From the NCBI RefSeq assembly GCF_038022665.1, contig NZ_CP150629.1:186001-250000 (forward strand): a stretch of DNA of 64,000 bases, given 5' to 3'. Shown in pieces: positions 1 to 64,000 of this stretch. Source of the stretch: Methanolobus sp. WCC4. GTDB taxonomy: Archaea > Halobacteriota > Methanosarcinia > Methanosarcinales > Methanosarcinaceae. Below the pieces are notes generated by a model, which saw nothing but the letters and a program-made list of their open reading frames with translations, did no database searches and was not told where the DNA came from. Position 1 is the first letter of the stretch, and each line of letters opens with the position of its first letter. The position numbers were made by a program, and so were the translations under genes.

Positions 1-235
1 TCTGCATGAGCATGGCAGGTCTTTTGCCACCCATGTAGGCACCAGCACATATTCCCACACCTTCTTCCTCGCGGGTCACTGGCAGGTGAATTATATCAGG
101 AGCTTCATCCACCATCGGGATGAGTTCCTTTAGATTTGCACAGGGTACACTGACAACAAAGTCGATCCCGGCATCATTCATGCCTTTGAATATGGATTCC
201 GATGGTGTCGGGTCACCTGATAGTGAAGGACACAT
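1..235 (-). CDS. comDE: Sulfopyruvate decarboxylase, N-terminal part (truncated by window edge)
   Basis: The reading frame on the minus strand starts at the ATG at 235 and runs off the left edge after about 78 codons. The visible protein begins [19 protein letters not shown] and contains a [13 protein letters not shown] stretch and [20 protein letters not shown], typical of the alpha part of thiamine-diphosphate-dependent sulfopyruvate decarboxylase. That enzyme converts sulfopyruvate to sulfoacetaldehyde in coenzyme M synthesis. It lies 2 nt after the stop of the cysteate synthase gene, so the two are almost certainly co-transcribed and catalyse neighbouring steps. In Methanosarcina the alpha and beta parts are known to be fused in one chain. 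Whether that holds here cannot be seen, because the rest lies outside the window. Confidence 0.8.
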
Positions 236-237
236 GT

Positions 238-1488
238 TCACGCACTTATCTTTTCCATTATCGCTGCTATTACCTTATCCTCTGCATCCTCGTCATCTGC
301 AGATACTGAGAGGAATACCGGCAATTGTCTCAACTCATAATCCTCAGCCAGTCGTTTTTGACCACCGCCTGTTATGTTCAGGACTATCCTTTCGTCAGGC
401 TTCACATTACCGGCCTTCACAGCCTGTATAAGACCTGCAACAGCTACTGCTGCCGCAGGAATAAGGTCTATGCCTTCTGAATCTTCAAAGAGTTGCTGTG
501 CATCGGCTGCTTCCTGTCTGCTTACAGCATAGACATCCCCGCCTGTTGCCTCAAGGGCATCCTTCACACCACCTTTCACTGCAAATGGAGGTTTCCTGTT
601 AAAGAGAACATTATCATAGATGCCTTCAGGACATGCAGCATCAACCTCATCTGTACCTTTCCAGAGGGAATATAACGGAGCACACGGGAGACTTTGCCCG
701 AGATGGAGTTTTGGCAGATGTTCTCCGAAACGCCCATCATCTGCAAGTCTCATGGATGCTTCCCATGCTGCGATACCGCCAGTACCACTTCCAACGGCCT
801 GGAAGTAGTGATCAGGCAGTCCTCCTGCAGTCAAGACCGCATCGAGCATAACAGTACCCATGCCATCGCGCCGGGCCACATTCTTTGCACCGCCTTCGTT
901 AACAAATCCATCCCTTGCTGCAACTTTGCCTGCAAGGGAGATGGCATCGAAATAGTCGCCTTTTACCGTTACAAGGAATACTGAGCGATCATCTTCATGG
1001 ATCGACCATATCTTGTGGGCACTTCCCTCGGGTACTACAAGAAGAAGAGGCTGTCCTGTTATGCTGCATGCATGGGTGAATGCCCTGGCAGTGTTTCCTG
1101 CGGATGCGACAACCATAATTCGTTTCTCATCCTGTTCCATGAGCCTCTGCATGGTGGGAAAAGACTCGAGGTCCTTGAAGGTGCATGTCATAAGATATGC
1201 ATCCTTTTCAGGCCAGTAACCGTTAAAAGCGATCCACAGGTCATCAAGACCAAGGGCTGAAGCAAGTTTCTCACTTTTGTAAGTAATGGTCCTCCCGGAA
1301 CCTTCCTCGATGATACCTTCAACAGGAAGCCAGTTATAGTATCTCCATATACCCGGCATATCGGTAGGTTCCAGTTGTTCTGCTGAATAATAAGTACGAA
1401 GCAGGGAATCGTCACCCTGACTACAAGCTAATGAATAAGGTTCCTGTACTTCGCCACACAGCAGGCATTTCACATTGTACTTGTTCAT
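238..1488 (-). CDS. Cysteate synthase (coenzyme M biosynthesis)
   Basis: A PLP enzyme of the threonine synthase fold that converts O-phosphoserine and sulfite to cysteate, the first step of the Methanosarcina route to coenzyme M. The protein is 416 aa. It has an N-terminal zinc-ribbon-like set of cysteines (C8, C11, C22), the PLP lysine in TCTFKDLES (about K105), ASAGNTARA near 130, and a C-terminal phosphate-binding ITGGGQK. The frame stays open to 1641, but ATG 1488 is preferred: the protein starts cleanly there, and a TATA box (CTTTTATAAT, 1520-1511) sits about 28 nt upstream, predicting a nearly leaderless mRNA. The downstream neighbour is sulfopyruvate decarboxylase. A true threonine synthase is the alternative, made unlikely by this neighbour. 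Confidence 0.85.
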
Positions 1489-1510
1489 GGTGCAACTGTT
1501 GGAAAGAGCA

Positions 1511-1520
1511 ATTATAAAAG
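1511..1520 (-). promoter_or_regulatory. TATA box of the cysteate synthase operon
   Basis: On the minus strand CTTTTATAAT is centred about 28 nt before the ATG at 1488. An archaeal transcript would then begin within a few bases of the start codon. No good Shine-Dalgarno motif precedes this ATG, which fits a leaderless message. Confidence 0.5.
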
Positions 1521-1633
1521 TTACCCTTTTAAATCCCCGGTTTTCCGCATAGGGATAAATGAAATTAAAATGTGGCACAAAACGACATATGCCTTGATGA
1601 TAAAATATGAGAGAACGGGTGTGAGGATGTCCC

Positions 1634-2356
1634 TCATTCACTTTTTTCTATAATCTCATGATATATTTCCTTTCCCGCGAAATTGCCCATCATGTAAAAA
1701 TTGCGAACCTCGGGTCCGAGCCCATCTATTATGTGCTCGATGGAATCGAAGCTCTTTGACAGCTTATCAACCTGTCCTTCCGTGACTGAAGCACCTTTCT
1801 CATTCTCGAAATAGTCCTTGAGGATCCCGTCGATAACACCCTTGAAATGCCAGTCCTGAACCGAGGAGGGTGTGATCGCAATGGAGGTCTTGTACAGCTT
1901 CAGGATATCCCCATGTCTTCCCAGTCCTGTCAAAGCTATCAGTTTTCCGGAAAGTGATTCGAGGGACTCGGGAGTACTTTCAAGCAGACCATCATAGATA
2001 GAGAGTGCATTCTCGAACTCTTTGAGTTTGTTCAGGAGCATTCCATGATGATTCTTCACCTGAACATCTTCCGGAAACTTATCACCGGCCTCAGAAAGAT
2101 AGGAGAGCGCTTCCTCGTTCAGTTCGACCATCTCAAATACCATTGAGGTCTGCAACAGCCTTTCTTTCTCATCCTCTATCTGCATAAGGAAAGCTTCTGC
2201 AAAGCCGATACCGCGTTCCGTCTGTTCCCGTCCATGATAGGTGGCAACTATCTGGAGAAGATATTCCATACTCGGGGTTTCTCGAAAACTCTCTTTCAGG
2301 TTACGCAGGTTCTCTGCAAGAGCATCCTTCATATCGGGTTCTGTTCTTTCTTCCAT
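1634..2356 (-). CDS. TPR-repeat protein, function unknown
   Basis: A 240-aa soluble, acidic protein made of helical repeats. Residues about 35-185 read as degenerate tetratricopeptide units (for example NHHGMLLNKLKEFENALSIY, then LIALTGLGRHGDILKLYKTS). There is no signal peptide and no catalytic motif. TPR domains are protein-interaction scaffolds, so a binding role is likely but the partner is unknown. It lies upstream of the cysteate synthase gene on the same strand, with a 145-nt gap that holds a separate promoter, so it need not belong to the coenzyme M operon. Confidence 0.7.
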   Translation of the reverse strand: MEERTEPDMKDALAENLRNLKESFRETPSMEYLLQIVATYHGREQTERGIGFAEAFLMQIEDEKERLLQTSMVFEMVELNEEALSYLSEAGDKFPEDVQVKNHHGMLLNKLKEFENALSIYDGLLESTPESLESLSGKLIALTGLGRHGDILKLYKTSIAITPSSVQDWHFKGVIDGILKDYFENEKGASVTEGQVDKLSKSFDSIEHIIDGLGPEVRNFYMMGNFAGKEIYHEIIEKSE

Positions 2357-2440
2357 GAAAGTATATTGTAAGAATTTACTTTAAAATCTTACGAATTGTG
2401 GATATGTAGAAATCCTACTTGTCAACGAGTTTTGAATCAT

Positions 2441-2524
2441 AACCGCAGATGAACACAGATGACGCAGATAGTGGTTACTTGTATCTGCGTTTATCTGCGT
2501 TTATCTGCGTTCATCTGTGGTTCA
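2441..2524. repeat. Inverted array of a 10-bp CAGATGAACG-type repeat
   Basis: The left arm (about 2441-2470) carries three GCAGAT/ACAGAT units in one orientation. The right arm (2482-2524) carries four ATCTGCGTTT-like units at 10-bp spacing in the opposite orientation, so the whole can fold into a long imperfect hairpin. The same element recurs at 31221-31355. It lies between the TPR gene and the HAD gene. No coding sequence is seen. Confidence 0.8.
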
Positions 2525-2530
2525 TATTAT

Positions 2531-3217
2531 CTAGAGGATTTCTGAAGAGCCTGAATTATCGCAAAGATGTCCTTTATCAAGGATATTGTAAAGATACTCC
2601 TGCAACGATGCATGGTCCTCCAGTATGATATCAGCCTCGGATAACTTATCCGGGGAAACATATGTCGGTACGCCAACACAGTAAAGTCCTGCCCTTTTTG
2701 CAGACTCGACACCCATTGGAGCATTCTCTACCACGATACAGTTCTCCTTTCCTATATCCAGCATCTCAACAGCCCTGAGATAGGGCTCAGGATATGGTTT
2801 TCCATAATGCACATCCTCACCTGATACGATCACATCAAAGATACCGGGGAAGAACTGATCCATGAAGGACTCAACCGTAACCCTCTCGGAACCTGTGACA
2901 ACAGCCAGTCTGAAATCCTTCTTCAGGACAGAAAGACAGGCCACCATTCCTTCGAATGGTTTAACATCGGCTATACTGGTAAATATCTCGATCTTCCTTT
3001 CCAGTATACTGTCATACATATCCGGGTCGAGCTCCCTTCCTGCTTTCTCAAAGAGCCACTGAAGACCCACACGATGATTAGCACCTTCCACCTCATAGAT
3101 GTCAGCAGGAGTGACATTGACACCCACCTCTCTGGAAACCTGGATCCAGGCCTGTGCATGATATGTCATGGAATCAACAAGAACACCATCCATATCAAAA
3201 ATAAGGGAACTTAGCAT
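2531..3217 (-). CDS. HAD-superfamily phosphatase / beta-phosphoglucomutase-like
   Basis: A 228-aa protein with all HAD motifs. The nucleophile motif DMDGVLVDS has aspartates at 8 and 10; motif II is VVTGSER near residue 110; the lysine is in HYGKPYPEP; motif IV is VVENAPMGVESAKRAG. A helical cap follows the first motif, as in the beta-phosphoglucomutase/phosphoglycolate phosphatase subfamily. It probably dephosphorylates or isomerises a small phosphorylated sugar or glycolate; the sequence does not fix the substrate. It is followed by the inverted repeat at 2441-2524 and has no obvious operon partner. Confidence 0.8.
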   Translation of the reverse strand: MLSSLIFDMDGVLVDSMTYHAQAWIQVSREVGVNVTPADIYEVEGANHRVGLQWLFEKAGRELDPDMYDSILERKIEIFTSIADVKPFEGMVACLSVLKKDFRLAVVTGSERVTVESFMDQFFPGIFDVIVSGEDVHYGKPYPEPYLRAVEMLDIGKENCIVVENAPMGVESAKRAGLYCVGVPTYVSPDKLSEADIILEDHASLQEYLYNILDKGHLCDNSGSSEIL

Positions 3218-3281
3218 AGCCTGTAATTACTCTAATGCGGGATAAGTCTTATGTGACAACATGTGGCAAAGACATTCATTC

Positions 3282-6200
3282 TCAGGCTTCTGTCACTGTT
3301 GCATCAGCATCATCGTACCACCTGACAGGCAGAGTATAATCCAGTGTATCACTATAGACGGACGGCAGGAAGAACTGAGTGCCTCTGTCATCGAGGGATG
3401 ATACGAATCCAGGATCTACAGAATCAAGTTTCTGCTTTGTAGCATCAGCTGTTACAGACTTACCTACACGATACAGAGCGAACTGTTTGTTGTAGAGCAC
3501 AGATGGAGAGTTAGGGTCTATTGCCAGTGCCTTGTCGTAGCACTCGATCGCCTCGTCCACATCACCCAGTATATTGAGCACGAAACCCTTGTTGTACCAG
3601 GCTGTGATGCATGACGGATCGAGCTCCAGCGCCTTCTCATAGTAATGTATGGAGCCCAGATGACTGCTTCTCATATACGAGAGAGTTCCCAGATGATACC
3701 ATGCAGAAGCACTCGTCGGGTCAGCTGCTGCAGCAGCCTCGAATGTGGAATATGCTATTGCAAGATCGCCTTTGAGATAGTGAACAAAACCCTTCCTGTT
3801 AAGGACATTGACATTGTCCGGTTCGATCTCAAGCAGGGAATCATAGGTTGCAAGTGCATCATCATAGTTCCCGAGTCTCTCATATATTGAGGCCTTTCCA
3901 AGCAATGCAATGGAATCCGCTGGTTCCAGTACAAGCAGCCGGTCATAGAAACCAAGGGCCATATCGTACTCTCCAAGACCTTCTGCGGAACTGCTCTGGT
4001 ATTTGAGCACTGTAACATTCACAGGGTCATATTTCAGCACATTGTTGAAAGCATCTATGGAGCTCTTATAATCACCGGTCTGATATGCAGCATATCCGGC
4101 CCTGTACCAGATATTCGTGTTCTGGGTGTCATCTTTAAGTATGGTCCCATAATACCTGAGAGATCTATCATACATGCCAAGTGCATCGTAAGATGATGCT
4201 ATATAATAGAGTGCATCATAATTGGAAGGTTCCTTTTCAAGGACCATGGCCAGAGACTCAACTGCCAGCGCTTTATCTCCATTGTTATAGTGAGACATTC
4301 CTTTGTCATACCATAACTGCAAGTTGTCAGGCTCAAGGGTAACGGCTTGCTCATAACTGTAAACCGCTTCAGAGTATTGTCCGAGCTGGTCATAGGCAGA
4401 TGCCATACTACCCCATGCCTCAGAAGACTCCGGATCCAGAAGTATTGCCATTGTGTATGACTCGATAGCATTATCCGGCATTGACATGCTTTCATAGCAT
4501 GAACCCCTGGATATCCAGACCTGATCATAGGTTACCACTTCACCAAGTATCTCGGCATCTTCCACATAATTGAGAGTACCATATGAAAGAGGATCAGAAC
4601 CATACCATATGAACAGTTCTGAACTGAAAACATCATCATCCATTACTCCGAACAGCAAGGAAGGACCGAAGTCACGCAAAGATGAACCAGCACCCCCATC
4701 AAGAAGATCCTGTGTCACAGTCAACTGGAATCTGGCAACCGAATGTGTGGGGTCCAGCAGGAGAACCTGTTCATAAGATGCAATGGCCTCTTCGTATCTG
4801 CCGCTCTCATGCAGAGCATTGGCTTTTCCAAACCATGCATCTACTGACTCAGGATGAAGTTCAATTACCTCACCATAGACCTTTGCAGAATCATCGTACT
4901 TTTCAAGATTATCGAGGTCAAGTGCTTTATTATACAGGGCAGCTGTGAAATTCCCTTCAAGTTTGACTGCCTTTGAATATGCCTTCTGCGCATCATTGTA
5001 CTCACCAAGTCTGTCATAGGCAAGACCAAGGTCATAATAGACCTTTGCACATGACCTGTCGGCCTTCAGGGCCTTCTCATAAGAATCAATTGCGTCCTCA
5101 TATTGCCCAAGGGATTCATAAGCACGGGCCTGGTCATACCATACCACCGGGTGACCGGATTCAATTGCCCCTGCACTACCAAATGCCCCTGTTGCACTTT
5201 CATAGTCACCCATCTTGTAGAAAGCAAGTCCCTTGTTGAACCAGAGCAAAGCAGAATCCGATCCAAAGTCGGGAGTGGCCTCGTAACAATCGGAAAGCTC
5301 CACCGCGATGCCAAAGAGACTGGCACCTGTTCCAAACGAATTCGCTCCTGCAGTTGAAGAACCAAGCTCCAATGCCCTGTCATAAGCCTCTATCGCTTCT
5401 GCATATTTGCCCATGGAATCAAGCAGATCACCTTTGCGGGACCATACCTCTCCATTCTCAGGCTGGTAAACAAGTACCTGGTTGTAGGCTTTCAGAGCCG
5501 GGTCATATTTCCCAAGCTGTTCGTAGGCTTTTCCCATCCTGTACCAGGCATCTACGGCATACGGGTCCAGTGTCACGATAGCATCATACTCCTGAACAGC
5601 AACAGCAGGCTGACCCAGTGCCTCAAGGTCCAGAGCTTTATTGTACCGTGCATCAATGTACCCAGGGTCCAGGTCTAAGGCATTGTCATAGGAAATAATA
5701 GCTTGCTGATAATCACCCAGAGCATCATAGCTCAGGCCTTTTCCATACCAGTATTCTGCATTATCGGGCTCTATCTGAAGTGCCTGGTCGTAGGCATCTA
5801 TAGAATCATTGTATTTTCCGATCCCGTATAAACTGGCCGCACTTATAGAAAGTTCCTCTGAACTGGACATCGAGAGGTTGATCATCATATCGTAATAAGC
5901 AAGGGATTCGTTGTACCTGCCAAGAGCCTCCAGTGAGAGAGCTTTCTGATACCAGACAGCCGGAAGCCTCATGTCGTATCCTGCATCCGTTATTGCATGG
6001 CCCTCTGACGGGGAGAGAAGGGAGAAAGAGCCTATATCGAATATATACTCATAATCCGGAGAGCTTTCATTCGAGAGTAATTGAAGGGATTCATCGTACT
6101 GGAGAAGAGCCTCTTCATGATAACCCTGGCTGGAAAGGACCATTCCTTTCTTGAAATGAGCCGTCGGAGAATCAGGATAACTGGAAAGGACCCTGTCATA

Positions 6201-6458
6201 TATCTTCAATGCTGCGTCAAGATCCCCCATCAGGAAATAGGTCGAACCCTTGTTGTCCAGGGACTGTACATTATCAGAGTCTGCTTCCAGCGACCGGTCG
6301 TAGTAGTCCAGAGCTTCCTCATATGTACCATTCATTGTCAGTGAGACAGCGATCGAGTTCAAGCCTTTTGCTTCCGGCCCAATGCTGTCAGCCAGAGGAC
6401 AAAAGTAAAGGCCGATCAACAGCACTACTACAAAAAGGACAGGGGTTTTACGTATCAT
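3282..6458 (-). CDS. Very large exported TPR protein (1058 aa)
   Basis: Residues 1-27 form a signal peptide (MIRKTPVLFVVVLLIGLYF, then a cleavage-like ADS). Almost everything after it is tetratricopeptide repeats of 34 residues, many close to consensus: AxxWYxKGxxxxxLGxYxxAIxxYDxALxLDP. More than 20 units can be counted, with two irregular inserts (about residues 145-165 and 595-650). No transmembrane anchor is visible at the C-terminus, which ends TVTEA. The export signal puts the superhelix outside the membrane. It may be a scaffold for surface or secreted proteins; the partner is unknown. The gene is divergent from yigZ at 6613, and the AT-rich gap between them holds promoter-like sequence. 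Confidence 0.8.
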   Translation of the reverse strand: MIRKTPVLFVVVLLIGLYFCPLADSIGPEAKGLNSIAVSLTMNGTYEEALDYYDRSLEADSDNVQSLDNKGSTYFLMGDLDAALKIYDRVLSSYPDSPTAHFKKGMVLSSQGYHEEALLQYDESLQLLSNESSPDYEYIFDIGSFSLLSPSEGHAITDAGYDMRLPAVWYQKALSLEALGRYNESLAYYDMMINLSMSSSEELSISAASLYGIGKYNDSIDAYDQALQIEPDNAEYWYGKGLSYDALGDYQQAIISYDNALDLDPGYIDARYNKALDLEALGQPAVAVQEYDAIVTLDPYAVDAWYRMGKAYEQLGKYDPALKAYNQVLVYQPENGEVWSRKGDLLDSMGKYAEAIEAYDRALELGSSTAGANSFGTGASLFGIAVELSDCYEATPDFGSDSALLWFNKGLAFYKMGDYESATGAFGSAGAIESGHPVVWYDQARAYESLGQYEDAIDSYEKALKADRSCAKVYYDLGLAYDRLGEYNDAQKAYSKAVKLEGNFTAALYNKALDLDNLEKYDDSAKVYGEVIELHPESVDAWFGKANALHESGRYEEAIASYEQVLLLDPTHSVARFQLTVTQDLLDGGAGSSLRDFGPSLLFGVMDDDVFSSELFIWYGSDPLSYGTLNYVEDAEILGEVVTYDQVWISRGSCYESMSMPDNAIESYTMAILLDPESSEAWGSMASAYDQLGQYSEAVYSYEQAVTLEPDNLQLWYDKGMSHYNNGDKALAVESLAMVLEKEPSNYDALYYIASSYDALGMYDRSLRYYGTILKDDTQNTNIWYRAGYAAYQTGDYKSSIDAFNNVLKYDPVNVTVLKYQSSSAEGLGEYDMALGFYDRLLVLEPADSIALLGKASIYERLGNYDDALATYDSLLEIEPDNVNVLNRKGFVHYLKGDLAIAYSTFEAAAAADPTSASAWYHLGTLSYMRSSHLGSIHYYEKALELDPSCITAWYNKGFVLNILGDVDEAIECYDKALAIDPNSPSVLYNKQFALYRVGKSVTADATKQKLDSVDPGFVSSLDDRGTQFFLPSVYSDTLDYTLPVRWYDDADATVTEA

Positions 6459-6582
6459 GACATTACCTTGATACCAGATGATCGATGCTAATAATTCCAG
6501 CTATATTTTATAGCATTTTTTAGTATTTACATATATCCGGTCAATATGACTATTTATATAAATATTAATATATAATTATAGA

Positions 6583-6598
6583 TTCAGGCGGGCCTGAA
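6583..6598 (+). promoter_or_regulatory. Perfect hairpin just before the yigZ ribosome binding site
   Basis: TTCAGGC, a 2-nt GG centre, then GCCTGAA make a perfect 7+7 inverted repeat in a very AT-rich region. It ends 3 nt before the GGAG (6602-6605) of the downstream gene. A TATA-like stretch (TTTATATAAATATT, about 6552-6565) lies upstream, so the hairpin would sit in the 5' leader or at the transcription start. It could affect translation initiation or bind a repressor. Confidence 0.45.
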
Positions 6599-6612
6599 CA
6601 CGGAGAATACTC

Positions 6613-7212
6613 TTGCCAGACTTCAGAACATTGAAAGAACAGGGATATGCACAGACTGAGATAAAGAACTCCACCTTCATCGCTTATGCAAGTCCTGTAA
6701 ATGATGAGAGGGAAGCAAAGGAGTTCATCGATCTTGTGAAGAGCAAGCACAATGATGCAAACCACAATGTTTCTGCGTATCTGATTAATCAGAATAATGT
6801 ACTTGCAATGAAGTATGATGATGACGGAGAGCCTGCCGGAAGTTCAGGAAAGCCCGTATTCAGGGTACTTGAGATGAAAGAGCTCAGCAATGTGGTTGTG
6901 GTGGTGAGCAGGTATTTCGGTGGGATCAGGCTTGGTTTCGGAGGACTTTCCAGAGCATACAGAGAGGCTGCTGTGGAAGCTATCGAAGCTGCAGGCATCA
7001 TAGAGATCCACGAGAGGACGCGCATTGAGATAAGCTCGGATTACTCTGACATGGATACTGTGATCAAACTGGTGGAAGAGTATTCTGGAAATATCCTGAA
7101 GACCGATTATGCTGACATCGTGAATTTTGCAGTGGAAGTGGATTCCGAACATGCAGAGAACTTTATAGAAAAAGTTATTAACGTGACCAGGAACAGGGTT
7201 ACTGTTAAATAG
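6613..7212 (+). CDS. YigZ / IMPACT family protein
   Basis: A 199-aa protein with the two hallmarks of the IMPACT N-terminal domain: DDGEPAGSSGKPVFRVLE near residues 57-75 and VVSRYFGGIRLGFGGLSRAY near 98-117. A ferredoxin-like C-terminal domain follows. Family members are linked to translation or RNA, but the bacterial and archaeal role is not settled. The start is a TTG at 6613, chosen because GGAG lies 7 nt upstream (6602-6605) and no ATG is available nearby. It is transcribed away from the large TPR gene. Confidence 0.85.
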   Translation: MPDFRTLKEQGYAQTEIKNSTFIAYASPVNDEREAKEFIDLVKSKHNDANHNVSAYLINQNNVLAMKYDDDGEPAGSSGKPVFRVLEMKELSNVVVVVSRYFGGIRLGFGGLSRAYREAAVEAIEAAGIIEIHERTRIEISSDYSDMDTVIKLVEEYSGNILKTDYADIVNFAVEVDSEHAENFIEKVINVTRNRVTVK

Positions 7213-7280
7213 GATACTTTCACCTAAAAACGGGATCAACACTATCATCCAATATTATTTTCCTGTGAAAAAACAATTCG

Positions 7281-9788
7281 ATGAATAAACGGGATCCTGT
7301 TGTCAATTACCATCATCAAAAAACCGAGAGCAATATGTCCAAAAGAGCAAGAGATATGGCATTCAGGCACTTCAACAAAGGAGTAAGCCTTATTGAGAAA
7401 GGACTGCATGAGGATGCACTTGACATCCTGGAACAGGCAGAAGAACAGGCTAAGGAAGCAGATTCACCTCAAATACTTGTTGCGGTGCTCCAGACATATG
7501 CAGACCTTTTGTTCGCCCATGAAAGAAAAGATGAAGCACTTGAAAGATACATTTCTGTATCTGACATCCTTGAGAAAGAACCGGAACATCTGTCCCTGGA
7601 ACAACGTGCAAATATGTATAGCAATATGGCACTTGCTCTGGAAAATGCAGGGAACAAGGAAGAAGCAAGGAAGAAATATGATGTTTCCTCACAGGACTAC
7701 AGGAAACTCATCGGGGAAGAACCTGACAATGCATCATACCTGTCAAATGCTGTATCCACATTGAACAATATGGGAGCCTTGCTTGCTGATATGGGAAGGA
7801 ATGGAGAGGCACTGGATGCTTTTGAAGAGGCCTTCGATCTTCATGAAAGGACATCTGATAATAAGGTAGATGATGAATATCAGCATAAAAGAGTTACCAT
7901 ACTGGAGAACCTGATGAACATCCCGCTGGAAAATGCAACAGGTGTGGATGAAGAAAGATATGCCAGATTACTGGAACAGTATGCAGAGATAAATACTGAC
8001 GAAAAGGGGTCATCTAAAATGTCCACAGCTTTGCAGAACATTGCCCGCATCCTTGAGAAGGAAGGAAAGACCGATGAAGCATTCATTAAACTGGAAGAAG
8101 CACTGGACACAGTATTGGAACAGTTCGATGCAATGCCGGAAGAGCCTGAGAACCGCAAGGTCCTCGTTGAGATCCTAAGGGATATGAACAGACTTCTGGA
8201 GAACGAGAAAAGCCCTGAAAAACAGCTGGAGAAGTATGAGCTTATGCTGAATATCTCCAGAAAACTGCTGGCTTCCATGCCTGAGAACACAGCATACCAG
8301 CTTAACGTGGCCTTCGCCCTTGATATCATCAGCAATCTGTTGAAGGATGCAGGCAGGATAGAGGAAGCGACCCGGAGGATAGGGGAGGCTGTTGACATTG
8401 CCGTTGATGTGATCAGGAACGGAAATGAGGATAATTACTCCCTGCAGGACATGATCATCATCGTACAGGACATGATATCACTTATCGAACTTGCCGCCGG
8501 GGATGCAAGACCCGGACTCTACAGTGAATTACTGGAGAAGATAGAAGCACCTGCTCAGGAGAATATTGAACTCGGTCTCATATGTGCAGATATCTACAAC
8601 AGCAATGGCATGTTACTCGCTGAAAAAGGAAGTCATTCCGAAGCACTTGATAATTTCAAAAAGGCATTCAATACCTATCAGACGGTCAGCCATGCAACAG
8701 GGGACAGTTCAAAGATGAATGCTGTTCAGGCCAGTATTGCACAGATGCAGTTCTCCCTCGGGCAATATGATGAGGCGCTGGATGGATATATGGAACTTGT
8801 CAGGGCAGGCAATGTTGACAGGGAATATGCTGACAGGATAGAAGAGATACTTTCCGGGAAGGAAAAGAAGGCAGAGGTCACTGGAAATGTAGAGATCCTG
8901 AAAACGGTGTATGACTCCATCCTGGATATCAGGACGGAACTGCTCGGGATGATACCTGACCCTGAAGGTAGGAATGCCGAAAAGATAAGTGAGTTACAGG
9001 AAAAGATAGCAGACCTCATGGTTGCAATGGGAATGAACAGAGAGGCGCTTCTGGCATACGAACAACTTCAGGATACTGACCAAACGAACAGGTACCATGG
9101 AAAGATACTGAAACTCCTTGAGAAGATAAGGATGTCAGCAGGAGGAATGCAGGAGACAGAGAAACAGGAAACACTGGAATTCCTGCTTTCAAAATATAAC
9201 AAGTTCCTGGAAGGGGATGGCAATGATGCTAACATTGAAGGGAACAGGGCGGCGGTCATAGAGAATATAGCCTTCCTTCTTTCTGAAAGACAGGAAGCAG
9301 AAGAAGCAGGCTACATGTATGACTATGCCATTGATGCATACACCCACCTCTCAGAACTTGAACCTGAGAGTTTCTTCCCTCTTGAGAGAATAGCGTCGAT
9401 CAACACAAGGATAGCTGAACTTGCAGTAAGTGTAGGAGACAGGGAAGAAGCACAGTCGAGATACGAGAAGGCACTTGGTGTATATAGCTCGCTGATAGAT
9501 GCGGACCCTTCAAGTATCGGCTATCAGCTCGATCATGCCAGTGTATTGGACGGCATGGGTGCTCTCTACCTGACAATTGAGATGCATAACGAAGCAAAAT
9601 GGTGTTATGAGAATGCCCTTAAAGCCTATGGCCGGATCATGGAAAACGAACCTGAGAATCCCTCATATCGTTCAAATGTCACAATAACCCTTGAGAACCT
9701 TGGCTATGTGCTTGAACTCATGGGAAGGAAAGAAGATGCCCTCTGGATGTATGAAAATGCCAGAAAGATAGAAGAAGGCATTGAATAG
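7281..9788 (+). CDS. Large cytoplasmic TPR protein (835 aa)
   Basis: No signal peptide or membrane segment; the chain is almost entirely helical repeats of the NB-ARC-like/TPR_10-12 type, with units such as LENAGNKEEARKKYDVSS and LNNMGALLADMGRNGEALDA. It is highly charged (Glu/Lys/Asp rich). The N-terminal and C-terminal repeats are most regular; the middle (about 250-600) is more divergent. An ATG at 7335 is an alternative start, but an AATATTATT element near 7250 would place transcription at about 7281, which favours a leaderless start there. It probably acts as a scaffold with unknown partners. It has no sequence resemblance in layout to the exported TPR protein beyond the repeat fold. Confidence 0.75.
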   Translation: MNKRDPVVNYHHQKTESNMSKRARDMAFRHFNKGVSLIEKGLHEDALDILEQAEEQAKEADSPQILVAVLQTYADLLFAHERKDEALERYISVSDILEKEPEHLSLEQRANMYSNMALALENAGNKEEARKKYDVSSQDYRKLIGEEPDNASYLSNAVSTLNNMGALLADMGRNGEALDAFEEAFDLHERTSDNKVDDEYQHKRVTILENLMNIPLENATGVDEERYARLLEQYAEINTDEKGSSKMSTALQNIARILEKEGKTDEAFIKLEEALDTVLEQFDAMPEEPENRKVLVEILRDMNRLLENEKSPEKQLEKYELMLNISRKLLASMPENTAYQLNVAFALDIISNLLKDAGRIEEATRRIGEAVDIAVDVIRNGNEDNYSLQDMIIIVQDMISLIELAAGDARPGLYSELLEKIEAPAQENIELGLICADIYNSNGMLLAEKGSHSEALDNFKKAFNTYQTVSHATGDSSKMNAVQASIAQMQFSLGQYDEALDGYMELVRAGNVDREYADRIEEILSGKEKKAEVTGNVEILKTVYDSILDIRTELLGMIPDPEGRNAEKISELQEKIADLMVAMGMNREALLAYEQLQDTDQTNRYHGKILKLLEKIRMSAGGMQETEKQETLEFLLSKYNKFLEGDGNDANIEGNRAAVIENIAFLLSERQEAEEAGYMYDYAIDAYTHLSELEPESFFPLERIASINTRIAELAVSVGDREEAQSRYEKALGVYSSLIDADPSSIGYQLDHASVLDGMGALYLTIEMHNEAKWCYENALKAYGRIMENEPENPSYRSNVTITLENLGYVLELMGRKEDALWMYENARKIEEGIE

Positions 9789-9816
9789 GCAAAATAACAA
9801 AGAACGACAATAACCC

Positions 9817-9838
9817 GCATTCCTGCTAAAAGGAATGC
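9817..9838 (+). terminator. Hairpin terminator after the 835-aa TPR gene
   Basis: A 7-bp stem GCATTCC/GGAATGC with an 8-nt loop begins 29 nt after the stop codon at 9788, and five T follow shortly after at 9845-9849. The spacing to the T run is longer than ideal, so confidence is moderate. Confidence 0.4.
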
Positions 9839-10087
9839 TACCCATTTTTGCTCATACTCCATTTCCGGGTTGCTGGATAGAATGCGGACAGTGTGTGCAA
9901 ACATTTTGACGAGATACTGAGGGGAAAGTACCCAGTCCGCATTCCAGTGCAAACCAATTCCGTTTTTGACGGGTATAATGTCCATATCGTACCATTTTGG
10001 GACATCTGTCACATCCATCTTGGTATGTGACACATAACCAACTATCAGGCCATACTATTTAAATATATCTATACAATAATATATACT

Positions 10088-10111
10088 CATTATCATCATT
10101 ATGAGATAATG
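10088..10111. promoter_or_regulatory. Inverted repeat in the leader of the membrane gene at 10171
   Basis: CATTATC (10088-10094) and GATAATG (10105-10111) flank a 10-nt centre. A TATA-like TATTTAAATATAT lies about 30 nt upstream, so the repeat sits at or just after the predicted transcription start, a typical place for an archaeal repressor site. Confidence 0.4.
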
Positions 10112-10170
10112 ACTTGCTCACAGATGATCACAGGAAACATTAAAATCAGATAGTATCAGCCTTTAGAAAG

Positions 10171-11034
10171 ATGGATTCCCACAAAATAACTACTATAGGT
10201 CGTCCCCTGAATCCCGGTTATTTTACAAACAAACTGATTATTATCATTACAGTTCTCACTTTTATCATTCACACCATTCTTACCATTGTCACGCTTTTCA
10301 ATTCCGCCCATGAAGAGACGAACTACACAAACCTGATAACAGGATTCAGAGCAGGTTTGCTCGTATTTCTTCTATGGGCCATCTCACGGGAGCTTGATCC
10401 CGACAAAGAATGGGGAGCTTTTGTAACTGTATCTCTGGCACTTGTATTCATGGTGTTCTTTGAGATACCATCCATCCTCCCCTTTGCCTGGTTTCTCCTT
10501 ATCCTGAGGATGACAAACCATTCAAGTGGCATGCCTGCCGGAATTATGGATTCTTTTTTAGTGGCCACCATCGGGACAATACTGGCATACTACGTTTCCG
10601 GAATATATGGCATTCTGACAGCTATGACATTTATATCTGACAGCCAGCTGAATGATCCTGCAAAATATCATTTTCCCATTGGTGCTCTGATGTTGATTGT
10701 TTCAGCAGGTATTTGCTTCAGGCAGGGAGGAACTATATTTGATCAGACGTTGGAAAGTATGTTTTTTGTTCTATCCGGCATCATACTATTCCTGCCTGCC
10801 ATCATATGGCCTGGTAAATTAGAAAGTGTCGGGGACAGGACAAATGAACCTCTTGACCCCGCAAGGATCAAAATGGGAAAGGTAATGGGCATACTCGTCT
10901 TTCTGGGAGTTCTTACCATGCCTGCTGAAGCAAGTCTTGCGCTGGTACCATTTATCTTTTGCATATTTGCAGGAACAGGAGCATATCGCATAGTATCCGG
11001 TATCCTACTGCACACAAGTATTAAGAAGGGATAA
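10171..11034 (+). CDS. Polytopic membrane protein, unknown function
   Basis: A 287-aa protein with about eight hydrophobic segments, the first at residues 23-43 (LIIIITVLTFIIHTILTIVT), the others spread to the C-terminus. The only notable soluble loop is around residues 212-230. No transporter signature, catalytic motif or family name was recognised. It stands alone between the repeat-rich gap and a minus-strand DUF5788-like gene. The inverted repeat at 10088-10111 may regulate it. The start ATG is the first in frame and fits a leader of roughly 85 nt from the TATA box. Confidence 0.65.
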   Translation: MDSHKITTIGRPLNPGYFTNKLIIIITVLTFIIHTILTIVTLFNSAHEETNYTNLITGFRAGLLVFLLWAISRELDPDKEWGAFVTVSLALVFMVFFEIPSILPFAWFLLILRMTNHSSGMPAGIMDSFLVATIGTILAYYVSGIYGILTAMTFISDSQLNDPAKYHFPIGALMLIVSAGICFRQGGTIFDQTLESMFFVLSGIILFLPAIIWPGKLESVGDRTNEPLDPARIKMGKVMGILVFLGVLTMPAEASLALVPFIFCIFAGTGAYRIVSGILLHTSIKKG

Positions 11035-11095
11035 CAGAGCTAGGAACCATACCATTTACCTCCACCTAATCAAAACAAACAAGGATATTCCTATT

Positions 11096-11551
11096 TTACG
11101 TTCCACTATCTTCCAGGAACTGAAGCCATCTGCGTGCTTCAGCTACGCGCTCCTGAGAAAAATGTTCCTTAAAATCCTTTTCCATCTCCTTTGCAGTCCC
11201 ATCCTCTATCTCCCTGAGGTCCATTATTGCCCTCAGCAAACCTGCTGTTTCATTGAAGAGGGACTTTGCCTCCTTACGGGTGAGCTCCCCGGTCTTTAAC
11301 ATGAGCTCATCCTCTCTTTCTTTGTCCCTGAGATGAGAGAGATACATGTCAATATGCCTGATATCCTCATCAGACAGCTCATCCTTGTTGATCAGCTCCC
11401 AGACAAGATCATGTAACCTGCATTTCTTCCCTTCGATCTCCACAAAATAAGGAACTTCCTCACCAACCCAGAAAAGACGTGCATGAAGGGCTGCAAGCAA
11501 TTGTTTTCGTTCCCGCTCAGAAAGCATTTCCTCTTTGGTATTATCTGGCAT
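11096..11551 (-). CDS. Small acidic helical protein, probably DUF5788
   Basis: A 151-aa, strongly charged protein with no membrane segment. Residues 12-60 (ERKQLLAALHARLFWVGEEV, then a short beta hairpin with KKCRLHDLVWELI) resemble an archaeal domain of unknown function that I recall as DUF5788; the name is from memory. The C-terminal half is helical. No catalytic residues are evident. It is convergent with the membrane protein gene at 10171 and divergent from the PrsW-like gene at 11745. Confidence 0.55.
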   Translation of the reverse strand: MPDNTKEEMLSERERKQLLAALHARLFWVGEEVPYFVEIEGKKCRLHDLVWELINKDELSDEDIRHIDMYLSHLRDKEREDELMLKTGELTRKEAKSLFNETAGLLRAIMDLREIEDGTAKEMEKDFKEHFSQERVAEARRWLQFLEDSGT

Positions 11552-11744
11552 TCTGAAAACCCCATTCTATATCGTGACTAAGTTACTATATAGGAATGCA
11601 AGCTATATTAAAAAGGCGAATGTGAAAAGCATGGATTTCTTTTAATAAGGTTAAAACAAATATTATTGGAGAGTTCGCTCAGGAACTAAGAACCAGATAT
11701 GTTCCCAGAATTGTCTGAACGATACCAAAAGGCGGGATCGTAAC

Positions 11745-12605
11745 ATGGAAGAACAGGAAATACAGGATATGAGGAGGCAGAAGGGAGACCTTTCCTGGCT
11801 CAAGGTATTCACAGGAGGACTGCTCCTTTACATATTCGGGGTCTTCGCTCTCGCTGCAACACGAAATACCAATATATTTCCCACTGTGGTCATGCTCGGG
11901 AATTTCCTTGTTCCTATAACCTATGTGGCCTTCTTCTACCAGAGGCGACACCTTAGCAAGCTTGATATGCCTACAACCGCATGGGCATTCTTCTACGGAG
12001 GACTTCTGGGTGTACTGGCCGCAGCGACACTTGAGCCGATATTCCTGTCACAACATAAACTGTTCTTCTCTTTTGAGGTCGGGCTGATAGAGGAATTTGC
12101 CAAGATACTGGGAGTTCTTGTGATCGCCAAACGCTGCTTCCATGATTCAGAGATGGATGGGCTCATCCTCGGAGCTGCATCAGGAATGGGTTTTGCTGCA
12201 CTGGAAAGTACTGGATACGCCTTCACAGCCTTCCTGGCAAGCGGCGGGAGCCTGACACAGACAGTGCTGATCACCCTTTTCAGAGGTGTTATTGCACCGA
12301 TAGGACATGGAACATGGACAGCCATCCTTGTAAGTGTGATGTTCAGGGAGAGCGGTCCGCGGATATTCCACACCAATTACAAGGTGATCGGGGCATACCT
12401 TACCGTGGCGATACTTCATGGCCTCTGGAACGGAATGCCTGAAGTACTATCCATATTCTCAATTTCAACGGTCAATGTGGTCACCGGACAGATGCTGGTG
12501 GCAGCAGCAGGCTTCTTCCTGCTCTGGAGACGATATGAAGAAGCAAAGAGCCTCCAGATAGAGAGGCTGGAGAAAGGTATACCTCAGGCAGATTGCTGGA
12601 AATGA
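11745..12605 (+). CDS. PrsW-type intramembrane metalloprotease
   Basis: A 286-aa polytopic protein with the PrsW/CAAX-like protease signature. It has EExxK at about E116-E117-K120 (GLIEEFAKILG), GAASGMGFAALEST near 140-155 supplying a second glutamate, and the histidine motif APIGHGTWT near 183-191, plus a late HGLWN near 225. These residues form the membrane-embedded metal site of the family. PrsW of Bacillus cleaves an anti-sigma factor; archaea lack such a target, so the substrate here is unknown. The gene appears monocistronic. Confidence 0.85.
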   Translation: MEEQEIQDMRRQKGDLSWLKVFTGGLLLYIFGVFALAATRNTNIFPTVVMLGNFLVPITYVAFFYQRRHLSKLDMPTTAWAFFYGGLLGVLAAATLEPIFLSQHKLFFSFEVGLIEEFAKILGVLVIAKRCFHDSEMDGLILGAASGMGFAALESTGYAFTAFLASGGSLTQTVLITLFRGVIAPIGHGTWTAILVSVMFRESGPRIFHTNYKVIGAYLTVAILHGLWNGMPEVLSIFSISTVNVVTGQMLVAAAGFFLLWRRYEEAKSLQIERLEKGIPQADCWK

Positions 12606-12670
12606 TGCAATCGAGTGAATGATACCTTTACCAGAAAATAACCATTTTATAGAAGTTAGCTGTTGTTCAT

Positions 12671-12724
12671 ATGGAATATGTCTGGCTGGACATACTGGCA
12701 TTCATTTTAGTGGTTGGTAATTGA
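12671..12724 (+). CDS. Possible 17-aa hydrophobic leader peptide
   Basis: A mini-ORF, MEYVWLDILAFILVVGN, begins at 12671 about 24 nt after an ATTTTATAG promoter element (12644-12652), the expected position for a leaderless start. Its TGA (12722-12724) is 1 nt before the ATG of the next gene (TGATATG), an arrangement that permits reinitiation. It could equally be chance; the main evidence is its position. Confidence 0.3.
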   Translation: MEYVWLDILAFILVVGN

Positions 12725-12725
12725 T

Positions 12726-13334
12726 ATGAGCACGGAGAGAACGCTTGAATGGGACATCGATGTCTCGATATTGAATAACAGGTTCATCATGGGAGAGATG
12801 ATCAAAGTACTTGGGATCGCTGCCGGCATCACTGCCGCCTTTGTGCTCCTGATAAGTCTTCCTGCCATACTTGACGGGACGGTCACTTCGAACAGCAGCA
12901 ATGCGAGAGGGATGAAATATGCCCTGATACTTGTCGGGATCACATTCCTGTTAACCGCATTGTTCATATTCGCATACTACGGGAACAGGTACTCACTCTC
13001 CTATACCCTTGACAGCAAGGGTGTCAGCACGATCACCAGAGAGGAACAAAGGAACCGGAACCATAAATTGAATTTCCTTATCGTGATCATGGGGATCCTT
13101 GCACGTAGTCCCTCCGCAGCAGGAGCGGGATTGCTGGCAAGCTCACACCAGAATCAGGATGTAAAATGGAAGAAAGTAAGAAAAGCTGTATTCTACCCTG
13201 CCAGGAACACGATCACACTATCCGCAGGATATGGGGAAAAGAGCATTGTTTTCTGTACAGGCGAGAACTACAGCAGGACCGCAGAGTTTGCCAGGTCCAA
13301 TTGTCCTGAGAACTGCAAGATAATTGAAAAATGA
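12726..13334 (+). CDS. Two-TM membrane protein with PH-like C-terminal part, unknown
   Basis: About 202 aa from ATG 12726 (a TTG at 12714 is possible but has no better signal). Residues about 25-50 (IKVLGIAAGITAAFVLLISL) and 66-92 are membrane segments. A cytoplasmic-looking tail of 110 residues follows, with short beta-like strands (SLSYTLDSKGVSTI, then NTITLSAGYGEKSIVFC), reminiscent of bacterial PH-like membrane proteins, and two cysteines near the end (NCPENCK). No family was recognised with confidence. It is convergent with the CBS gene, with only 12 nt between stops. Confidence 0.6.
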   Translation: MSTERTLEWDIDVSILNNRFIMGEMIKVLGIAAGITAAFVLLISLPAILDGTVTSNSSNARGMKYALILVGITFLLTALFIFAYYGNRYSLSYTLDSKGVSTITREEQRNRNHKLNFLIVIMGILARSPSAAGAGLLASSHQNQDVKWKKVRKAVFYPARNTITLSAGYGEKSIVFCTGENYSRTAEFARSNCPENCKIIEK

Positions 13335-13346
13335 AGGTGTTATCCT

Positions 13347-14147
13347 TCATTCAAGACATGGGCTTTCAAGGCACTCCTTAAGAAGGGAGAATCTGTCCAC
13401 CATACCAACAAGGCGACTGTCCTCGGTGACACATATACGCCCTATATTGTGGTCCACCAGTGACTTGATAGCTTTTGATACAGGTGTTGTGGAACTTATC
13501 GAATACAGAGGTGTTGACATAACACGTTCCACCTTTGGAGAATCACCTGACAGACTGTCATGCGTATCAGCCGACCGGTTACCTGTCCTTATGAATCCGG
13601 CCTTTATCAGGTTGCTTCTTGTCACTATTCCAAGGACCTCATCGTTATATGATATTACGGGAATTCCGGAGTAGTTGTGCTCCAGCATGTTACCCCATAC
13701 CTTTGAAACAGGATCATCGTTGTATGCGGTCATCACTTTTGTGTTCATGATCTGGCTGACATTTCGCAGATGCATCTTCATGAGATGGGCATGGTGAAGG
13801 ATGTCCTTATCGCTGATAATGCCTGCTATGGTCTTGTCTGTCGATGAGTTCAGTACCGGTGCACGGTGCTGTTTTGCGTTCAGAAGTTCCTTTGCAGCAT
13901 CCTTTACATCCATATCAGGTGTTATCAGCGGGAATTCATGTGCGTAGCCGTTGACTGTCACGTCCGATGTGTTGGACTGGAGTCGGAGGATATCATGGTC
14001 ATCCAGAATACCTGTTACCCGGCCTCCTGAATCAAGAACCGGAAGGCTATGCAGGTGTTTATCGCGCAATACGTGTCTGGCATGTGTCATCAGGTCATTC
14101 TCCCTGATGCAGACAGGTTCTTTGGTCATTATATCCCCAACGATCAT
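13347..14147 (-). CDS. Four-CBS-domain protein
   Basis: About 266 aa containing two Bateman pairs. CBS1 starts MIVGDIMTKEPVCIREND, CBS2 is near residues 70-125, CBS3 begins VSQIMNTKVMTAYNDDP near 132, and CBS4 begins VERVMSTPLYSISSTTP near 205. CBS pairs bind adenosyl nucleotides and act as energy sensors or regulatory modules; no effector domain is attached, so this is a stand-alone regulator. ATG 14147 is chosen because GGAG lies 8 nt upstream. A longer in-frame start at 14249 would add a low-complexity stretch encoded by a degenerate repeat and is rejected. Confidence 0.85.
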   Translation of the reverse strand: MIVGDIMTKEPVCIRENDLMTHARHVLRDKHLHSLPVLDSGGRVTGILDDHDILRLQSNTSDVTVNGYAHEFPLITPDMDVKDAAKELLNAKQHRAPVLNSSTDKTIAGIISDKDILHHAHLMKMHLRNVSQIMNTKVMTAYNDDPVSKVWGNMLEHNYSGIPVISYNDEVLGIVTRSNLIKAGFIRTGNRSADTHDSLSGDSPKVERVMSTPLYSISSTTPVSKAIKSLVDHNIGRICVTEDSRLVGMVDRFSLLKECLESPCLE

Positions 14148-14176
14148 TCGTTTCACTCCCTGTAGGTCAAATATAA

Positions 14177-14248
14177 GGTTCGATGCAAGGTTCGATGCAA
14201 AGTTCGATAGCAATTCCAATGTCATGTCCGACATCAAGTTTGACATCA
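14177..14248. repeat. Degenerate 12-bp tandem repeat upstream of the CBS gene
   Basis: Six consecutive 12-bp units: GGTTCGATGCAA twice exactly (14177-14188, 14189-14200), then AGTTCGATAGCA, ATTCCAATGTCA, TGTCCGACATCA and AGTTTGACATCA. The similarity decays to the right. The array lies 30-100 nt before the CBS start, in the leader or promoter region. Confidence 0.7.
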
Positions 14249-14387
14249 CGTTCGTCCCCGCATCTCCATCCCACTGGATCTGCAGGAGCTTTCACTCCAC
14301 ATATGATATTATGCTTCAATAGTATTTGTAAATCCCGCCAGCTCAACAGTTAAAGAGGCTTTTTGGCCATTACCCATAGATTATTAT

Positions 14388-14801
14388 GTGAACGGGGACA
14401 AGAACAGATGTATGTTGCCAGTGAATTTTGTGCTGATAGCTATCCTTATACTTCTCCTTGCAGGACTGGCTATGTCATACTTCGCATTCAAGCTCAAGAA
14501 AGAAGAGTATGCAGCCACCGGAAAGTACCCGAAAGGACACTACATGGGACAGGGACTTGCAATAGGTATCGCCATCGGTATCCCCCTTGCCTTTGCACTT
14601 GACAATATCTTTCTGGGATATATGATAGGTCTTGTGATCGGTACCGTCCTTGGTACACGCAATGAGAACAAACACGAACACGAGTTGAGACCTCTCACCC
14701 AGAGGGAGAGGGAACTGAGAAAGAAGACGATACTCATATTCGGAGCGCTCTTCGCACTGGGCCTTCTTATATTTGTAGCAATGTACTTCACAAGCATCTG
14801 A
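14388..14801 (+). CDS. Small three-TM membrane protein, unknown
   Basis: Up to 137 aa. Hydrophobic segments lie at about residues 13-34 (NFVLIAILILLLAGLAMSYF), 55-87 (glycine- and isoleucine-rich, possibly two short spans) and 112-135. A charged loop with NENKHEHELRPLTQRERELR sits between the second and third segments. The GTG at 14388 gives the full length; an ATG at 14412 is an alternative, and neither has a strong SD motif. No family was recognised, and neighbours on both sides are on the opposite strand. Confidence 0.55.
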   Translation: MNGDKNRCMLPVNFVLIAILILLLAGLAMSYFAFKLKKEEYAATGKYPKGHYMGQGLAIGIAIGIPLAFALDNIFLGYMIGLVIGTVLGTRNENKHEHELRPLTQRERELRKKTILIFGALFALGLLIFVAMYFTSI

Positions 14802-14850
14802 AGAACGATCCCGGTCATGGGAATAAAAGGATCCTGTCGGATCACAGGAT

Positions 14851-15540
14851 TCATTTATCCTGCATCATCCTGTATTCTTCAGACAGACGGACATATTCCT
14901 CTGCATTCTCTTTTATGTGAGCGATGTCCTCATCTGAGAGCTGCCTCTGCACTTTTCCCGGTACACCAACAACAAGACTTCCGGCAGGTATCTTCTTCCC
15001 CGGTGGCACAAGAGCATTCGCCCCGATGATACAGTTCTCGCCTATCTCGGCACCATTCAGCACCGTGGCGTTCATCCCGATGAGCACGTTGTCAGATATT
15101 CTGCACCCATGCAGTACAGCCCCATGTCCAACCGAGACATCATCACCGATCTCAACCTTCTGCGGTGCATCTGTGTGAATTACAACGTTGTCCTGTATGC
15201 TTGTCCTCTTCCCGATATGTATGGAATCGGCATCACCACGAATGACCGCACCGAACCAGACACTTGACCCGTCCGAGATCGTAACATCACCGATCACCGC
15301 TGCATTGGAAGCTACGAAAGCTGTCGGAGATATCTCAGGAGTATTGGACTTGAATGTGATTATCATGACATCACCTATTAAATATGGAATTACAGATAAC
15401 AAAAAGGATGAATTATCGTTCTCAGTACTTTTAGAATCATCCTTGCTCTTTTCACCAGAGTCATCCCTCTCACCAAAGTCAACTACTATGTGGTTGCACC
15501 TTCCACTTTTTGCCCCGCATACTTTACAATATCTTGCCAT
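14851..15540 (-). CDS. Gamma-carbonic anhydrase-like protein with zinc-ribbon extension
   Basis: Residues about 59-229 form a left-handed beta-helix of hexapeptide repeats with the three histidines of gamma-class carbonic anhydrases: VVIHTD, SVGHGAV and VLHGCRI. It may hydrate CO2, but many such YrdA/Cam-H-like proteins lack shown activity. Residues 1-20 add a cysteine cluster (YCKVCGAKSGRCNH) and an acidic Ser/Asp linker not usual in the family. Two in-frame starts each have a good SD: ATG 15540 with GAGGAGA (15546-15552), and ATG 15366 with AGGTGAT (15370-15376), the latter giving a normal 171-aa enzyme. Both products could be made. Confidence 0.8.
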   Translation of the reverse strand: MARYCKVCGAKSGRCNHIVVDFGERDDSGEKSKDDSKSTENDNSSFLLSVIPYLIGDVMIITFKSNTPEISPTAFVASNAAVIGDVTISDGSSVWFGAVIRGDADSIHIGKRTSIQDNVVIHTDAPQKVEIGDDVSVGHGAVLHGCRISDNVLIGMNATVLNGAEIGENCIIGANALVPPGKKIPAGSLVVGVPGKVQRQLSDEDIAHIKENAEEYVRLSEEYRMMQDK

Positions 15541-15716
15541 GGGATTCTCCTCTTAGATAATTAGGTTGTGGATTGGAGATAAGGCTGTGGGTGTACTGTT
15601 ATTCTGGCAGGGGTTAGGAATGTACTCAGTATTTCATACTCAGAATAAGAAAATAAGATTCTAAAAAGGTAATGAAAAATGAGAAAAAAGTTACCTTCTA
15701 TTATTCTATTTACTTT

Positions 15717-15857
15717 TTAAATGGAGTGACTGTACATTTGATCAGCACTTGTCATACATCCACAGTTGGAACAATAATAAACGATGTTCATTCCAAGCTT
15801 CTGTTTTTTGAGTATGTTCTTACACTTATTACAGGATTTTCCAGAGCTGTTCTCCAT
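15717..15857 (-). CDS. 46-aa zinc-ribbon protein
   Basis: MENSSGKSCNKCKNILKKQK, then a linker and YYCSNCGCMTSAD. Two CxxC knuckles (C9/C12 and about C28/C31) separated by about 15 residues are a typical zinc ribbon, as in small RPC10- or TFS-like proteins. The start at 15857 is set by GGAGG 7 nt upstream; a GTG at 15926 in the same frame would add 23 residues without an SD. Function is unknown; nucleic-acid binding is possible. Confidence 0.55.
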   Translation of the reverse strand: MENSSGKSCNKCKNILKKQKLGMNIVYYCSNCGCMTSADQMYSHSI

Positions 15858-16118
15858 TCGACTTCCTCCTTCACTACATGTAGCTTCTTCTACAACATCA
15901 TAGATCCTATTCGTAACTTCACTCACAGGCTGATATTCTCATTTTCTGTCTGACCGTCAGTAGAGTCAGAAAAGTATTTCCTACTTACTAGTATATTAGT
16001 ATTATTCATATTTATAGATATCCAGTAACACGTGTCACATATGTAAAGAACGCAGGTTACGTATCAATTGTGGATCCAATTAGAAATAATCGAAGATTAA
16101 ACACATCCATAAATCCCA

Positions 16119-16190
16119 TGCGTCTGCCGGGATTCGAACCCGAGTTCAGAGCTTGGGAAGCTCCGGTCATAGCCACTAAACCACAGCCGC
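16119..16190 (-). tRNA. tRNA-Gly (anticodon CCC)
   Basis: On the minus strand the gene begins GCGGCTGTGGTTTAGTGGC. The anticodon stem GGAGC/GCTCT closes a TTCCCAA loop (anticodon CCC), and GGTTCGAATCC gives the T loop. The acceptor stem pairs except at position 4 (G opposite A at 16123), an unusual mismatch. CCA is not encoded (A discriminator followed by TGG). Confidence 0.9.
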
Positions 16191-16357
16191 ACATGAAAAA
16201 TATCCTATAGATGCATTACATCTGCACATATTAATTATTTTTAATGGAGATGGTAACTGACAGAAGGATTTCCTTATATATGGATTGAGAGCTATAGGAT
16301 AAAATACAGCCTTTTTGAATTAATTACGGGATAATAAAAAGCATGTGAGAACACCTT

Positions 16358-16840
16358 ATGAAGAGAGATGAAGAACTTATCACACTTGGATGGAAAGAGT
16401 GGGTAGCATTACCTGAACTCGGACTTCCTGCCATAAAGGCCAAAGTCGATACTGGTGCCAGAACATCGGCTTTACATGCTTTTAAGATCGAACAGTATGC
16501 AGAGAATGGTACTGATATGCTCCGTTTCCTTATCCACCCCTTACAGAAGAACAGGGAACTGGTGGTCGAATGTACAGCTCCCTTAAAGGAAAAACGACAG
16601 GTGAGCGATTCTGGCGGTCACAGGGAGATGCGTTACGTTATCGAAACACTTATTGTAATTGATACATATTCCTACCCCATTGAGCTGACACTTACAGACC
16701 GTGACACCATGCGTTTCAGGATGTTGCTGGGACGTACTGCACTGAACAACATGGCTGTTGTTAATCCAGCAGCATCATACAGATGTGGGAAAATGGATGC
16801 AAAAGAAATATACGGCTTAATACCTGAGGTAAATAAATGA
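16358..16840 (+). CDS. Retropepsin-like aspartic protease (RimB / 'ATP-dependent Zn protease' family)
   Basis: A 160-aa protein with the [12 protein letters not shown] motif near residue 30, the DTG signature of a retropepsin fold, and LLGRTALNN near 130, the typical second motif of the family often labelled ATP-dependent zinc protease (PF05618). The proteins that carry this domain are commonly encoded beside RimK ligases. Here the last 4 nt overlap the rimK start (ATGA), so they are translationally coupled. It probably cleaves the RimK product or a modified protein tail; the substrate is not known from the sequence. It is the first gene of a three-gene operon that starts after tRNA-Gly. Confidence 0.8.
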
Positions 16841-17742
16841 AAATTGCTTTACTGTCAAGGAACAGAAACCTTTACTCATCACGCAGACTCATCGAGGCAG
16901 CAGAAGAAAGAGGACATGAGGTAGTGGTTATAGACGTATTACGTGCTTACATGAATGTCACTTCTCACAAACCCTCTATCCACTACAAAGGAGAGGACCT
17001 TATTGGCTTCGATGCAGTAATTCCACGAATAGGCGCATCAGTTACATCATATGGTGCAACCGTCCTGCGACAGTTCGAGATGATGGGAGTATTCCCCCTG
17101 AATGAATCAGTCGCCATCACACGTTCCAGGGATAAATTACGCTCATTACAGTTGCTATCCCGCGAAGGCATTGGCCTGCCGATTACAGTATACGCCAACA
17201 AGCCAGACGATGTGAAAGATATGATCGAGATGGTAGGAGGAGCACCTCTTGTCGTAAAACTCCTTGAAGGAACACAGGGTATAGGCGTAGTGCTTGCAGA
17301 GACCCAGAAAGCTGCAGAGAGTATCATCGAAGGTTTCATGGGTGTCAAGGCCAACATCATGGTACAGGAATACATAAAGGAATCAAAGGGAGCCGATATC
17401 CGCTGTTTCGTCATTGGCGGGAAGGTAGTAGCAGCCATGAAAAGACAGGCCCCTGAAGGTGAGTTCAGGTCTAATATGCACAGAGGCGGAACTGCGATAC
17501 CAATAAGGATCACACCTGAAGAACGCTCTACCGCCGTGCGTGCTGCGAAGATAATGGGACTCAATGTCGCAGGTGTCGATCTCTTACGCTCCAATCACGG
17601 ACCGGTGGTAATGGAAGTCAATTCCAGTCCCGGTCTGCAGGGTATAGAGGGAGCCACCGAGAAGGACATTGCCGGCATGATCATCGAGTACATCGAAAAG
17701 AACAGCAAGTTCGGCAAGACCGCAACCAGAGGAAAAGGCTGA
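16837..17742 (+). CDS. rimK: RimK-family ATP-grasp glutamate ligase
   Basis: A 301-aa ATP-grasp enzyme. It shows the RimK pattern: N-terminal [40 protein letters not shown] near 65-84, the ATP-binding [18 protein letters not shown] near 140, [20 protein letters not shown] near 188, and the metal-binding [13 protein letters not shown] near 267. RimK ligases add glutamate to a C-terminal glutamate of a protein (ribosomal S6 in Escherichia coli) or to small acids. The methanogen relatives MptN and CofF extend sarcinapterin or F420, but the [12 protein letters not shown] form and the protease partner favour RimK proper. The acceptor is unknown; archaea have no bacterial-type S6. Confidence 0.85.
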
Positions 17743-17745
17743 TCG

Positions 17746-18762
17746 ATGCAACAACCGATCACAATAGCAGGCACGACCATACAGCCGGGGACAAGAAGGT
17801 CCATTGAACTACCCATCCCCAGTTTTTACACTCACACATCATCCTCAATGCCAGTTCATGTCATACACGGCCGTAAACCCGGACCCTGCCTGCTGGTCTG
17901 TGCTGCGATACATGGTGATGAGATAAACGGTGTGGAGATCATTCGTCGCTTGCTGGTACATAAGACCGTCGATAACCTGAAAGGCACCCTCATAACCATT
18001 CCTATCGTGAACGTCTTCGGTTTCGTCTCCCAGTCCCGCTACCTGCCGGACAGGAGAGACCTGAACAGATCATTCCCGGGTTCAAAGAAGGGATCTATGG
18101 CATCCAGGCTGGCAAATATCCTGATGACGGAGATCGTTGAGAAGTGCACCCATATAATCGACCTCCATACCGGAGCCGTTGCCCGTGATAACCTCCCTCA
18201 GATACGTGCATTCCTTAAGGATGATGAAGAAACAGAGGCATTGGCCCGTGCGTTTGGTGTACCCGTAGTGATCCACACCGAACTGCGTGACGGTTCACTA
18301 CGTGAAGCTGCCAGGGAACACAATATACCGGTCCTTCTATACGAGGCAGGAGAAGCTCTCCGTTTCAATGAGGTTGCTATCAGGGCAGGTGTCCGCGGCA
18401 TACTGGGAGTCATGTCCCATTTAGGCATGAGACCAAAGAGCAGCAAAAAGAAGAATTACAAAACCGTAGTCTCAGCTGATACTCAATGGATAAGGGCACC
18501 GGAAAGCGGCATACTGCGTACGATAGTCCCACTTGGGACATCTGTTGGGAAAGGAGATCTGCTCGCTTACATCAACGACCCGCTGGGCGAGATAGAAACA
18601 GAGGTCACAAGTACGATGTTCGGTATCGTCATCGGAAAAACGAATCTGCCACTTGCCCATGAAGGCGATGCTATCTTCCACATTGCCAGATACCCTGAGG
18701 TGGAAGAAATATCGAGTTACATCGAAACATATAACGATGAACTCGATTCACTGAGTAGCTGA
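17746..18762 (+). CDS. Succinylglutamate desuccinylase / aspartoacylase family hydrolase
   Basis: A 338-aa M14-like zinc deacylase. Metal ligands are visible in CAAIHGDEINGVEIIRRLL (His and Glu near 49-52) and in IIDLHTGAV near 139; RDLNRSFPG near 104 binds the substrate carboxylate. The C-terminal part (about 245-320) is a biotinyl/lipoyl-like beta domain beginning RAPESGILRTIVPLG, usual in the family. These enzymes remove an acyl group from an N-acyl amino acid. The gene starts 3 nt after rimK, so it completes the operon. Making and undoing an amide of an acidic amino acid is the natural reading of the trio. Confidence 0.8.
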   Translation: MQQPITIAGTTIQPGTRRSIELPIPSFYTHTSSSMPVHVIHGRKPGPCLLVCAAIHGDEINGVEIIRRLLVHKTVDNLKGTLITIPIVNVFGFVSQSRYLPDRRDLNRSFPGSKKGSMASRLANILMTEIVEKCTHIIDLHTGAVARDNLPQIRAFLKDDEETEALARAFGVPVVIHTELRDGSLREAAREHNIPVLLYEAGEALRFNEVAIRAGVRGILGVMSHLGMRPKSSKKKNYKTVVSADTQWIRAPESGILRTIVPLGTSVGKGDLLAYINDPLGEIETEVTSTMFGIVIGKTNLPLAHEGDAIFHIARYPEVEEISSYIETYNDELDSLSS

Positions 18763-18793
18763 TAAAAAAACAGATGTGTTCCTTTTATAACTA

Positions 18794-19444
18794 TTATTCT
18801 GAACTCAGGAACTCAGCTATATCCTTACCCAGTTGCTTCGCTCCCTCGAATGAGACCGACTGGTCCTCGAAACTATTGATACCTACGGAATCCACAGTAG
18901 CATCTGGTCCGTAGACCATCTTTATGCCGCTCATTTCACAGTCATCGCCGTAGCCACAACTGACACACGGGACATTTCCGAGTATCTTGACATCACCAAC
19001 GACTTCCATACCCTCTTCCTGCATATATGCGGCAACAGCACCTACTGCAGTCTCTGCAACCGGTGGTGCTTCAGGCATACACGGAACCGCCGAAGTGATG
19101 ATGATACCTCCGGGCTTACCCCTTATATACCCTTTCTTATGCCTGATGGCATAAAGACGTTCAAGCATTGCCTTGGTCCCGGAATCGATGGATGAGTAAG
19201 GTGTGTAGCCTGCAACGATGAGTGCATCCGCATCTTTCACCTTCTCTGCGATCACATTACCGTCATCACCGATGATACAGACATTGGTGTTAACACATTT
19301 CAGGCATGCCTGACATGGTTTGATAGTATACTCACTAAGCTTGATGAACTCCGTATCCATACCGGTTGCTTCCAGTGCGACCTTAAGTGCCCTGTCTGTA
19401 TTGCTCTCAGGTCTTGGTGAACCTGATATTCCGATTACTTTCAT
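18794..19444 (-). CDS. Iron-sulfur flavoprotein / NADPH-dependent FMN reductase
   Basis: A 216-aa flavodoxin-fold protein with the FMN phosphate loop GISGSPRPESNTDRA at residues 5-19 and the compact cluster motif CQACLKCVNTNVC near 43-55 (CX2CX2CX5C), diagnostic of the methanogen iron-sulfur flavoprotein (Isf) family that binds FMN and a 4Fe-4S cluster. Isf proteins accept electrons from ferredoxin and reduce oxygen or peroxide in vitro; a role in oxidative stress is likely. A second cysteine group near 173-181 (CVSCGYGDDC) is unusual and might bind another metal. It is monocistronic and convergent with the RimK operon. Confidence 0.85.
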   Translation of the reverse strand: MKVIGISGSPRPESNTDRALKVALEATGMDTEFIKLSEYTIKPCQACLKCVNTNVCIIGDDGNVIAEKVKDADALIVAGYTPYSSIDSGTKAMLERLYAIRHKKGYIRGKPGGIIITSAVPCMPEAPPVAETAVGAVAAYMQEEGMEVVGDVKILGNVPCVSCGYGDDCEMSGIKMVYGPDATVDSVGINSFEDQSVSFEGAKQLGKDIAEFLSSE

Positions 19445-19659
19445 TTTTTTGCTCCCATTGTATATACATCGGTACTTTTCAGTCCGAACATATGGTTGAT
19501 ACTTTCATTTTGGCAGTGCACTGTAATATACATTAGCGGCACTGGAATGTACAAGCATGTGTGCAGGTATAGTGGAGTGACTATCTGAATATAATGTACA
19601 CATCTGCATCCTGCATGGAATTGGACCCTATTTATATCTGAAAAAATAAATTGGTAAAC

Positions 19660-20250
19660 ATGGCACCCGGAACCTTCAAAGAAGAGATATTGCGCAAGGC
19701 TCTTCACCTCGCATCCGTTGCGATCGTTCTGGTGTACTACTTCTTTGGAAAAACGATTGTCCTGTACTTCATGACATCCTACCTTGCCATTGTCCTGATC
19801 ATCGAGCACCTGCGCCTTGACCGGGGATACAGGTTGCCTTTCGTACATCACCTCCTGCGCAGGGAGGAAGAGACCACACTTGCAGGACACATCTACTTCA
19901 CACTCGGGGCTATCGTTGCAGTCTCCGTTTTCAGCGAGAACGTCGCCTACGCAGCACTTCTCATGGCAACCTTCGGAGATATGAGTGCGGCACTTATCGG
20001 CAAGAAGTTTGGCAGGAGAAGGATATTCAGGAATGGAAAATCCCTTGAAGGATGCATTGCAGAGTTCATCGTTGACATTGTTATCGGCTATGCTCTGCTC
20101 TCAAACCCTGTGATCGCATTTGTGATGGCACTTGTTGCCACCGCTGTGGAGACCGGCTTTGAGAAGATAGATGATAATCTTGCGATTCCCGTGTTCTCGG
20201 GTTTTGCCGGGGAAATGCTGGTGATGCTTACGCAATATGCGTATCCGTGA
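19660..20250 (+). CDS. Polyprenol/dolichol kinase-like membrane protein
   Basis: A 196-aa protein with about five to six membrane spans and the cytidylyl-kinase signature of the SEC59/phytol kinase family: EEILRKALHLASVAIVL at the N-terminus and FGDMSAALIGKKFGRRRIFR, then GKSLEG, near 105-130. Such enzymes phosphorylate polyprenols or diacylglycerol using CTP, here probably for the lipid carrier of glycosylation or for recycling isoprenoid alcohols. The ATG at 19660 is chosen because a TTTATATC TATA box (19631-19638) would start transcription at about 19659; a TTG at 19651 is the alternative. Confidence 0.75.
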   Translation: MAPGTFKEEILRKALHLASVAIVLVYYFFGKTIVLYFMTSYLAIVLIIEHLRLDRGYRLPFVHHLLRREEETTLAGHIYFTLGAIVAVSVFSENVAYAALLMATFGDMSAALIGKKFGRRRIFRNGKSLEGCIAEFIVDIVIGYALLSNPVIAFVMALVATAVETGFEKIDDNLAIPVFSGFAGEMLVMLTQYAYP

Positions 20251-20324
20251 AAATGGCTCGACAGAGATTATTTTAATACAATTTTGAACTCAGCATTTTC
20301 AATCACTGTATTATCAGTCGCCTT

Positions 20325-20545
20325 TAGGATGGAGTGAAGGAAAGTGCCGCCTGCGGCGGATGGTCGTGTTGTTCTTTGTTTTTTAATGATCTTTGCAGGG
20401 CTATCAGAACACAAAGGAACGATGGACAATAACTTTTGCTAACCGGAAATCATTAATTACTTCAACCATCCCGGAGGGTCCGGCGAAGCCGGCACGGTCC
20501 GAAAAACTGAATAAAAAAGATATTGTCCTTCACTCTTTTTACGTA
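20325..20545. other. Structured GC-rich non-coding element
   Basis: A 420-bp gap (20251-20670) without a gene. Inside it GAGTGAAGGA (20332-20341) and TCCTTCACTC (20526-20535) form a perfect 10-bp inverted pair. Between them are two GC-rich hairpins, CCGCC-TGC-GGCGG (20347-20359) and CCGGC-GAA-GCCGG (20480-20492), and an internal imperfect pair GTTCTTTGT / ACAAAGGAAC. The element is much richer in G+C than the surrounding gap. It could be a structured RNA or a small non-autonomous transposable element; no terminal target duplication was identified. Confidence 0.5.
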
Positions 20546-20670
20546 TACCGTTAAATAAAAACCGTGATGCATCCCATAAAATTGATAGCCGCGATTATTA
20601 GAAGTACTTCAGAATCGCATGAAACATTCAAAAGAGAAAAGCTACATACAAAAAATGAAGAGTAACACTA

Positions 20671-21879
20671 TCAAATGCCACTCTTAACAATACTTGCAAT
20701 TGCATCTTCCATGATCTGCAGGCCTTCCTCAAGTTCTTCTTTCCTGATATTGAGTGCAGGGAATATCCGAATCCCAAAGCCCTGAGTCTGGGTTACAAGC
20801 AGGCCTCTTGCCTGACATTCATCTTTGACCCTGGTGGCAATTTCCTCGTTCCGAAGATCGACCATTATCAGAAGACCTTTTCCCCGTACTTCGGTAACTG
20901 CATCACCATATGACGCCTTCCATTGTTCCATCCGTTCAAGGGCCAAAGCACCCATTTCTTTCACATTGTCGGAAATGTTGTTGTCCAGAAGGTACTTTAT
21001 CACCGCATAGGAAACAGCACAACCAAGCGGATTTCCACAATACGTGCCTCCATGGTCGCCAATTTCCAGCTTCCCTGCCACCTCTTCGGACATGGCAAAG
21101 GCACCAAAGGGAAAACCACCTGCAATTCCCTTTGCCATGGTCAGGAAATCCACTTTGACGCCACATTCACCGGTGACAAAGGCAGGGCCTGTCCTGAAGA
21201 ATCCCGTCTGGATCTCATCTACGATGAGAAGACTGCCATTCTTCTTGCAAAGGTCGCTGACACCTTTCAGATAATCGGGCGAAGGGATCCTGATCCCTCC
21301 CTCACCCTGTATGGGTTCGAGTATAACTGCCGCCACACTCTCATCCAGAGCCTCTTGCATTGCATCAAGGTCATTATACGGAACAAAACGATAATTGGGC
21401 ATCAAAGGGTCATACCTGTCCCTGTTCTTGGCCTGACCTGTGGCAGATGCCGTGCTGATGGTACGCCCATGGAAACTCTGTAAAGTGGAGACGACCTCCG
21501 GCCTCCCTGTGACCTTTCGGGCAAGTTTGATAGCAGCATCGTTCGTTTCAGCTCCGCTGTTCGTGAAGAACACCCTTGTAAGATCGGAAGGAAGGATCTC
21601 TGACATCAGGGAAAGCAGACGAGCGCGTGCTGGCGAGTATGTAAGTCCCGAATTGGGATTCTGGATGATCTTACTTCCCTGATCAGCAAGAGCATCAGTG
21701 ATGACCGGATTGGCATGCCCGATACATGTAACACCCCAGCCTGCTGTGAAGTCAAGGTATCTTCTACCTTCTTCGTCCCATACATAAACTCCCTCACCCT
21801 TTTCGATGGAGATACTCTGTTTCACGAAGAATGGTGCAAAATACTTGTCCTCTGTTTCAAATGTGTCCTTGCTAGACAT
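20671..21879 (-). CDS. Class III PLP aminotransferase (acetylornithine/GABA aminotransferase-like)
   Basis: A 402-aa protein with the full class III signature: FFTNSGAETNDAAIKLAR near 104-121, SFHGRTISTASATG near 139, ILEPIQGEGGI near 187, IVDEIQTGFFRTG near 218 and the PLP lysine in TMAKGIAGGFPFGA near 248. It transfers an amino group from an omega- or alpha-amino acid to 2-oxoglutarate. It resembles acetylornithine aminotransferase (ArgD) and 4-aminobutyrate aminotransferase about equally, and no arginine gene is nearby, so the substrate is open. It stands alone, between the structured element and mscS. Confidence 0.8.
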   Translation of the reverse strand: MSSKDTFETEDKYFAPFFVKQSISIEKGEGVYVWDEEGRRYLDFTAGWGVTCIGHANPVITDALADQGSKIIQNPNSGLTYSPARARLLSLMSEILPSDLTRVFFTNSGAETNDAAIKLARKVTGRPEVVSTLQSFHGRTISTASATGQAKNRDRYDPLMPNYRFVPYNDLDAMQEALDESVAAVILEPIQGEGGIRIPSPDYLKGVSDLCKKNGSLLIVDEIQTGFFRTGPAFVTGECGVKVDFLTMAKGIAGGFPFGAFAMSEEVAGKLEIGDHGGTYCGNPLGCAVSYAVIKYLLDNNISDNVKEMGALALERMEQWKASYGDAVTEVRGKGLLIMVDLRNEEIATRVKDECQARGLLVTQTQGFGIRIFPALNIRKEELEEGLQIMEDAIASIVKSGI

Positions 21880-22012
21880 TGCTCATCACTTTCCTGTATT
21901 ATCTCAGGCCTATCCGTCAACAATGATCCCATTATTATCCGGGATACGTTGCAATGATCTTTAGAACGGGTCTCACCCTTATCAATCTGTTGAGCTTTCA
22001 GAGAATAAAATA

Positions 22013-22038
22013 GTAAAATGGAATGGTAAAATGGAATA
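22013..22038. repeat. 13-bp tandem duplication GTAAAATGGAATG
   Basis: GTAAAATGGAATG (22013-22025) is followed directly by GTAAAATGGAATA (22026-22038), with a further partial similar stretch after it. It lies just downstream of mscS in an AT-rich gap (21880-22086) that otherwise shows only the promoter of the aminotransferase gene. Confidence 0.6.
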
Positions 22039-22086
22039 AAAAAATGAAATAATAATTGGATGGTAAAACAACATCCAAAAAGCCGG

Positions 22087-22983
22087 TCAATTATCAGCCT
22101 TTACCAGCTCATCGATCATCATGCCAGTGATCTGATGTCTCATCTGATCCCTGCGTTCATAGGTCGACTGGTAGTAGACTGTGATCTTCACACCATCACT
22201 GTCGGAACCAAGGAAAAAGCTCACACTGACATCAATGGAGTTCCAGACCTTTTCCTTCAATGCCTCTATCTTTGCAGGGAGGTTCTCCGGCAGTTCATCC
22301 ATACTAAAATACATGTCGAACTCACTCCTGAACTTGCCCCTGCCATGATTCTTTATTGGTTGTTCCAGGAAGAGCTTGTTAGGAATCTTGAAATAGTCAT
22401 CGTAGGTGTCAGGTGTAGGAGTAACTATCACATAGAAAAGACCGATATGTTTTACCTGTCCTTCAAGGTAGTCATCCTCACCGACCCTGATATAGTCACC
22501 GATCTTGAACGGCTTCTTGGTCAGCAGTATGAACCAGATGAAATAGGAAAGGATGACATCCCTTATGGCAAAGGCAAAACCCGTTGTGATCAGACCAAGG
22601 AAGATGGCAATGTTATTCACTGTGATACCAAATACCGAGAAAACGACCAGTGAAGCAATAAGATATACAAAACCCAGGTACAGCTTACCCATGAGTATGC
22701 GTTCCTCGATCTCACCGAATTCCTCGAAATAATTAAGGATATACCTGACGGTCAGTCTGGTAAAAAGAGTTGCAAGACCATATGACACAAAGATCACGAT
22801 CAACGTCTCAAGAGTGGTTGTAATGATCTCCGGAATATCGAATATCTGCCTCCTGTCGACTGCAACTATCCCGAGGGCGATGAGCGTCATCAACACAAAG
22901 AAGATAAAGAAAGTGTTCAGTGACTTATGTACCTTTTTCAATTTGGTATATATCATGCCACTACGTGGTGTTCTCTTTTTCAT
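22087..22983 (-). CDS. mscS: MscS-family small-conductance mechanosensitive channel
   Basis: A 298-aa membrane protein. N-terminal helices at about 22-43, 55-75 and 98-120 are followed by the pore-lining segment FLGLITTGFAFAIRDVILSY near 127-146, then the MscS beta domain PFKIGDYIRVGEDDYLEGQV near 158-177 and a soluble C-terminal alpha/beta vestibule. Channels of this family open under membrane tension and release solutes on osmotic downshock, which fits a salt-tolerant methanogen using compatible solutes. The family pattern after the pore helix is complete. It has no operon partner. Confidence 0.9.
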   Translation of the reverse strand: MKKRTPRSGMIYTKLKKVHKSLNTFFIFFVLMTLIALGIVAVDRRQIFDIPEIITTTLETLIVIFVSYGLATLFTRLTVRYILNYFEEFGEIEERILMGKLYLGFVYLIASLVVFSVFGITVNNIAIFLGLITTGFAFAIRDVILSYFIWFILLTKKPFKIGDYIRVGEDDYLEGQVKHIGLFYVIVTPTPDTYDDYFKIPNKLFLEQPIKNHGRGKFRSEFDMYFSMDELPENLPAKIEALKEKVWNSIDVSVSFFLGSDSDGVKITVYYQSTYERRDQMRHQITGMMIDELVKADN

Positions 22984-23144
22984 GTGATGACAACTCCTTT
23001 ATCGGGAAATATGTTTTGTTTTTGTATTACTCGATGGTCTATCTATATCATCTTATCGAATATTTCCTGGAGAAACACTAAGATCGCCTGACTTCGGGAT
23101 CTTCATTACATTACCATCAAAAAAAAGAAGGTTTTCAGGTCGTT

Positions 23145-23933
23145 TTATGGATAGAGCTGAACTTCTTCTGTAGTACCGTATGAGGATGGTGTAATAAAAT
23201 CTGCAGTTGTTGCTGCACCTGCCTCGGGGGTCATAACAATACTTACAGAAGCACGTGGATTAATAACAAGACCAGAGTCAAGCGGATAGCTTAGAACATG
23301 AATATGACCCAAAGTACAGTACACAGTGTCAGCATCAGAAACAGCAGAGATATATACTGTTGCAAGGTCACCACTGTTCATTACCGGATTCGCCTGAGAG
23401 AATGAACCATCTTCATCACGTATCTTCTCTACAGTGTAGTAATATTTCGCATTGTTACCAGGGTTGGTCTGATTATTGCCTAATAGCTCCTCAAGATTCT
23501 CAGCTGCCGTGTTAGTAGTTGAGAAGTTCTTCATATCACTACCATAGGTTTTGTCATTATTGGCATAGAGCAGATTGTTAGTGCTTGTTCCATCACTGAT
23601 AGAAATAATAACCTGGTTCATATCAACCGGGGCGCTGGCAGCGTTCAGACCAACTTTGATCCTCAGTAATGAGATGTTATTTGCCATGCTTGAATCAATG
23701 CAGGTCGTTCCACGTATACCTTCAATGCTCTTGATAACAAGATTTGATGAAACTTCCTGGGTTGCCTGTTTACCTGTAGACTGGGCCTTTTGCTGGAGGA
23801 CACCGGACGTCTGGATGAGAACAGAGGCAGCAACCGCAGCAACAAGAACCATAGCAATGAAGATAATAAGAGTGCCAATGCCCACCTGGGCTCGAGTATC
23901 TGCTTTCACTAATAAGACTTTGTTTGCTTTCAC
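23145..23933 (-). CDS. Archaellin (archaeal flagellin)
   Basis: A 262-aa protein with a class III signal peptide: a short positive leader ending TRA, then QVGIGTLIIFIAMVLVAAVA, the conserved N-terminal archaellin helix. The preflagellin peptidase would cleave near residue 15. The remaining 215 residues form the beta-rich outer domain, with a Thr/Asn-rich middle. The start is GTG at 23933, preceded by GAGGGGATC as SD; an ATG three bases upstream runs straight into a stop. Two strong TATA boxes lie at about 23970-23980 and 23987-23995. No other archaellum gene is near, so the fla cluster must lie elsewhere. Confidence 0.88.
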   Translation of the reverse strand: MKANKVLLVKADTRAQVGIGTLIIFIAMVLVAAVAASVLIQTSGVLQQKAQSTGKQATQEVSSNLVIKSIEGIRGTTCIDSSMANNISLLRIKVGLNAASAPVDMNQVIISISDGTSTNNLLYANNDKTYGSDMKNFSTTNTAAENLEELLGNNQTNPGNNAKYYYTVEKIRDEDGSFSQANPVMNSGDLATVYISAVSDADTVYCTLGHIHVLSYPLDSGLVINPRASVSIVMTPEAGAATTADFITPSSYGTTEEVQLYP

Positions 23934-23969
23934 ATAGATCCCCTCTAAATATTATGTGTGTAACTGCCA

Positions 23970-23995
23970 TTATATAAATAAGTAGTATATAAATG
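23970..23995 (-). promoter_or_regulatory. Tandem TATA boxes of the archaellin gene
   Basis: On the minus strand ATTTATATAC and TTATTTATATAA lie about 37-62 nt before the GTG start at 23933. Two good boxes suggest strong or dual promoters, as expected for an abundant structural protein, and predict a leader of about 15-35 nt that includes the GAGGGGAT ribosome site. Confidence 0.5.
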
Positions 23996-24165
23996 AGTGG
24001 CCAGATGATTGAACAAGAAATGAGTATCAACCGGGAGCTTACCTAATCAGTTCCGAAATACATAGTCGATCAAAAGGTAACTTACATCATATTTTACAAA
24101 AATGTCAGAACTTATTAATATATCCAGTATATAATCTGGATAGCAGCCGAAAGAGGGGGGTCCTC

Positions 24166-25014
24166 ATAGAAATAAATAAACGCATCATCATAGTTCTAAC
24201 AATAATCTTGCTGTCAGTGATCTCTGCCAATTCATTTTTACGTTCAGACATAATGAAGACTGAAACAGACCACATATCCGATAGTGACAAAGCAATACAT
24301 GACACCGACATCGTTTCTAAAATTGATGTTGAAAGCGGTTCCATCGATATCTCCGACGACTGGGACTACTATGAAACTGTCTTCATCGACTCAGATAAGC
24401 TAAATGTTTCCTCGGGGGAGGGAAACATAAACCTGACGTTGATGGATAATAATATCGATATCATCATACAGACATCAGGTAAAAGACCGGGAGGAGTTGG
24501 GTACAAGGGTTTTGCCGATGGTGATCCAGAATATAATGTTGATATCACCATCAGGGAAGAGGAAGTGTACGCATCTGTAACAACCTATGACTGGATGTAC
24601 AACATAGTCCCAACCAATGTTGTGGTCGACGGGAAGATCGTCCATCTTGTAACTGGTTATGACATTTTGGATACAAGAACGATAGAGGAAAACTATCCGG
24701 TTGACCCCCTTACATTTGAGATCATCAACGAGGACAAAGTAGAGCATGACTTTGCCATTGAAGTCTATGACCCATATCACGATCTCATATTCAATGAGAG
24801 CTATTCACTGCAACCCGGGGAAACCATACAGTCACCCGAAATAAGCAAAGAACCTGGCATGCATCGTTATGTCTATACACTTGACAATAATGAGACATTC
24901 ACAGAGAATGCCAGAGTGGAACGCTTGGCTGAGTTGGGTTCATCTCAACGGGTCTCATTCATATTCATAGATGATCCGGAACATCAAATGATGATCAGTA
25001 TAGAACAAGCGTGA
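24166..25014 (+). CDS. Exported protein of unknown function with an apparent ATA start
   Basis: The frame is open from 24013 to 25014. The first ATG/GTG/TTG is the TTG at 24208, but the 14 codons before it encode IEINKRIIIVLTII, a perfect signal peptide or membrane anchor continuing LLSVISANSF. The natural start is therefore the ATA at 24166, 5 nt after a GAGGGGGG SD-like run (24153-24160). The mature part (about 265 aa) is acidic, rich in Asp/Asn/Ile, with beta-sandwich-like repeats (VEHDFAIEVYDPYHDLIFN, then QPGETIQSPE). No family was recognised. An ATG to ATA change or sequencing error is the alternative to a rare start codon. Confidence 0.6.
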   Translation: MEINKRIIIVLTIILLSVISANSFLRSDIMKTETDHISDSDKAIHDTDIVSKIDVESGSIDISDDWDYYETVFIDSDKLNVSSGEGNINLTLMDNNIDIIIQTSGKRPGGVGYKGFADGDPEYNVDITIREEEVYASVTTYDWMYNIVPTNVVVDGKIVHLVTGYDILDTRTIEENYPVDPLTFEIINEDKVEHDFAIEVYDPYHDLIFNESYSLQPGETIQSPEISKEPGMHRYVYTLDNNETFTENARVERLAELGSSQRVSFIFIDDPEHQMMISIEQA

Positions 25015-25054
25015 AAAAGAGAAGAACTAAAAAAGAACAATACCTGAAGGCGAT

Positions 25055-26287
<1,233 letters not shown>

Positions 26288-26345
26288 TTAAAAATGTCTA
26301 TTGTGGCAATTCTGACAGGGATCATCCAGGTAAAACTGTTCCCCT

Positions 26346-26389
26346 GTCAAAAAACAAAATAAAAAAGATCAAAGAGCACCAATGGGTGC
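26346..26389 (-). terminator. Terminator after rpoL
   Basis: On the minus strand the stem GCACC-CATT-GGTGC (26389-26376) starts about 20 nt after the rpoL stop, and is followed by TTTGATCTTTTTTATTTTG and a further T6. A second stem, GACAGGG/CCCTGTC (about 26311-26357), lies beyond the T tract. Hairpin plus long T runs resembles archaeal intrinsic termination. Confidence 0.55.
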
Positions 26390-26408
26390 CACTTCGAACC
26401 AACGCCGA

Positions 26409-26687
26409 TCAAACGTCAATAGCTTTCCTGAAAACCCCAAGGAACTCGTCACACTGTGACACCAGACTGTTCGCAGCATCCTTAACTACATCGATAGGGT
26501 CTGCACCATCTGTTTTCACAAAAAGTATAGGGTCGCTTATTGATACGTGCTTCATGTCATATGTTGCAATCTGTACCCTCTCGTCATCGAGCAGGGTTGA
26601 CTTGAGCATGTTGAGAAGAGTGTGATTCTCACCTATGATCTCAAGGTGCATCTCGTCCTCTGTCTTATCAATGATCTTCAATTCCAT
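26409..26687 (-). CDS. rpoL: DNA-directed RNA polymerase subunit L
   Basis: A 92-aa protein of the Rpb11/RpoL family, which dimerises with RpoD to nucleate archaeal RNA polymerase. The typical motif is GENHTLLNMLKSTLLDDERV at residues 19-38, followed by YDMKHVSISDPILFVKTDG. Length is normal. AGGTGAG lies 6 nt before the ATG. It follows csl4 by 51 nt, and an ATAAATAG element in that gap may give it its own promoter. The terminator at 26346-26389 closes the unit. Confidence 0.9.
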   Translation of the reverse strand: MELKIIDKTEDEMHLEIIGENHTLLNMLKSTLLDDERVQIATYDMKHVSISDPILFVKTDGADPIDVVKDAANSLVSQCDEFLGVFRKAIDV

Positions 26688-26738
26688 CTTTATCTCACCT
26701 AATTGAACTATAAGTATGATCTATTTATGACCAGGCCT

Positions 26739-27410
26739 TCAGAAGATACCTGTTCCGTAGTCAGAGGAGAGCTTTCTCTTCTCGACACGACCACATTCAG
26801 GGCACTTCAACCTGTTGTTATCCTTATCCATCGGGCTGTGGCATCTTGAGCAGTATGCCTTCATGACACCAAGGTCCTTACCATCGGTGGTCAGACGCAT
26901 GTTCTGCGTATTGATGACCTTTGCCTTGACAACATCTGAAAGGGAGAACTCCTGTCCAAGGTTCTTGACATAGGAATCCTTTACATTGGATACGTGGATC
27001 GCGGCTGCACCGTTGGTCTTGAACTCACGGTCACCTTTGCCTTTGATGGCACCGATCTCTACAAGAGCAACTGAATCCCTCATATTGACAACGTTACCAA
27101 CGATGACATCACCCTCGATGATCTCAGGTGGAACACTTGTCTCTGGCACCACGGAAATGGTCCTTGACTTCCTGTTCACCTTTACATATCCGGTATTGAG
27201 TGAATGGATATCTGCCACGTTGACATAGGTTCCATTACCTGCCTTGAACTCCTCAGTAGTTCCTATGAAGTCGCCGGGCATTACAAAAACACTTTCCTCT
27301 GTGTTAACTTCGTCCTCTGCATCCATTCCATCATCTTCCTTAGACCCGTTGTCGGGTTCTTTATCCTTCTTCTTTGCCCTGCCACGTCCGGGTCTTTCCT
27401 TCTTGTCCAT
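26739..27410 (-). CDS. csl4: Exosome RNA-binding subunit Csl4
   Basis: 223 aa from ATG 27410. After a Lys/Glu/Asp-rich tail (residues 1-42) the core starts VMPGDFIGTTEEFKAGNGTY (N-terminal domain), then an S1 RNA-binding domain (about 85-165; GDVIVGNVVNMRDSVALVEI) and a C-terminal zinc ribbon with CSRCHSP and LKCPECGR near 191-212. Csl4 caps the archaeal exosome and, with DnaG, recruits RNA for 3'-5' decay. The same frame stays open for 50 more codons upstream (to 27560) with the same charged composition but no ATG/GTG/TTG, so the true protein may be longer. It is upstream of rpoL, a common archaeal order. Confidence 0.88.
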   Translation of the reverse strand: MDKKERPGRGRAKKKDKEPDNGSKEDDGMDAEDEVNTEESVFVMPGDFIGTTEEFKAGNGTYVNVADIHSLNTGYVKVNRKSRTISVVPETSVPPEIIEGDVIVGNVVNMRDSVALVEIGAIKGKGDREFKTNGAAAIHVSNVKDSYVKNLGQEFSLSDVVKAKVINTQNMRLTTDGKDLGVMKAYCSRCHSPMDKDNNRLKCPECGRVEKRKLSSDYGTGIF

Positions 27411-27665
27411 GACAGGCTCTTCCTGAACATCTGCCTTTACATCGACAGCTTCCTGTTCATTCGCATCAACTTCTTCAACGACATCCTGACCCTCTGAATC
27501 AGATGCTTTTATCTTCCTGCGTGAAGTCTTTCTTCTATTTCTTATCCTAATTAGAATCCCTCATATGAGCTAAGATCAATATAAAAATGTGTTGCGTCCA
27601 TGACATTTTTAAGCAAATTCCAAGCAAATCCAAACAATATCAAACAATTGTGACGATAGCTGTTG

Positions 27666-28259
27666 TTATCGCACAATACGATAGATCTCTACCTTTATCA
27701 TTTCTACTTCTTTTTTATGAAATTTAAATGTTCGTTTCATTGGAAAGGCGGTTGTATACCAGTCAGTAATTCTGGCATCACCTATGAATTTACTTATAAA
27801 ACCATGGCTTCCACAATTATGAATAGAATATACCACATCACTGGTTTTCAACGCACTTAAAAGAAACGGTCGGTCATTGCCTTTGGCCTGTGCACCGAAG
27901 GGAGGGTTCATCACCACAGTATCGGCATGCCCTTCAATATCCCTGATGTCGCTCTGGATGAATTCGACATCTACCCCAAGTTTCTCCGCATTCCTCCCGG
28001 CAACTTCAAGGGCCTTCCTGTCGACATCATATCCGACCACTCTCTCAGCACCAAGCAATTTAGCCCCGATGGCAAGCATACCCGTACCGCATCCAAGGTC
28101 GAACACGGTTCCTTCAAGGTCACCCTGCATATATGCGAAGTGCAATATCTCGGCAGCCAGCAGTGCAGGAGTTGCATACTGCTCAAGGTTAACGTTAGGC
28201 CTGTCGAACCCTTCAACCTGTTCAAGTAACATCTCAAGCTTTCGCTGTTTCAAGTTCAC
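27666..28259 (-). CDS. METTL5-like N6-adenine RNA methyltransferase
   Basis: A 197-aa Rossmann methyltransferase. SAM-binding [20 protein letters not shown] lies near residues 53-72, and the N6-adenine motif [16 protein letters not shown] near 115. The [20 protein letters not shown]-terminus is typical of the archaeal METTL5 group. Human METTL5 methylates 18S rRNA A1832; the archaeal protein is expected to act on 16S rRNA. Its start overlaps the dph2 stop by 4 nt (ATGA), so it is translated with dph2. The gap of 255 nt to csl4 holds the possible N-terminal extension of csl4. Confidence 0.82.
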
Positions 28260-29251
28260 TCACCTGTGATCTCATCGAAATAGAGGTCTTCCCATTCCCT
28301 CTCTCCAAGCACGATCTCGAACTCCAGCGGAGTGAGCATGGGCGCATTGAACCTGCCGACCTCATCGATCGCGAGCCTTGGACATGCTGTGTTAACGAAA
28401 GCATCCACCTTGAACTGCAACAACTGGTCAGGCGTCACAAGGTCCATTGTTAGTATATGTGCATCCTTCCCGTACTTCTTTGCCAGAGCCTTCATTTCCT
28501 CTGCAAGCTTCATGCGTTCCTGTCCCGGCTTTGACGACACAACGATACCGAATACCTCAGCATCAAGTGCTTTCGCTATAACAACACTTCTCTGTTTCAG
28601 CACTTTCTTACTGTCGGCCTCGCGAAGCTCGTTGACAAATGGATCAGCAATAAGGACATGTTTCTTCGTTGCCAGCGAGACACCGAGCGGATGGAACTGC
28701 CCGCTTCCGATGTAGAGATATTCATCACAGTCCTCGTTCCTTGCCGCAGAGAAATTACATCCCAGTACCTGTCCCGGATATGCTATCTTGCTGTCGCCAC
28801 TGCAGATGACACATTCTTTCCCATGCTCCTTCAATACTGCAGCTGCATCTTCCAGTTTGTGAACATGCTGAACGGTAGTGATAAGCCCAATCCTCTGTCC
28901 CTTCAATTCAGGAACGGCAAGCCTCACAACTTCCTTCACATCCACAGCGGACCGTGTCTCGATGAAATAGACCTTTCCTGACAGCTTATTATCATCAAGA
29001 TGCGCGTGTCCGAAATGGAAAAGGATTTCAACATCGTCAATCAGTGCAACATCAAGGTCGCATGCACCAAAACATGGATTTCCTGATATTGATACACAGA
29101 CACCTGTCTCATCCTCTATCTTAGAGGCGATGGCAAGTGACCTCCTCTTGAAGCCTTCCGGGAACTGCAGTCCCACTACCTTCGCACCAGTGTCCTTAAT
29201 GATAGAGATTATCCGGCCTATCTGGAAATCGAACGCTTCACCGTCACTCAT
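28256..29251 (-). CDS. dph2: Diphthamide synthase, 3-amino-3-carboxypropyl transferase Dph2
   Basis: A 331-aa radical enzyme that transfers the aminocarboxypropyl group of SAM to histidine of elongation factor aEF2, the first step of diphthamide synthesis. Three cysteines from three homologous domains hold the 4Fe-4S cluster: CFGACDLD near 59-62, GCNFSAARN near 163 and [11 protein letters not shown] near 289. The N-terminal [13 protein letters not shown] near 22-34 is characteristic. It overlaps hpt by 8 nt upstream and the METTL5 gene by 4 nt downstream, forming a compact translation/RNA operon. Confidence 0.88.
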
Positions 29252-29807
29252 GAATATCCTCTATAGTCACGCCGTTCTCTGTAACATCTATGCGTACAAG
29301 GGTCTTCACATCGATGCCCTTTTCCCTTAATCTTGAAACACCATCACCACGCTCTATGATCACAATATTGTCCGTGACCGTGGCACCAATGCCCTCAAGG
29401 GCATTCATGAGAGCAACAAGGGTTCCGCCTGTGCTAATCACATCATCCACAATGAGCACCCTGTCACCTTCCTTTACATCATTTATGTAGAGCTCACCCT
29501 TGGAGTAACCGGTCTCCTGTGAGAGCTTGATCTCTCCTTCAAGCTCATACGCCCTTTTCCTGATTATGACAAAAGGGACACCTGTCTTCATTGACAGTGC
29601 GGTCGCGAGTGGGATTCCCATGGCCTCTATTGCAATTATCTTGTCGAAATCCCCGGCGACCATCCCGAGTATGTGGTCCGTGACCTCCTCAAGCAGTGCA
29701 GGCTCCAGCCGCGGGACCCCATCTGAGATGGGATGGATGAAATAATGATATTCTCCCCTGTGCACGATTGGAGCGTTCAGCAGGGATTCACGAAGTTTTT
29801 CAAGCAT
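29244..29807 (-). CDS. hpt: Hypoxanthine/guanine phosphoribosyltransferase
   Basis: A 187-aa purine salvage enzyme using PRPP. The PRPP loop is [13 protein letters not shown] near residues 119-131, [16 protein letters not shown] lies near 57, and [12 protein letters not shown] near 80 is typical of the archaeal HPRT group. A TATA box (TTTATATAA, minus strand, about 29831-29839) lies about 28 nt before the ATG, giving a nearly leaderless mRNA. It is the first gene of hpt-dph2-METTL5. Two and a half copies of a 32-bp repeat lie 67-150 nt upstream and could be an operator. Confidence 0.85.
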
Positions 29808-29873
29808 AATTATGGCTTAATATCTGACATTATATAAAGAGAGTTCCTGTGGAGACTCAAAAATCGTCGATCA

Positions 29874-29954
29874 TAATCTACGATTTCGGGTTAAATTGAC
29901 GATTATAATCGATGATTTCTGGTCAAATTGCCGGTTATAATCGACGATTCATCC
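29874..29954. repeat. 32-bp near-tandem repeat upstream of hpt
   Basis: Unit 1 is 29874-29905, unit 2 is 29906-29937, and a partial third unit begins at 29938. All share TAATC-ACGATT/TGATTTC and the GG-T-AAATTG core; units 1 and 2 are both exactly 32 bp. The sequence CGATTATAATCG is itself palindromic. The array lies between the end of fic and the hpt promoter. Confidence 0.75.
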
Positions 29955-29974
29955 AGAACCAAGCGCATCCCCTT

Positions 29975-30907
29975 TCACTCGTCCTTTGTCCCGTGCTCAG
30001 CAAGATACCGTTCAACCGCATTCTGCGAGGAATACCATACCCTTCCCATCTTCACAGCATCCAGAACCCCTTGTCTTGCCCGCAGACTGAGATATTCCTG
30101 AGAGTAGGGAGTATGTTCTGCCAGTTCCTTCAGTGGGAGAAGTTCATCAACCCCTCCAGCAGCCGAGAGATAGAGTGTCAGGCTGTCATCAACCGCCTTT
30201 GCAATGAACTGCGCGAAGGGGTTCAGGTTCCCCCTGTCCGCGGATCTGAGTGCAGCGTAGTATTTCTTCCTGTCCTCTTTCCTCAGCACCACCGGAGTAT
30301 AGCCATGTGATATCAGATAGAGATTCATAAGCAAACGCGCCACCCTGCCATTGCCGTCAGTGAAGGGATGTATCTCTACGAACCCATGATGCAGGAGCGA
30401 AGCCGTCTCTATCGGATGAACCTCACCCTTCCTGACCCTCCTGAACAACTCATCCATGAGCCTGACAATCTTCGACCTGTCAGGCGGGGTCTTTACAGCA
30501 CCTGTGATCCTCACATTCCTGCTGCGATACTGCCCCGCATCCTCTAGCAGACCGGCGGCCACTACCTCATGAAGTTGCTGGATGCAGACATGGCCTATCG
30601 GCACTTTTCCCTTTGCCATATCCTCTACCAGATCAAAGGCTCTTGCCGTATTGCTGGCCTCGATATGTTCCCTGAGGGATTTCCCACCTATGGTAACCCC
30701 ATCCTCCAGCACGACCTTCGTTTCCTGTAGTGTGAGGGTGTTTCCCTCTATAGCATTTGAATGATAGGTGTGCATCAGCTTCATTTCCTCGTTCAGTCGC
30801 CTGAGAACTGACGGCGGCAGAGGGCGCATGGAATCAAGCCTTTTCAGCTTTTCGTCGATGCGCTCAAGAAGCTGGATGTCAATGAGTGATGTATCGGTAT
30901 CGGACAT
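29975..30907 (-). CDS. Fic-domain AMP-transferase (class II) with C-terminal winged helix
   Basis: A 310-aa Fic protein. The catalytic motif is HPFTDGNGRVAR at 180-191, with His180 as base. The inhibitory helix motif SNAIEGN at 50-56 (S/TxxxEG/N, glutamate 54) lies before the Fic core, which makes it class II and self-inhibited. Residues 250-310 form a helix-turn-helix-like region (LKELAEHTPYSQEYLSLRAR). Such proteins usually AMPylate a protein target; some self-regulate. The start codon overlaps one copy of the duplicated operator-like module at 30892-30980. A small antitoxin-like gene precedes it on the same strand. Confidence 0.85.
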   Translation of the reverse strand: MSDTDTSLIDIQLLERIDEKLKRLDSMRPLPPSVLRRLNEEMKLMHTYHSNAIEGNTLTLQETKVVLEDGVTIGGKSLREHIEASNTARAFDLVEDMAKGKVPIGHVCIQQLHEVVAAGLLEDAGQYRSRNVRITGAVKTPPDRSKIVRLMDELFRRVRKGEVHPIETASLLHHGFVEIHPFTDGNGRVARLLMNLYLISHGYTPVVLRKEDRKKYYAALRSADRGNLNPFAQFIAKAVDDSLTLYLSAAGGVDELLPLKELAEHTPYSQEYLSLRARQGVLDAVKMGRVWYSSQNAVERYLAEHGTKDE

Positions 30908-30980
30908 ATTTTCAATTATCCGATATGTTGTGAGATGATATATGAATATCGGTATCGGCTTAATTTGGAATTATCCGATA
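30892..30980. promoter_or_regulatory. Duplicated operator-like module at the fic start
   Basis: TATCGGTATCGG, exactly 10 nt, then AATTATCCGATA occurs twice at an exact 55-bp period: 30892-30903 with 30914-30925, and 30947-30958 with 30969-30980. CCGATA is the reverse complement of TATCGG, so each module is a palindrome with a 5' tandem half-site. The left copy overlaps the fic start codon (30907) and first codons. This is a strong candidate binding site for an autoregulator, perhaps the Fic protein itself through its winged helix, or the antitoxin-like protein. Confidence 0.65.
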
Positions 30981-30986
30981 CTTACC

Positions 30987-31157
30987 TTATGAATCAAAAC
31001 CCAATTCTTTCCTGACATCTTCCAGAGTTGATACATTTCCTTCTCTAATCTCCCTGCGTGATTCCTCTAACTCCCGTTTAGTCTCGTCAGAAAGCTCTTT
31101 CGTATCTTCGAGCAGACCCCGAATAACCTCTTCACTGATCTGTATCGTTGCGACCAT
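30987..31157 (-). CDS. Small antitoxin-like protein (RelB/VapB type)
   Basis: 56 aa: MVATIQISEEVIRGLLEDTK, then a very charged middle and STLEDVRKELGF. This is the layout of short archaeal antitoxins: an N-terminal beta strand and helix for dimerisation or DNA binding, and a C-terminal TLEDVxKELG tail that wraps a RelE-like toxin. ATG 31157 is chosen over 31187 because it starts the conserved VATIQIS strand. No RelE or PIN toxin is next to it; the neighbour is fic, 80 nt downstream across the duplicated operator. Confidence 0.55.
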   Translation of the reverse strand: MVATIQISEEVIRGLLEDTKELSDETKRELEESRREIREGNVSTLEDVRKELGFDS

Positions 31158-31220
31158 AGTTAACACTAGCACGCATAAAGTATTCATTTTTTAGCTCTGT
31201 GGAAAACTCTACATAACTAT

Positions 31221-31355
31221 GAACCACAGATGCACGCAGATTCACACAGATGATTTTTTACATCAGAGACAACTGCTAAACATTTGTTTAACATGCACTC
31301 AACTCTGCAAGAAGTGTGTATATCTGTGTTCATCTGCGTTTATCTGCGGTTTTCC
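31221..31355. repeat. Second copy of the inverted CAGATGAACG-type repeat
   Basis: Left arm 31221-31253 (three CAGAT units), right arm 31321-31355 (ATCTGTGTTC, ATCTGCGTTT, ATCTGCGGTT at 10-bp spacing). The spacer is longer (about 67 bp) than in the copy at 2441-2524 and unrelated. It lies between the antitoxin-like gene and the chelatase operon, downstream of the VWA gene. Confidence 0.8.
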
Positions 31356-31390
31356 AAAAACTCAGTACATTGCCTGAATCAGAAAAACAT

Positions 31391-33049
31391 TCAAGCAAAA
31401 GCCGTCTTTGAATCCCTCTCCTGCTTGATAGCAGAATAAAGGGCTTCCCTGCTCAGTGACTTCGGATGATAGTAACTTCCATTGCTATGCATGGCTACCT
31501 CCTTGGCAAGTCTTGAACCGGTGTTGCTGATATCCACAACAAGGAGATTCACATGATGATCAGCGATCTGTTTACTGATCTGTTTGATCTCCCTCTTGAT
31601 ATTGCCACCCAGATGCAGTGGAGAATTCGCGGTCCCATCAGTTACCAGTATCATGATAGGAACTGCAGAAGGTTCCTTCTTGACCTCTCGTACAAGGGTA
31701 TCCAGACCTCTCAGCAGACCTGATGCCATTGGAGTTGTACCGCCGAAAGGCACCTTCTCAAGATAGCGCTTCGCAGCCTCCACCGAGGAAGTGAAAGGTA
31801 ATACAAGCTCTCCGGTGCGTCCGCTGTAGGTCACAAGTGACACCCTGTCCCTGCGCTGGTAGGCATCCTTCAGCAGAGCAAGTACCACACTTGTGGTTAT
31901 CTGCACCTTCTCTGTCTCGTCCATGGAACCGGAAGTGTCGAAAACGATATTGATAAGACTGGAGATACGTCTTCTCCTCACCTTTTCCCTTATATCGCTC
32001 TTCTTGATCTCTATCTTCCCGTCCTTTGCGTGATGTGCGGCCGCCCTTACAGTGGGAGCAATGGCGATATCGGTTATCTTCTCGCCGGGCATCCTGTATC
32101 TGACATAGCGCCCGCGCTTGCTCTTGGTGAGCACCTCGGCACGCCTTCCGGATTTCAACCTGCCTGCTGCAAGTCTCTTCTTCTGGGAATTGCGGGCGAA
32201 GTCATTGAGTATCTTGCCAACTGTCTTGTCCTCTTTGAGGTCCTCGATCAGCTTCTCAGAAACGGACCTCTCACGGGCAGATGTCTCTGATAGCTCTTCC
32301 TCGAGTTCATCATGCTCAAGGAAAGGAATGTATTCACTGGGAGTAAGCTCAACACATATCTCAGGTTCATACAGGCATACCTCTGACGGAGATAATGATG
32401 TTTCCTCATCAAAGACGATATCAGAGGTTTCTTCAAAAGCGAATTCCTCTGCCGGCTCAGCATCATCTTCGGTTTCGTCGGCTTCTTCAACCTCATCAAG
32501 TCCTTCAGATGGAACGACCTCAAAAACAGCAGCATTCTCAACAACAGCATTATCCTCATCCGGCAAAGGCTCCAGCAGGTCCGCAAATGCAGAGCGTTCC
32601 GGATCATCCTCAACAGGTTCCTCATCAGGAACCGGCGTAAATGTATCTTCAGGAAGAACATCAGCTACAACTGAACTGTCAGGCTCTGCGACATCATTCG
32701 GAAGTATGACGACATCGTCTTCAGGCACTTCCTTCTGTGTATTCCTGATAACATCAGCCACCGCTGTATCAGATACACCCAGTATCGGTCTGAAGAAGGT
32801 CTCCGGCTCCATTGCCACATGGTCGGAATCTGCAACGATATAGACATCCCTTATCTCATCCGGCCGGATCTGATCCATATTGGAATAGAGATGATCATAT
32901 AAAATGTCATTATCCCCGGATGTCATCTCGGAAACCGAACTGCGGGGAATACGTAATCCAAGCACGGGAACACCTATGAACATCACCTTGATGCCATAGT
33001 TGCGTGGGAGGTTCCTGCGCAGGCGCTGAACAAGCTCAATATCGCTCAT
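31391..33049 (-). CDS. Magnesium/cobalt chelatase D-like VWA protein lacking the AAA domain
   Basis: A 552-aa protein. The C-terminal 200 residues are a von Willebrand A domain with the MIDAS motif DTSGSMDE near 370 and VTDGTANSP near 470. The middle (about 115-290) is a very acidic linker (Glu/Asp/Val/Pro rich), as in ChlD/BchD. The N-terminal 110 residues do not form the AAA domain expected for ChlD; they start MSDIELVQRLRRNLPRNYG. With the ChlI ATPase 12 nt upstream it would form a chelatase motor. In methanogens this pair probably serves cobalt insertion for cobalamin, together with CobN, which is not in the window. Confidence 0.75.
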   Translation of the reverse strand: MSDIELVQRLRRNLPRNYGIKVMFIGVPVLGLRIPRSSVSEMTSGDNDILYDHLYSNMDQIRPDEIRDVYIVADSDHVAMEPETFFRPILGVSDTAVADVIRNTQKEVPEDDVVILPNDVAEPDSSVVADVLPEDTFTPVPDEEPVEDDPERSAFADLLEPLPDEDNAVVENAAVFEVVPSEGLDEVEEADETEDDAEPAEEFAFEETSDIVFDEETSLSPSEVCLYEPEICVELTPSEYIPFLEHDELEEELSETSARERSVSEKLIEDLKEDKTVGKILNDFARNSQKKRLAAGRLKSGRRAEVLTKSKRGRYVRYRMPGEKITDIAIAPTVRAAAHHAKDGKIEIKKSDIREKVRRRRISSLINIVFDTSGSMDETEKVQITTSVVLALLKDAYQRRDRVSLVTYSGRTGELVLPFTSSVEAAKRYLEKVPFGGTTPMASGLLRGLDTLVREVKKEPSAVPIMILVTDGTANSPLHLGGNIKREIKQISKQIADHHVNLLVVDISNTGSRLAKEVAMHSNGSYYHPKSLSREALYSAIKQERDSKTAFA

Positions 33050-33061
33050 CCTGCACCCCTA

Positions 33062-34183
33062 TCAAACTTTACCGTCTACTACTGCCCTGAGCTGGTCCAC
33101 ACTGAACTCTTCTTCCTCGAAAGGCTTCTTACGCATCCTGTGCGGCAGGACCATCTCTGCTGCCTCGATGATATCATCGTTTGTGATACGCTCCCTGCCC
33201 TCATAGGCCGCATTGGTACGAGCCGCACGCTCGATCATGATATCAGCACGGTGTCCGTCAACATTGAAAGCAATACATATCTCGGCAATGGTACGCAGGT
33301 TCTCCCTTGTGGTGCTTACCCTTGGAAGCAACTGCATGCCCTTGATTATCTTAGAGCGTAGCTTCTCCTGCTCAGGTTCGTAATCCCTTATGAACTGTTT
33401 CGGGTCATCATTGAACTGGTTACGCCTCTCTACGATCTCGATGCGCTGTTCCACATCATAGATACCCGTGACCTCCACCTGCAATGCTATCCTGTCAAGC
33501 AGTTGCGGACGAAGCTCCCCTTCCTCGGGGTTCATACTGCCCACAATAATGAAATCGGCAGGGTGACTTACACTTACACCCTCACGCTCAACGGTGTTCA
33601 CGTTCATTGCAGCAGCATCAAGAAGTGCATCCACAACGAAATCATCCAGAAGGTTGATCTCATCCACATAGAGGATACCACGGTTGGCCTGTGCAAGGAT
33701 ACCCGGATCGAACGCCTGGACACCCTGACGGACCGCCTTCTCGATATCAAGACTGCCCACTACCCTGTCCTCGGTTGCACCTACCGGAAGGTCCACAACC
33801 TTCATCTGGCGCTTGCTGATGTGAAGTGTACCTTTCCTCTTCTTATCCATACATTCCCAGCAGAACTTCTCCGGATCTTCCGGATTACAGTTGAACTTGC
33901 AGCCATCGATCACCTCGATCTCAGGAAGTACCTCTGCAAGACCTCTTACAGCAGTTGACTTTGCCGTACCCTTCTGGCCACGTATCAGCACACCACCTAT
34001 AGAAGGATTGATGGTGTTAAGTATAAGTGCCCTGAGCATTTTCTCCTGTCCTACGATAGCGGATATAGGATAGAGAACCCTGTCCGTCCTTGTGGCCTTA
34101 CGTGCTATCTCCTCAAGGTATTGTGAGGGTTCTTCTGCGGCCTTTGGAACCTCTTTTATCGTCCCTGTGATACTTGAACTCAT
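33062..34183 (-). CDS. Chelatase ATPase subunit ChlI/BchI-like
   Basis: A 373-aa AAA+ protein with Walker [16 protein letters not shown] near residues 68-82, Walker [21 protein letters not shown] near 167-186, and the [31 protein letters not shown] segment, of which [13 protein letters not shown] is the ChlI sensor 1 region. It has the BchI hallmark [17 protein letters not shown], an inserted cysteine-rich loop (near 94-110) that is unusual and may bind zinc. ATP hydrolysis drives metal insertion into a tetrapyrrole. It is the first gene of the chlI-VWA operon (12 nt gap). Confidence 0.85.
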
Positions 34184-34264
34184 AATATCGCCTTTCCCAG
34201 CATGAATTATTGTAACAATTGTAGCAATTATAACCTGTCAATTGGTTTATCGATCCAGATCTGT

Positions 34265-34741
34265 TTACAGATACCTCAGTATTATCGCGGATATAAGAGC
34301 GAGGAACAACAACACAAGTCCTCCTGCGAAAAATCCAAAGACTATCTTTACATGTGCCTGCTTTTCCGGATTCTTTGCGATCCTTTGAAGCTCATACAGA
34401 CAGAATGAAGAGCTCATAAGGAAAAGTATCGATGACAGCAGGAGCAATGAACCTGCCACAAGGATATACTCGGCTGTCCATGTGAGAGCCTTTGCATTCA
34501 AAAGATCCAGAAAGAAGTCCTTACCATGCCTTACATAAGAAGCCGTGATCCACAGCATAGTATAAGCGATCTCTGCGGCACCCATTATCATTGAGCAGAC
34601 CGCAGTAGTCATAAGCGTGACCATCATCCCGATATCAGGGATGTCAATATCGATTTTCCATTCATCACCCACAATTTCACCTTGAGAGTCTGTTTTGTAA
34701 GTTGCTCTATCTAATAGAAATATATGGAATATATGTTGCAA
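34265..34741 (-). CDS. Small membrane protein, unknown
   Basis: Up to 158 aa with three hydrophobic segments, at about 39-66, 90-113 and 130-157. The first 36 residues are soluble and may be partly spurious: the frame has several ATG codons and the start at 34741 has no clear SD. TATA-like ATATATTCCATATATTTC lies near 34720. No family was recognised. It stands upstream of chlI on the same strand with an 81-nt gap. Confidence 0.5.
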   Translation of the reverse strand: MQHIFHIFLLDRATYKTDSQGEIVGDEWKIDIDIPDIGMMVTLMTTAVCSMIMGAAEIAYTMLWITASYVRHGKDFFLDLLNAKALTWTAEYILVAGSLLLLSSILFLMSSSFCLYELQRIAKNPEKQAHVKIVFGFFAGGLVLLFLALISAIILRYL

Positions 34742-34819
34742 AATAATAAAAATATACCTATTAATTACACAGTGCGTGCAGCTTACTGAAAAAAGAATAA
34801 CAGATGACCGGGCGGATCA

Positions 34820-35740
34820 TCAGATATCCCTGAAGATCCCCAGTATCGTTGAAGAGAGTTCCCTGCTTACATCCACAGACTTCATCAATGTGTCTGCACG
34901 GGAAACACCCATATCGAACTCTTCGAACCGTTTCTCATCGATAGGGTCACGTTCATCGATCACCAGATGGTCAAGGAAATCTGAATAATAAGAAGCGACT
35001 CCATATGAGGATACCTCAATACCCCTTGCTGTCATTAACTTCCCTGCAGGTCCGCTTACAGGCTCAGTACCGATGATAGGGCTTACTGCGACAACCTTCT
35101 TTGTCCTGAGGATATCACGCATCCCAGGAAGTTCGATAATAGGACCGATGCTTGTAATGGGATTGCTCGGACCGATAAGAACCTCATCCTCTTTCTCAAG
35201 AGCCTTCAGGACAGCAGGCGAGATGGATGCATTCCCGATCCCTTCCTGACATACTTCAAGGACATCAGGCTCACCATGTTCACCAACCCAGAAATCCTGA
35301 AAATGCATTTTCCCTTCGGGAGTGGTTATCATTGAGGATACAGGATCATCCGACATGGGAAGGACATTTATCTTCAGTCCAAAGGACCTGCACAGCTCCA
35401 CTATAGCCTCGGAAAGTGTCATTCCATTACGAATCAGGTCGGAGCGCATGATATGGGTGGCACGGTCAAGGTCACCTAACATCATCACCTCATTGTGCCC
35501 CAGTTCCTTCATGGTCTCATGGGTCCGGTATGTATCGCCCTTTACACCCCACCATCTGGAAGTATCAAGTTTTCCTGAGAAGAGATAGAGAACAGTGTCA
35601 ATATCAGGTGTGATGAGATTGCCTGATATCCATACATCCTCTGCCGTGTTGACAACCACAGTGATATCTTCCTCCGGACAGACTTCGCGAAGGCCATTCA
35701 ATAATTTAGGAGTTCCTGTTCCACCTGAAAATATGATCAT
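34820..35740 (-). CDS. cofD: 2-phospho-L-lactate transferase (coenzyme F420 synthesis)
   Basis: A 306-aa protein that transfers the phospholactyl (or phosphoenolpyruvyl) group to the deazaflavin Fo, making F420-0. The motif FSGGTGTPKLLNGL at residues 4-17 and VVNTAEDVWISGNLITPDID near 28-47 are the CofD signature, with GPSNPITSIGPI near 190. F420 is the main hydride carrier in methanogenesis, so the gene is essential. It is divergent from the HD gene at 35800 and shows no operon partner. Confidence 0.92.
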   Translation of the reverse strand: MIIFSGGTGTPKLLNGLREVCPEEDITVVVNTAEDVWISGNLITPDIDTVLYLFSGKLDTSRWWGVKGDTYRTHETMKELGHNEVMMLGDLDRATHIMRSDLIRNGMTLSEAIVELCRSFGLKINVLPMSDDPVSSMITTPEGKMHFQDFWVGEHGEPDVLEVCQEGIGNASISPAVLKALEKEDEVLIGPSNPITSIGPIIELPGMRDILRTKKVVAVSPIIGTEPVSGPAGKLMTARGIEVSSYGVASYYSDFLDHLVIDERDPIDEKRFEEFDMGVSRADTLMKSVDVSRELSSTILGIFRDI

Positions 35741-35799
35741 GTTACACTCTCATCTTGCTTATCGGAATACCATTATAAGATGAAGCGTATTTAAAATGT

Positions 35800-37002
35800 A
35801 TGAAAGTCATCCGTGACCCCATACATGGATATATCGAACTCGATCCACTCACATTATCGATAATCGATTCACCGCAGATGCAGCGCCTGAGAAGGATAGG
35901 ACAGCTGGGCCTGTCGAACCTTGTCTACCCCGGAGCGAACCACACCCGTTTCGAGCACTCCCTTGGTGTGATGCACCTTGCCACCATGCTGACAGAAAGA
36001 ATAGATTCGGTCACTGAAGATGAGAAGCAGGAACTCCGGGTTGCAGCCCTTCTCCATGACGTAGGACACGGACCCTTTTCCCATGCCACAGAGAATCTCA
36101 CAAAACTCTATACGAGACAACGTCACGAGGATGTAAAAGAGATATTGAAAAAAGGCGAACTCGGAGACATACTGAAAGACAACGGACTCAATCCTGCGGG
36201 TATCGAGGACCACATACAGGGAAAGACCGACCTCGGGAAGATACTCAACAGCGAGATAGATGTTGACAGGATGGACTACCTTGTAAGGGATGCACACTAT
36301 ACAGGAGTTGCATTCGGTCTTGTGGACCATGTAAGGCTCATCAACGAGATGAAGTTCTACGAGAACAATCTCGTGGTCACAGCAGGCGGTGTCAAGGCAG
36401 CGGAATCACTTCTTGTATCGAGATTCCTGATGCACCCTTCCGTTTACTACCATCACGTATCAAGGATAGCCGAGAACATGTTCACAAGGGCAGTGGACGA
36501 CCTTATCCAGAAGAAGGCACTTGACCCCTTTGAACTCAGGCGAATGGATGATTCCCGGATACAGGAAATGATTCGCAACGATGACGGTTACGCCGGGGAA
36601 CTTGCACACAGGCTGGATAACAGGAAGCTCTACAAGAGGGCACTGTACGTAGGCTTCGACGAGGTAGGAGAAGGAGCGCTAAAACACAGGAAGAACATCA
36701 AAAGAGTGGAGGCAGAGATCGCTGAAGATGTTGGTATCGACCCTGAGTGCGTACTTATCGATATCCCGAGAAAACCGGACATTGCGGAGATGAAGGCACT
36801 GGTCAAGGTCAACAGCAGGATGCTAAGGCTTGATGAAGCTTCCAATGTGGTTGCTACCCTTGAAGAGGCACATCTCGATAACTGGAAGATGGGCGTCTAC
36901 ACGCCAAAGGAACACAGGGATGAGGTGGCAAAAGCCGCAAGGGACTTCTTCGAGGTCAAGAGAACACTGAAGCAGTTCCGACTGACGGACATAGAGGGAT
37001 AG
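35800..37002 (+). CDS. HD-domain phosphohydrolase (dNTPase/SAMHD1-like)
   Basis: A 400-aa protein starting MKVIRDPIHGYIELDPL, the standard N-terminus of the archaeal and bacterial dNTPase-like group. Metal ligands are TRFEHSLGVMHLA near 49-61, HDVGHGPFSH near 88-97, and the last aspartate in DVDRMDYLVRDAHYTGV near 150. It probably hydrolyses deoxynucleoside triphosphates or another phosphate ester; no substrate specificity is visible. It begins an operon: the next gene starts 1 nt after its stop. Confidence 0.85.
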   Translation: MKVIRDPIHGYIELDPLTLSIIDSPQMQRLRRIGQLGLSNLVYPGANHTRFEHSLGVMHLATMLTERIDSVTEDEKQELRVAALLHDVGHGPFSHATENLTKLYTRQRHEDVKEILKKGELGDILKDNGLNPAGIEDHIQGKTDLGKILNSEIDVDRMDYLVRDAHYTGVAFGLVDHVRLINEMKFYENNLVVTAGGVKAAESLLVSRFLMHPSVYYHHVSRIAENMFTRAVDDLIQKKALDPFELRRMDDSRIQEMIRNDDGYAGELAHRLDNRKLYKRALYVGFDEVGEGALKHRKNIKRVEAEIAEDVGIDPECVLIDIPRKPDIAEMKALVKVNSRMLRLDEASNVVATLEEAHLDNWKMGVYTPKEHRDEVAKAARDFFEVKRTLKQFRLTDIEG

Positions 37003-37003
37003 G

Positions 37004-37363
37004 ATGTACCAGATAAAGAGAATGGCAGCCAGAGCGAGCCTTATACTCGAATGGAAGAAGGTCGGTGAGGATCACATTGCCTGTCTTACAGGCGGTGATG
37101 AGCATGTAGGTGCCGTAGCGGTAGGAGCCTATGATAAAGCGTCTGGCAGGGCATCATCGTCGGTGATCACAAGTCCCGGACACAGGGAGACCGAGATTGC
37201 CATGGCCGGCGCGAAGGCCATCAGCGAGGCCTGCAAGGCCACATCTGTATTTATAGTTGGCATTCATCTTGATAATATAACTAAAAAAGAGATAGAGGAG
37301 ATAGTCTCTGTTTCAGAGCACATGATCGATGAGCTGTCGCTCATGATCCAGGAGGGTTTCTAA
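37004..37363 (+). CDS. LpdD-like prenyl-flavin chaperone
   Basis: A 119-aa protein with CLTGGDEHVGAVAVGAYD near 27-44, a histidine-containing SPGHRETEIA, and VFIVGIHLDNITKKEI near 80-95. These match what I recall of LpdD, the small third component of UbiD/UbiX-type decarboxylase systems that helps deliver prenyl-FMN. Its stop overlaps the ubiX start (TAATG), so they are translationally coupled, which supports the call. No membrane or signal segment. Confidence 0.6.
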   Translation: MYQIKRMAARASLILEWKKVGEDHIACLTGGDEHVGAVAVGAYDKASGRASSSVITSPGHRETEIAMAGAKAISEACKATSVFIVGIHLDNITKKEIEEIVSVSEHMIDELSLMIQEGF

Positions 37364-37914
37364 TGGAAATAGTAATAGGTATCAGTGGGGCATCCGGCTC
37401 TGCATATGGGGTAAGGCTGCTGGAAATATTATCAAAGACAGACATTATGACCCACCTTGTCATAACAAAGGCTGCAAAGCAGATACTCGATATCGAGACA
37501 GACTATGATATCGGCTATGTGGAAGGACTGGCTGATGCAGTATATGATGAGAGCGACTTCACAGCACCTGTTGCAAGTGGTTCTCACAGGTTCGACGGGA
37601 TGATCGTTGCCCCATGCAGTATGAAGACGCTGGGAGAGATCGCTGGCGGGATGTCAGATAACCTGCTGGGACGTGTTGCCGATGTCTGCCTGAAGGAGAG
37701 AAGAAAGCTTGTCCTGATGACACGCGAGACGCCTCTCAACCAGATACATCTGGAGAACATGCTCAGGCTTGAAAGGGCCGGAGGGATAATAATGCCTGCA
37801 AGTCCCGGATTCTATTCCAGGCCACAGACCATCGATGACCTGATCAACTCCATGGCAGGACGTGCACTTGATCTTGCAGGCATCGATAACGACGTGTACA
37901 AGCGCTGGGAGTGA
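37363..37914 (+). CDS. ubiX: Flavin prenyltransferase UbiX
   Basis: A 183-aa protein that joins dimethylallyl phosphate to FMN to make prenyl-FMN, the cofactor of UbiD-type decarboxylases. Seen: GISGASGSAYGVRLLE at residues 6-21, APCSMKTLGEIAGG near 87-100, RETPLNQIHLENMLRLERAG near 125-144 and MPASPGFYSRPQ near 147-158. In archaea a UbiD-family decarboxylase acts in the modified mevalonate pathway (anhydromevalonate phosphate decarboxylase), so UbiX supports isoprenoid lipid synthesis. That partner gene is not in the window. Confidence 0.9.
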   Translation: MEIVIGISGASGSAYGVRLLEILSKTDIMTHLVITKAAKQILDIETDYDIGYVEGLADAVYDESDFTAPVASGSHRFDGMIVAPCSMKTLGEIAGGMSDNLLGRVADVCLKERRKLVLMTRETPLNQIHLENMLRLERAGGIIMPASPGFYSRPQTIDDLINSMAGRALDLAGIDNDVYKRWE

Positions 37915-37916
37915 GA

Positions 37917-38689
37917 TGAGCCTTTTTCGGATAAGATCCAGCCTGAACACTGTGTACACCCTGTGGCTCAGGGAAATGCTGCGCTATAAGCGATCCCGTT
38001 CAAGGATAATAGGTTCCCTTGCAACGCCACTTTTTTTCCTTGTCATAATGGGTTCCGCCCTTGGAAGCACCATGACCATGCAAAGCGGCAGGTATATCGA
38101 TTACATGGCACCCGGCATAATCGGAATGTCAATACTCTTTGCATCCCTCATGGGAGGGATCTCTATCATATGGGACAGGGAATTCGGTTTCCTGAAAGAG
38201 ATACTTGTGGCACCGGTCAACAGATTCTACACTGCTCTTGGAAAAGCTGCCGGAGGGGTTTCCACTGCAATGGTACAGGGTACATTGCTAATGTTCATCA
38301 GCGGCCTGATAGGCATAGAATACATATCCATATGGAGAGAACTCCTGTGTATCCCCATAATGTTCCTCATGGGGCTGGGTTTCATCGGGCTTGGCATAAC
38401 CCTTGCATCGAGAATAGAATCACATGAGGGATTCCAGATGATGATGACCTTCATCACGTTCCCCACGATAATGACAAGTACGGCATTCTATCCGATGAAG
38501 GATCTTCCCGGATGGCTGAGTATACCTGTCCGCCTCAATCCCCTGACATACGGAGTTGAAGCCCTTAGATGGATGCTGCTGGACGCTTCGGACGTGCCCA
38601 TTGTCCTGTCCCTGACAGTCATCACTGCATTTGCCCTGACCATGATGGGAATTGGAAGCTGGGCCTTTGACAGGGCAGGTGACCAGTGA
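37917..38689 (+). CDS. ABC-2 type transporter permease
   Basis: About 257 aa with six membrane spans and the ABC-2 signature: LWLREMLRYKRSRSRIIGSL at the N-terminus, YIDYMAPGIIGMSILFASLM near 59, a GG-I-W-DREFGFLKEILVAP segment near 78-95, and PLTYGVEALRWMLL near the end. The start is ATG 37917, 2 nt after the ubiX stop. The usual ATPase partner is not adjacent on either side. It exports or flips a substrate (drug, polysaccharide or lipid); none is indicated. The tRNA-Pro promoter lies 120 nt after its stop. Confidence 0.82.
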
Positions 38690-38810
38690 AAAATGCCAGA
38701 TTTTGCATTTTACAGGCTTTATTCTCAATGATGATACCCCATATTTACTGATTTTTTCAGCATATTCAACAGTTTAGCCCTGTCCATTTATGTACTAAAA
38801 ACACACCCTG

Positions 38811-38825
38811 CGAAACCTTTTTATA
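38811..38825 (+). promoter_or_regulatory. BRE/TATA promoter of tRNA-Pro
   Basis: CGAAACCTTTTTATA matches a B-recognition element (CGAAA) followed by a TATA box (TTTTTATA), about 41-55 nt before the mature tRNA start at 38866, leaving a 5' leader of roughly 20 nt for RNase P. Confidence 0.7.
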
Positions 38826-38865
38826 CAATACTTGCTATGCAAGAGCTACCCTTCTGAATCTGATT

Positions 38866-38943
38866 GGGATAGTAGGGTAGCTTGGTCCATCCTCGAGCGT
38901 TTGGGACGCTTGGACTGCGGTTCAAATCCGCGCTATCCCACCA
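38866..38943 (+). tRNA. tRNA-Pro (anticodon GGG), CCA encoded
   Basis: The acceptor stem GGGATAG (38866-38872) pairs with CTATCCC (38933-38939). The D arm includes GGTAGCTTGGTCC, the anticodon stem GAGCG/CGCTT closes TTTGGGA (anticodon GGG), and the T loop is GGTTCAAATCC. Unlike the tRNA-Gly in this window, discriminator A and the full CCA (38941-38943) are encoded. Confidence 0.93.
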
Positions 38944-39057
38944 GAACTTTTTCAACTAAGGATTTGTTTTCTACTACCGTTCTGTGACCCTGAGTGAATC
39001 CTATGCTGTTCTGACATGGATTAGTTTTATAACATATACGTATGGAATATTGACCCC

Positions 39058-39345
39058 ATGGCAAGTATTACTGTGAAGCTCTTTGCGAACCTGAGAGAGA
39101 TCGCACAGACATCATCATTATCAATTACCGGCGACACTGTAAAGGACGTACTTCTTTCACTTACAGAACAGTATCCGCCACTAAAGGAACTAATATTTGA
39201 ATCAGGGTCTGCCGATGAGTTGAGACTCTGTGGCTACATCAACGTTTTTCTTAACGGGAACAACATCAAGCATATGGAAGGACTGGATACGACCCTCAGC
39301 GATGACGACGAGATGGGAGTCTTCCCTCCGGTTTCCGGTGGCTAA
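39058..39345 (+). CDS. MoaD/ThiS-family ubiquitin-like sulfur carrier
   Basis: A 95-aa beta-grasp protein ending VFPPVSGG, with the C-terminal Gly-Gly that becomes a thiocarboxylate. The N-terminus ASITVKLFANLREIAQTSS is typical of MoaD. It sits immediately before moeA, so it is probably the small subunit of molybdopterin synthase, providing sulfur to the pterin. A SAMP protein-modifier role, as in some archaea, is also possible. Confidence 0.82.
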   Translation: MASITVKLFANLREIAQTSSLSITGDTVKDVLLSLTEQYPPLKELIFESGSADELRLCGYINVFLNGNNIKHMEGLDTTLSDDDEMGVFPPVSGG

Positions 39346-39369
39346 TTGAAGAAGGATGGAGAAGGAACG

Positions 39370-40554
39370 ATGCTGTTCAGAGAACGTACCGATGTCGGAG
39401 AAGCGAAGGAGATATTCCTTGCTGAAATAAAGGGCATGGAAAGGACAGAACTTATCCCTGTTACCTCATCTATTGCCAGGGTACTCTCAGCAGGTATCTT
39501 TGCACCCCGTAATGTTCCTCATTACCGCCGCTCTGCAATGGATGGATTTGCAGTAAGGTCGGTCGACTTGATCGGTGCATCACCCACAAACCCGGTGATG
39601 TTACAGATATCAGATGATGTGATGGAAGGAACCTGCACTCCGGTGAACACAGGTGACTATGTACCGGATGAAGCTGATGCAGTGCTCATGATGGAGGACA
39701 CCATATCCATCGGGGATATGATAGAGATCCGTGCACAGCTACACCCCGGGAAGAACGTGGGAGAGATCGGTGAGGACGTCAGGAAGAATGAGATCATATT
39801 CAACAAAGGGCATCTTCTCAGACCATGTGACATCGCCGTACTTGCATCCCTTGGAATAAGCGATGTAAAGGTCTATGCAAAACCTGTAGTTGCCGTGATC
39901 CCAACCGGGAACGACCTCCTGCCACTGCCAGGAGATGATGTACCACCACCGGGAAAGACACTGGATATCAACAGCCTCATGATAGGCGAATATGTTGAGA
40001 AATGGGGTGGAATTGCACGCTACTGTGACATCGTTCCCGAAGATGAAAAACTCATAGAGGACGCGGTCAAAGCCAATATTGATACGGACATGATAGTCGT
40101 ATCAGGAGGAACTTCCGTCGGTGACAGGGACTATGTACCGGCGGTCGTTGAGAAACTGGGGACGAAACTCGTCCACGGAGTAGGGCTCAGTCCCGGGAAA
40201 CCGACGGCACTGGGTATTGTCGAAGGTGTTCCTATCCTCTGCATGCCAGGATATCCGGCAGCAGGACTTGTGGCACTCTTTGCATTCGGCAAACCTGCAC
40301 TCAGGAAGGCAGGAACGATCCCGGACATGCCGGATACCACAATAAAGGCACGCTTAAGTGGAAAGATCATGTCAAGGGAAGGATACGTCAGCTATGCAAG
40401 GGTCATCCTTGAAGGAGATATAGCACACCCACTGATGACAGCAGGTGCAGGTATATTGAGCTCAATTGCAAAATCCCATGGATTCGTGATCATTCCCGAG
40501 AACGTTGAAGGATACGAAGAAGGAAGCGAAGTGGACGTTGTTTTGATTGAGTGA
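39370..40554 (+). CDS. moeA: Molybdopterin molybdenumtransferase MoeA
   Basis: About 394 aa. MoeA signatures: NVPHYRRSAMDGFAVRSVD near 51-69, VNTGDYVPDEADAVLMMED near 92-110, GKNVGEIGEDVRKNEI near 128, VIPTGNDLL near 177, VSGGTSVGDRDYVP near 243, and the C-terminal PGKPTALG and PGYPAAGLVAL. It inserts molybdate or tungstate into adenylated molybdopterin; in methanogens the product serves formylmethanofuran dehydrogenase. ATG 39370 is preferred to TTG 39346 because GGAGAAGGA precedes it. moeA starts 24 nt after moaD, and its stop overlaps crcB. Confidence 0.88.
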   Translation: MLFRERTDVGEAKEIFLAEIKGMERTELIPVTSSIARVLSAGIFAPRNVPHYRRSAMDGFAVRSVDLIGASPTNPVMLQISDDVMEGTCTPVNTGDYVPDEADAVLMMEDTISIGDMIEIRAQLHPGKNVGEIGEDVRKNEIIFNKGHLLRPCDIAVLASLGISDVKVYAKPVVAVIPTGNDLLPLPGDDVPPPGKTLDINSLMIGEYVEKWGGIARYCDIVPEDEKLIEDAVKANIDTDMIVVSGGTSVGDRDYVPAVVEKLGTKLVHGVGLSPGKPTALGIVEGVPILCMPGYPAAGLVALFAFGKPALRKAGTIPDMPDTTIKARLSGKIMSREGYVSYARVILEGDIAHPLMTAGAGILSSIAKSHGFVIIPENVEGYEEGSEVDVVLIE

Positions 40555-40942
40555 TGATCATAAGGACCGGGCCCTTGGACTTTTAACGATCGGAGCAGGC
40601 GGGTTCTGCGGGGCGATATCAAGATACCTTATAGCAGGCCAATTCGAACCTGCGCCCGGAACACTCGTGGTCAACGTCCTCGGTAGCATCCTGCTCGGTT
40701 TCCTTATGTACAATTCAGAATACCGGGGTTATGTATCCCCGAGAATCAGAATGTTCTTCGGCATCGGTTTCCTTGGTTCACTTACAACTTTTTCTACATT
40801 CACAGTACAGACATTCCAGATGCCCCTGGTCGAAGCTGGTTCCAACATCCTTGCAAACCTCACCCTCACCCTTGCCGGAGTGTTCGCCGGAAGAGGCATC
40901 GTCATATACCTGATGAAGAGGAGGGAAAGCAGTGGTCTCTGA
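40547..40942 (+). CDS. crcB: Fluoride ion transporter CrcB/Fluc, subunit 1
   Basis: 131 aa, four membrane helices. Fluc motifs: GAGGFCGAISRYLIAG near 16-31, GTLVVNVLGSILLGFL near 40 and GFLGSLTTFSTFTVQTF near 75-91 (the Phe-box and Asn needed for fluoride). The only in-frame start is TTG 40547, overlapping the moeA stop by 8 nt, so translation is coupled to moeA. Together with the next gene it would form an antiparallel heterodimeric channel that expels fluoride. Confidence 0.82.
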   Translation: MSDDHKDRALGLLTIGAGGFCGAISRYLIAGQFEPAPGTLVVNVLGSILLGFLMYNSEYRGYVSPRIRMFFGIGFLGSLTTFSTFTVQTFQMPLVEAGSNILANLTLTLAGVFAGRGIVIYLMKRRESSGL

Positions 40943-41285
40943 AATAGCACTTGTGGGTGCCGGAGGTTTCATCGGGGCGATCCTCAGATACCTTGTATCC
41001 GGTGTGGTCCCGAAAGTGAATGAGATACCTGCGGGAACCCTTACAGTGAACTCCATTGGGAGCTTCATACTTGCGGCACTCACGTTCACTTCGGTTGAAG
41101 GTACGCTCAGGTTCTTCGTCAGCATCGGGATGCTTGGTTCCTTTACCACATTCTCGACCTTTGCATTTGAGAGCTTCAAGCTGCTTGAAGAAGGAGAGAA
41201 CACCTATTTCCTTGCAAATATAGCGCTCAATGTGATCGTATGTCTTTGTGCGGCAGCACTGGCATATCATATATTTGTGCCATAA
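40932..41285 (+). CDS. crcB: Fluoride ion transporter CrcB/Fluc, subunit 2
   Basis: 117 aa starting at GTG 40932, overlapping subunit 1 by 11 nt. Same motifs: GAGGFIGAILRYLVSG near 9-24, GTLTVNSIGSFILAAL near 34-49 and GMLGSFTTFSTFAFESF near 65. The two paralogues are shorter than, and diverged from, a fused dual-topology protein, the usual arrangement in heterodimeric Fluc. It ends the moaD-moeA-crcB-crcB operon. Confidence 0.82.
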   Translation: MVSEIALVGAGGFIGAILRYLVSGVVPKVNEIPAGTLTVNSIGSFILAALTFTSVEGTLRFFVSIGMLGSFTTFSTFAFESFKLLEEGENTYFLANIALNVIVCLCAAALAYHIFVP

Positions 41286-41320
41286 AATGAGAAAGTGATG
41301 GGTAAAAACCAACACGCCCC

Positions 41321-42460
41321 TCATATGACATTGAAATTAAGAAGTACTGCCAGTAATATCAGGATGATACCGGTTATCAGTCGGACTTCCACACGCCTTT
41401 TTTCCCTGAACTCGTTGACCTTCTTCGGGTCAAGACCAAACGCAAGCAGTGCTCCGAGTATCAGTATTGGAAGAATGACACCCAGATTATACAGACCCAT
41501 GTAGAGAGCCCCCTCTATTATATTATCACCCGTTATGAGCATCTCAAGGATCATCAGGTAGACCGCACCCACACATGGGGCCTTCACGAGGGAAAATATA
41601 CTGCCGCCAAAAAATGATATTACCACGACATTCCTCCCCTCCGCCTTTTCCATGAGATCCACAAAGGAACGGGGTGTTTTGAAAGAGGACTTCGAGTGCT
41701 TCCTGATGTAATAAGCATCATAAAGATGCCACAGACCAAGGAAAGCCACCAGCAGGACCATCAATGTCGTTATTATCTGCCGGATATCAGGGAAATAGCT
41801 GATCGTGTTCAATATCCCGAATCCCACGACCATATAGGTAACGAATATACCCGCACAGAATCCGATGACCAGCACAAGCATATCCCTGCGTGAGCCGCCC
41901 GAAGAAACGACCATGGAAGCAAGGAAGGCCATCACCGCAATAAGACAGGGGTTAAATCCGGCAAGAAGTCCTGCAATGAAAATGACAAAAGGAGTGGAAT
42001 CATCCGTGACCAGGGATGATGAAGAAACCGGTTGTTCCTTTTCCGGACCAGTGGTGTCCTGAACAGGTGGTGCTGTCTCGATCGCTTTTGAGAGCATGGT
42101 CCCGAGCAATTCAGTGTTGCCGTCGTAGTCGGCATAAGCTATCACTATACTCTGATTCACAACTACAGCAGGGACAGTATTAACACCATACTGTTTAGCC
42201 AGAGATAAGGATGAAGTGATCTCAAGGGAAGACAGGACCGTGCCAGGATAACGAGAGACAACATCCTCTATAACAGGTGATGCCTTTGCACACTTGAGGC
42301 AGCCGTCCTCATAGAAATAGTCCACCGATACATTGCCAGCATGGGCTACACCTGTTGTGAGCAATGACAGCAATAAAGGGACCAATAGGATAATGAATAT
42401 CCTGCCGGACTTCGGTTCAGTGGCAGGACGTGGATGAACAGGTCTTCTTGTCATATTCAC
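41321..42460 (-). CDS. CcdA-type thiol-disulfide membrane protein with N-terminal thioredoxin-like domain
   Basis: A 379-aa protein. Residues 22-42 are a signal anchor; 48-125 a thioredoxin-like domain with DGCLKCAK (CxxC near 54-57) and NTVPAVVVNQSI (cis-Pro); 158-378 a CcdA/DsbD-like six-helix domain with GFNPCLIAV near 168 and VKAPCVGAVY near 295, the two redox cysteines. It passes electrons across the membrane to periplasmic thiols, as DsbD does. It starts inside the previous gene (44-nt overlap), so it is coupled to that exported protein, its likely substrate. An ATG at 42454 is an alternative start. Confidence 0.82.
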   Translation of the reverse strand: MNMTRRPVHPRPATEPKSGRIFIILLVPLLLSLLTTGVAHAGNVSVDYFYEDGCLKCAKASPVIEDVVSRYPGTVLSSLEITSSLSLAKQYGVNTVPAVVVNQSIVIAYADYDGNTELLGTMLSKAIETAPPVQDTTGPEKEQPVSSSSLVTDDSTPFVIFIAGLLAGFNPCLIAVMAFLASMVVSSGGSRRDMLVLVIGFCAGIFVTYMVVGFGILNTISYFPDIRQIITTLMVLLVAFLGLWHLYDAYYIRKHSKSSFKTPRSFVDLMEKAEGRNVVVISFFGGSIFSLVKAPCVGAVYLMILEMLITGDNIIEGALYMGLYNLGVILPILILGALLAFGLDPKKVNEFREKRRVEVRLITGIILILLAVLLNFNVI

Positions 42461-42869
42461 TTTCTGAAACTTCCCCAGTACTTATCTCAAAGATCTCTCC
42501 ATCACTGGCAGATACATATCCTTCTATCACATACAGGTCCTTCACACCTGAACAGTAGCAGGTACGCTCCATGATCTCGACCTTCCATATGCCTTCTTCC
42601 GATGTGCTGCCATCCGGGGATGAATCCACCAGTGTGGTAGCATTTACTCTCCGGTCAGGAACTTTGAAATACTGAGAATAATATTCTGATGCATTGGGGT
42701 TGCTCATCACTATACCTATCGCCTGTGAACCTGAAATGCTCGTGCTGGCATCCCCGGGGTCGAGAAGTACGTATGCCCCGGCCATACCTACAAAGACAAC
42801 TACAACCAGCCCCGCAATTAGCATTGGTATGCGTTTATCCATGTCTCCCTTATCTCCCATATTTTCCAT
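42417..42869 (-). CDS. Membrane-anchored Cys-rich exported protein
   Basis: 150 aa. A single N-terminal membrane span (residues 13-37, IPMLIAGLVVVVFVGMAGAY) is followed by an extracellular domain with the cysteine motif ERTCYCSGVKD near 101-111 and a C-terminal KKTCSSTSCH. The domain is related in layout to PepSY-like or DUF-type domains but was not recognised. Its cysteines and the 44-nt overlap with the CcdA-type gene suggest it is a partner or substrate of that redox system. A heme- or metal-delivery role is only a guess. Confidence 0.6.
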   Translation of the reverse strand: MENMGDKGDMDKRIPMLIAGLVVVVFVGMAGAYVLLDPGDASTSISGSQAIGIVMSNPNASEYYSQYFKVPDRRVNATTLVDSSPDGSTSEEGIWKVEIMERTCYCSGVKDLYVIEGYVSASDGEIFEISTGEVSESEYDKKTCSSTSCH

Positions 42870-43017
42870 AAATAGTATGAATATCGTCTATGGTATAAAT
42901 CTTGCTGATATAATCACGAAAAGAGCAATGTCTTTGCTATATATATCCACAGAACAAATGTAAGTATGCAAATATGTGCCCACCTACGTGATCGAACATA
43001 CAAAGCAGGGGAAAAGT

Positions 43018-43350
43018 ATGAGAACATTGCTTTTGAGGATATATCTTAGTGAGAATGATAAATACAAAGGTAAAACAGCGCATCATTCGGTTATCGAGTT
43101 CCTGAAGGATGAGGGGATAGCAGGAGCTACGGTGCACCATTGCATCGAAGGGTATGGGGTCCATCATAAGATACACACAGCAAGTGTTCTGCGACTTGGA
43201 ACGGACCTGCCGGTCATCGTACAGGCCGTTGACAGGGAAGAAAAGATCAGAGAGCTTATCCCGAAACTCAAGGAAATGTTACCTACCGAACTTATGATAG
43301 TCCAGGAAGTCGAGGTTGTATCAGGAGAAGGGTTCAGGGAAGATGCCTGA
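43018..43350 (+). CDS. DUF190 PII-like protein
   Basis: About 110 aa from ATG 43018 (AGGGG 4-9 nt upstream). The core RTLLLRIYLSENDKYKGKTA, then HSVIEFLKDEGIAGATVHHC and YGVHHKIHTASVLRLGTDLP, is the DUF190 pattern, a PII-like ferredoxin fold. DUF190 proteins are often encoded beside or fused to CrcB fluoride channels, and two crcB genes lie 1.7 kb away, which supports a regulatory link. It is convergent with the YhbY gene, 5 nt apart. Confidence 0.8.
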   Translation: MRTLLLRIYLSENDKYKGKTAHHSVIEFLKDEGIAGATVHHCIEGYGVHHKIHTASVLRLGTDLPVIVQAVDREEKIRELIPKLKEMLPTELMIVQEVEVVSGEGFREDA

Positions 43351-43355
43351 ACTTA

Positions 43356-43616
43356 TCACCTGTAAAGCACTACTGTACTTCCCCTTACATCTATAAGGGT
43401 CGTTCTTGTTGCTTCTGCAAGCTTCTCTGCCGAGGTCTTGATATCCTCGCCTTCCGCACTTGTCTTCAGCATCTTCACTTTGACAAGCCTGTTAGCCTTG
43501 ATCTGCTTTTTCAGTTCCTCAAGAACAGATTCTGTAATTCCATTCTTACCGATATTGATTATCGGCTTTATCTTTGAGGCGTCTTTCCTTAACTGATATA
43601 TCTTTTCTTTTTCCAT
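43356..43616 (-). CDS. YhbY/CRM-domain RNA-binding protein
   Basis: An 86-aa single CRM domain: KIKPIINIGKNGITESVLEE near 15-34 contains the GxxG RNA-binding loop (GKNG), and the C-terminus reads TLIDVRGSTVVLYR. In Escherichia coli YhbY associates with pre-50S ribosomes. It probably acts in large-subunit assembly. Single-domain length is normal. It has its own leader and no operon partner. Confidence 0.85.
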   Translation of the reverse strand: MEKEKIYQLRKDASKIKPIINIGKNGITESVLEELKKQIKANRLVKVKMLKTSAEGEDIKTSAEKLAEATRTTLIDVRGSTVVLYR

Positions 43617-43775
43617 GATAGTTACTCCTGATAAATAGTCCTGTATAAATGCTTTATCAACGATAGTATAAAAATAGAGAGCTGAGCCACAGGAATAATA
43701 TGGCTATAAACATGCTTTTGTAAACATACATTCAAGCATGCATTTGTAGCGAACCCTGTATGAGAACTGCAATCA

Positions 43776-44474
43776 TTATGTTCTCTTAACGAAGATGTCC
43801 TTTCCATCGATATTGTATTCGAACCATGGAGTGGGTTTGGATGTCAGACCTACTACCCTTATGACATATGCATCCCCTGCTGCCTTTATCTCGATCATGC
43901 CATCGAAAAGCTGTTTCAACGTGGCTATTGTCTGAGCATCATGCATCTCATCCTCAACTACGTAAAGACCAAAACCATTAGCTGCCTTCACACGACCTGT
44001 GAATACATGAAGGAATCTGAATACGGTCTGTATGTTGGAGTACATAAGGATGGTCGACAGCGAGTTGATACAAAGATGGATCTTCTTCTTCTGCTTCTTT
44101 ACAAGCATCTCTTCGAAGAACTGGCTTATCTTGACACCAATACCGGTAAGATCCACAGGACTTGATGCCCTTTTTATCTGGTCGGTATCAGCAGCACCCA
44201 GACCAAGGGTCTTGGTCACACAGTCAACTACACCGATATCTGCATTTGACATGTCCATCCCATTGTCTTCGAACCATCCAAGGATACGCTCCCCGGGTTC
44301 GCGCGTGGAAACCATGATAGCCGAATCATCAGGACTCTGGCTGTTGAAAATTATCGCGTCCAGAAGGTCATCTTTTCGGCTCATAGGCGGGCCTATAATC
44401 ATCAGATTAGTGCCTTCCCGGATGCCGCCAAGCAGTTCATCCAGTTCCTTGATGCCTAAAGAGTACCCGGACAT
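43776..44474 (-). CDS. RAD55/KaiC-like protein with a degenerate P-loop
   Basis: A 232-aa RecA-fold protein: SLGIKELDELLGGIREGTNL near 5-24 is typical of KaiC/RAD55 relatives. The P-loop position reads GPPMSRKDDLL (28-38), where GKT is replaced by RKD, so ATP binding is probably lost. The Walker B region is KIHLCINSLSTILMYSN near 133-149, with Asp replaced. It resembles archaeal signalling proteins that may pair with an active KaiC-like partner such as the one at 47754. Hairpins follow moaB just upstream. Confidence 0.7.
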   Translation of the reverse strand: MSGYSLGIKELDELLGGIREGTNLMIIGPPMSRKDDLLDAIIFNSQSPDDSAIMVSTREPGERILGWFEDNGMDMSNADIGVVDCVTKTLGLGAADTDQIKRASSPVDLTGIGVKISQFFEEMLVKKQKKKIHLCINSLSTILMYSNIQTVFRFLHVFTGRVKAANGFGLYVVEDEMHDAQTIATLKQLFDGMIEIKAAGDAYVIRVVGLTSKPTPWFEYNIDGKDIFVKRT

Positions 44475-44595
44475 GTTTCCCTCTTCATTGGGATCGTATA
44501 TAGGACTTGCCCCATATCATTATAATGACTATTGTTATGAGAATGCCTATACTAGTATGAACCCATACAATATATAATTATATACATATATAAGC

Positions 44596-44610
44596 GTGCC
44601 TTTTGGGCAC
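44596..44610 (-). terminator. Hairpin after moaB
   Basis: GTGCC-CAAAA-GGCAC on the minus strand lies about 40 nt after the moaB stop at 44651. A smaller stem AACC-AAAAAA-GGTT spans the stop codon region. A strong T run does not follow directly, and the sequence then becomes the TATA-rich promoter of the RAD55-like gene. Confidence 0.35.
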
Positions 44611-44650
44611 ATTCTAATTAAATAAAGTAGACTATATAAACCTTTTTTGG

Positions 44651-45190
44651 TTACTGCCTGGCATGCTTTACAAGATGACCGGTTTCAGGAAGTATTATCC
44701 CATCAAGTGCAAGTTCTACCGCTGAAGGGGAACCCGGAAGACAGCATATCACTTTACCCCTGAGCAGACCCGCTGCTGCTCTTGTGAGAATGACAGAAGT
44801 ACCTATCTGAGCTATGCTCTTATGCCTGAATAATTCCCCGAATCCCGGGATATCCTTCTCGAACAATGGCTGAAGAGTCTCTATCGTAACGTCCTTTGAA
44901 GCAAGCCCTGTTCCTCCACTTGTAATGATCAGGTCAGCATCGGACTCTATTGCACGATGTACAGACCCTTTGATAAGGGATGCATCATCCGGGACCAGCT
45001 CATATTTAGATACAGTATGCCCCTTTGAAAGAACAAGGTCCCTCATGATCTTCCCTGATATGTCATCCGCCTCTTCGGGAGAGTCGATACTACCATGTTC
45101 CTCGAACCTGGAAGTCGATATCGTCACAAGATAGAATGAATAGACACCTGTTGCACCTTCCTTATGCTCTGTTGTTGATGGGCTGCTCAT
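44651..45190 (-). CDS. moaB: Molybdopterin adenylyltransferase MoaB/Mog family
   Basis: A 179-aa protein with the MPT-binding motif LIITSGGTGLASKDVTIETL near 89-108, followed by DIPGFGELFRHKSIAQIGTS near 118, and CCLPGSPSAVELALDGIILP near 150. It adenylates molybdopterin before metal insertion by MoeA, which is encoded 4 kb away. The N-terminal 16 residues are variable. It is divergent from DUF1786, with only 47 nt between starts, so the two promoters overlap. Confidence 0.87.
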   Translation of the reverse strand: MSSPSTTEHKEGATGVYSFYLVTISTSRFEEHGSIDSPEEADDISGKIMRDLVLSKGHTVSKYELVPDDASLIKGSVHRAIESDADLIITSGGTGLASKDVTIETLQPLFEKDIPGFGELFRHKSIAQIGTSVILTRAAAGLLRGKVICCLPGSPSAVELALDGIILPETGHLVKHARQ

Positions 45191-45224
45191 ACGAAGTATT
45201 TATACTCTAATAAGTATAAGAACC

Positions 45225-45237
45225 ACTCGATTCGAGT
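45225..45237. promoter_or_regulatory. Palindrome in the moaB/DUF1786 divergent promoter
   Basis: ACTCGA-T-TCGAGT is a perfect 6+1+6 palindrome ending 1 nt before the DUF1786 ATG (45238). A second symmetric stretch, GTATTTATACTCTAATAAGTAT, precedes it and can serve as TATA for either direction. It may control both genes. Confidence 0.4.
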
Positions 45238-46302
45238 ATGAGAACACTTGCTATAGATGTAGGTACCGGCACCCAGGACATACTCCTGTATGACACGGAA
45301 AAGGAAGTAGAGAACAGTCTTGTGATGGTGATGCCATCCCCTACGGTCATCATTGCAGGAAAAGTAAAGAAGGCAACAGAAGAAGGAAAGGATATTTTCC
45401 TGAAAGGTCATGTCATGGGAGGCGGACCATCTGTAAGAGCCATCAAGTCCCACCTGGATAGCGGCTACAAAGTGTATGCTACCGTAAATGCAGCCCTCAC
45501 AATAAAGGACGATCTTGAGAGGGTCAGGTCCATGGGCATAAAGATATTAGATGATAGTGATGCAGCGCCTGAAGATGTAGAAGAGATAGTCCTGCAGGAT
45601 ATAGACCAGGATGCTATCAGAAGAGCACTTGAGAATTTCGGAGTGGAGATGCCAGGGAACATAGCAGTGGCAGTCCAGGACCATGGGAATTCACCTGACA
45701 TCAGCAATCGGATCTACAGGTTCAGGATATTCGAGAGGTTCATAGATGATGGAGGAGACTTCAGTCGTTTCGCATACAAAAAAGAAAAGATACCGGAAGA
45801 GTTCACCAGGATGGCATCTGTGGCACGTAGCCTTGAAGACATGGATATCATTGTGATGGATACAGGTCCGGCAGCAATATTCGGTGCTTTGCTCGACCCA
45901 CAGGCAGCCCAGCCTGCAATTGTGGTGAATATAGGAAACGGGCATACCCTCGCGGCGATAGTTAATGATAACAGGGTAGTAGCCCTTTTCGAGCATCACA
46001 CATCTGCCCTTGACGGGGAGAAACTACAGCGATACATCGATGACTTTGCCAGCGGCCAACTTACTTTCGATGATATATTCAACGATGGAGGTCATGGATG
46101 CTACATTAAAGAGACACCGGGACATGATGCCATCAGATCCATAATGATCACAGGTCCACGACGTAATATCCTTCAGGACATGGACGAAGAGGATAAGGAC
46201 GAAAGGATATGGAGTAAGCTCCATTTTGCTGCACCTTATGGGAACATGATGCTCTCAGGTTGTTATGGATTACTTGCACCGGAATTCAGGGATAGGACTT
46301 GA
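45238..46302 (+). CDS. DUF1786 protein with ASKHA-like ATPase fold
   Basis: A 354-aa protein starting MRTLAIDVGTGTQDILLYDT, where DVGTGTQD resembles the phosphate-1 loop of the actin/hexokinase ATPase fold. NIGNGHTLAAIV near 236 and VMDTGPAAIFGALLD near 206 could be the phosphate-2 and adenosine motifs. I assign it to the DUF1786 family; some database names call this a pyruvate formate-lyase activating enzyme, which the sequence does not support (no CxxxCxxC). Possible role: a sugar or small-molecule kinase or an activator ATPase. Partner: divergent moaB. Confidence 0.6.
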   Translation: MRTLAIDVGTGTQDILLYDTEKEVENSLVMVMPSPTVIIAGKVKKATEEGKDIFLKGHVMGGGPSVRAIKSHLDSGYKVYATVNAALTIKDDLERVRSMGIKILDDSDAAPEDVEEIVLQDIDQDAIRRALENFGVEMPGNIAVAVQDHGNSPDISNRIYRFRIFERFIDDGGDFSRFAYKKEKIPEEFTRMASVARSLEDMDIIVMDTGPAAIFGALLDPQAAQPAIVVNIGNGHTLAAIVNDNRVVALFEHHTSALDGEKLQRYIDDFASGQLTFDDIFNDGGHGCYIKETPGHDAIRSIMITGPRRNILQDMDEEDKDERIWSKLHFAAPYGNMMLSGCYGLLAPEFRDRT

Positions 46303-46494
46303 ACCGGTGATAAGACTTATAAACTCCAAGGTAGTAGGAGGACAGCCATCGAGATAGATCCAAATTGTTGATAGCAACATCAACAAATACAAAAGATACA
46401 TATCAATAAGGATACAGATCCAGATGCAAGATTCAGCGGCCATGGAAGATTGTGCCGCATTCATTACACTAATCGATTCAAGGAGATTTTATTC

Positions 46495-47013
46495 ATGGTA
46501 AGAAAACCAGCAAGTATGTACAGGAACGTCAGACAACGCTCATACACCAGAAGGAAATACATGGGTGGTGTACCAGGTAGCCACGTCATTCACTACGACA
46601 TGGGTAACAAGAGCGCTGAGTTCCCGGTAAAGATCACACTCGTGGTCACAGAGAGATGCCAGTTACGTCACACCGCACTTGAAGCAGCACGTATCACCGC
46701 CAACAGGGCAATGGTGAATGCTGCAGGTCGTGCAGGTTACCACATCAAGCTCAGAGTATACCCACACGAGGTACTCAGAGAGAACAAGCAGGCAACCGGA
46801 GCAGGTGCAGACCGTGTATCCAGTGGTATGCGTGGTGCATTCGGTAAGAACGTAGGAACCGCAGCAAGAGTTTCAGTAGGCCAGAAGATATTTACAATTT
46901 CCGTTAACAAAGAGCACTTTGGAGCTGCAAAGGAAGCACTCAGGAAAGCCGGCCAGAAACTGCCAACCCCTGTCAGGATCGTCGTTGACCAGGGAATGGA
47001 ACTTGTGCAGTAG
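46495..47013 (+). CDS. rpl10e: Ribosomal protein L10e (uL16)
   Basis: A 172-aa ribosomal protein: [20 protein letters not shown] at the start, [14 protein letters not shown] near 21-34, and [20 protein letters not shown] near 107-126. The conserved C-terminal helix is present. AAGGAGA lies 10 nt before the ATG at 46495, the start that gives the expected N-terminus. It is the first gene of a plus-strand set with aIF2-beta 26 nt downstream; both are translation genes. Confidence 0.95.
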
Positions 47014-47039
47014 ATACAAATTGACCAGAGGGATATAAT

Positions 47040-47648
47040 ATGGAAGATTACGAAGCGCTTCTTGATCGTGCGATAGCAAACTTACCTGATAAGGAGACTA
47101 CGGATGCCCGTTTCGTGATCCCCGAACCCAAGATCATGGTGGAAGGTAAGACCACGATCCTTGACAATTTCAACAACATTGCGGATGTCCTTAACAGGGA
47201 ACCGGACCATGTTATGAAATATCTGACCCGTGAAATGGGTACCGCCGGTAAGATAGACGGTTCCAGGGCAGTATTTCAGGGAAGGTTCTCAAAGGAACAG
47301 ATCAGCTCGAATATCGAGGCATATGTTGAAGAATTCGTCATGTGTTCAGAATGTGAAAGACCTGACACACAACTTATGAAGATGGACAGGGTCCTTGTGC
47401 TGAAATGTGCAGCATGTGGAGCACACAGACCTGTAAAGAAGAGACGTGCCAGTGCACCTGTCAAACAGGACGCCATTGAAGAAGGCAAAGAATACGATGT
47501 TCGTATCGATGCTGTTGGTTCCAAGGGCGATGGAATTGCAAAGGTCGACAAGTACACCATCTTCGTACCGGGCGCTGCAAAGGGCGAAACCCTCAAGATA
47601 AGGATCAAGAGGATAAGCGGAACCCTTGCATTCGCCGAAAAGATCTGA
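47040..47648 (+). CDS. Translation initiation factor aIF2-beta with C-terminal TRAM domain
   Basis: A 202-aa protein. Residues about 20-98 are the aIF2-beta core ([20 protein letters not shown]), and 103-127 a zinc ribbon with CSEC and CAAC. Residues about 140-202 are a TRAM domain ([20 protein letters not shown], then [18 protein letters not shown]), an RNA-binding OB-like module. Normal aIF2-beta ends near 135-140, so this is a fusion. aIF2 delivers initiator tRNA to the small ribosomal subunit. The TRAM tail suggests extra RNA contact. Confidence 0.88.
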
Positions 47649-47753
47649 TGCCTGATACAGGTATCAAATCCTTCTTTTTTTCAAAAGCAATTATTAAATA
47701 TTAATTAGCCATATTTATATTAAAATCTCGAAATTAATCACTCGAGGAAAGAT

Positions 47754-48539
47754 ATGGCACGAGTACCTACAGGAATACCCGGATTTGATGAACTTATAGA
47801 AGGCGGGTTCATTGAGAATGATGTGATCCTCCTGACAGGAGGACCCGGTGCAGGAAAGTCAACCTTTGGTTCACAGTACCTGTATTCAGGGATAATGGAA
47901 CACAATGAACCAGGAGTCTACGTCACACTGGAAGAGACACCTGCGCGCATTATGAGAAATATGTGGAGACATGGTTGGGACATGGAACGTCTCATCAAAG
48001 AGGACAGGCTCCGCATAATAAGGGTTGACCCGATAGCATACGACAGGTACATCAAAAAGACCATGGAACCTGAGAAAGAAGGAGACCATGAGAACGCAAC
48101 TCTGGAGACCGTGCTGAAACAGATATATGCAAGTATCAAAGAGATCGGTGCCAAACGTCTTTTCATTGATTCACTGACATCCCTTAAGATCTCACCAAAC
48201 CCTGTTCATGTGAGACATATCATACTCGAGTTCATCAAGAATGTAGAGAGCTTTGATTGTACCACCCTAATCACAAGCGAGATCAATATGAATCCTGAGA
48301 ATTTCAGCGTCGAAGAATACCTTGCCGAAGGAGTTATCTGCCTTCAGGTCAACAGGATTGGCGGAGAAAGGATCAGATCCCTTGAGATACTGAAAATGAG
48401 AGGCGTCAAGCACGACGAAGTGCTTCGTCCGTACATGATAACCGATAAGGGCATTGTTGTCTATTCATCCCACTCTGTCATCGGAAAGGAAGCTGATGTA
48501 TTCTCCCCGGACAGAAGTCAGATCTTTGGGGAAAAATAG
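47754..48539 (+). CDS. KaiC-like RecA-family ATPase
   Basis: A 261-aa single-domain KaiC/RAD55 protein. ARVPTGIPGFDELIEGGFIE starts the chain; Walker A GGPGAGKST is near 29-37; VYVTLEETPARIMRNMWRHGWD is near 60-81; Walker B KRLFIDSLTS is near 141-150; and GGERIRSLEILKMRGVKH near 202 is the KaiC arginine region. Archaeal single-domain KaiC proteins bind ATP and may act as signalling or regulatory ATPases. It ends 3 nt before the radical SAM gene, which makes a coupled pair. Confidence 0.85.
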   Translation: MARVPTGIPGFDELIEGGFIENDVILLTGGPGAGKSTFGSQYLYSGIMEHNEPGVYVTLEETPARIMRNMWRHGWDMERLIKEDRLRIIRVDPIAYDRYIKKTMEPEKEGDHENATLETVLKQIYASIKEIGAKRLFIDSLTSLKISPNPVHVRHIILEFIKNVESFDCTTLITSEINMNPENFSVEEYLAEGVICLQVNRIGGERIRSLEILKMRGVKHDEVLRPYMITDKGIVVYSSHSVIGKEADVFSPDRSQIFGEK

Positions 48540-48542
48540 TAA

Positions 48543-49745
48543 ATGAAAGCCGACAAAAAAGATTCATCCAATAAAGATATTACATTGGTCTCGATACCCG
48601 GACTCGCGATAAAGATGGACAAGAAGGGTGATTTTGTCCACCTGAAGGCACATGGACCTTTACGCAAAGCATGTGCCCCTTTTTTGAAAAGGATCAATGA
48701 AAGGCTGGAGGCAGAAAAACCTGCCTTTGTGGATGAGGATAAGGTAATCGCATCCACGTGGCTGCCACCCATCCCGAGCAAAGCTTTCAACAGATTGCTG
48801 CTGGCCGAGACACAGATAGCACTTGGAAGGTACATCCCGGAAACCGTTTCCTTTGAGATCACACGCAACTGTAAATGCAATTGCGAACACTGCGTTGTCA
48901 GCGAGGGAGAGGGTGACCTTGACCTTGACATCATCAAACAGGCTATAGATGATGTTCTTGATATGGGTGCAATGGTCATTGTCTTCACAGAGGGCGACCC
49001 AATGCTCAGAGAGGAGATCTACGAGCTCATAGACTATGTGGACAAGGAGCGTGCCATTGTTAATATGTACACCCCGGGAACCGAGATGACACCTGATAAT
49101 GCAAGGCGTCTCAAGGAAGCCGGACTGCACAACCTTCTTATCAGCATTTATTCCACTAATCCTGAAAAGCACGATGAGGTACGTCGTCTTGAAGGAGCCT
49201 ATGAGATGGCCACAGGTGCCATGAGAATGGGACTTGAGGCAGGATTGCTTGTCACAATGACAACACATGTATCACCGAAGAATATCGATGAACTGCCTGC
49301 AATGTACGAACTTGCAAAGGACATAGGTGTTCACGAATTCTCACTCTGGGAATCCGTTCCCAAGAAGAAAGGCGACCGGATAATCACCGACGATGACAGG
49401 CATAAAGTGCTTGAGATGTACCACCGCATCAATTCGACCAAAGGCGGACCACGCATCTTTGCCAACACTTATTTTGAAGGAGAGATGCTGGGATGCATGG
49501 CAGGACAGCGCTGGCTGAGCGTCTGCGTAGACGGTCTTGTAAAACCATGTTGCTACATCCCATTCCACTACGGGAATATACAGGACAGTTCCATAAAGGA
49601 CATCTGGAGCAAGATCCGCAAGGACAGGCATTTCAGAGGGCAGAGAAACAGGTGCCTTATGCAGGAACAGGAATATCTGGAACTTGTGGACAAGATACCC
49701 GAGGGTGCTTCAAAGCCATATGATATTGAGAAGATAGAATCCTGA
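48543..49745 (+). CDS. Radical SAM protein with SPASM-like C-terminus
   Basis: A 400-aa protein. Cluster motif C110-x3-C114-x2-C117 is in ITRNCKCNCEHCVVSEGEGD; FTEGDPMLREE near 146 is the GGE-equivalent, and TTHVSPKNIDELPAM near 238 is in the barrel. C-terminal cysteines (GCMAGQRWLSVCVDGLVKPC, then CLMQEQEYL) resemble a SPASM or twitch auxiliary cluster. The first 95 residues form an extra domain. It may modify a peptide or protein. The next gene upstream is a KaiC-like ATPase, so the two form an unusual unit. No substrate peptide gene was seen nearby. Confidence 0.82.
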   Translation: MKADKKDSSNKDITLVSIPGLAIKMDKKGDFVHLKAHGPLRKACAPFLKRINERLEAEKPAFVDEDKVIASTWLPPIPSKAFNRLLLAETQIALGRYIPETVSFEITRNCKCNCEHCVVSEGEGDLDLDIIKQAIDDVLDMGAMVIVFTEGDPMLREEIYELIDYVDKERAIVNMYTPGTEMTPDNARRLKEAGLHNLLISIYSTNPEKHDEVRRLEGAYEMATGAMRMGLEAGLLVTMTTHVSPKNIDELPAMYELAKDIGVHEFSLWESVPKKKGDRIITDDDRHKVLEMYHRINSTKGGPRIFANTYFEGEMLGCMAGQRWLSVCVDGLVKPCCYIPFHYGNIQDSSIKDIWSKIRKDRHFRGQRNRCLMQEQEYLELVDKIPEGASKPYDIEKIES

Positions 49746-49750
49746 CCTTC

Positions 49751-50304
49751 TTATTCTTCTTTTAACTGCTGGCAGCTGTCTGCATCAAGACTTTCCAGCA
49801 ACTTTTTATTCTGCCAGTAAAATCCCAGCATCACAACAGTCACTACAATGATCATTGAACTGATATTTGAAAAGATATCTGGCCAGACATACCGCGATAC
49901 CAGAATCAGAAGAATACCAAAGAACCACATCAGGGCCGAGTTGATCATTGCAGCTTTATTGGGACCATATTTCGCATTCCAGCGATGAAGCAGCTTCCAT
50001 CCTGTAAAATAATCGATGGGTTTCAATGGTTCAGTGTTTTTGGAGTCACCCATGAAACGCTTCATCTTTTCTTTGTTGATACCCTGGACCTTCCTGTATT
50101 TTCCAACAGAGAACATTGCAGTAAGTAGAAAAGCGATGTAGCCATATTGCCAGGGAAGAACTATCAACAGGACCAATGAAATGAACATCATCGTACCTAC
50201 GACCGCAGGAAGGTAGCTTTCCCCAATTTACGTGCAGAATATAGATTATATACCGTCACTGAACCAAAGAACAGTGCCCCGAAATAAAAGAAAGTTATGT
50301 TCAT
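49751..50304 (-). pseudogene. Frameshifted membrane protein gene
   Basis: A small frame starts at ATG 50304 (AGGGGA 7 nt upstream) and encodes MNITFFYFGALFFGSVTVYN, a membrane span, then LYSARKLGK before a stop at 50197. The next frame (ATG 50191) begins MMFISLVLLIVLPWQYGYIA and continues for 146 aa. Adding one base in the GGGGAAA run near 50214-50221 would join them as KLGKSYLPAVVGTMMFISLV without a stop. The joined protein would have about four spans. The downstream part may be translated from its own ATG. It is either a real broken gene or a base-calling error. Confidence 0.55.
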
Positions 50305-50417
50305 TTATATTTCCCCTGGAAATTCTAATACCATATTGCAAATTGGCCTGTTAGCACAAATATTTAGTAGATATGTGATAATTTTTATATAGATGTGGCG
50401 ATGAAACAGGCATACAA

Positions 50418-50900
50418 ATGAAAGAAGAATTGTCCGAAAACAAAAAAACAGATCACCTGGAGAAATTGGATGAGTGTATCAAAGATCCAAAGTATGCAAT
50501 TATCCCAATATCGGGCATACCACTCATATTATCATTAACAGGAATTATTTTTGAACCTTTCTTCATACTGATATTCCTTTTTGTTGCCCCTTTCACATTA
50601 CTCTTTTATGCAGCCTATACTGGAAACAAAATAACCTCTGCAATATTAGGCCTATTAATGTTCCCACTCATATTCTTTTATACTAATATACTGACGGCAA
50701 TTATAGATTCACGCTTTGAAAGGCTTACAGATTATTCACAATGGGAGCAAATATGGCACACTATAAGCTATTTTTGGATATATTTGAGTGCTTCAGCTCT
50801 TGTCGGATTTTTAGCTGCTCATAGAAAACCAATTTACATCGCCACTGCAGTGTTTATATTTATTGCCGGACTTCTGGAGTTTGTCAAATTTATCGACTAG
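50418..50900 (+). CDS. Four-TM membrane protein, unknown
   Basis: 160 aa. A charged 25-residue N-terminus is followed by hydrophobic segments at about 28-50 (AIIPISGIPLILSLTGIIFE), 52-70, 72-100 and 117-157. It contains no recognised signature. Codon use looks more AT-rich than the neighbours, which could mean a recent arrival. It is divergent from the frameshifted gene at 49751. A GATAATTTTTATATAG promoter lies about 40 nt upstream. Confidence 0.55.
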   Translation: MKEELSENKKTDHLEKLDECIKDPKYAIIPISGIPLILSLTGIIFEPFFILIFLFVAPFTLLFYAAYTGNKITSAILGLLMFPLIFFYTNILTAIIDSRFERLTDYSQWEQIWHTISYFWIYLSASALVGFLAAHRKPIYIATAVFIFIAGLLEFVKFID

Positions 50901-51010
50901 TTCATTAGCGCAATAAGAACATTTACATATCACAACGTATTCTTACTAACAATTTCAAGTGCCAGACACTAATAAGAAAATCCTATGAACCGAGGAGCAA
51001 GAGGCAATAT

Positions 51011-52309
51011 ATGAACATGAAGATCGACCCCTGGAGCGCATTGAACATTGACGACTATTCCAAGTTATTCGATGAATTCGGAATACTTCCATTTGACGAT
51101 ATGCTCGGGGAGATCGAGAACCCTCATAAGTTCATGAACCGTAAGATAATCTTTGGACACCGCAGTTATGACCTGATCACAGATGCCATGAAGAACAACA
51201 AACCGTTCTCCGTCATGAGCGGATTCATGCCCTCAGGTAAGATCCACCTCGGACACAAGATGGTAATGGAAGAGATTATCTGGCACCAGCAACAGGGTGC
51301 TGATGCCTTTGTAGGGATCGCTGACAGGGAGTCACATTCCGTCAGGGGCATGTCATGGGAAATGTGCAGGGACATCGGGATCAATGAATACATAATATCA
51401 CTCATTGCCCTTGGTTTCGAGCCGGATGGGCATATCTACTTCCAGTCCGGTTCAGAGCAGGTCAAAGACCTTGCATTCGAACTTGCTTCAAAGGCAAATT
51501 ACTCAGAACTCAGTGCGATCTACGGATTCACAGGTGAAACGAACGTTGCACACATGCTGAGCGCAGTGACGCAGAGTGCGGACATACTTCATCCACAGCT
51601 TGAAGAGTACGGTGGACCCAAGCCAACAGTGATACCTGTTGGTGCAGACCAGGACCCACACATCCGCCTTACAAGAGGACTTGGACATAAGATGAACATG
51701 TTCAAGATCGAAGGCAGGGAAGACAAGAAAGGAAACAAATATTTCAGCGTCCGCAGCAAGGGTGCTCCCGAGGAAGCCCTGAAGGAACTGAGCCAGCGTA
51801 TTCCCGGAAAGACGAAGCTCTTCGAAGGACACGTCGATGTGTTCAGTGCTGATAACTTCGACATGCTATTGAATACGGTCAGAGAGGTCGAGCTGGAATT
51901 CAATGGATATGCATTCGTACCACCTTCATCTACATATCATAGATTCATGTCAGGACTGCAGGGCGGGAAGATGTCAAGCAGTGTACCTGAGAGTTATATC
52001 TCGCTCACTGAGGACCCCATGGGTGCTGCAAAGAAGGTCAAGAGAGCAAAGACCGGCGGCAGGATGACCCTTGACGAACAGAAGAAACTTGGCGGTGAAC
52101 CTGACAAGTGTTCTGTCTATGAGATGTTCCTGTTCCATCTTGTCGATGATGACGAGGAACTGGCACAGATATTCACCGAATGCCGCGAAGGAACAAGAAT
52201 GTGCGGGCACTGTAAGGCCCTCGCAGCCGAAAGGACAGAGAAGTTCCTCAAAGAGCATCAGGAACTGCGTGAAGTGGCAAAGGACAGACTTGAAGAGTAC
52301 GGATTATAA
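51011..52309 (+). CDS. trpS: Tryptophanyl-tRNA synthetase
   Basis: A 432-aa class I aminoacyl-tRNA synthetase. The HIGH motif is [11 protein letters not shown] near residues 74-84 and the KMSKS equivalent is [13 protein letters not shown] near 318-330. [20 protein letters not shown] near 215-234 is typical of the archaeal/eukaryotic TrpRS. It charges tRNA-Trp. Its length is slightly above the bacterial enzyme, as expected for archaea. pheS follows after 41 nt on the same strand, so two synthetases may be co-transcribed. Confidence 0.93.
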
Positions 52310-52350
52310 GTATCTAAGTAGCAATAACACAGGCAATAACAGGTGTGATC

Positions 52351-53829
52351 ATGAGCTCCCAATATAACCTTACATCCAATGAGAAGAACACACTCATCGC
52401 ATTGGAGGCACTAAATGATGCAAGCCCGAACGAGCTGGCTGAGAAAGCAGAGATGAAGATGGAAACTGCAATGCAGGCTGCTTTCCTGCTTGAGGAGAAA
52501 GGACTTGCACAGGTAGAGGAAACCGTGACCGAGATATTCGAGCTCACGGACGAAGGAAAGAAGTATGCTGACGAAGGCCTGCCTGAAAGGCAGATCATCA
52601 ATGCTATTTCCGGCCCTACCTCAATGGATGAACTAAAGGAGAAGTTCAACCCTGCAGTTGCAGGCATAGCAACCGGGTGGCTACGCCGCAAAGGATGGGC
52701 AGGTATCGAGAAAGGAATGATAGTTCCATCAGGCAATGCTGAAAAAGGTGCGGATGAACAGACCCTGGAATCATTTGCAGGAGAACAGAAGACATTCGAT
52801 GAACTGGGAGCAGACAGGAATGTCGTAAATGACCTGATCAAACGTAAGCTTGTGACAAAGACTGAGGACAAGCATAGAAGTATCAAGATCACAACCGAAG
52901 GCAAAGGTCTGGTAGCTGCAGGAATTTCCGTTGAAGAGGAAGTCGCACAGGTGACATCCAGCCTCCTGAAGAGTGGTGAATGGAAGAACAAGAATTTCAG
53001 ACCATACAACATCCACACAGAACCAAAACCAATATACGGAGCAAAGATACACCCGTACCAGCGCCTCATCGATGAGATGAGAAGAATATTCCTTGACATG
53101 GGTTTCACCGAGATCAAGGGCGAGGCGGTTCAAAGCTCATTCTGGAACTTCGATTCACTTTTCCAGCCACAGGATCACCCTGCAAGAGAGATGCAGGACA
53201 CATTCCACCTCTCAAGTACATCGGAACTCCCTGTGGAATATAAGGATAAGGTCTGTGCAGCCCACGAGAATGGTGGCGACACAGGATCCACAGGCTGGGG
53301 CGGAAAATGGAGTGAAGAGATTGCCTGTAAGGATGTACTGAGAACGCATACTACGGCATTGACGATAAAATATCTCGCAGACAACCCCGAGCCACCTATT
53401 AAGGCATTCTCCATCGACAGGGCATACCGCAGGGAGACCATTGACCCGACGCATACACCTGAGTTCGAACAGCTCGAGGGTGTTGTCATGGACAAGGATA
53501 TGTCATTCTCAAATCTCCTGGGATGCCTCTCTGAGTTCTATCACAGGATGGGATTCGAGGATGTACGTTTCAGACCGGGATACTTCCCATACACAGAACC
53601 AAGTGTAGAACCCGAAGTCTATGTTGACGGACTTGGATGGGTCGAGCTTGGAGGAGCAGGAGTATTCAGGAAAGAGGTCACACACCCACTGGGTATCAAG
53701 TACCCTGTACTTGCATGGGGACTTGGTGTAAGCCGTCTTGCAATGCTCAAACTCGGACTCAAGGACCTGCGTCAGTTGTATCACTCTGATATCGACTGGC
53801 TCCGCAAGAGCGAGGTATGTCAGCTTTAA
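52351..53829 (+). CDS. pheS: Phenylalanyl-tRNA synthetase alpha subunit
   Basis: About 492 aa from ATG 52351 (AGGTG upstream; a GTG at 52345 is possible). The N-terminal 200 residues are winged-helix repeats that bind tRNA ([20 protein letters not shown]). The class II catalytic core contains [20 protein letters not shown] near 234, [18 protein letters not shown] near 273, [20 protein letters not shown] near 353 and the final [15 protein letters not shown] near 432. Archaeal/eukaryotic-type alpha subunit. PheT is not seen in the window. Confidence 0.93.
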
Positions 53830-53878
53830 GCTGGCATACAACATTATTTTCATTTTTCTTTTCAGTACTACATATTTC

Positions 53879-55006
53879 CTATCTTCTGCCAGTAGTAATT
53901 ATTTTGGCCAGCAATGACATGTCGATGTCCACCGCATCCTCAGGGCATAGTTCCCTGCAGCAATAACACAGGATACATTTGTCCCGGTCTATCTCAAGAT
54001 GATCGCCCACTTCTTCTATAGCATGGACTGAACAGTTCATGGCACATGCACCACAAAGGATACATCTGGAAGTATCGATCATCGGCCGCATTTCAAAATA
54101 CCTGCCAAAGAATCGGGTCACAAAAGGAGGAGCATTGAACATAATCCCCCCACTTGATGGCTTATATTTAACCGTTACAGAATCCGGGTCAACTCCTTCA
54201 ACATGCGGCTTTTTCTCCCCGAATCCCCGTTCCAGAGCAGCTACTGTGGTAGGCACTTTCAGCGGGTCAATACCCATTATACCCGAAGCAACAACATCAA
54301 GAGAAACGGCATCATACGAAGCCATGATTACACCTGTCCTTACAGGAGTCCCGTGTGAAGGTCCGTTACCTTCCATACCGACAACTCCATCCATTACCGC
54401 GAGATGGGGTTTCGCGACCGAATACAGATCAATGACAGCTTCACCGAATAGCTTTCGGTCAGCCAGTAGATGTATTTCCTTGCGGGTCCTGAGAGGCAAG
54501 GCGCCGAACATGTTCTTGACAGCACCCGTATAGTATGTCAGTTCATGGGTCTTTATCTTCGGAAGAGAGATTATGACATCTGCTTCAAGCACAGCTTTTG
54601 AGATATGCATTTTCGGAAAATGAAAGGCATCAGGAACCTCAACTTCAACATATCCTGCTGTCTGGAAATTGATGAGCTCTGCATCATGTATCTTCGCTAC
54701 CTCCTCGATGCCCGATATTCTGAAAGCTTCAGCAGTTGCACCCGGATGGGTCATACCTGCACCATCTCCGATTAATGGGATTCCTCCGGCATCCTTCACA
54801 AGTTCACACATTGCAGCAACGATAGATGGATGGGTTGTTACAGCATCTTCGGGTTTGCGGGCTGCGAGGATGTTGGGTTTGAGGAGTACTCGGTCACCTT
54901 CTGAGATTATGGATGAGAAGGTACCAATGAAAGAGAGCGATTTTGCAACACATTCATAGGATTCGGAATAGTCATCACATCTTATAATGGAAACCTTGTT
55001 ACCCAT
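53879..55006 (-). CDS. DUF362 protein with two 4Fe-4S clusters
   Basis: A 375-aa protein. The DUF362 core includes VLLKPNILAARKPEDAVTTH near 42-61, GDGAGMTHPGATAEAF near 82-97, SLPKIKTHELTYYTGAVKNM near 146-165 and GNGPSHGTPVRTGVIMASYD near 213-232. The C-terminus (about 315-365) carries a bacterial-type ferredoxin with CILCGACAMNCS and CILCYCCRELCPED. The role is unknown; the fold is thought to bind an organic ligand and the clusters imply electron transfer. It is convergent with pheS and divergent from the PEF-CTERM genes. Confidence 0.85.
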   Translation of the reverse strand: MGNKVSIIRCDDYSESYECVAKSLSFIGTFSSIISEGDRVLLKPNILAARKPEDAVTTHPSIVAAMCELVKDAGGIPLIGDGAGMTHPGATAEAFRISGIEEVAKIHDAELINFQTAGYVEVEVPDAFHFPKMHISKAVLEADVIISLPKIKTHELTYYTGAVKNMFGALPLRTRKEIHLLADRKLFGEAVIDLYSVAKPHLAVMDGVVGMEGNGPSHGTPVRTGVIMASYDAVSLDVVASGIMGIDPLKVPTTVAALERGFGEKKPHVEGVDPDSVTVKYKPSSGGIMFNAPPFVTRFFGRYFEMRPMIDTSRCILCGACAMNCSVHAIEEVGDHLEIDRDKCILCYCCRELCPEDAVDIDMSLLAKIITTGRR

Positions 55007-55084
55007 GTTAGAACATAAGGCAATTTGATTAAAATAAGTATTGAAGAGGCAACTTCAATTAATCTTTAAAATAAGACATAATAT

Positions 55085-55110
55085 ATCATCATCATGACTA
55101 TGATAACATT
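55085..55110 (+). promoter_or_regulatory. Shared upstream box, copy 1 (PEF-CTERM gene at 55218)
   Basis: ATCATCATCATGACTATGAT, then AACATT. It matches the box at 55881-55906 in 20 of 26 positions by direct comparison. It lies 107 nt before the start codon; TTTAAATA (55129-55136) between them can be the TATA box. Confidence 0.5.
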
Positions 55111-55217
55111 AAGTACTATTTGGACATGTTTAAATACTAAGAAATAGAGAAGAATTAATAAGAGAGAAAGGTATTAACCGTACCAATATACAAAACTAAA
55201 AAAAGTGGTGGTACACT

Positions 55218-55793
55218 ATGAAAATAGGACTTATAATAATGCTTTTACTGACGTTGTTCATACCGTTAGCAGGAGCAACAGTAGGTTCAGACATCCCTAC
55301 CTATTCAGATTGCGATAATGTCATAATCAAAAACGTAGGAAGCGCAGCAAGCGAAATTGGCGATTACAATGACTATAAGGGTACTTTATATTCATCATTC
55401 TATAAACTGGGAGATCGTGATGAATGGAACGGTCTCGATGGCTGGGAACAGGTAGGAGACAGTAACGAATATACACGTTCAATTGTAACAGATGGAAACC
55501 TGATAACTATCACTGCATACTATGACCCTGATGAAGAAGAATTCTACTCCTTTGACTGGACATCAACCTGTCCCCTTGGTGTTGTACTGGTAAAAGCAGG
55601 CAATTGCTACAATATATATGATTACGATGAAGCAACATCAGGCACTGGATTAATTGCAGTTTCCGGGATAGGCATCAGCCATACTACATTTGGATGGTAC
55701 ACATGCGGCGGCATACCTGAATTCCCAAGCATTGCATTTCCAATAGCTGCAATAATCGGACTTGCATTCATTTTCCAGCGTAAAAAGGAGTGA
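55218..55793 (+). CDS. PEF-CTERM surface protein
   Basis: A 191-aa exported protein: signal peptide at 1-20 (MKIGLIIMLLLTLFIPLAGA), a 145-residue beta-rich body with two or more cysteines (C33, C118, C129, C164 approximately), and the sorting tail IPEFPSIAFPIAAIIGLAFI, then FQRKKE. PEF motif, hydrophobic helix and basic end match the archaeal PEF-CTERM signal processed by archaeosortase C, which cleaves and relinks the protein to a lipid. GGTGGTA precedes the ATG at 5 nt. It has a paralogue-like neighbour at 55995 with the same tail. Function of the body is unknown. Confidence 0.85.
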   Translation: MKIGLIIMLLLTLFIPLAGATVGSDIPTYSDCDNVIIKNVGSAASEIGDYNDYKGTLYSSFYKLGDRDEWNGLDGWEQVGDSNEYTRSIVTDGNLITITAYYDPDEEEFYSFDWTSTCPLGVVLVKAGNCYNIYDYDEATSGTGLIAVSGIGISHTTFGWYTCGGIPEFPSIAFPIAAIIGLAFIFQRKKE

Positions 55794-55880
55794 ACTTACT
55801 CCTTTGATATTTCTTTTTTAGTTAAAATTAATTAACTTTCATTATCTAGAAATATGGTCAAACTTATCTAATCGAAATAT

Positions 55881-55906
55881 ATCATTATGATTATGATGAT
55901 GACATT
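55881..55906 (+). promoter_or_regulatory. Shared upstream box, copy 2 (PEF-CTERM gene at 55995)
   Basis: ATCATTATGATTATGATGAT, then GACATT. It is 88 nt before the GTG start and similar to the box at 55085-55110. It is immediately followed by TTTTAAATTC, a TATA-like element. Both boxes being upstream of PEF-CTERM genes suggests common regulation. Confidence 0.5.
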
Positions 55907-55994
55907 TTAAATTCATTGGCAAAGTATAAGAAGAAAGAGAAGAGATATACAGTTACTATTAAAAAACCTAAACATCTTAGTGGATGGTGGTAAC

Positions 55995-56600
55995 GTGAAA
56001 AGAACAATACTAACAATACTAATAGGAATCAGCATGCTGCTATCGGTAGGGGCAGCAAGTGCAGTAACCACATATGATTGTGGAACGTGGCTGTATTCTG
56101 ATACAGATGCACAATCTATTGCTACATTCTATGTAACATGTGATGATGGGAATGTGACCGTAAGTCTACCTGAAACTTCAGAAATTACGAGGACAAATCT
56201 GAAGGAAATAACTGTAAGTCCAGCTCCTTCTAGTGTAATAGACGAGCTAGGAAGAACATGGCCTATGGGGAATGATGTAGGTCCATATTCCTCGTCGGCA
56301 TACTTCCCAGTTGGCTTTGTAAACTACACATCGCCGGATAAATCCACCCCGGTCTCAAAAGTATATCTTAACTACGACGAGTGCCCTGACATTACCATTG
56401 CAATTCATGGCAGTTGGAGTAATGTAGACACAGCATCAGACAATCCTGACTCGACATGGGTATACAATTCATGTGAGGGGGACGACAATGGCGGCGGCGG
56501 CACCGGCGGTGAAGAAACAATACCAGAATTCCCAACCATTGCACTTCCAATTGCAGCAATAATCGGACTGGCATTCTACTTCCAGCGCAGAAAGGAGTAA
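55995..56600 (+). CDS. PEF-CTERM surface protein, second copy of the type
   Basis: About 201 aa from GTG 55995 (GGTGG 5-9 nt upstream). Signal peptide at 1-24 (VKRTILTILIGISMLLSVGA), a 145-residue body with Thr/Ser/Pro-rich strands and three cysteines, a glycine-rich linker (GDDNGGGGTGGEE), then the tail TIPEFPTIALPIAAIIGLAF and FQRRKE. The body is not obviously similar to that of the gene at 55218, so they share export and anchoring signals but not the domain. Both are presumably anchored on the outer face of the membrane. Confidence 0.85.
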   Translation: MKRTILTILIGISMLLSVGAASAVTTYDCGTWLYSDTDAQSIATFYVTCDDGNVTVSLPETSEITRTNLKEITVSPAPSSVIDELGRTWPMGNDVGPYSSSAYFPVGFVNYTSPDKSTPVSKVYLNYDECPDITIAIHGSWSNVDTASDNPDSTWVYNSCEGDDNGGGGTGGEETIPEFPTIALPIAAIIGLAFYFQRRKE

Positions 56601-56632
56601 ATTAAAACTCCTTTTTAATTTCTTTTTTAAAA

Positions 56633-57379
56633 TCAGTTCTCTTCCATTGCATCTTCAACGCTTTTTCGGATGATATATCCGGCCTCATGCAGAATGGTAT
56701 CGCCGATCTGTGCGTCCTTTTCCATGCTTGCGGTACATGGATATGAGTGATGAGCACCTGATATAGTCTCTTTATAGTCATTGATATCAGACCATTTCAA
56801 TTTCTTGGCAACGAACCACGTTGCACCGCATGGAGCATCCCTGAGGACTTCAACGTGAGTGAATAGCCCGTTCACAGGGTCGGTCTCGATCTTCAGCAAT
56901 GGACGACCGAATCCCATTCCTACGAACTCATCTATGACAGGTTTTCCTGTAAGGTCAAGAGAACAGAATGGTTTTGGACATTCACATTCAACACCCATAG
57001 ATTCAAGCTTACCCTTTACCTGTTCAGTGAGGCCTGCCGGTACAAGGCGGGAATCATCCACAGGTATGATAACAGCCTTTGCATTTGACATCTCTGCGAT
57101 CTCCGGCACGGACATCAGCAGATCAGGATGCAGCTCGATGGCAATGATAAGGTCGGCCAGAGGCAGGTTGTCAGGAATATACTCTGTTGTATCCTCTACA
57201 AAATCAGGAAGATCGGTTCGCAGTTCAAAAAGACCTACGATCATTGGTGCAAACCCTGCCCTTGACTCACGACAATGGTCACAGAGGTCACCACATGATA
57301 CGCAGAAACTGTCCGAATTGACGAGATTTCCAACAACTTTCCTTCCAAAGTCCCCTGAATAAAAGATGCTCAGACGCAT
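56633..57379 (-). CDS. DUF166 protein (archaeal 'thymidylate synthase' family)
   Basis: About 248 aa from ATG 57379. It begins MRLSIFYSGDFGRKVVGNLV and has a cysteine cluster CVSCGDLCDHCRES near 28-41, HPDLLMSVPEIA near 96, CECPKPFCSLD near 141-151 and a late APCGATWFVAKKL near 193-205. I recall this as DUF166, at times labelled thymidylate synthase after old work on a methanogen; that activity is not demonstrated by the sequence. The cysteines suggest an Fe-S or Zn site. It is the last gene of the larE-GNAT-DUF531-DUF166 operon, 23 nt after DUF531. Confidence 0.72.
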   Translation of the reverse strand: MRLSIFYSGDFGRKVVGNLVNSDSFCVSCGDLCDHCRESRAGFAPMIVGLFELRTDLPDFVEDTTEYIPDNLPLADLIIAIELHPDLLMSVPEIAEMSNAKAVIIPVDDSRLVPAGLTEQVKGKLESMGVECECPKPFCSLDLTGKPVIDEFVGMGFGRPLLKIETDPVNGLFTHVEVLRDAPCGATWFVAKKLKWSDINDYKETISGAHHSYPCTASMEKDAQIGDTILHEAGYIIRKSVEDAMEEN

Positions 57380-57402
57380 GCTATGTAGTATACATTTGAT
57401 AC

Positions 57403-57975
57403 TTAATAAGTTTCCCTGCTCTTTTTCCCAGAAGTGCCGGAATTTCGGGTGTTCACTATACCCATGATATAGGAAGGTATGCAACCTATGGCAGTGCACG
57501 TTTCAAGGGAGACACCCTGAGAAGTAATGTCAAGATGATGTCTCGCAAGGCCAAAGAGGTCCTTAGGCAAACCTTTGCGACCAAGTCCTACAAGCACCAG
57601 AAAAGACCTGTTATTGAGGATCTCATCCGCAAGTGCCTCAGGAGTGATGGAGAATTTCTTTTCCGGTTTGGATGTTGTCACAACCACTGAACCGAGCTGT
57701 GGCTGGAAACCTTTCTTTGGGAGGTCGAAAACGAAAAGATGACGCTTTTCATGCAGCATTCTAAGATACTTTCCTGACTCACCTATTGTCGTCTTGTCAG
57801 CAACGTATTCCACAAGCTCATCAGCATCCATTTTGAAAGGAAAATCATAAAGAGCAAGAGAGAAACCGTATGCATAACATATGGGTGCAGCCCTTGCTAT
57901 TGCCCTGTAATGAGCATCCAGCACTTTTATCTTATCATATGTGTTCACAATACCTAAAGTCAGCATCCATATCAC
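57403..57975 (-). CDS. DUF531 protein
   Basis: A 190-aa archaeal protein of DUF531. The C-terminal part LVGLGRKGLPKDLFGLARHH, then LDITSQGVSLETCTAIGCIP near 128-167, resembles a SPOUT/knotted methyltransferase-like or Rossmann pattern but the activity is unknown. The N-terminus TLGIVNTYDKIKVLDAHYRA is also family-typical. It overlaps the GNAT gene upstream by 4 nt and precedes DUF166 by 23 nt. A role in tRNA or cofactor modification is possible. Confidence 0.72.
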   Translation of the reverse strand: MIWMLTLGIVNTYDKIKVLDAHYRAIARAAPICYAYGFSLALYDFPFKMDADELVEYVADKTTIGESGKYLRMLHEKRHLFVFDLPKKGFQPQLGSVVVTTSKPEKKFSITPEALADEILNNRSFLVLVGLGRKGLPKDLFGLARHHLDITSQGVSLETCTAIGCIPSYIMGIVNTRNSGTSGKKSRETY

Positions 57976-58421
57976 CTTCTCTTATCCTTTATATCCAGAC
58001 GTAGTGCCGTTTGTCTGCAATTATTGAGCCTGCCACAATCCGCACAATCATCCCATATCTCTGCCTTTTTGGAATCATCCAGATGAACAAAACCAGTCTT
58101 TTCAAAGAATACAGGCTCCGTGGTCCTTGCAAAAAGGATAGCATCAGCATCCAATTCAGAAACCATGGAATCGATCAACAATGATTCAATCCCCTTAGAA
58201 CGATGCTCAGGATATACAGCCATGGAATGAACCTCAGGGAACTTGCCGATCTCCAGACATGCAGCTCCCACTATCCTGTCACCAACTATCGCAACAAAGA
58301 AATCCTCTACTGAAAGACCCTCTACGTCAAAAGAACAAGTTGACATCAGGACCTCGATGGCATCCTCATCCTGAAGCCCTGCCCTTCGTATCCTTACATC
58401 CTTGCAGGGATCAGGGGTCAT
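57972..58421 (-). CDS. GNAT acetyltransferase with a C-terminal cysteine cluster
   Basis: A 149-aa GNAT-fold protein. The acetyl-CoA motif is VHSMAVYPEHRSKGIESLLI near 64-83 (V/AxxPxxRxxGxG/A region), followed by EPVFFEKTGFVHLDD near 102-116. The C-terminus has DDCADCGRLNNCRQTAL near 124-140, a CxxC-x5-C cluster found in ArgA-like archaeal GNATs. The substrate is not visible; N-acetylglutamate synthesis is one option. It overlaps both larE and DUF531 by 4 nt. Confidence 0.78.
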   Translation of the reverse strand: MTPDPCKDVRIRRAGLQDEDAIEVLMSTCSFDVEGLSVEDFFVAIVGDRIVGAACLEIGKFPEVHSMAVYPEHRSKGIESLLIDSMVSELDADAILFARTTEPVFFEKTGFVHLDDSKKAEIWDDCADCGRLNNCRQTALRLDIKDKRR

Positions 58422-59218
58422 AACACCTCATCCATGCTGCCGCTTCTGAAGCCTTCCAGATCCAATGTCACATAGGAAAAACCTGCTTCCTTCAGATAAG
58501 AGACAATGGTCTCCCTCATGTCAAGCAATTCAGAAAATCGATCAAGTGGGATCTCTATACGTGCGATCCCCTTATGGTCCCTCACCCGCAACTCCTGAAA
58601 ACCCAATTCTATCAGGAAATCCTCTGCCAGCTCCACCCTTTTAAGACCTTTCTCTGTCAGTTGATCACCATATGGGAATCGTGAGGCCAGACAGGGAGAT
58701 GGGGTCTTGTCCGCAACTGACAAACCAAGCTCTCTTGCGATCTGACGGATCTCATCCTTTGTTACATTGAACTCCAGAAATGGAGAGTAGATCTTATCAC
58801 CGGCTTCTTCAAGGGCTTTTTTTCCCGGCCTGTATGCAGAGGAATCAGAAGCATTGCTTCCTTCAATTATCACATTGGATCCAAGCTCTCTCCTCAGGGA
58901 ATCAAGAACCCCTATGATCTCCTTCTTACAATGATAACAGCGTTCAGGATTGTTCTCAGCTATCAGAGGGAACTGGAGTTCATCCAGATAGATGACCTTG
59001 TGTCTGATACCTATTTCCTGTGCTACTTCCTTTGCACATTCCAGCTCCCTTTCGGGAAAAGAGCGGTTCTTTATCGTAACAGCAACAGCATTATCCCCAA
59101 GGACCTCATACGCAATTCTGGCGAGGGTAGAACTGTCCACTCCACCTGAAAATGCAATTACTACACTTTCCTTTTCAGATATACCGTTTTTCAATAATTC
59201 CAGTTTTTCAGCAAACAT
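58418..59218 (-). CDS. larE: LarE-like ATP-dependent sacrificial sulfur transferase
   Basis: A 266-aa PP-loop ATPase with VIAFSGGVDSSTLARIA near 20-36, YHCKKEI near 96, NASDSSAYRPGKKALEEAG near 125-143, and TPSPCLASRFPYGDQLTEKG near 172-191, the region that holds the sacrificial cysteine in LarE. LarE donates sulfur to the nickel-pincer nucleotide cofactor of lactate racemase-type enzymes; in archaea the homologue may serve another thiolation. LarB, LarC and LarA are not in the window. ATG 59218 is preferred to 59368 since upstream residues do not match the family. First gene of the operon, divergent from the glmM-type gene. Confidence 0.85.
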   Translation of the reverse strand: MFAEKLELLKNGISEKESVVIAFSGGVDSSTLARIAYEVLGDNAVAVTIKNRSFPERELECAKEVAQEIGIRHKVIYLDELQFPLIAENNPERCYHCKKEIIGVLDSLRRELGSNVIIEGSNASDSSAYRPGKKALEEAGDKIYSPFLEFNVTKDEIRQIARELGLSVADKTPSPCLASRFPYGDQLTEKGLKRVELAEDFLIELGFQELRVRDHKGIARIEIPLDRFSELLDMRETIVSYLKEAGFSYVTLDLEGFRSGSMDEVL

Positions 59219-59318
59219 TTGTTGACAATACGTGGAATGTCCTATTAAGCATATCCTCACAAAAATAAAATAGGATCTTAACGTATACATGCAATACTTT
59301 TGATTTTGGTGATAATAG

Positions 59319-60659
59319 ATGGCATTCTTTGGAACTAATGGCGTAAGGGGAATAGCGAACGAATACATAACTCCGCAACTGGCGATCGATGTTGCAAGAA
59401 GCCTTGGAACGTATATGGGTTCAAAAGGCGTGGTTGCTATCGGCAGGGATACAAGGGCTTCAGGCGAGATGCTGAAATCCGCAGCTATTGCAGGTGCACT
59501 TTCAGCAGGGCTTACGGTAATCGATGTAGGGATATGCCCAACACCTTCCGTACAGTACTACGTTAAAGAACATGCAGATGCAGGGATCGTTGTTACGGCA
59601 TCCCACAACCCGAGGGAATATAATGGGATCAAGCTCATTGCAGGGGACGGCAGTGAGATGTCACGCGAAGGAGAACGGGAGATAGAGAAGATATACTACT
59701 CCAAAGAGTTCAGCGCTGCTTCATGGGAAAAAACAGGAGACCTGCGCCACGACAGCAATGCCAATGAATTCTACATTAAAGGAATAATCAATTCAGTTGA
59801 CAATGAACTGATCCGTGAGAAGAGATTCAAGGTTGTTGTGGATACCGGATGCGGAGCAGGTTCTGTCACGTTGCCATTCCTCCTCCAGAGACTCGGATGT
59901 GAGGTAATCACCATCAACGGACAGGTAGATGGGACATTCCCATGGAGGAATCCTGAACCAACACCAGATGTACTTACAGAGCTTGCTGATATTGTAAGGA
60001 AATCTGGCGCATGTATGGGTGTGGCACAGGATGGAGATGCGGACCGTGCGGTCTTCTTTGATGAGAACGGAGAGTTCATCGAGGAAGAGATACAGCTTGC
60101 AATGATGGCAAAGTACGTGCTTGCAAGGAAGAAGGGACCTATAGTCACGCCTGTAAGTTCCTCCTCACGCATGCTTGATGTTGCAAAGGAAGCAGGCGTT
60201 GACCTTGAATGGACCGCAGTAGGGTCAATTAACGTGGCACGTAAGATGATGGAGATCGATGCCGTGTTCGGTGGAGAGGGCAATGGTGGACTGATCTTCC
60301 CTGAACACCAGTACTGCCGTGACGGTGCAATGGCATGTGCAAAGTTCATTGAGATCATCGCAAACGGACAGAAACTGTCAGAGCTTGCACAGAGCGTGCC
60401 TGAATATTTCAACTCAAAGACAAAGGTCAGGGCAGAAGACCTTCCGGGAACCATGGAGAAGGTAAAGGAAGTAGTCCTCTCAAAGGACAATGAGGTCGAC
60501 ACCACAGATGGAGTGAAGATCTGGTATGATGACGGATGGGTGCTTATCAGACCTTCCGGAACCGAACCCATTATCAGGATATTTGCAGAATCTAAGACAA
60601 AGGAAAGAGCAGACGCATTGATGAACGAAGGTGTCGAGCTGGTTAACAGTTCAAAATAA
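59319..60659 (+). CDS. Phosphohexomutase (phosphoglucosamine/phosphomannomutase)
   Basis: A 446-aa alpha-D-phosphohexomutase. The active serine is in TASHNPREYNG near residue 95, the Mg site in DGDADRA near 241-246, the sugar-binding loop in FGGEGNGGL near 325 and the phosphate loop in RPSGTEPIIRI near 412. It interconverts hexose 1- and 6-phosphates for glycans and UDP-GlcNAc-type sugars. The archaeal proteins act on glucosamine, glucose or mannose phosphates, so the specific substrate is open. It is divergent from larE; the two starts are 100 nt apart. Confidence 0.88.
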   Translation: MAFFGTNGVRGIANEYITPQLAIDVARSLGTYMGSKGVVAIGRDTRASGEMLKSAAIAGALSAGLTVIDVGICPTPSVQYYVKEHADAGIVVTASHNPREYNGIKLIAGDGSEMSREGEREIEKIYYSKEFSAASWEKTGDLRHDSNANEFYIKGIINSVDNELIREKRFKVVVDTGCGAGSVTLPFLLQRLGCEVITINGQVDGTFPWRNPEPTPDVLTELADIVRKSGACMGVAQDGDADRAVFFDENGEFIEEEIQLAMMAKYVLARKKGPIVTPVSSSSRMLDVAKEAGVDLEWTAVGSINVARKMMEIDAVFGGEGNGGLIFPEHQYCRDGAMACAKFIEIIANGQKLSELAQSVPEYFNSKTKVRAEDLPGTMEKVKEVVLSKDNEVDTTDGVKIWYDDGWVLIRPSGTEPIIRIFAESKTKERADALMNEGVELVNSSK

Positions 60660-60687
60660 CCAGAATGATCGCCCTTCCCGGGCCATC

Positions 60688-61284
60688 CTAGGCCTTGCCC
60701 CTTGATTCACCAAGGACCACACCTGTAGCGATAAGATGGGCCACCCTCAATGGCTCAGGTATATTGCTCCTTGTTGATGAGATCTTAACTACCCTTGCGG
60801 CAAGTTCGGGTTCGATGCCACAACACTGGATGAATACAGGATTTAATTCATCCTTTGTTATCACTTTGTGGATCTTGCCTGCTTTTTTGATGATATCCAT
60901 ACGTTCTTCTTTTTCAGAAAGGAAAGAAAGGGCACTTTCTATTTTCTCAAAGTCCGGAATATCACGCATCAATACAACTACCGGAATATCCGTTTCCCCA
61001 TTGAGACGAACTATGTCAACAGGATTAAAACCTCCATAGGTGACACCATCGAGCATTATAACACGTATCTGAGAGGAGTGTTTGCTCCGAAGGACCATCT
61101 CGATGATCCTGTCCGTTGCATCCATGCCATCCTTTGTGATATAGGAACGAAGGACACCATCGAGCCACAGGCCACCACGGAAGAAGGCTCCGACTATTGT
61201 TATAGTGTCACTTATGAGTGCAGAGTCATCTATCCCTAAGATGCGGATCTCATCCTTGACATGAAAAGCCTTTAGCTCACCCAC
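60688..61284 (-). CDS. DUF99 protein (endonuclease V-like fold)
   Basis: A 198-aa archaeal protein with HVKDEIRILGIDDSALISDT near 8-27, VGAFFRGGLWLDGVL near 31-45, MLDGVTYGGFNPVDI near 77-91 and PVVVLMRDIPD near 100-110. This pattern is the DUF99 family, which shares the RNase H-like fold of endonuclease V; DD near 19-20 and D79 could be metal ligands. Activity is unknown. It is convergent with the phosphohexomutase, with 28 nt between stops, and 49 nt downstream of PAN, so it may be in the PAN operon. Confidence 0.82.
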   Translation of the reverse strand: MGELKAFHVKDEIRILGIDDSALISDTITIVGAFFRGGLWLDGVLRSYITKDGMDATDRIIEMVLRSKHSSQIRVIMLDGVTYGGFNPVDIVRLNGETDIPVVVLMRDIPDFEKIESALSFLSEKEERMDIIKKAGKIHKVITKDELNPVFIQCCGIEPELAARVVKISSTRSNIPEPLRVAHLIATGVVLGESRGKA

Positions 61285-61333
61285 AAAGAAGAATATGAAA
61301 AAAGGTAATGAAGTAACTTACCAGCAGGGATGC

Positions 61334-62620
61334 TCAGATGAACATTCCTTCCGGAAGAACTTCCTCTTTATTCTCTGTTTTTGACATTACTTTCTGTACG
61401 GACTCAAGGAACTCATCCATGCCTACGGAATCCTTATCGAACCTGACAGCCAGCATACCGGCCTCCATTGCGATCGCATTGAGGTCCGCACCGCTTGCAT
61501 TCTCGGTAAGCTTTGCCAGTTTCGCGAAGTCTATGTTGTCTGCAACGGACATGAAGCGTGTGTGTATCCTGAGGATATTCTCACGGGCCCCTTCATCCGG
61601 CATTGGTACATTGACTATCCTGTCAAACCTTCCCGGCCTGAGTATCGCAGAGTCAAGGATGTCCAGCCTGTTGGTGGCTGCGATTATCCTTACATCGCCC
61701 CTGTTATCAAAGCCATCCATCTCGGCAAGCAACTGCATGAGAGTCCTCTGAACCTCACGGTCTGCGCCATTGGTGTCGTTCAGGCGTCTGGAAGCTATTG
61801 CATCCAGCTCATCAATAAATACGATACTCGGGGTTTTCTTCCTTGCCATGTCGAACAGTTCCCTGACAAGTTTTGCACCGTCACCGATGTATTTCTGAAT
61901 CAGCTCGGAACCTACTACCCTGATAAAGGTAGCTTCTGTCCTGTGTGCAACCGCCTTTGCAAGCATGGTCTTTCCGGTACCGGGTTCACCATAAAGAAGC
62001 ACTCCTTTTGGTGGGGTGATACCTATACGCTCGAATGATTCCGGTTTGGTCAAAGGCAATTCTACGGATTCTATCAGTTCCTGTATCTGTGCGTCCAGGC
62101 CGCCTATGTCCTCGTAATTGACATCCTGGGACTCCAATACCTCCATTGCTGAAACTTCCGGATCCTCAGTGGTCGGAATGACCTCTACGATGGCAAGTGT
62201 CTGCTGGTTCAAAGCAACCTTTGCACCCGGAACCAGTGAATCCTCATTAAGGTACTGCGATACATTTACCATGAACTGCGGACCTGTCGAACTCCTTACA
62301 AGGACCTTTTCCTCGCTGATGACATCCATTATGGTAGCCACCACTAAAGGAACGGTCTTCAGGCGGTCGATCTCTGCCTGCAGTCTGCGTACCTCACGCT
62401 CGTATTTGAGCTTCTGACTCTCTACGAAGCGTTTTTCAGACTCGATCTGATCACATTGTTCTTTCAGAAGAGTGTTCCTGGACTCAAGCTGCCTCATACG
62501 ATCGAGCAGATATTTGGAAAAATCTTCCTCACTTTCTGAGCCGACATAGTCATAGTCTGCCTTGTTCACAGCAGTAAAATCATACCGCCTGTGTTCCAAA
62601 TCGTCGCTGGTTTCGCTCAT
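61334..62620 (-). CDS. pan: Proteasome-activating nucleotidase PAN
   Basis: A 428-aa AAA ATPase that unfolds proteins for the 20S proteasome. Residues 30-85 form a coiled coil ([20 protein letters not shown] and onward), 90-155 an OB domain, then [20 protein letters not shown] near 172, Walker A GEPGTGKT near 210, Walker [13 protein letters not shown] near 266-277 and the [12 protein letters not shown] near 325. The C-terminal tail ends GMFI, so the HbYX gate-opening motif has Phe in place of Tyr. DUF99 lies 49 nt downstream; the MBF1 gene is divergent. Confidence 0.93.
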
Positions 62621-62717
62621 GTGCCTCCGAATAATATTTAAGTGCGAAGGGTATATAGCCCTTTCGTAAAGAAGAGATCAGTATTTTCAGATCAGTGTTT
62701 TTATGAGTTGAAGACCT

Positions 62718-63209
62718 ATGCAGTGTGAAATATGTGGCTCTGAGATAAGAGGCAGCCCTTTTAAAGTTAGTATCGACGGAAGCGAGCTAACAGTATGTGG
62801 AAAGTGTTCACAACATGGAAATGCAGTGGGCAAACGTACTCCGGTGTCAAGGAAAGTTGCACCTGTAAGCCGTGGACCAGTACAGTCAGGAAGCAAGAGA
62901 CCTCCAAGAAAAGCTCCCGGAATGGATATGGACGAGCTCGTAGATGAATACGGGCATACGATAAGAGAAGCAAGAGAAAGCAAAAAATGGAGCCATGATC
63001 AGCTTGCTTCAAAGATAAAAGAGAAAGCAACACTTATCAAGAAGATCGAGCGTGAAGAGATCGTCCCTGAGGAGGATGTTCGCAAGAAGATCGAAAGGGC
63101 TCTTGATATAAGGCTTACCGAAAGAAGGAGCGGTGACGACGAATGGAGCGGAGACCGTTTGAACCGTGGTACAACACTTGGAGATATAGTAACTATCAAA
63201 CGTAAATAA
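62718..63209 (+). CDS. MBF1-like transcription factor with zinc ribbon and HTH
   Basis: A 163-aa protein. C3, C6, C27 and C30 form a zinc ribbon (CEICGSEIRG, VCGKC). A basic Pro/Arg linker follows. Residues 72-130 form a Cro/C1-type helix-turn-helix (TIREARESKKWSHDQLASKI, then KEKATLIKKIEREEIVPEED). This is the archaeal MBF1 architecture, with the ribbon added relative to the eukaryotic co-activator. It interacts with translation or transcription machinery; target genes are not known. proC follows by 27 nt and may be co-transcribed. Confidence 0.88.
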   Translation: MQCEICGSEIRGSPFKVSIDGSELTVCGKCSQHGNAVGKRTPVSRKVAPVSRGPVQSGSKRPPRKAPGMDMDELVDEYGHTIREARESKKWSHDQLASKIKEKATLIKKIEREEIVPEEDVRKKIERALDIRLTERRSGDDEWSGDRLNRGTTLGDIVTIKRK

Positions 63210-63236
63210 CGTAAATGAGGATAATTGAGTGATAGA

Positions 63237-64000
63237 ATGAGTCTGGATGGCAAAAAACTGGGATTTATCGGAACAGGAAAGATGGGCAGTGCATTGATAA
63301 AAGGAATATGCGATGCCGGGATCTTTTCCCCGTCCGAGGTATATGCAAGTGACCTGTATGAACCATCACTTGAGGAATTGAAGCAGGATGTGGGCGTGAA
63401 CGTTTCCACAGATAACAAGGTCACAGTCACCAGTTCAGATGTGATCGTCCTCGCAGTTAAGCCGCAGATCCTCAAGAAGGTCATATCCACCATCAAGGAA
63501 GACGTGACCGGGGACAAGCTCATTATATCCATAGCTGCCGGTGTCAAACTGGAGGATATCGAGAAGGAGTTCAATGCAGGAACACGTGTTGTAAGGGTCA
63601 TGCCAAACATAGCTGCAACTGTTGCAGAGGCTGCCTCTGCGATCACCCAGGGAACAAACGCATCTAAAGAGGATGCTGAAGATGCCCTTCAGATATTCGG
63701 CTCAGTGGGAAGCGCCATACAGGTTCCTGAGAACCTAATGGATGCCGTTACCGGACTATCAGGAAGCGGACCTGCCTACATCTTCCCTGTTATCGAGGCA
63801 TTGGCAGATGGTGCTGTGCATGAGGGACTTGACAGGAACAGCGCAATGGTGCTTGCAGCCCAGACCGTGATAGGTGCAGCAAAGATGGTACTTGAGACAG
63901 GAATGCACCCTGGAGAGCTCAAGGACATGGTAACATCCCCTGCAGGAACAACTATCCGTGGTATCCGTGCGCTTGAGGAGAACGGGATCAGAGCAGCCTT
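63237..64000 (+). CDS. proC: Pyrroline-5-carboxylate reductase, N-terminal part (cut by window edge)
   Basis: The frame starts at ATG 63237 and is open to the end of the window (about 254 codons). The NAD(P) motif GFIGTGKMGSALIKGI lies at residues 9-24, VLAVKPQILKKVI near 71-83, VMPNIAATV near 121-129, and the catalytic C-terminal GLSGSGPAYIFPVIEALADG near 176 onward, with TSPAGTTIRGIRALEENG near the edge. It catalyses the last step of proline synthesis. Length to the edge leaves only the final few residues missing. It lies 27 nt after the MBF1 gene. Confidence 0.9.
   Translation, partial: MSLDGKKLGFIGTGKMGSALIKGICDAGIFSPSEVYASDLYEPSLEELKQDVGVNVSTDNKVTVTSSDVIVLAVKPQILKKVISTIKEDVTGDKLIISIAAGVKLEDIEKEFNAGTRVVRVMPNIAATVAEAASAITQGTNASKEDAEDALQIFGSVGSAIQVPENLMDAVTGLSGSGPAYIFPVIEALADGAVHEGLDRNSAMVLAAQTVIGAAKMVLETGMHPGELKDMVTSPAGTTIRGIRALEENGIRAA

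Follow-up and report, generated by a model that had tools for sequence, protein, structure and literature searches.

Results

The window analyzed here is the whole 64,000-nt stretch of Methanolobus sp. WCC4 DNA (contig NZ_CP150629.1, positions 186,001 to 250,000, forward strand). Two convergent genes in it are separated by a 420-bp gap at 20251-20670. A sequence-only reading had placed a structured element at 20325-20545 of this gap, either a multi-branched RNA of about 200 nt or a non-autonomous transposable element (MITE). The features used below are listed in window coordinates.

2400..2551, + strand: short sibling MITE bounded by the same terminal inverted repeats (TIRs), each with 2 mismatches, and having CAGATGAACACAGATGACGCAGAT-type sequence inside
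ending at 20250: left neighbor gene, convergent with the right neighbor
20255..20651 (about 397 bp), + strand: very probably the whole MITE, long form, block order A-x-B; from the flank alignment of 31 copies, left end by TIR search, right end by eye from the consensus and uncertain by some bases
20255..20272, + strand: left TIR, 12 of 18 bases matching GGCTCTGTAGARATCCTG
20332..20341, + strand: left half of the 10-bp pair of the sequence-only reading, internal and unconserved among copies
20344..20359, + strand: hairpin block A, GTGCCGCCTGCGGCGG, mean column identity 0.95 (29 copies)
20466..20495, + strand: block B with its hairpin, CCATCCCGGAGGGTCCGGCGAAGCCGGCAC, mean column identity 0.94, and 0.975 in the last 15 bases
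20526..20535, + strand: right half of the 10-bp pair, internal and unconserved among copies
20625..20651, + strand: decayed right end; the consensus of the other long copies here is CATTCAAATGAGAATCTCTACAGAGCC
ending at 20671: right neighbor, a class III aminotransferase gene on the strand opposite to the left neighbor

The gap contains the 10-bp inverted pair that had been described, GAGTGAAGGA (20332-20341) being the exact reverse complement of TCCTTCACTC (20526-20535), as well as the two GC hairpins inside it and the internal imperfect pair GTTCTTTGT (20371) / ACAAAGGAAC (20411). At 44.3% G+C, segment 20325-20545 exceeds the remaining parts of the gap (32.4% and 32.8%); since the window mean is 46.0%, it is GC-richer than its flanks, as had been said, but not GC-rich. 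The 10-bp pair alone is weak evidence, because 10.8% of 500 dinucleotide-shuffled versions of the gap also contain a perfect pair of this length. Over 29 aligned copies its two helices hold in 70.7% and 59.6% of the alignment cells; as a control, sliding the entire structure proposed in the sequence-only reading by 1-3 columns kept 45-60%. Being poorly kept among copies, the pair is largely peculiar to the window copy and is not the element terminus. The actual termini are about 70 bp to its left and 105-115 bp to its right, and the span 20325-20545 was thus too narrow, the repeated unit running from about 20255 to about 20651 and filling the gap.

A search for further genomic copies, which had been suggested as a check, gave 42 blastn matches to the 221-bp stretch in the 2.85-Mb genome of this Methanolobus. 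About 31 copies are near full length or alignable (the window copy and 30 others); they are old and diverged, with 72-82% identity. Matches were found in 21 of 40 genomes including this one, namely 20 of the 25 genus genomes and 1 of the 15 from elsewhere, the latter at E 4.5e-4; copy numbers per relative genome are lower bounds, the best 20 candidates per genome having been scored. In a collection of named genomes, the exact block A pattern occurred in 9 stretches, 8 of them from Methanolobus, and we take the ninth, on a Streptomyces contig, for a chance match. Extent was determined by aligning the flanks of the 31 copies: similarity ends with GGCTCTGTAGARATCCTG at the left edge and with the reverse complement of that sequence at the right edge. 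Two length forms exist, a short one of about 320-330 bp and a long one of about 370-405 bp, which differ by about 85 bp near the right end. Column statistics come from a 29-row alignment that leaves out L049 (truncated) and L058 (aberrant). The window copy contains no ORF of at least 60 aa, and the family is multicopy, under about 600 bp and without a transposase gene, as MITEs are. The automatic TIR search of the window copy gave no good right TIR, and no target duplication is recognizable there. A comparison of window positions 1-25000 with a plasmid collection gave no match.

The family has the TIR GGCTCTGTAGARATCC, which is much eroded in the window copy. With up to 2 mismatches this pattern has 63 sites in the genome, versus 1 for the reversed control; with up to 1 mismatch it was found in 25 of 25 genus genomes (including this one) and in 1 of the 15 from outside the genus, and the control in 0 of 40. 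TIR pairs delimit 10 elements of 132-194 bp and three IS of about 1001 bp (L064, L065 and L066), whose TIRs are GGCTCTGTAGAAATCC; L064 has an 8-bp duplication. The ORF of L065 encodes 328 aa and matches the IS5 family model NF033579 with 220.7 bits (cut-off 140) as well as DDE_Tnp_1. The transposase frame is uninterrupted in L065 and L064 and has one stop in L066, and relatives of the transposase occur in 26 of 27 genus genomes. Perfect 8-bp target duplications flank 8 of these 13 TIR-bounded elements (the 3 IS and 10 short MITEs). Duplications of this length, together with a subgroup-specific transposase, mark the ISH1 subgroup of the IS5 family, to which the IS may belong. In the family of the window copy, both TIRs match at 12 or more of 18 positions in 15 of 31 copies, and the 8-bp flanks of those 15 agree at 4.2 of 8 positions versus 2.4 for mismatched pairs; target duplications are here only partly preserved. 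This family and the IS have the TIRs alone in common, and their interiors differ. The interior of the short siblings (2400-2551 and L067-L076) consists of repeated CAGATAAACACAGAT / ATCTGTGTTCATCTGTGGTT words; words of this kind are found in many unrelated bacterial genomes.

The element is absent from the window site in both relatives that keep the two neighboring genes (L105 and L106). Their gap is not a clean empty site: it contains an ORF, judged hydrolase-like by eye and missing here. The MITE occupies the place of that ORF, which is perhaps linked to a deletion. Five insertions are common to this genome and M. profundi, four of the A-x-B type and one with reversed block order (B-y-A, L061/L164), so some copies predate the split between the two. 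With genes taken as long open frames picked by a script, the setting of the 31 copies is convergent in 12, divergent in 3, tandem in 16 (8 sense, 8 antisense) and intragenic in none. The convergent excess over divergent (12:3, p 0.035) is as expected if insertions are tolerated away from promoters. At three intergenic places the two genomes carry copies in opposite orientation (L029/L158, L049/L151 and L052/L163); the left junction of L049/L151 looks identical, and L163 is only a remnant of about 47 bp. In-place inversion was considered and judged less likely, since the best-match comparison pairs neither L049 with L151 nor L029 with L158; these loci are therefore probably separate insertions at a favored spot.

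The two GC hairpins are the best-conserved part of the element between copies: over the 29 copies, the left TIR has a mean identity of 0.73 and the other parts about 0.70-0.80. When the hairpins were omitted from the sequence models, which had been trained on these very copies, 36 and 32 places were still recovered, nearly all the known copies, with exceptions that include L078 and L060; the conservation of the hairpins is thus not only an effect of the search. In other species, elements of about 310-360 bp carry the blocks reversed (B-y-A), and a recognizable TIR is present at either end of several of them; L084-L091, in another Methanolobus species, show this order inside the same TIRs. In this genome also, the B piece precedes the A piece at some places (L061, L062). 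Block A is gone in L060 and block B in L078. In the latter (641659-641751 onward), block A is altered on both sides of the stem (CCACC...GGTGG), one of very few compensatory-looking changes.

Drift after insertion was counted over the four A-x-B insertions common to this genome and M. profundi, the fifth common locus (L061/L164, B-y-A) being left out. Identity was 129/144 in the hairpins, 1002/1152 in the rest of the element and 3728/4269 in the flanks; with p 0.43 over the four insertions, the hairpins and the rest look to have drifted equally. Without L058/L165, in which the B hairpin is ruined, the hairpins reach 101/108 versus 702/817 for the rest (p 0.03), an exclusion chosen after seeing the data. 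From this p value, the hairpins may drift slightly more slowly after insertion. We conclude that they are conserved mainly among source copies.

Discussion

Our results argue strongly that window positions 20255-20651 are an old, decayed copy of a MITE. The guess of a MITE in the sequence-only reading was thus well founded as to the kind of element, given the many copies, the TIRs common to an autonomous IS, the 8-bp duplications in the family, the absence from orthologous sites and the lack of ORFs; the terminal repeats that it had named are internal and unconserved. Judging by the TIRs, a transposase of known type probably moves the element. The IS5-family transposase would recognize the common ends of about 16 bp and move the MITE in trans, and cut-and-paste insertion would duplicate 8 bp of the AT-rich DNA between genes. 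Copies would survive where they are least harmful, either downstream of genes or where two genes converge. The GC hairpins would be part of the body of the source element and may matter for its mobility, with no need for a host function. The window copy itself can probably no longer move, because its right TIR is nearly gone; as this TIR and the target duplication are unrecognizable, its past mobility is inferred from the family.

How the hairpins came to be so well conserved allows for other explanations. The A and B blocks might be a portable cis-acting structure that persists by making its carrier more mobile, and the A-x-B and B-y-A orders might come from transposition intermediates, circular or in tandem, that were opened at differing points; we regard this idea as rather unlikely. 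It is also conceivable, albeit quite improbable, that the hairpins were adopted by the host after insertion, for example as protein-binding or mRNA-end structures, and have been kept by selection. The identity of block A (0.95) and of the end of block B (0.975) relative to the TIR and the remaining parts fits such adoption, as do the recovery of nearly the same copies by the hairpin-free models and the slower drift of the hairpins when L058/L165 is excluded. However, that exclusion was post hoc, L060 and L078 persist with one block lost, and once all four common insertions are counted the adoption of the hairpins by the host is unsupported.

A functional multi-branched RNA gene of about 200 nt, repeated in the genome, is very improbable. 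The fold, one of the checks proposed, does beat shuffles, and 90-93% of cells show pairing in the hairpins and in a GGATGGT/ACCATCC helix; the hairpin blocks are, moreover, the part best conserved between copies. However, either strand folds better than its shuffles (z -2.35 and -2.80), which is what inverted-repeat DNA gives. Covariation, another check proposed, spoke against an RNA: the RNAalifold covariation term was +0.15, and for the centroid fold of the window copy no measure of pairing or covariation rose above column shuffles. When the whole window was compared with Rfam at the gathering score, only the tRNA at 16119 passed, and at E<=1 over 20200-20720 the best below-threshold match had E 0.37. 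The copies lie in both orientations, with no sense bias among tandem gene pairs, the order of the hairpin blocks is permuted in relatives, and the hairpins drift like the rest in common insertions. The RNA was thus rejected on Rfam, folding, RNAalifold and the pair counts of both the centroid fold and the pairs of the sequence-only reading. A REP/REPIN-type repeat dependent on a Y1 (RAYT) transposase would also be intergenic and multicopy, with a pair of GC hairpins in inverted orientation, but is extremely improbable and was set aside on the absence of a Y1 transposase, Y1_Tnp having 0 matches in this genome and the same search being positive in 5 of 14 control genomes; moreover, the element has TIRs and its family target duplications, which Y1 elements are not known to make.

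The MITE reading has practical consequences. Being one of a few dozen intergenic copies of a MITE, the element counts as an unremarkable passenger of the genome and not as a new RNA. A possible new RNA is replaced by a repeat family with a likely transposase partner, which should aid the annotation of Methanolobus genomes, where the family should not be annotated as ncRNA. The family also offers datable insertions for species comparison, and its two permuted hairpin orders within the same ends are a small puzzle on how MITEs gain their interiors.

We did not find this Methanolobus MITE family described in the open-licence literature. Among the systems closest to it, two are in its own genome: the IS5-family IS of about 1001 bp has the same TIRs and differs by its transposase, its lack of hairpin blocks and its other interior, and the short siblings of 132-194 bp have the same TIRs and 8-bp duplications, with a CAGATAAACACAGAT-type interior and no A or B hairpin. 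Archaeal MITEs have been described in Haloquadratum walsbyi (PMC3119063) and, as SM1-SM4, in Sulfolobus (PMC10969869); the Haloquadratum account includes MITEs whose interior is unrelated to the transposon with the same terminal repeats (PMC3119063). In so far as these accounts describe them, the Methanolobus elements are alike in being short, non-coding, intergenic and multicopy, with TIRs common to a resident transposon and an unrelated interior. In contrast to the Haloquadratum and Sulfolobus MITEs as described there, they have a sequence that is unrelated as far as tested, an internal pair of GC hairpins, two permuted architectures and old copies. The family is apparently new, and a MITE with an IS5-family partner is an already known kind of element.
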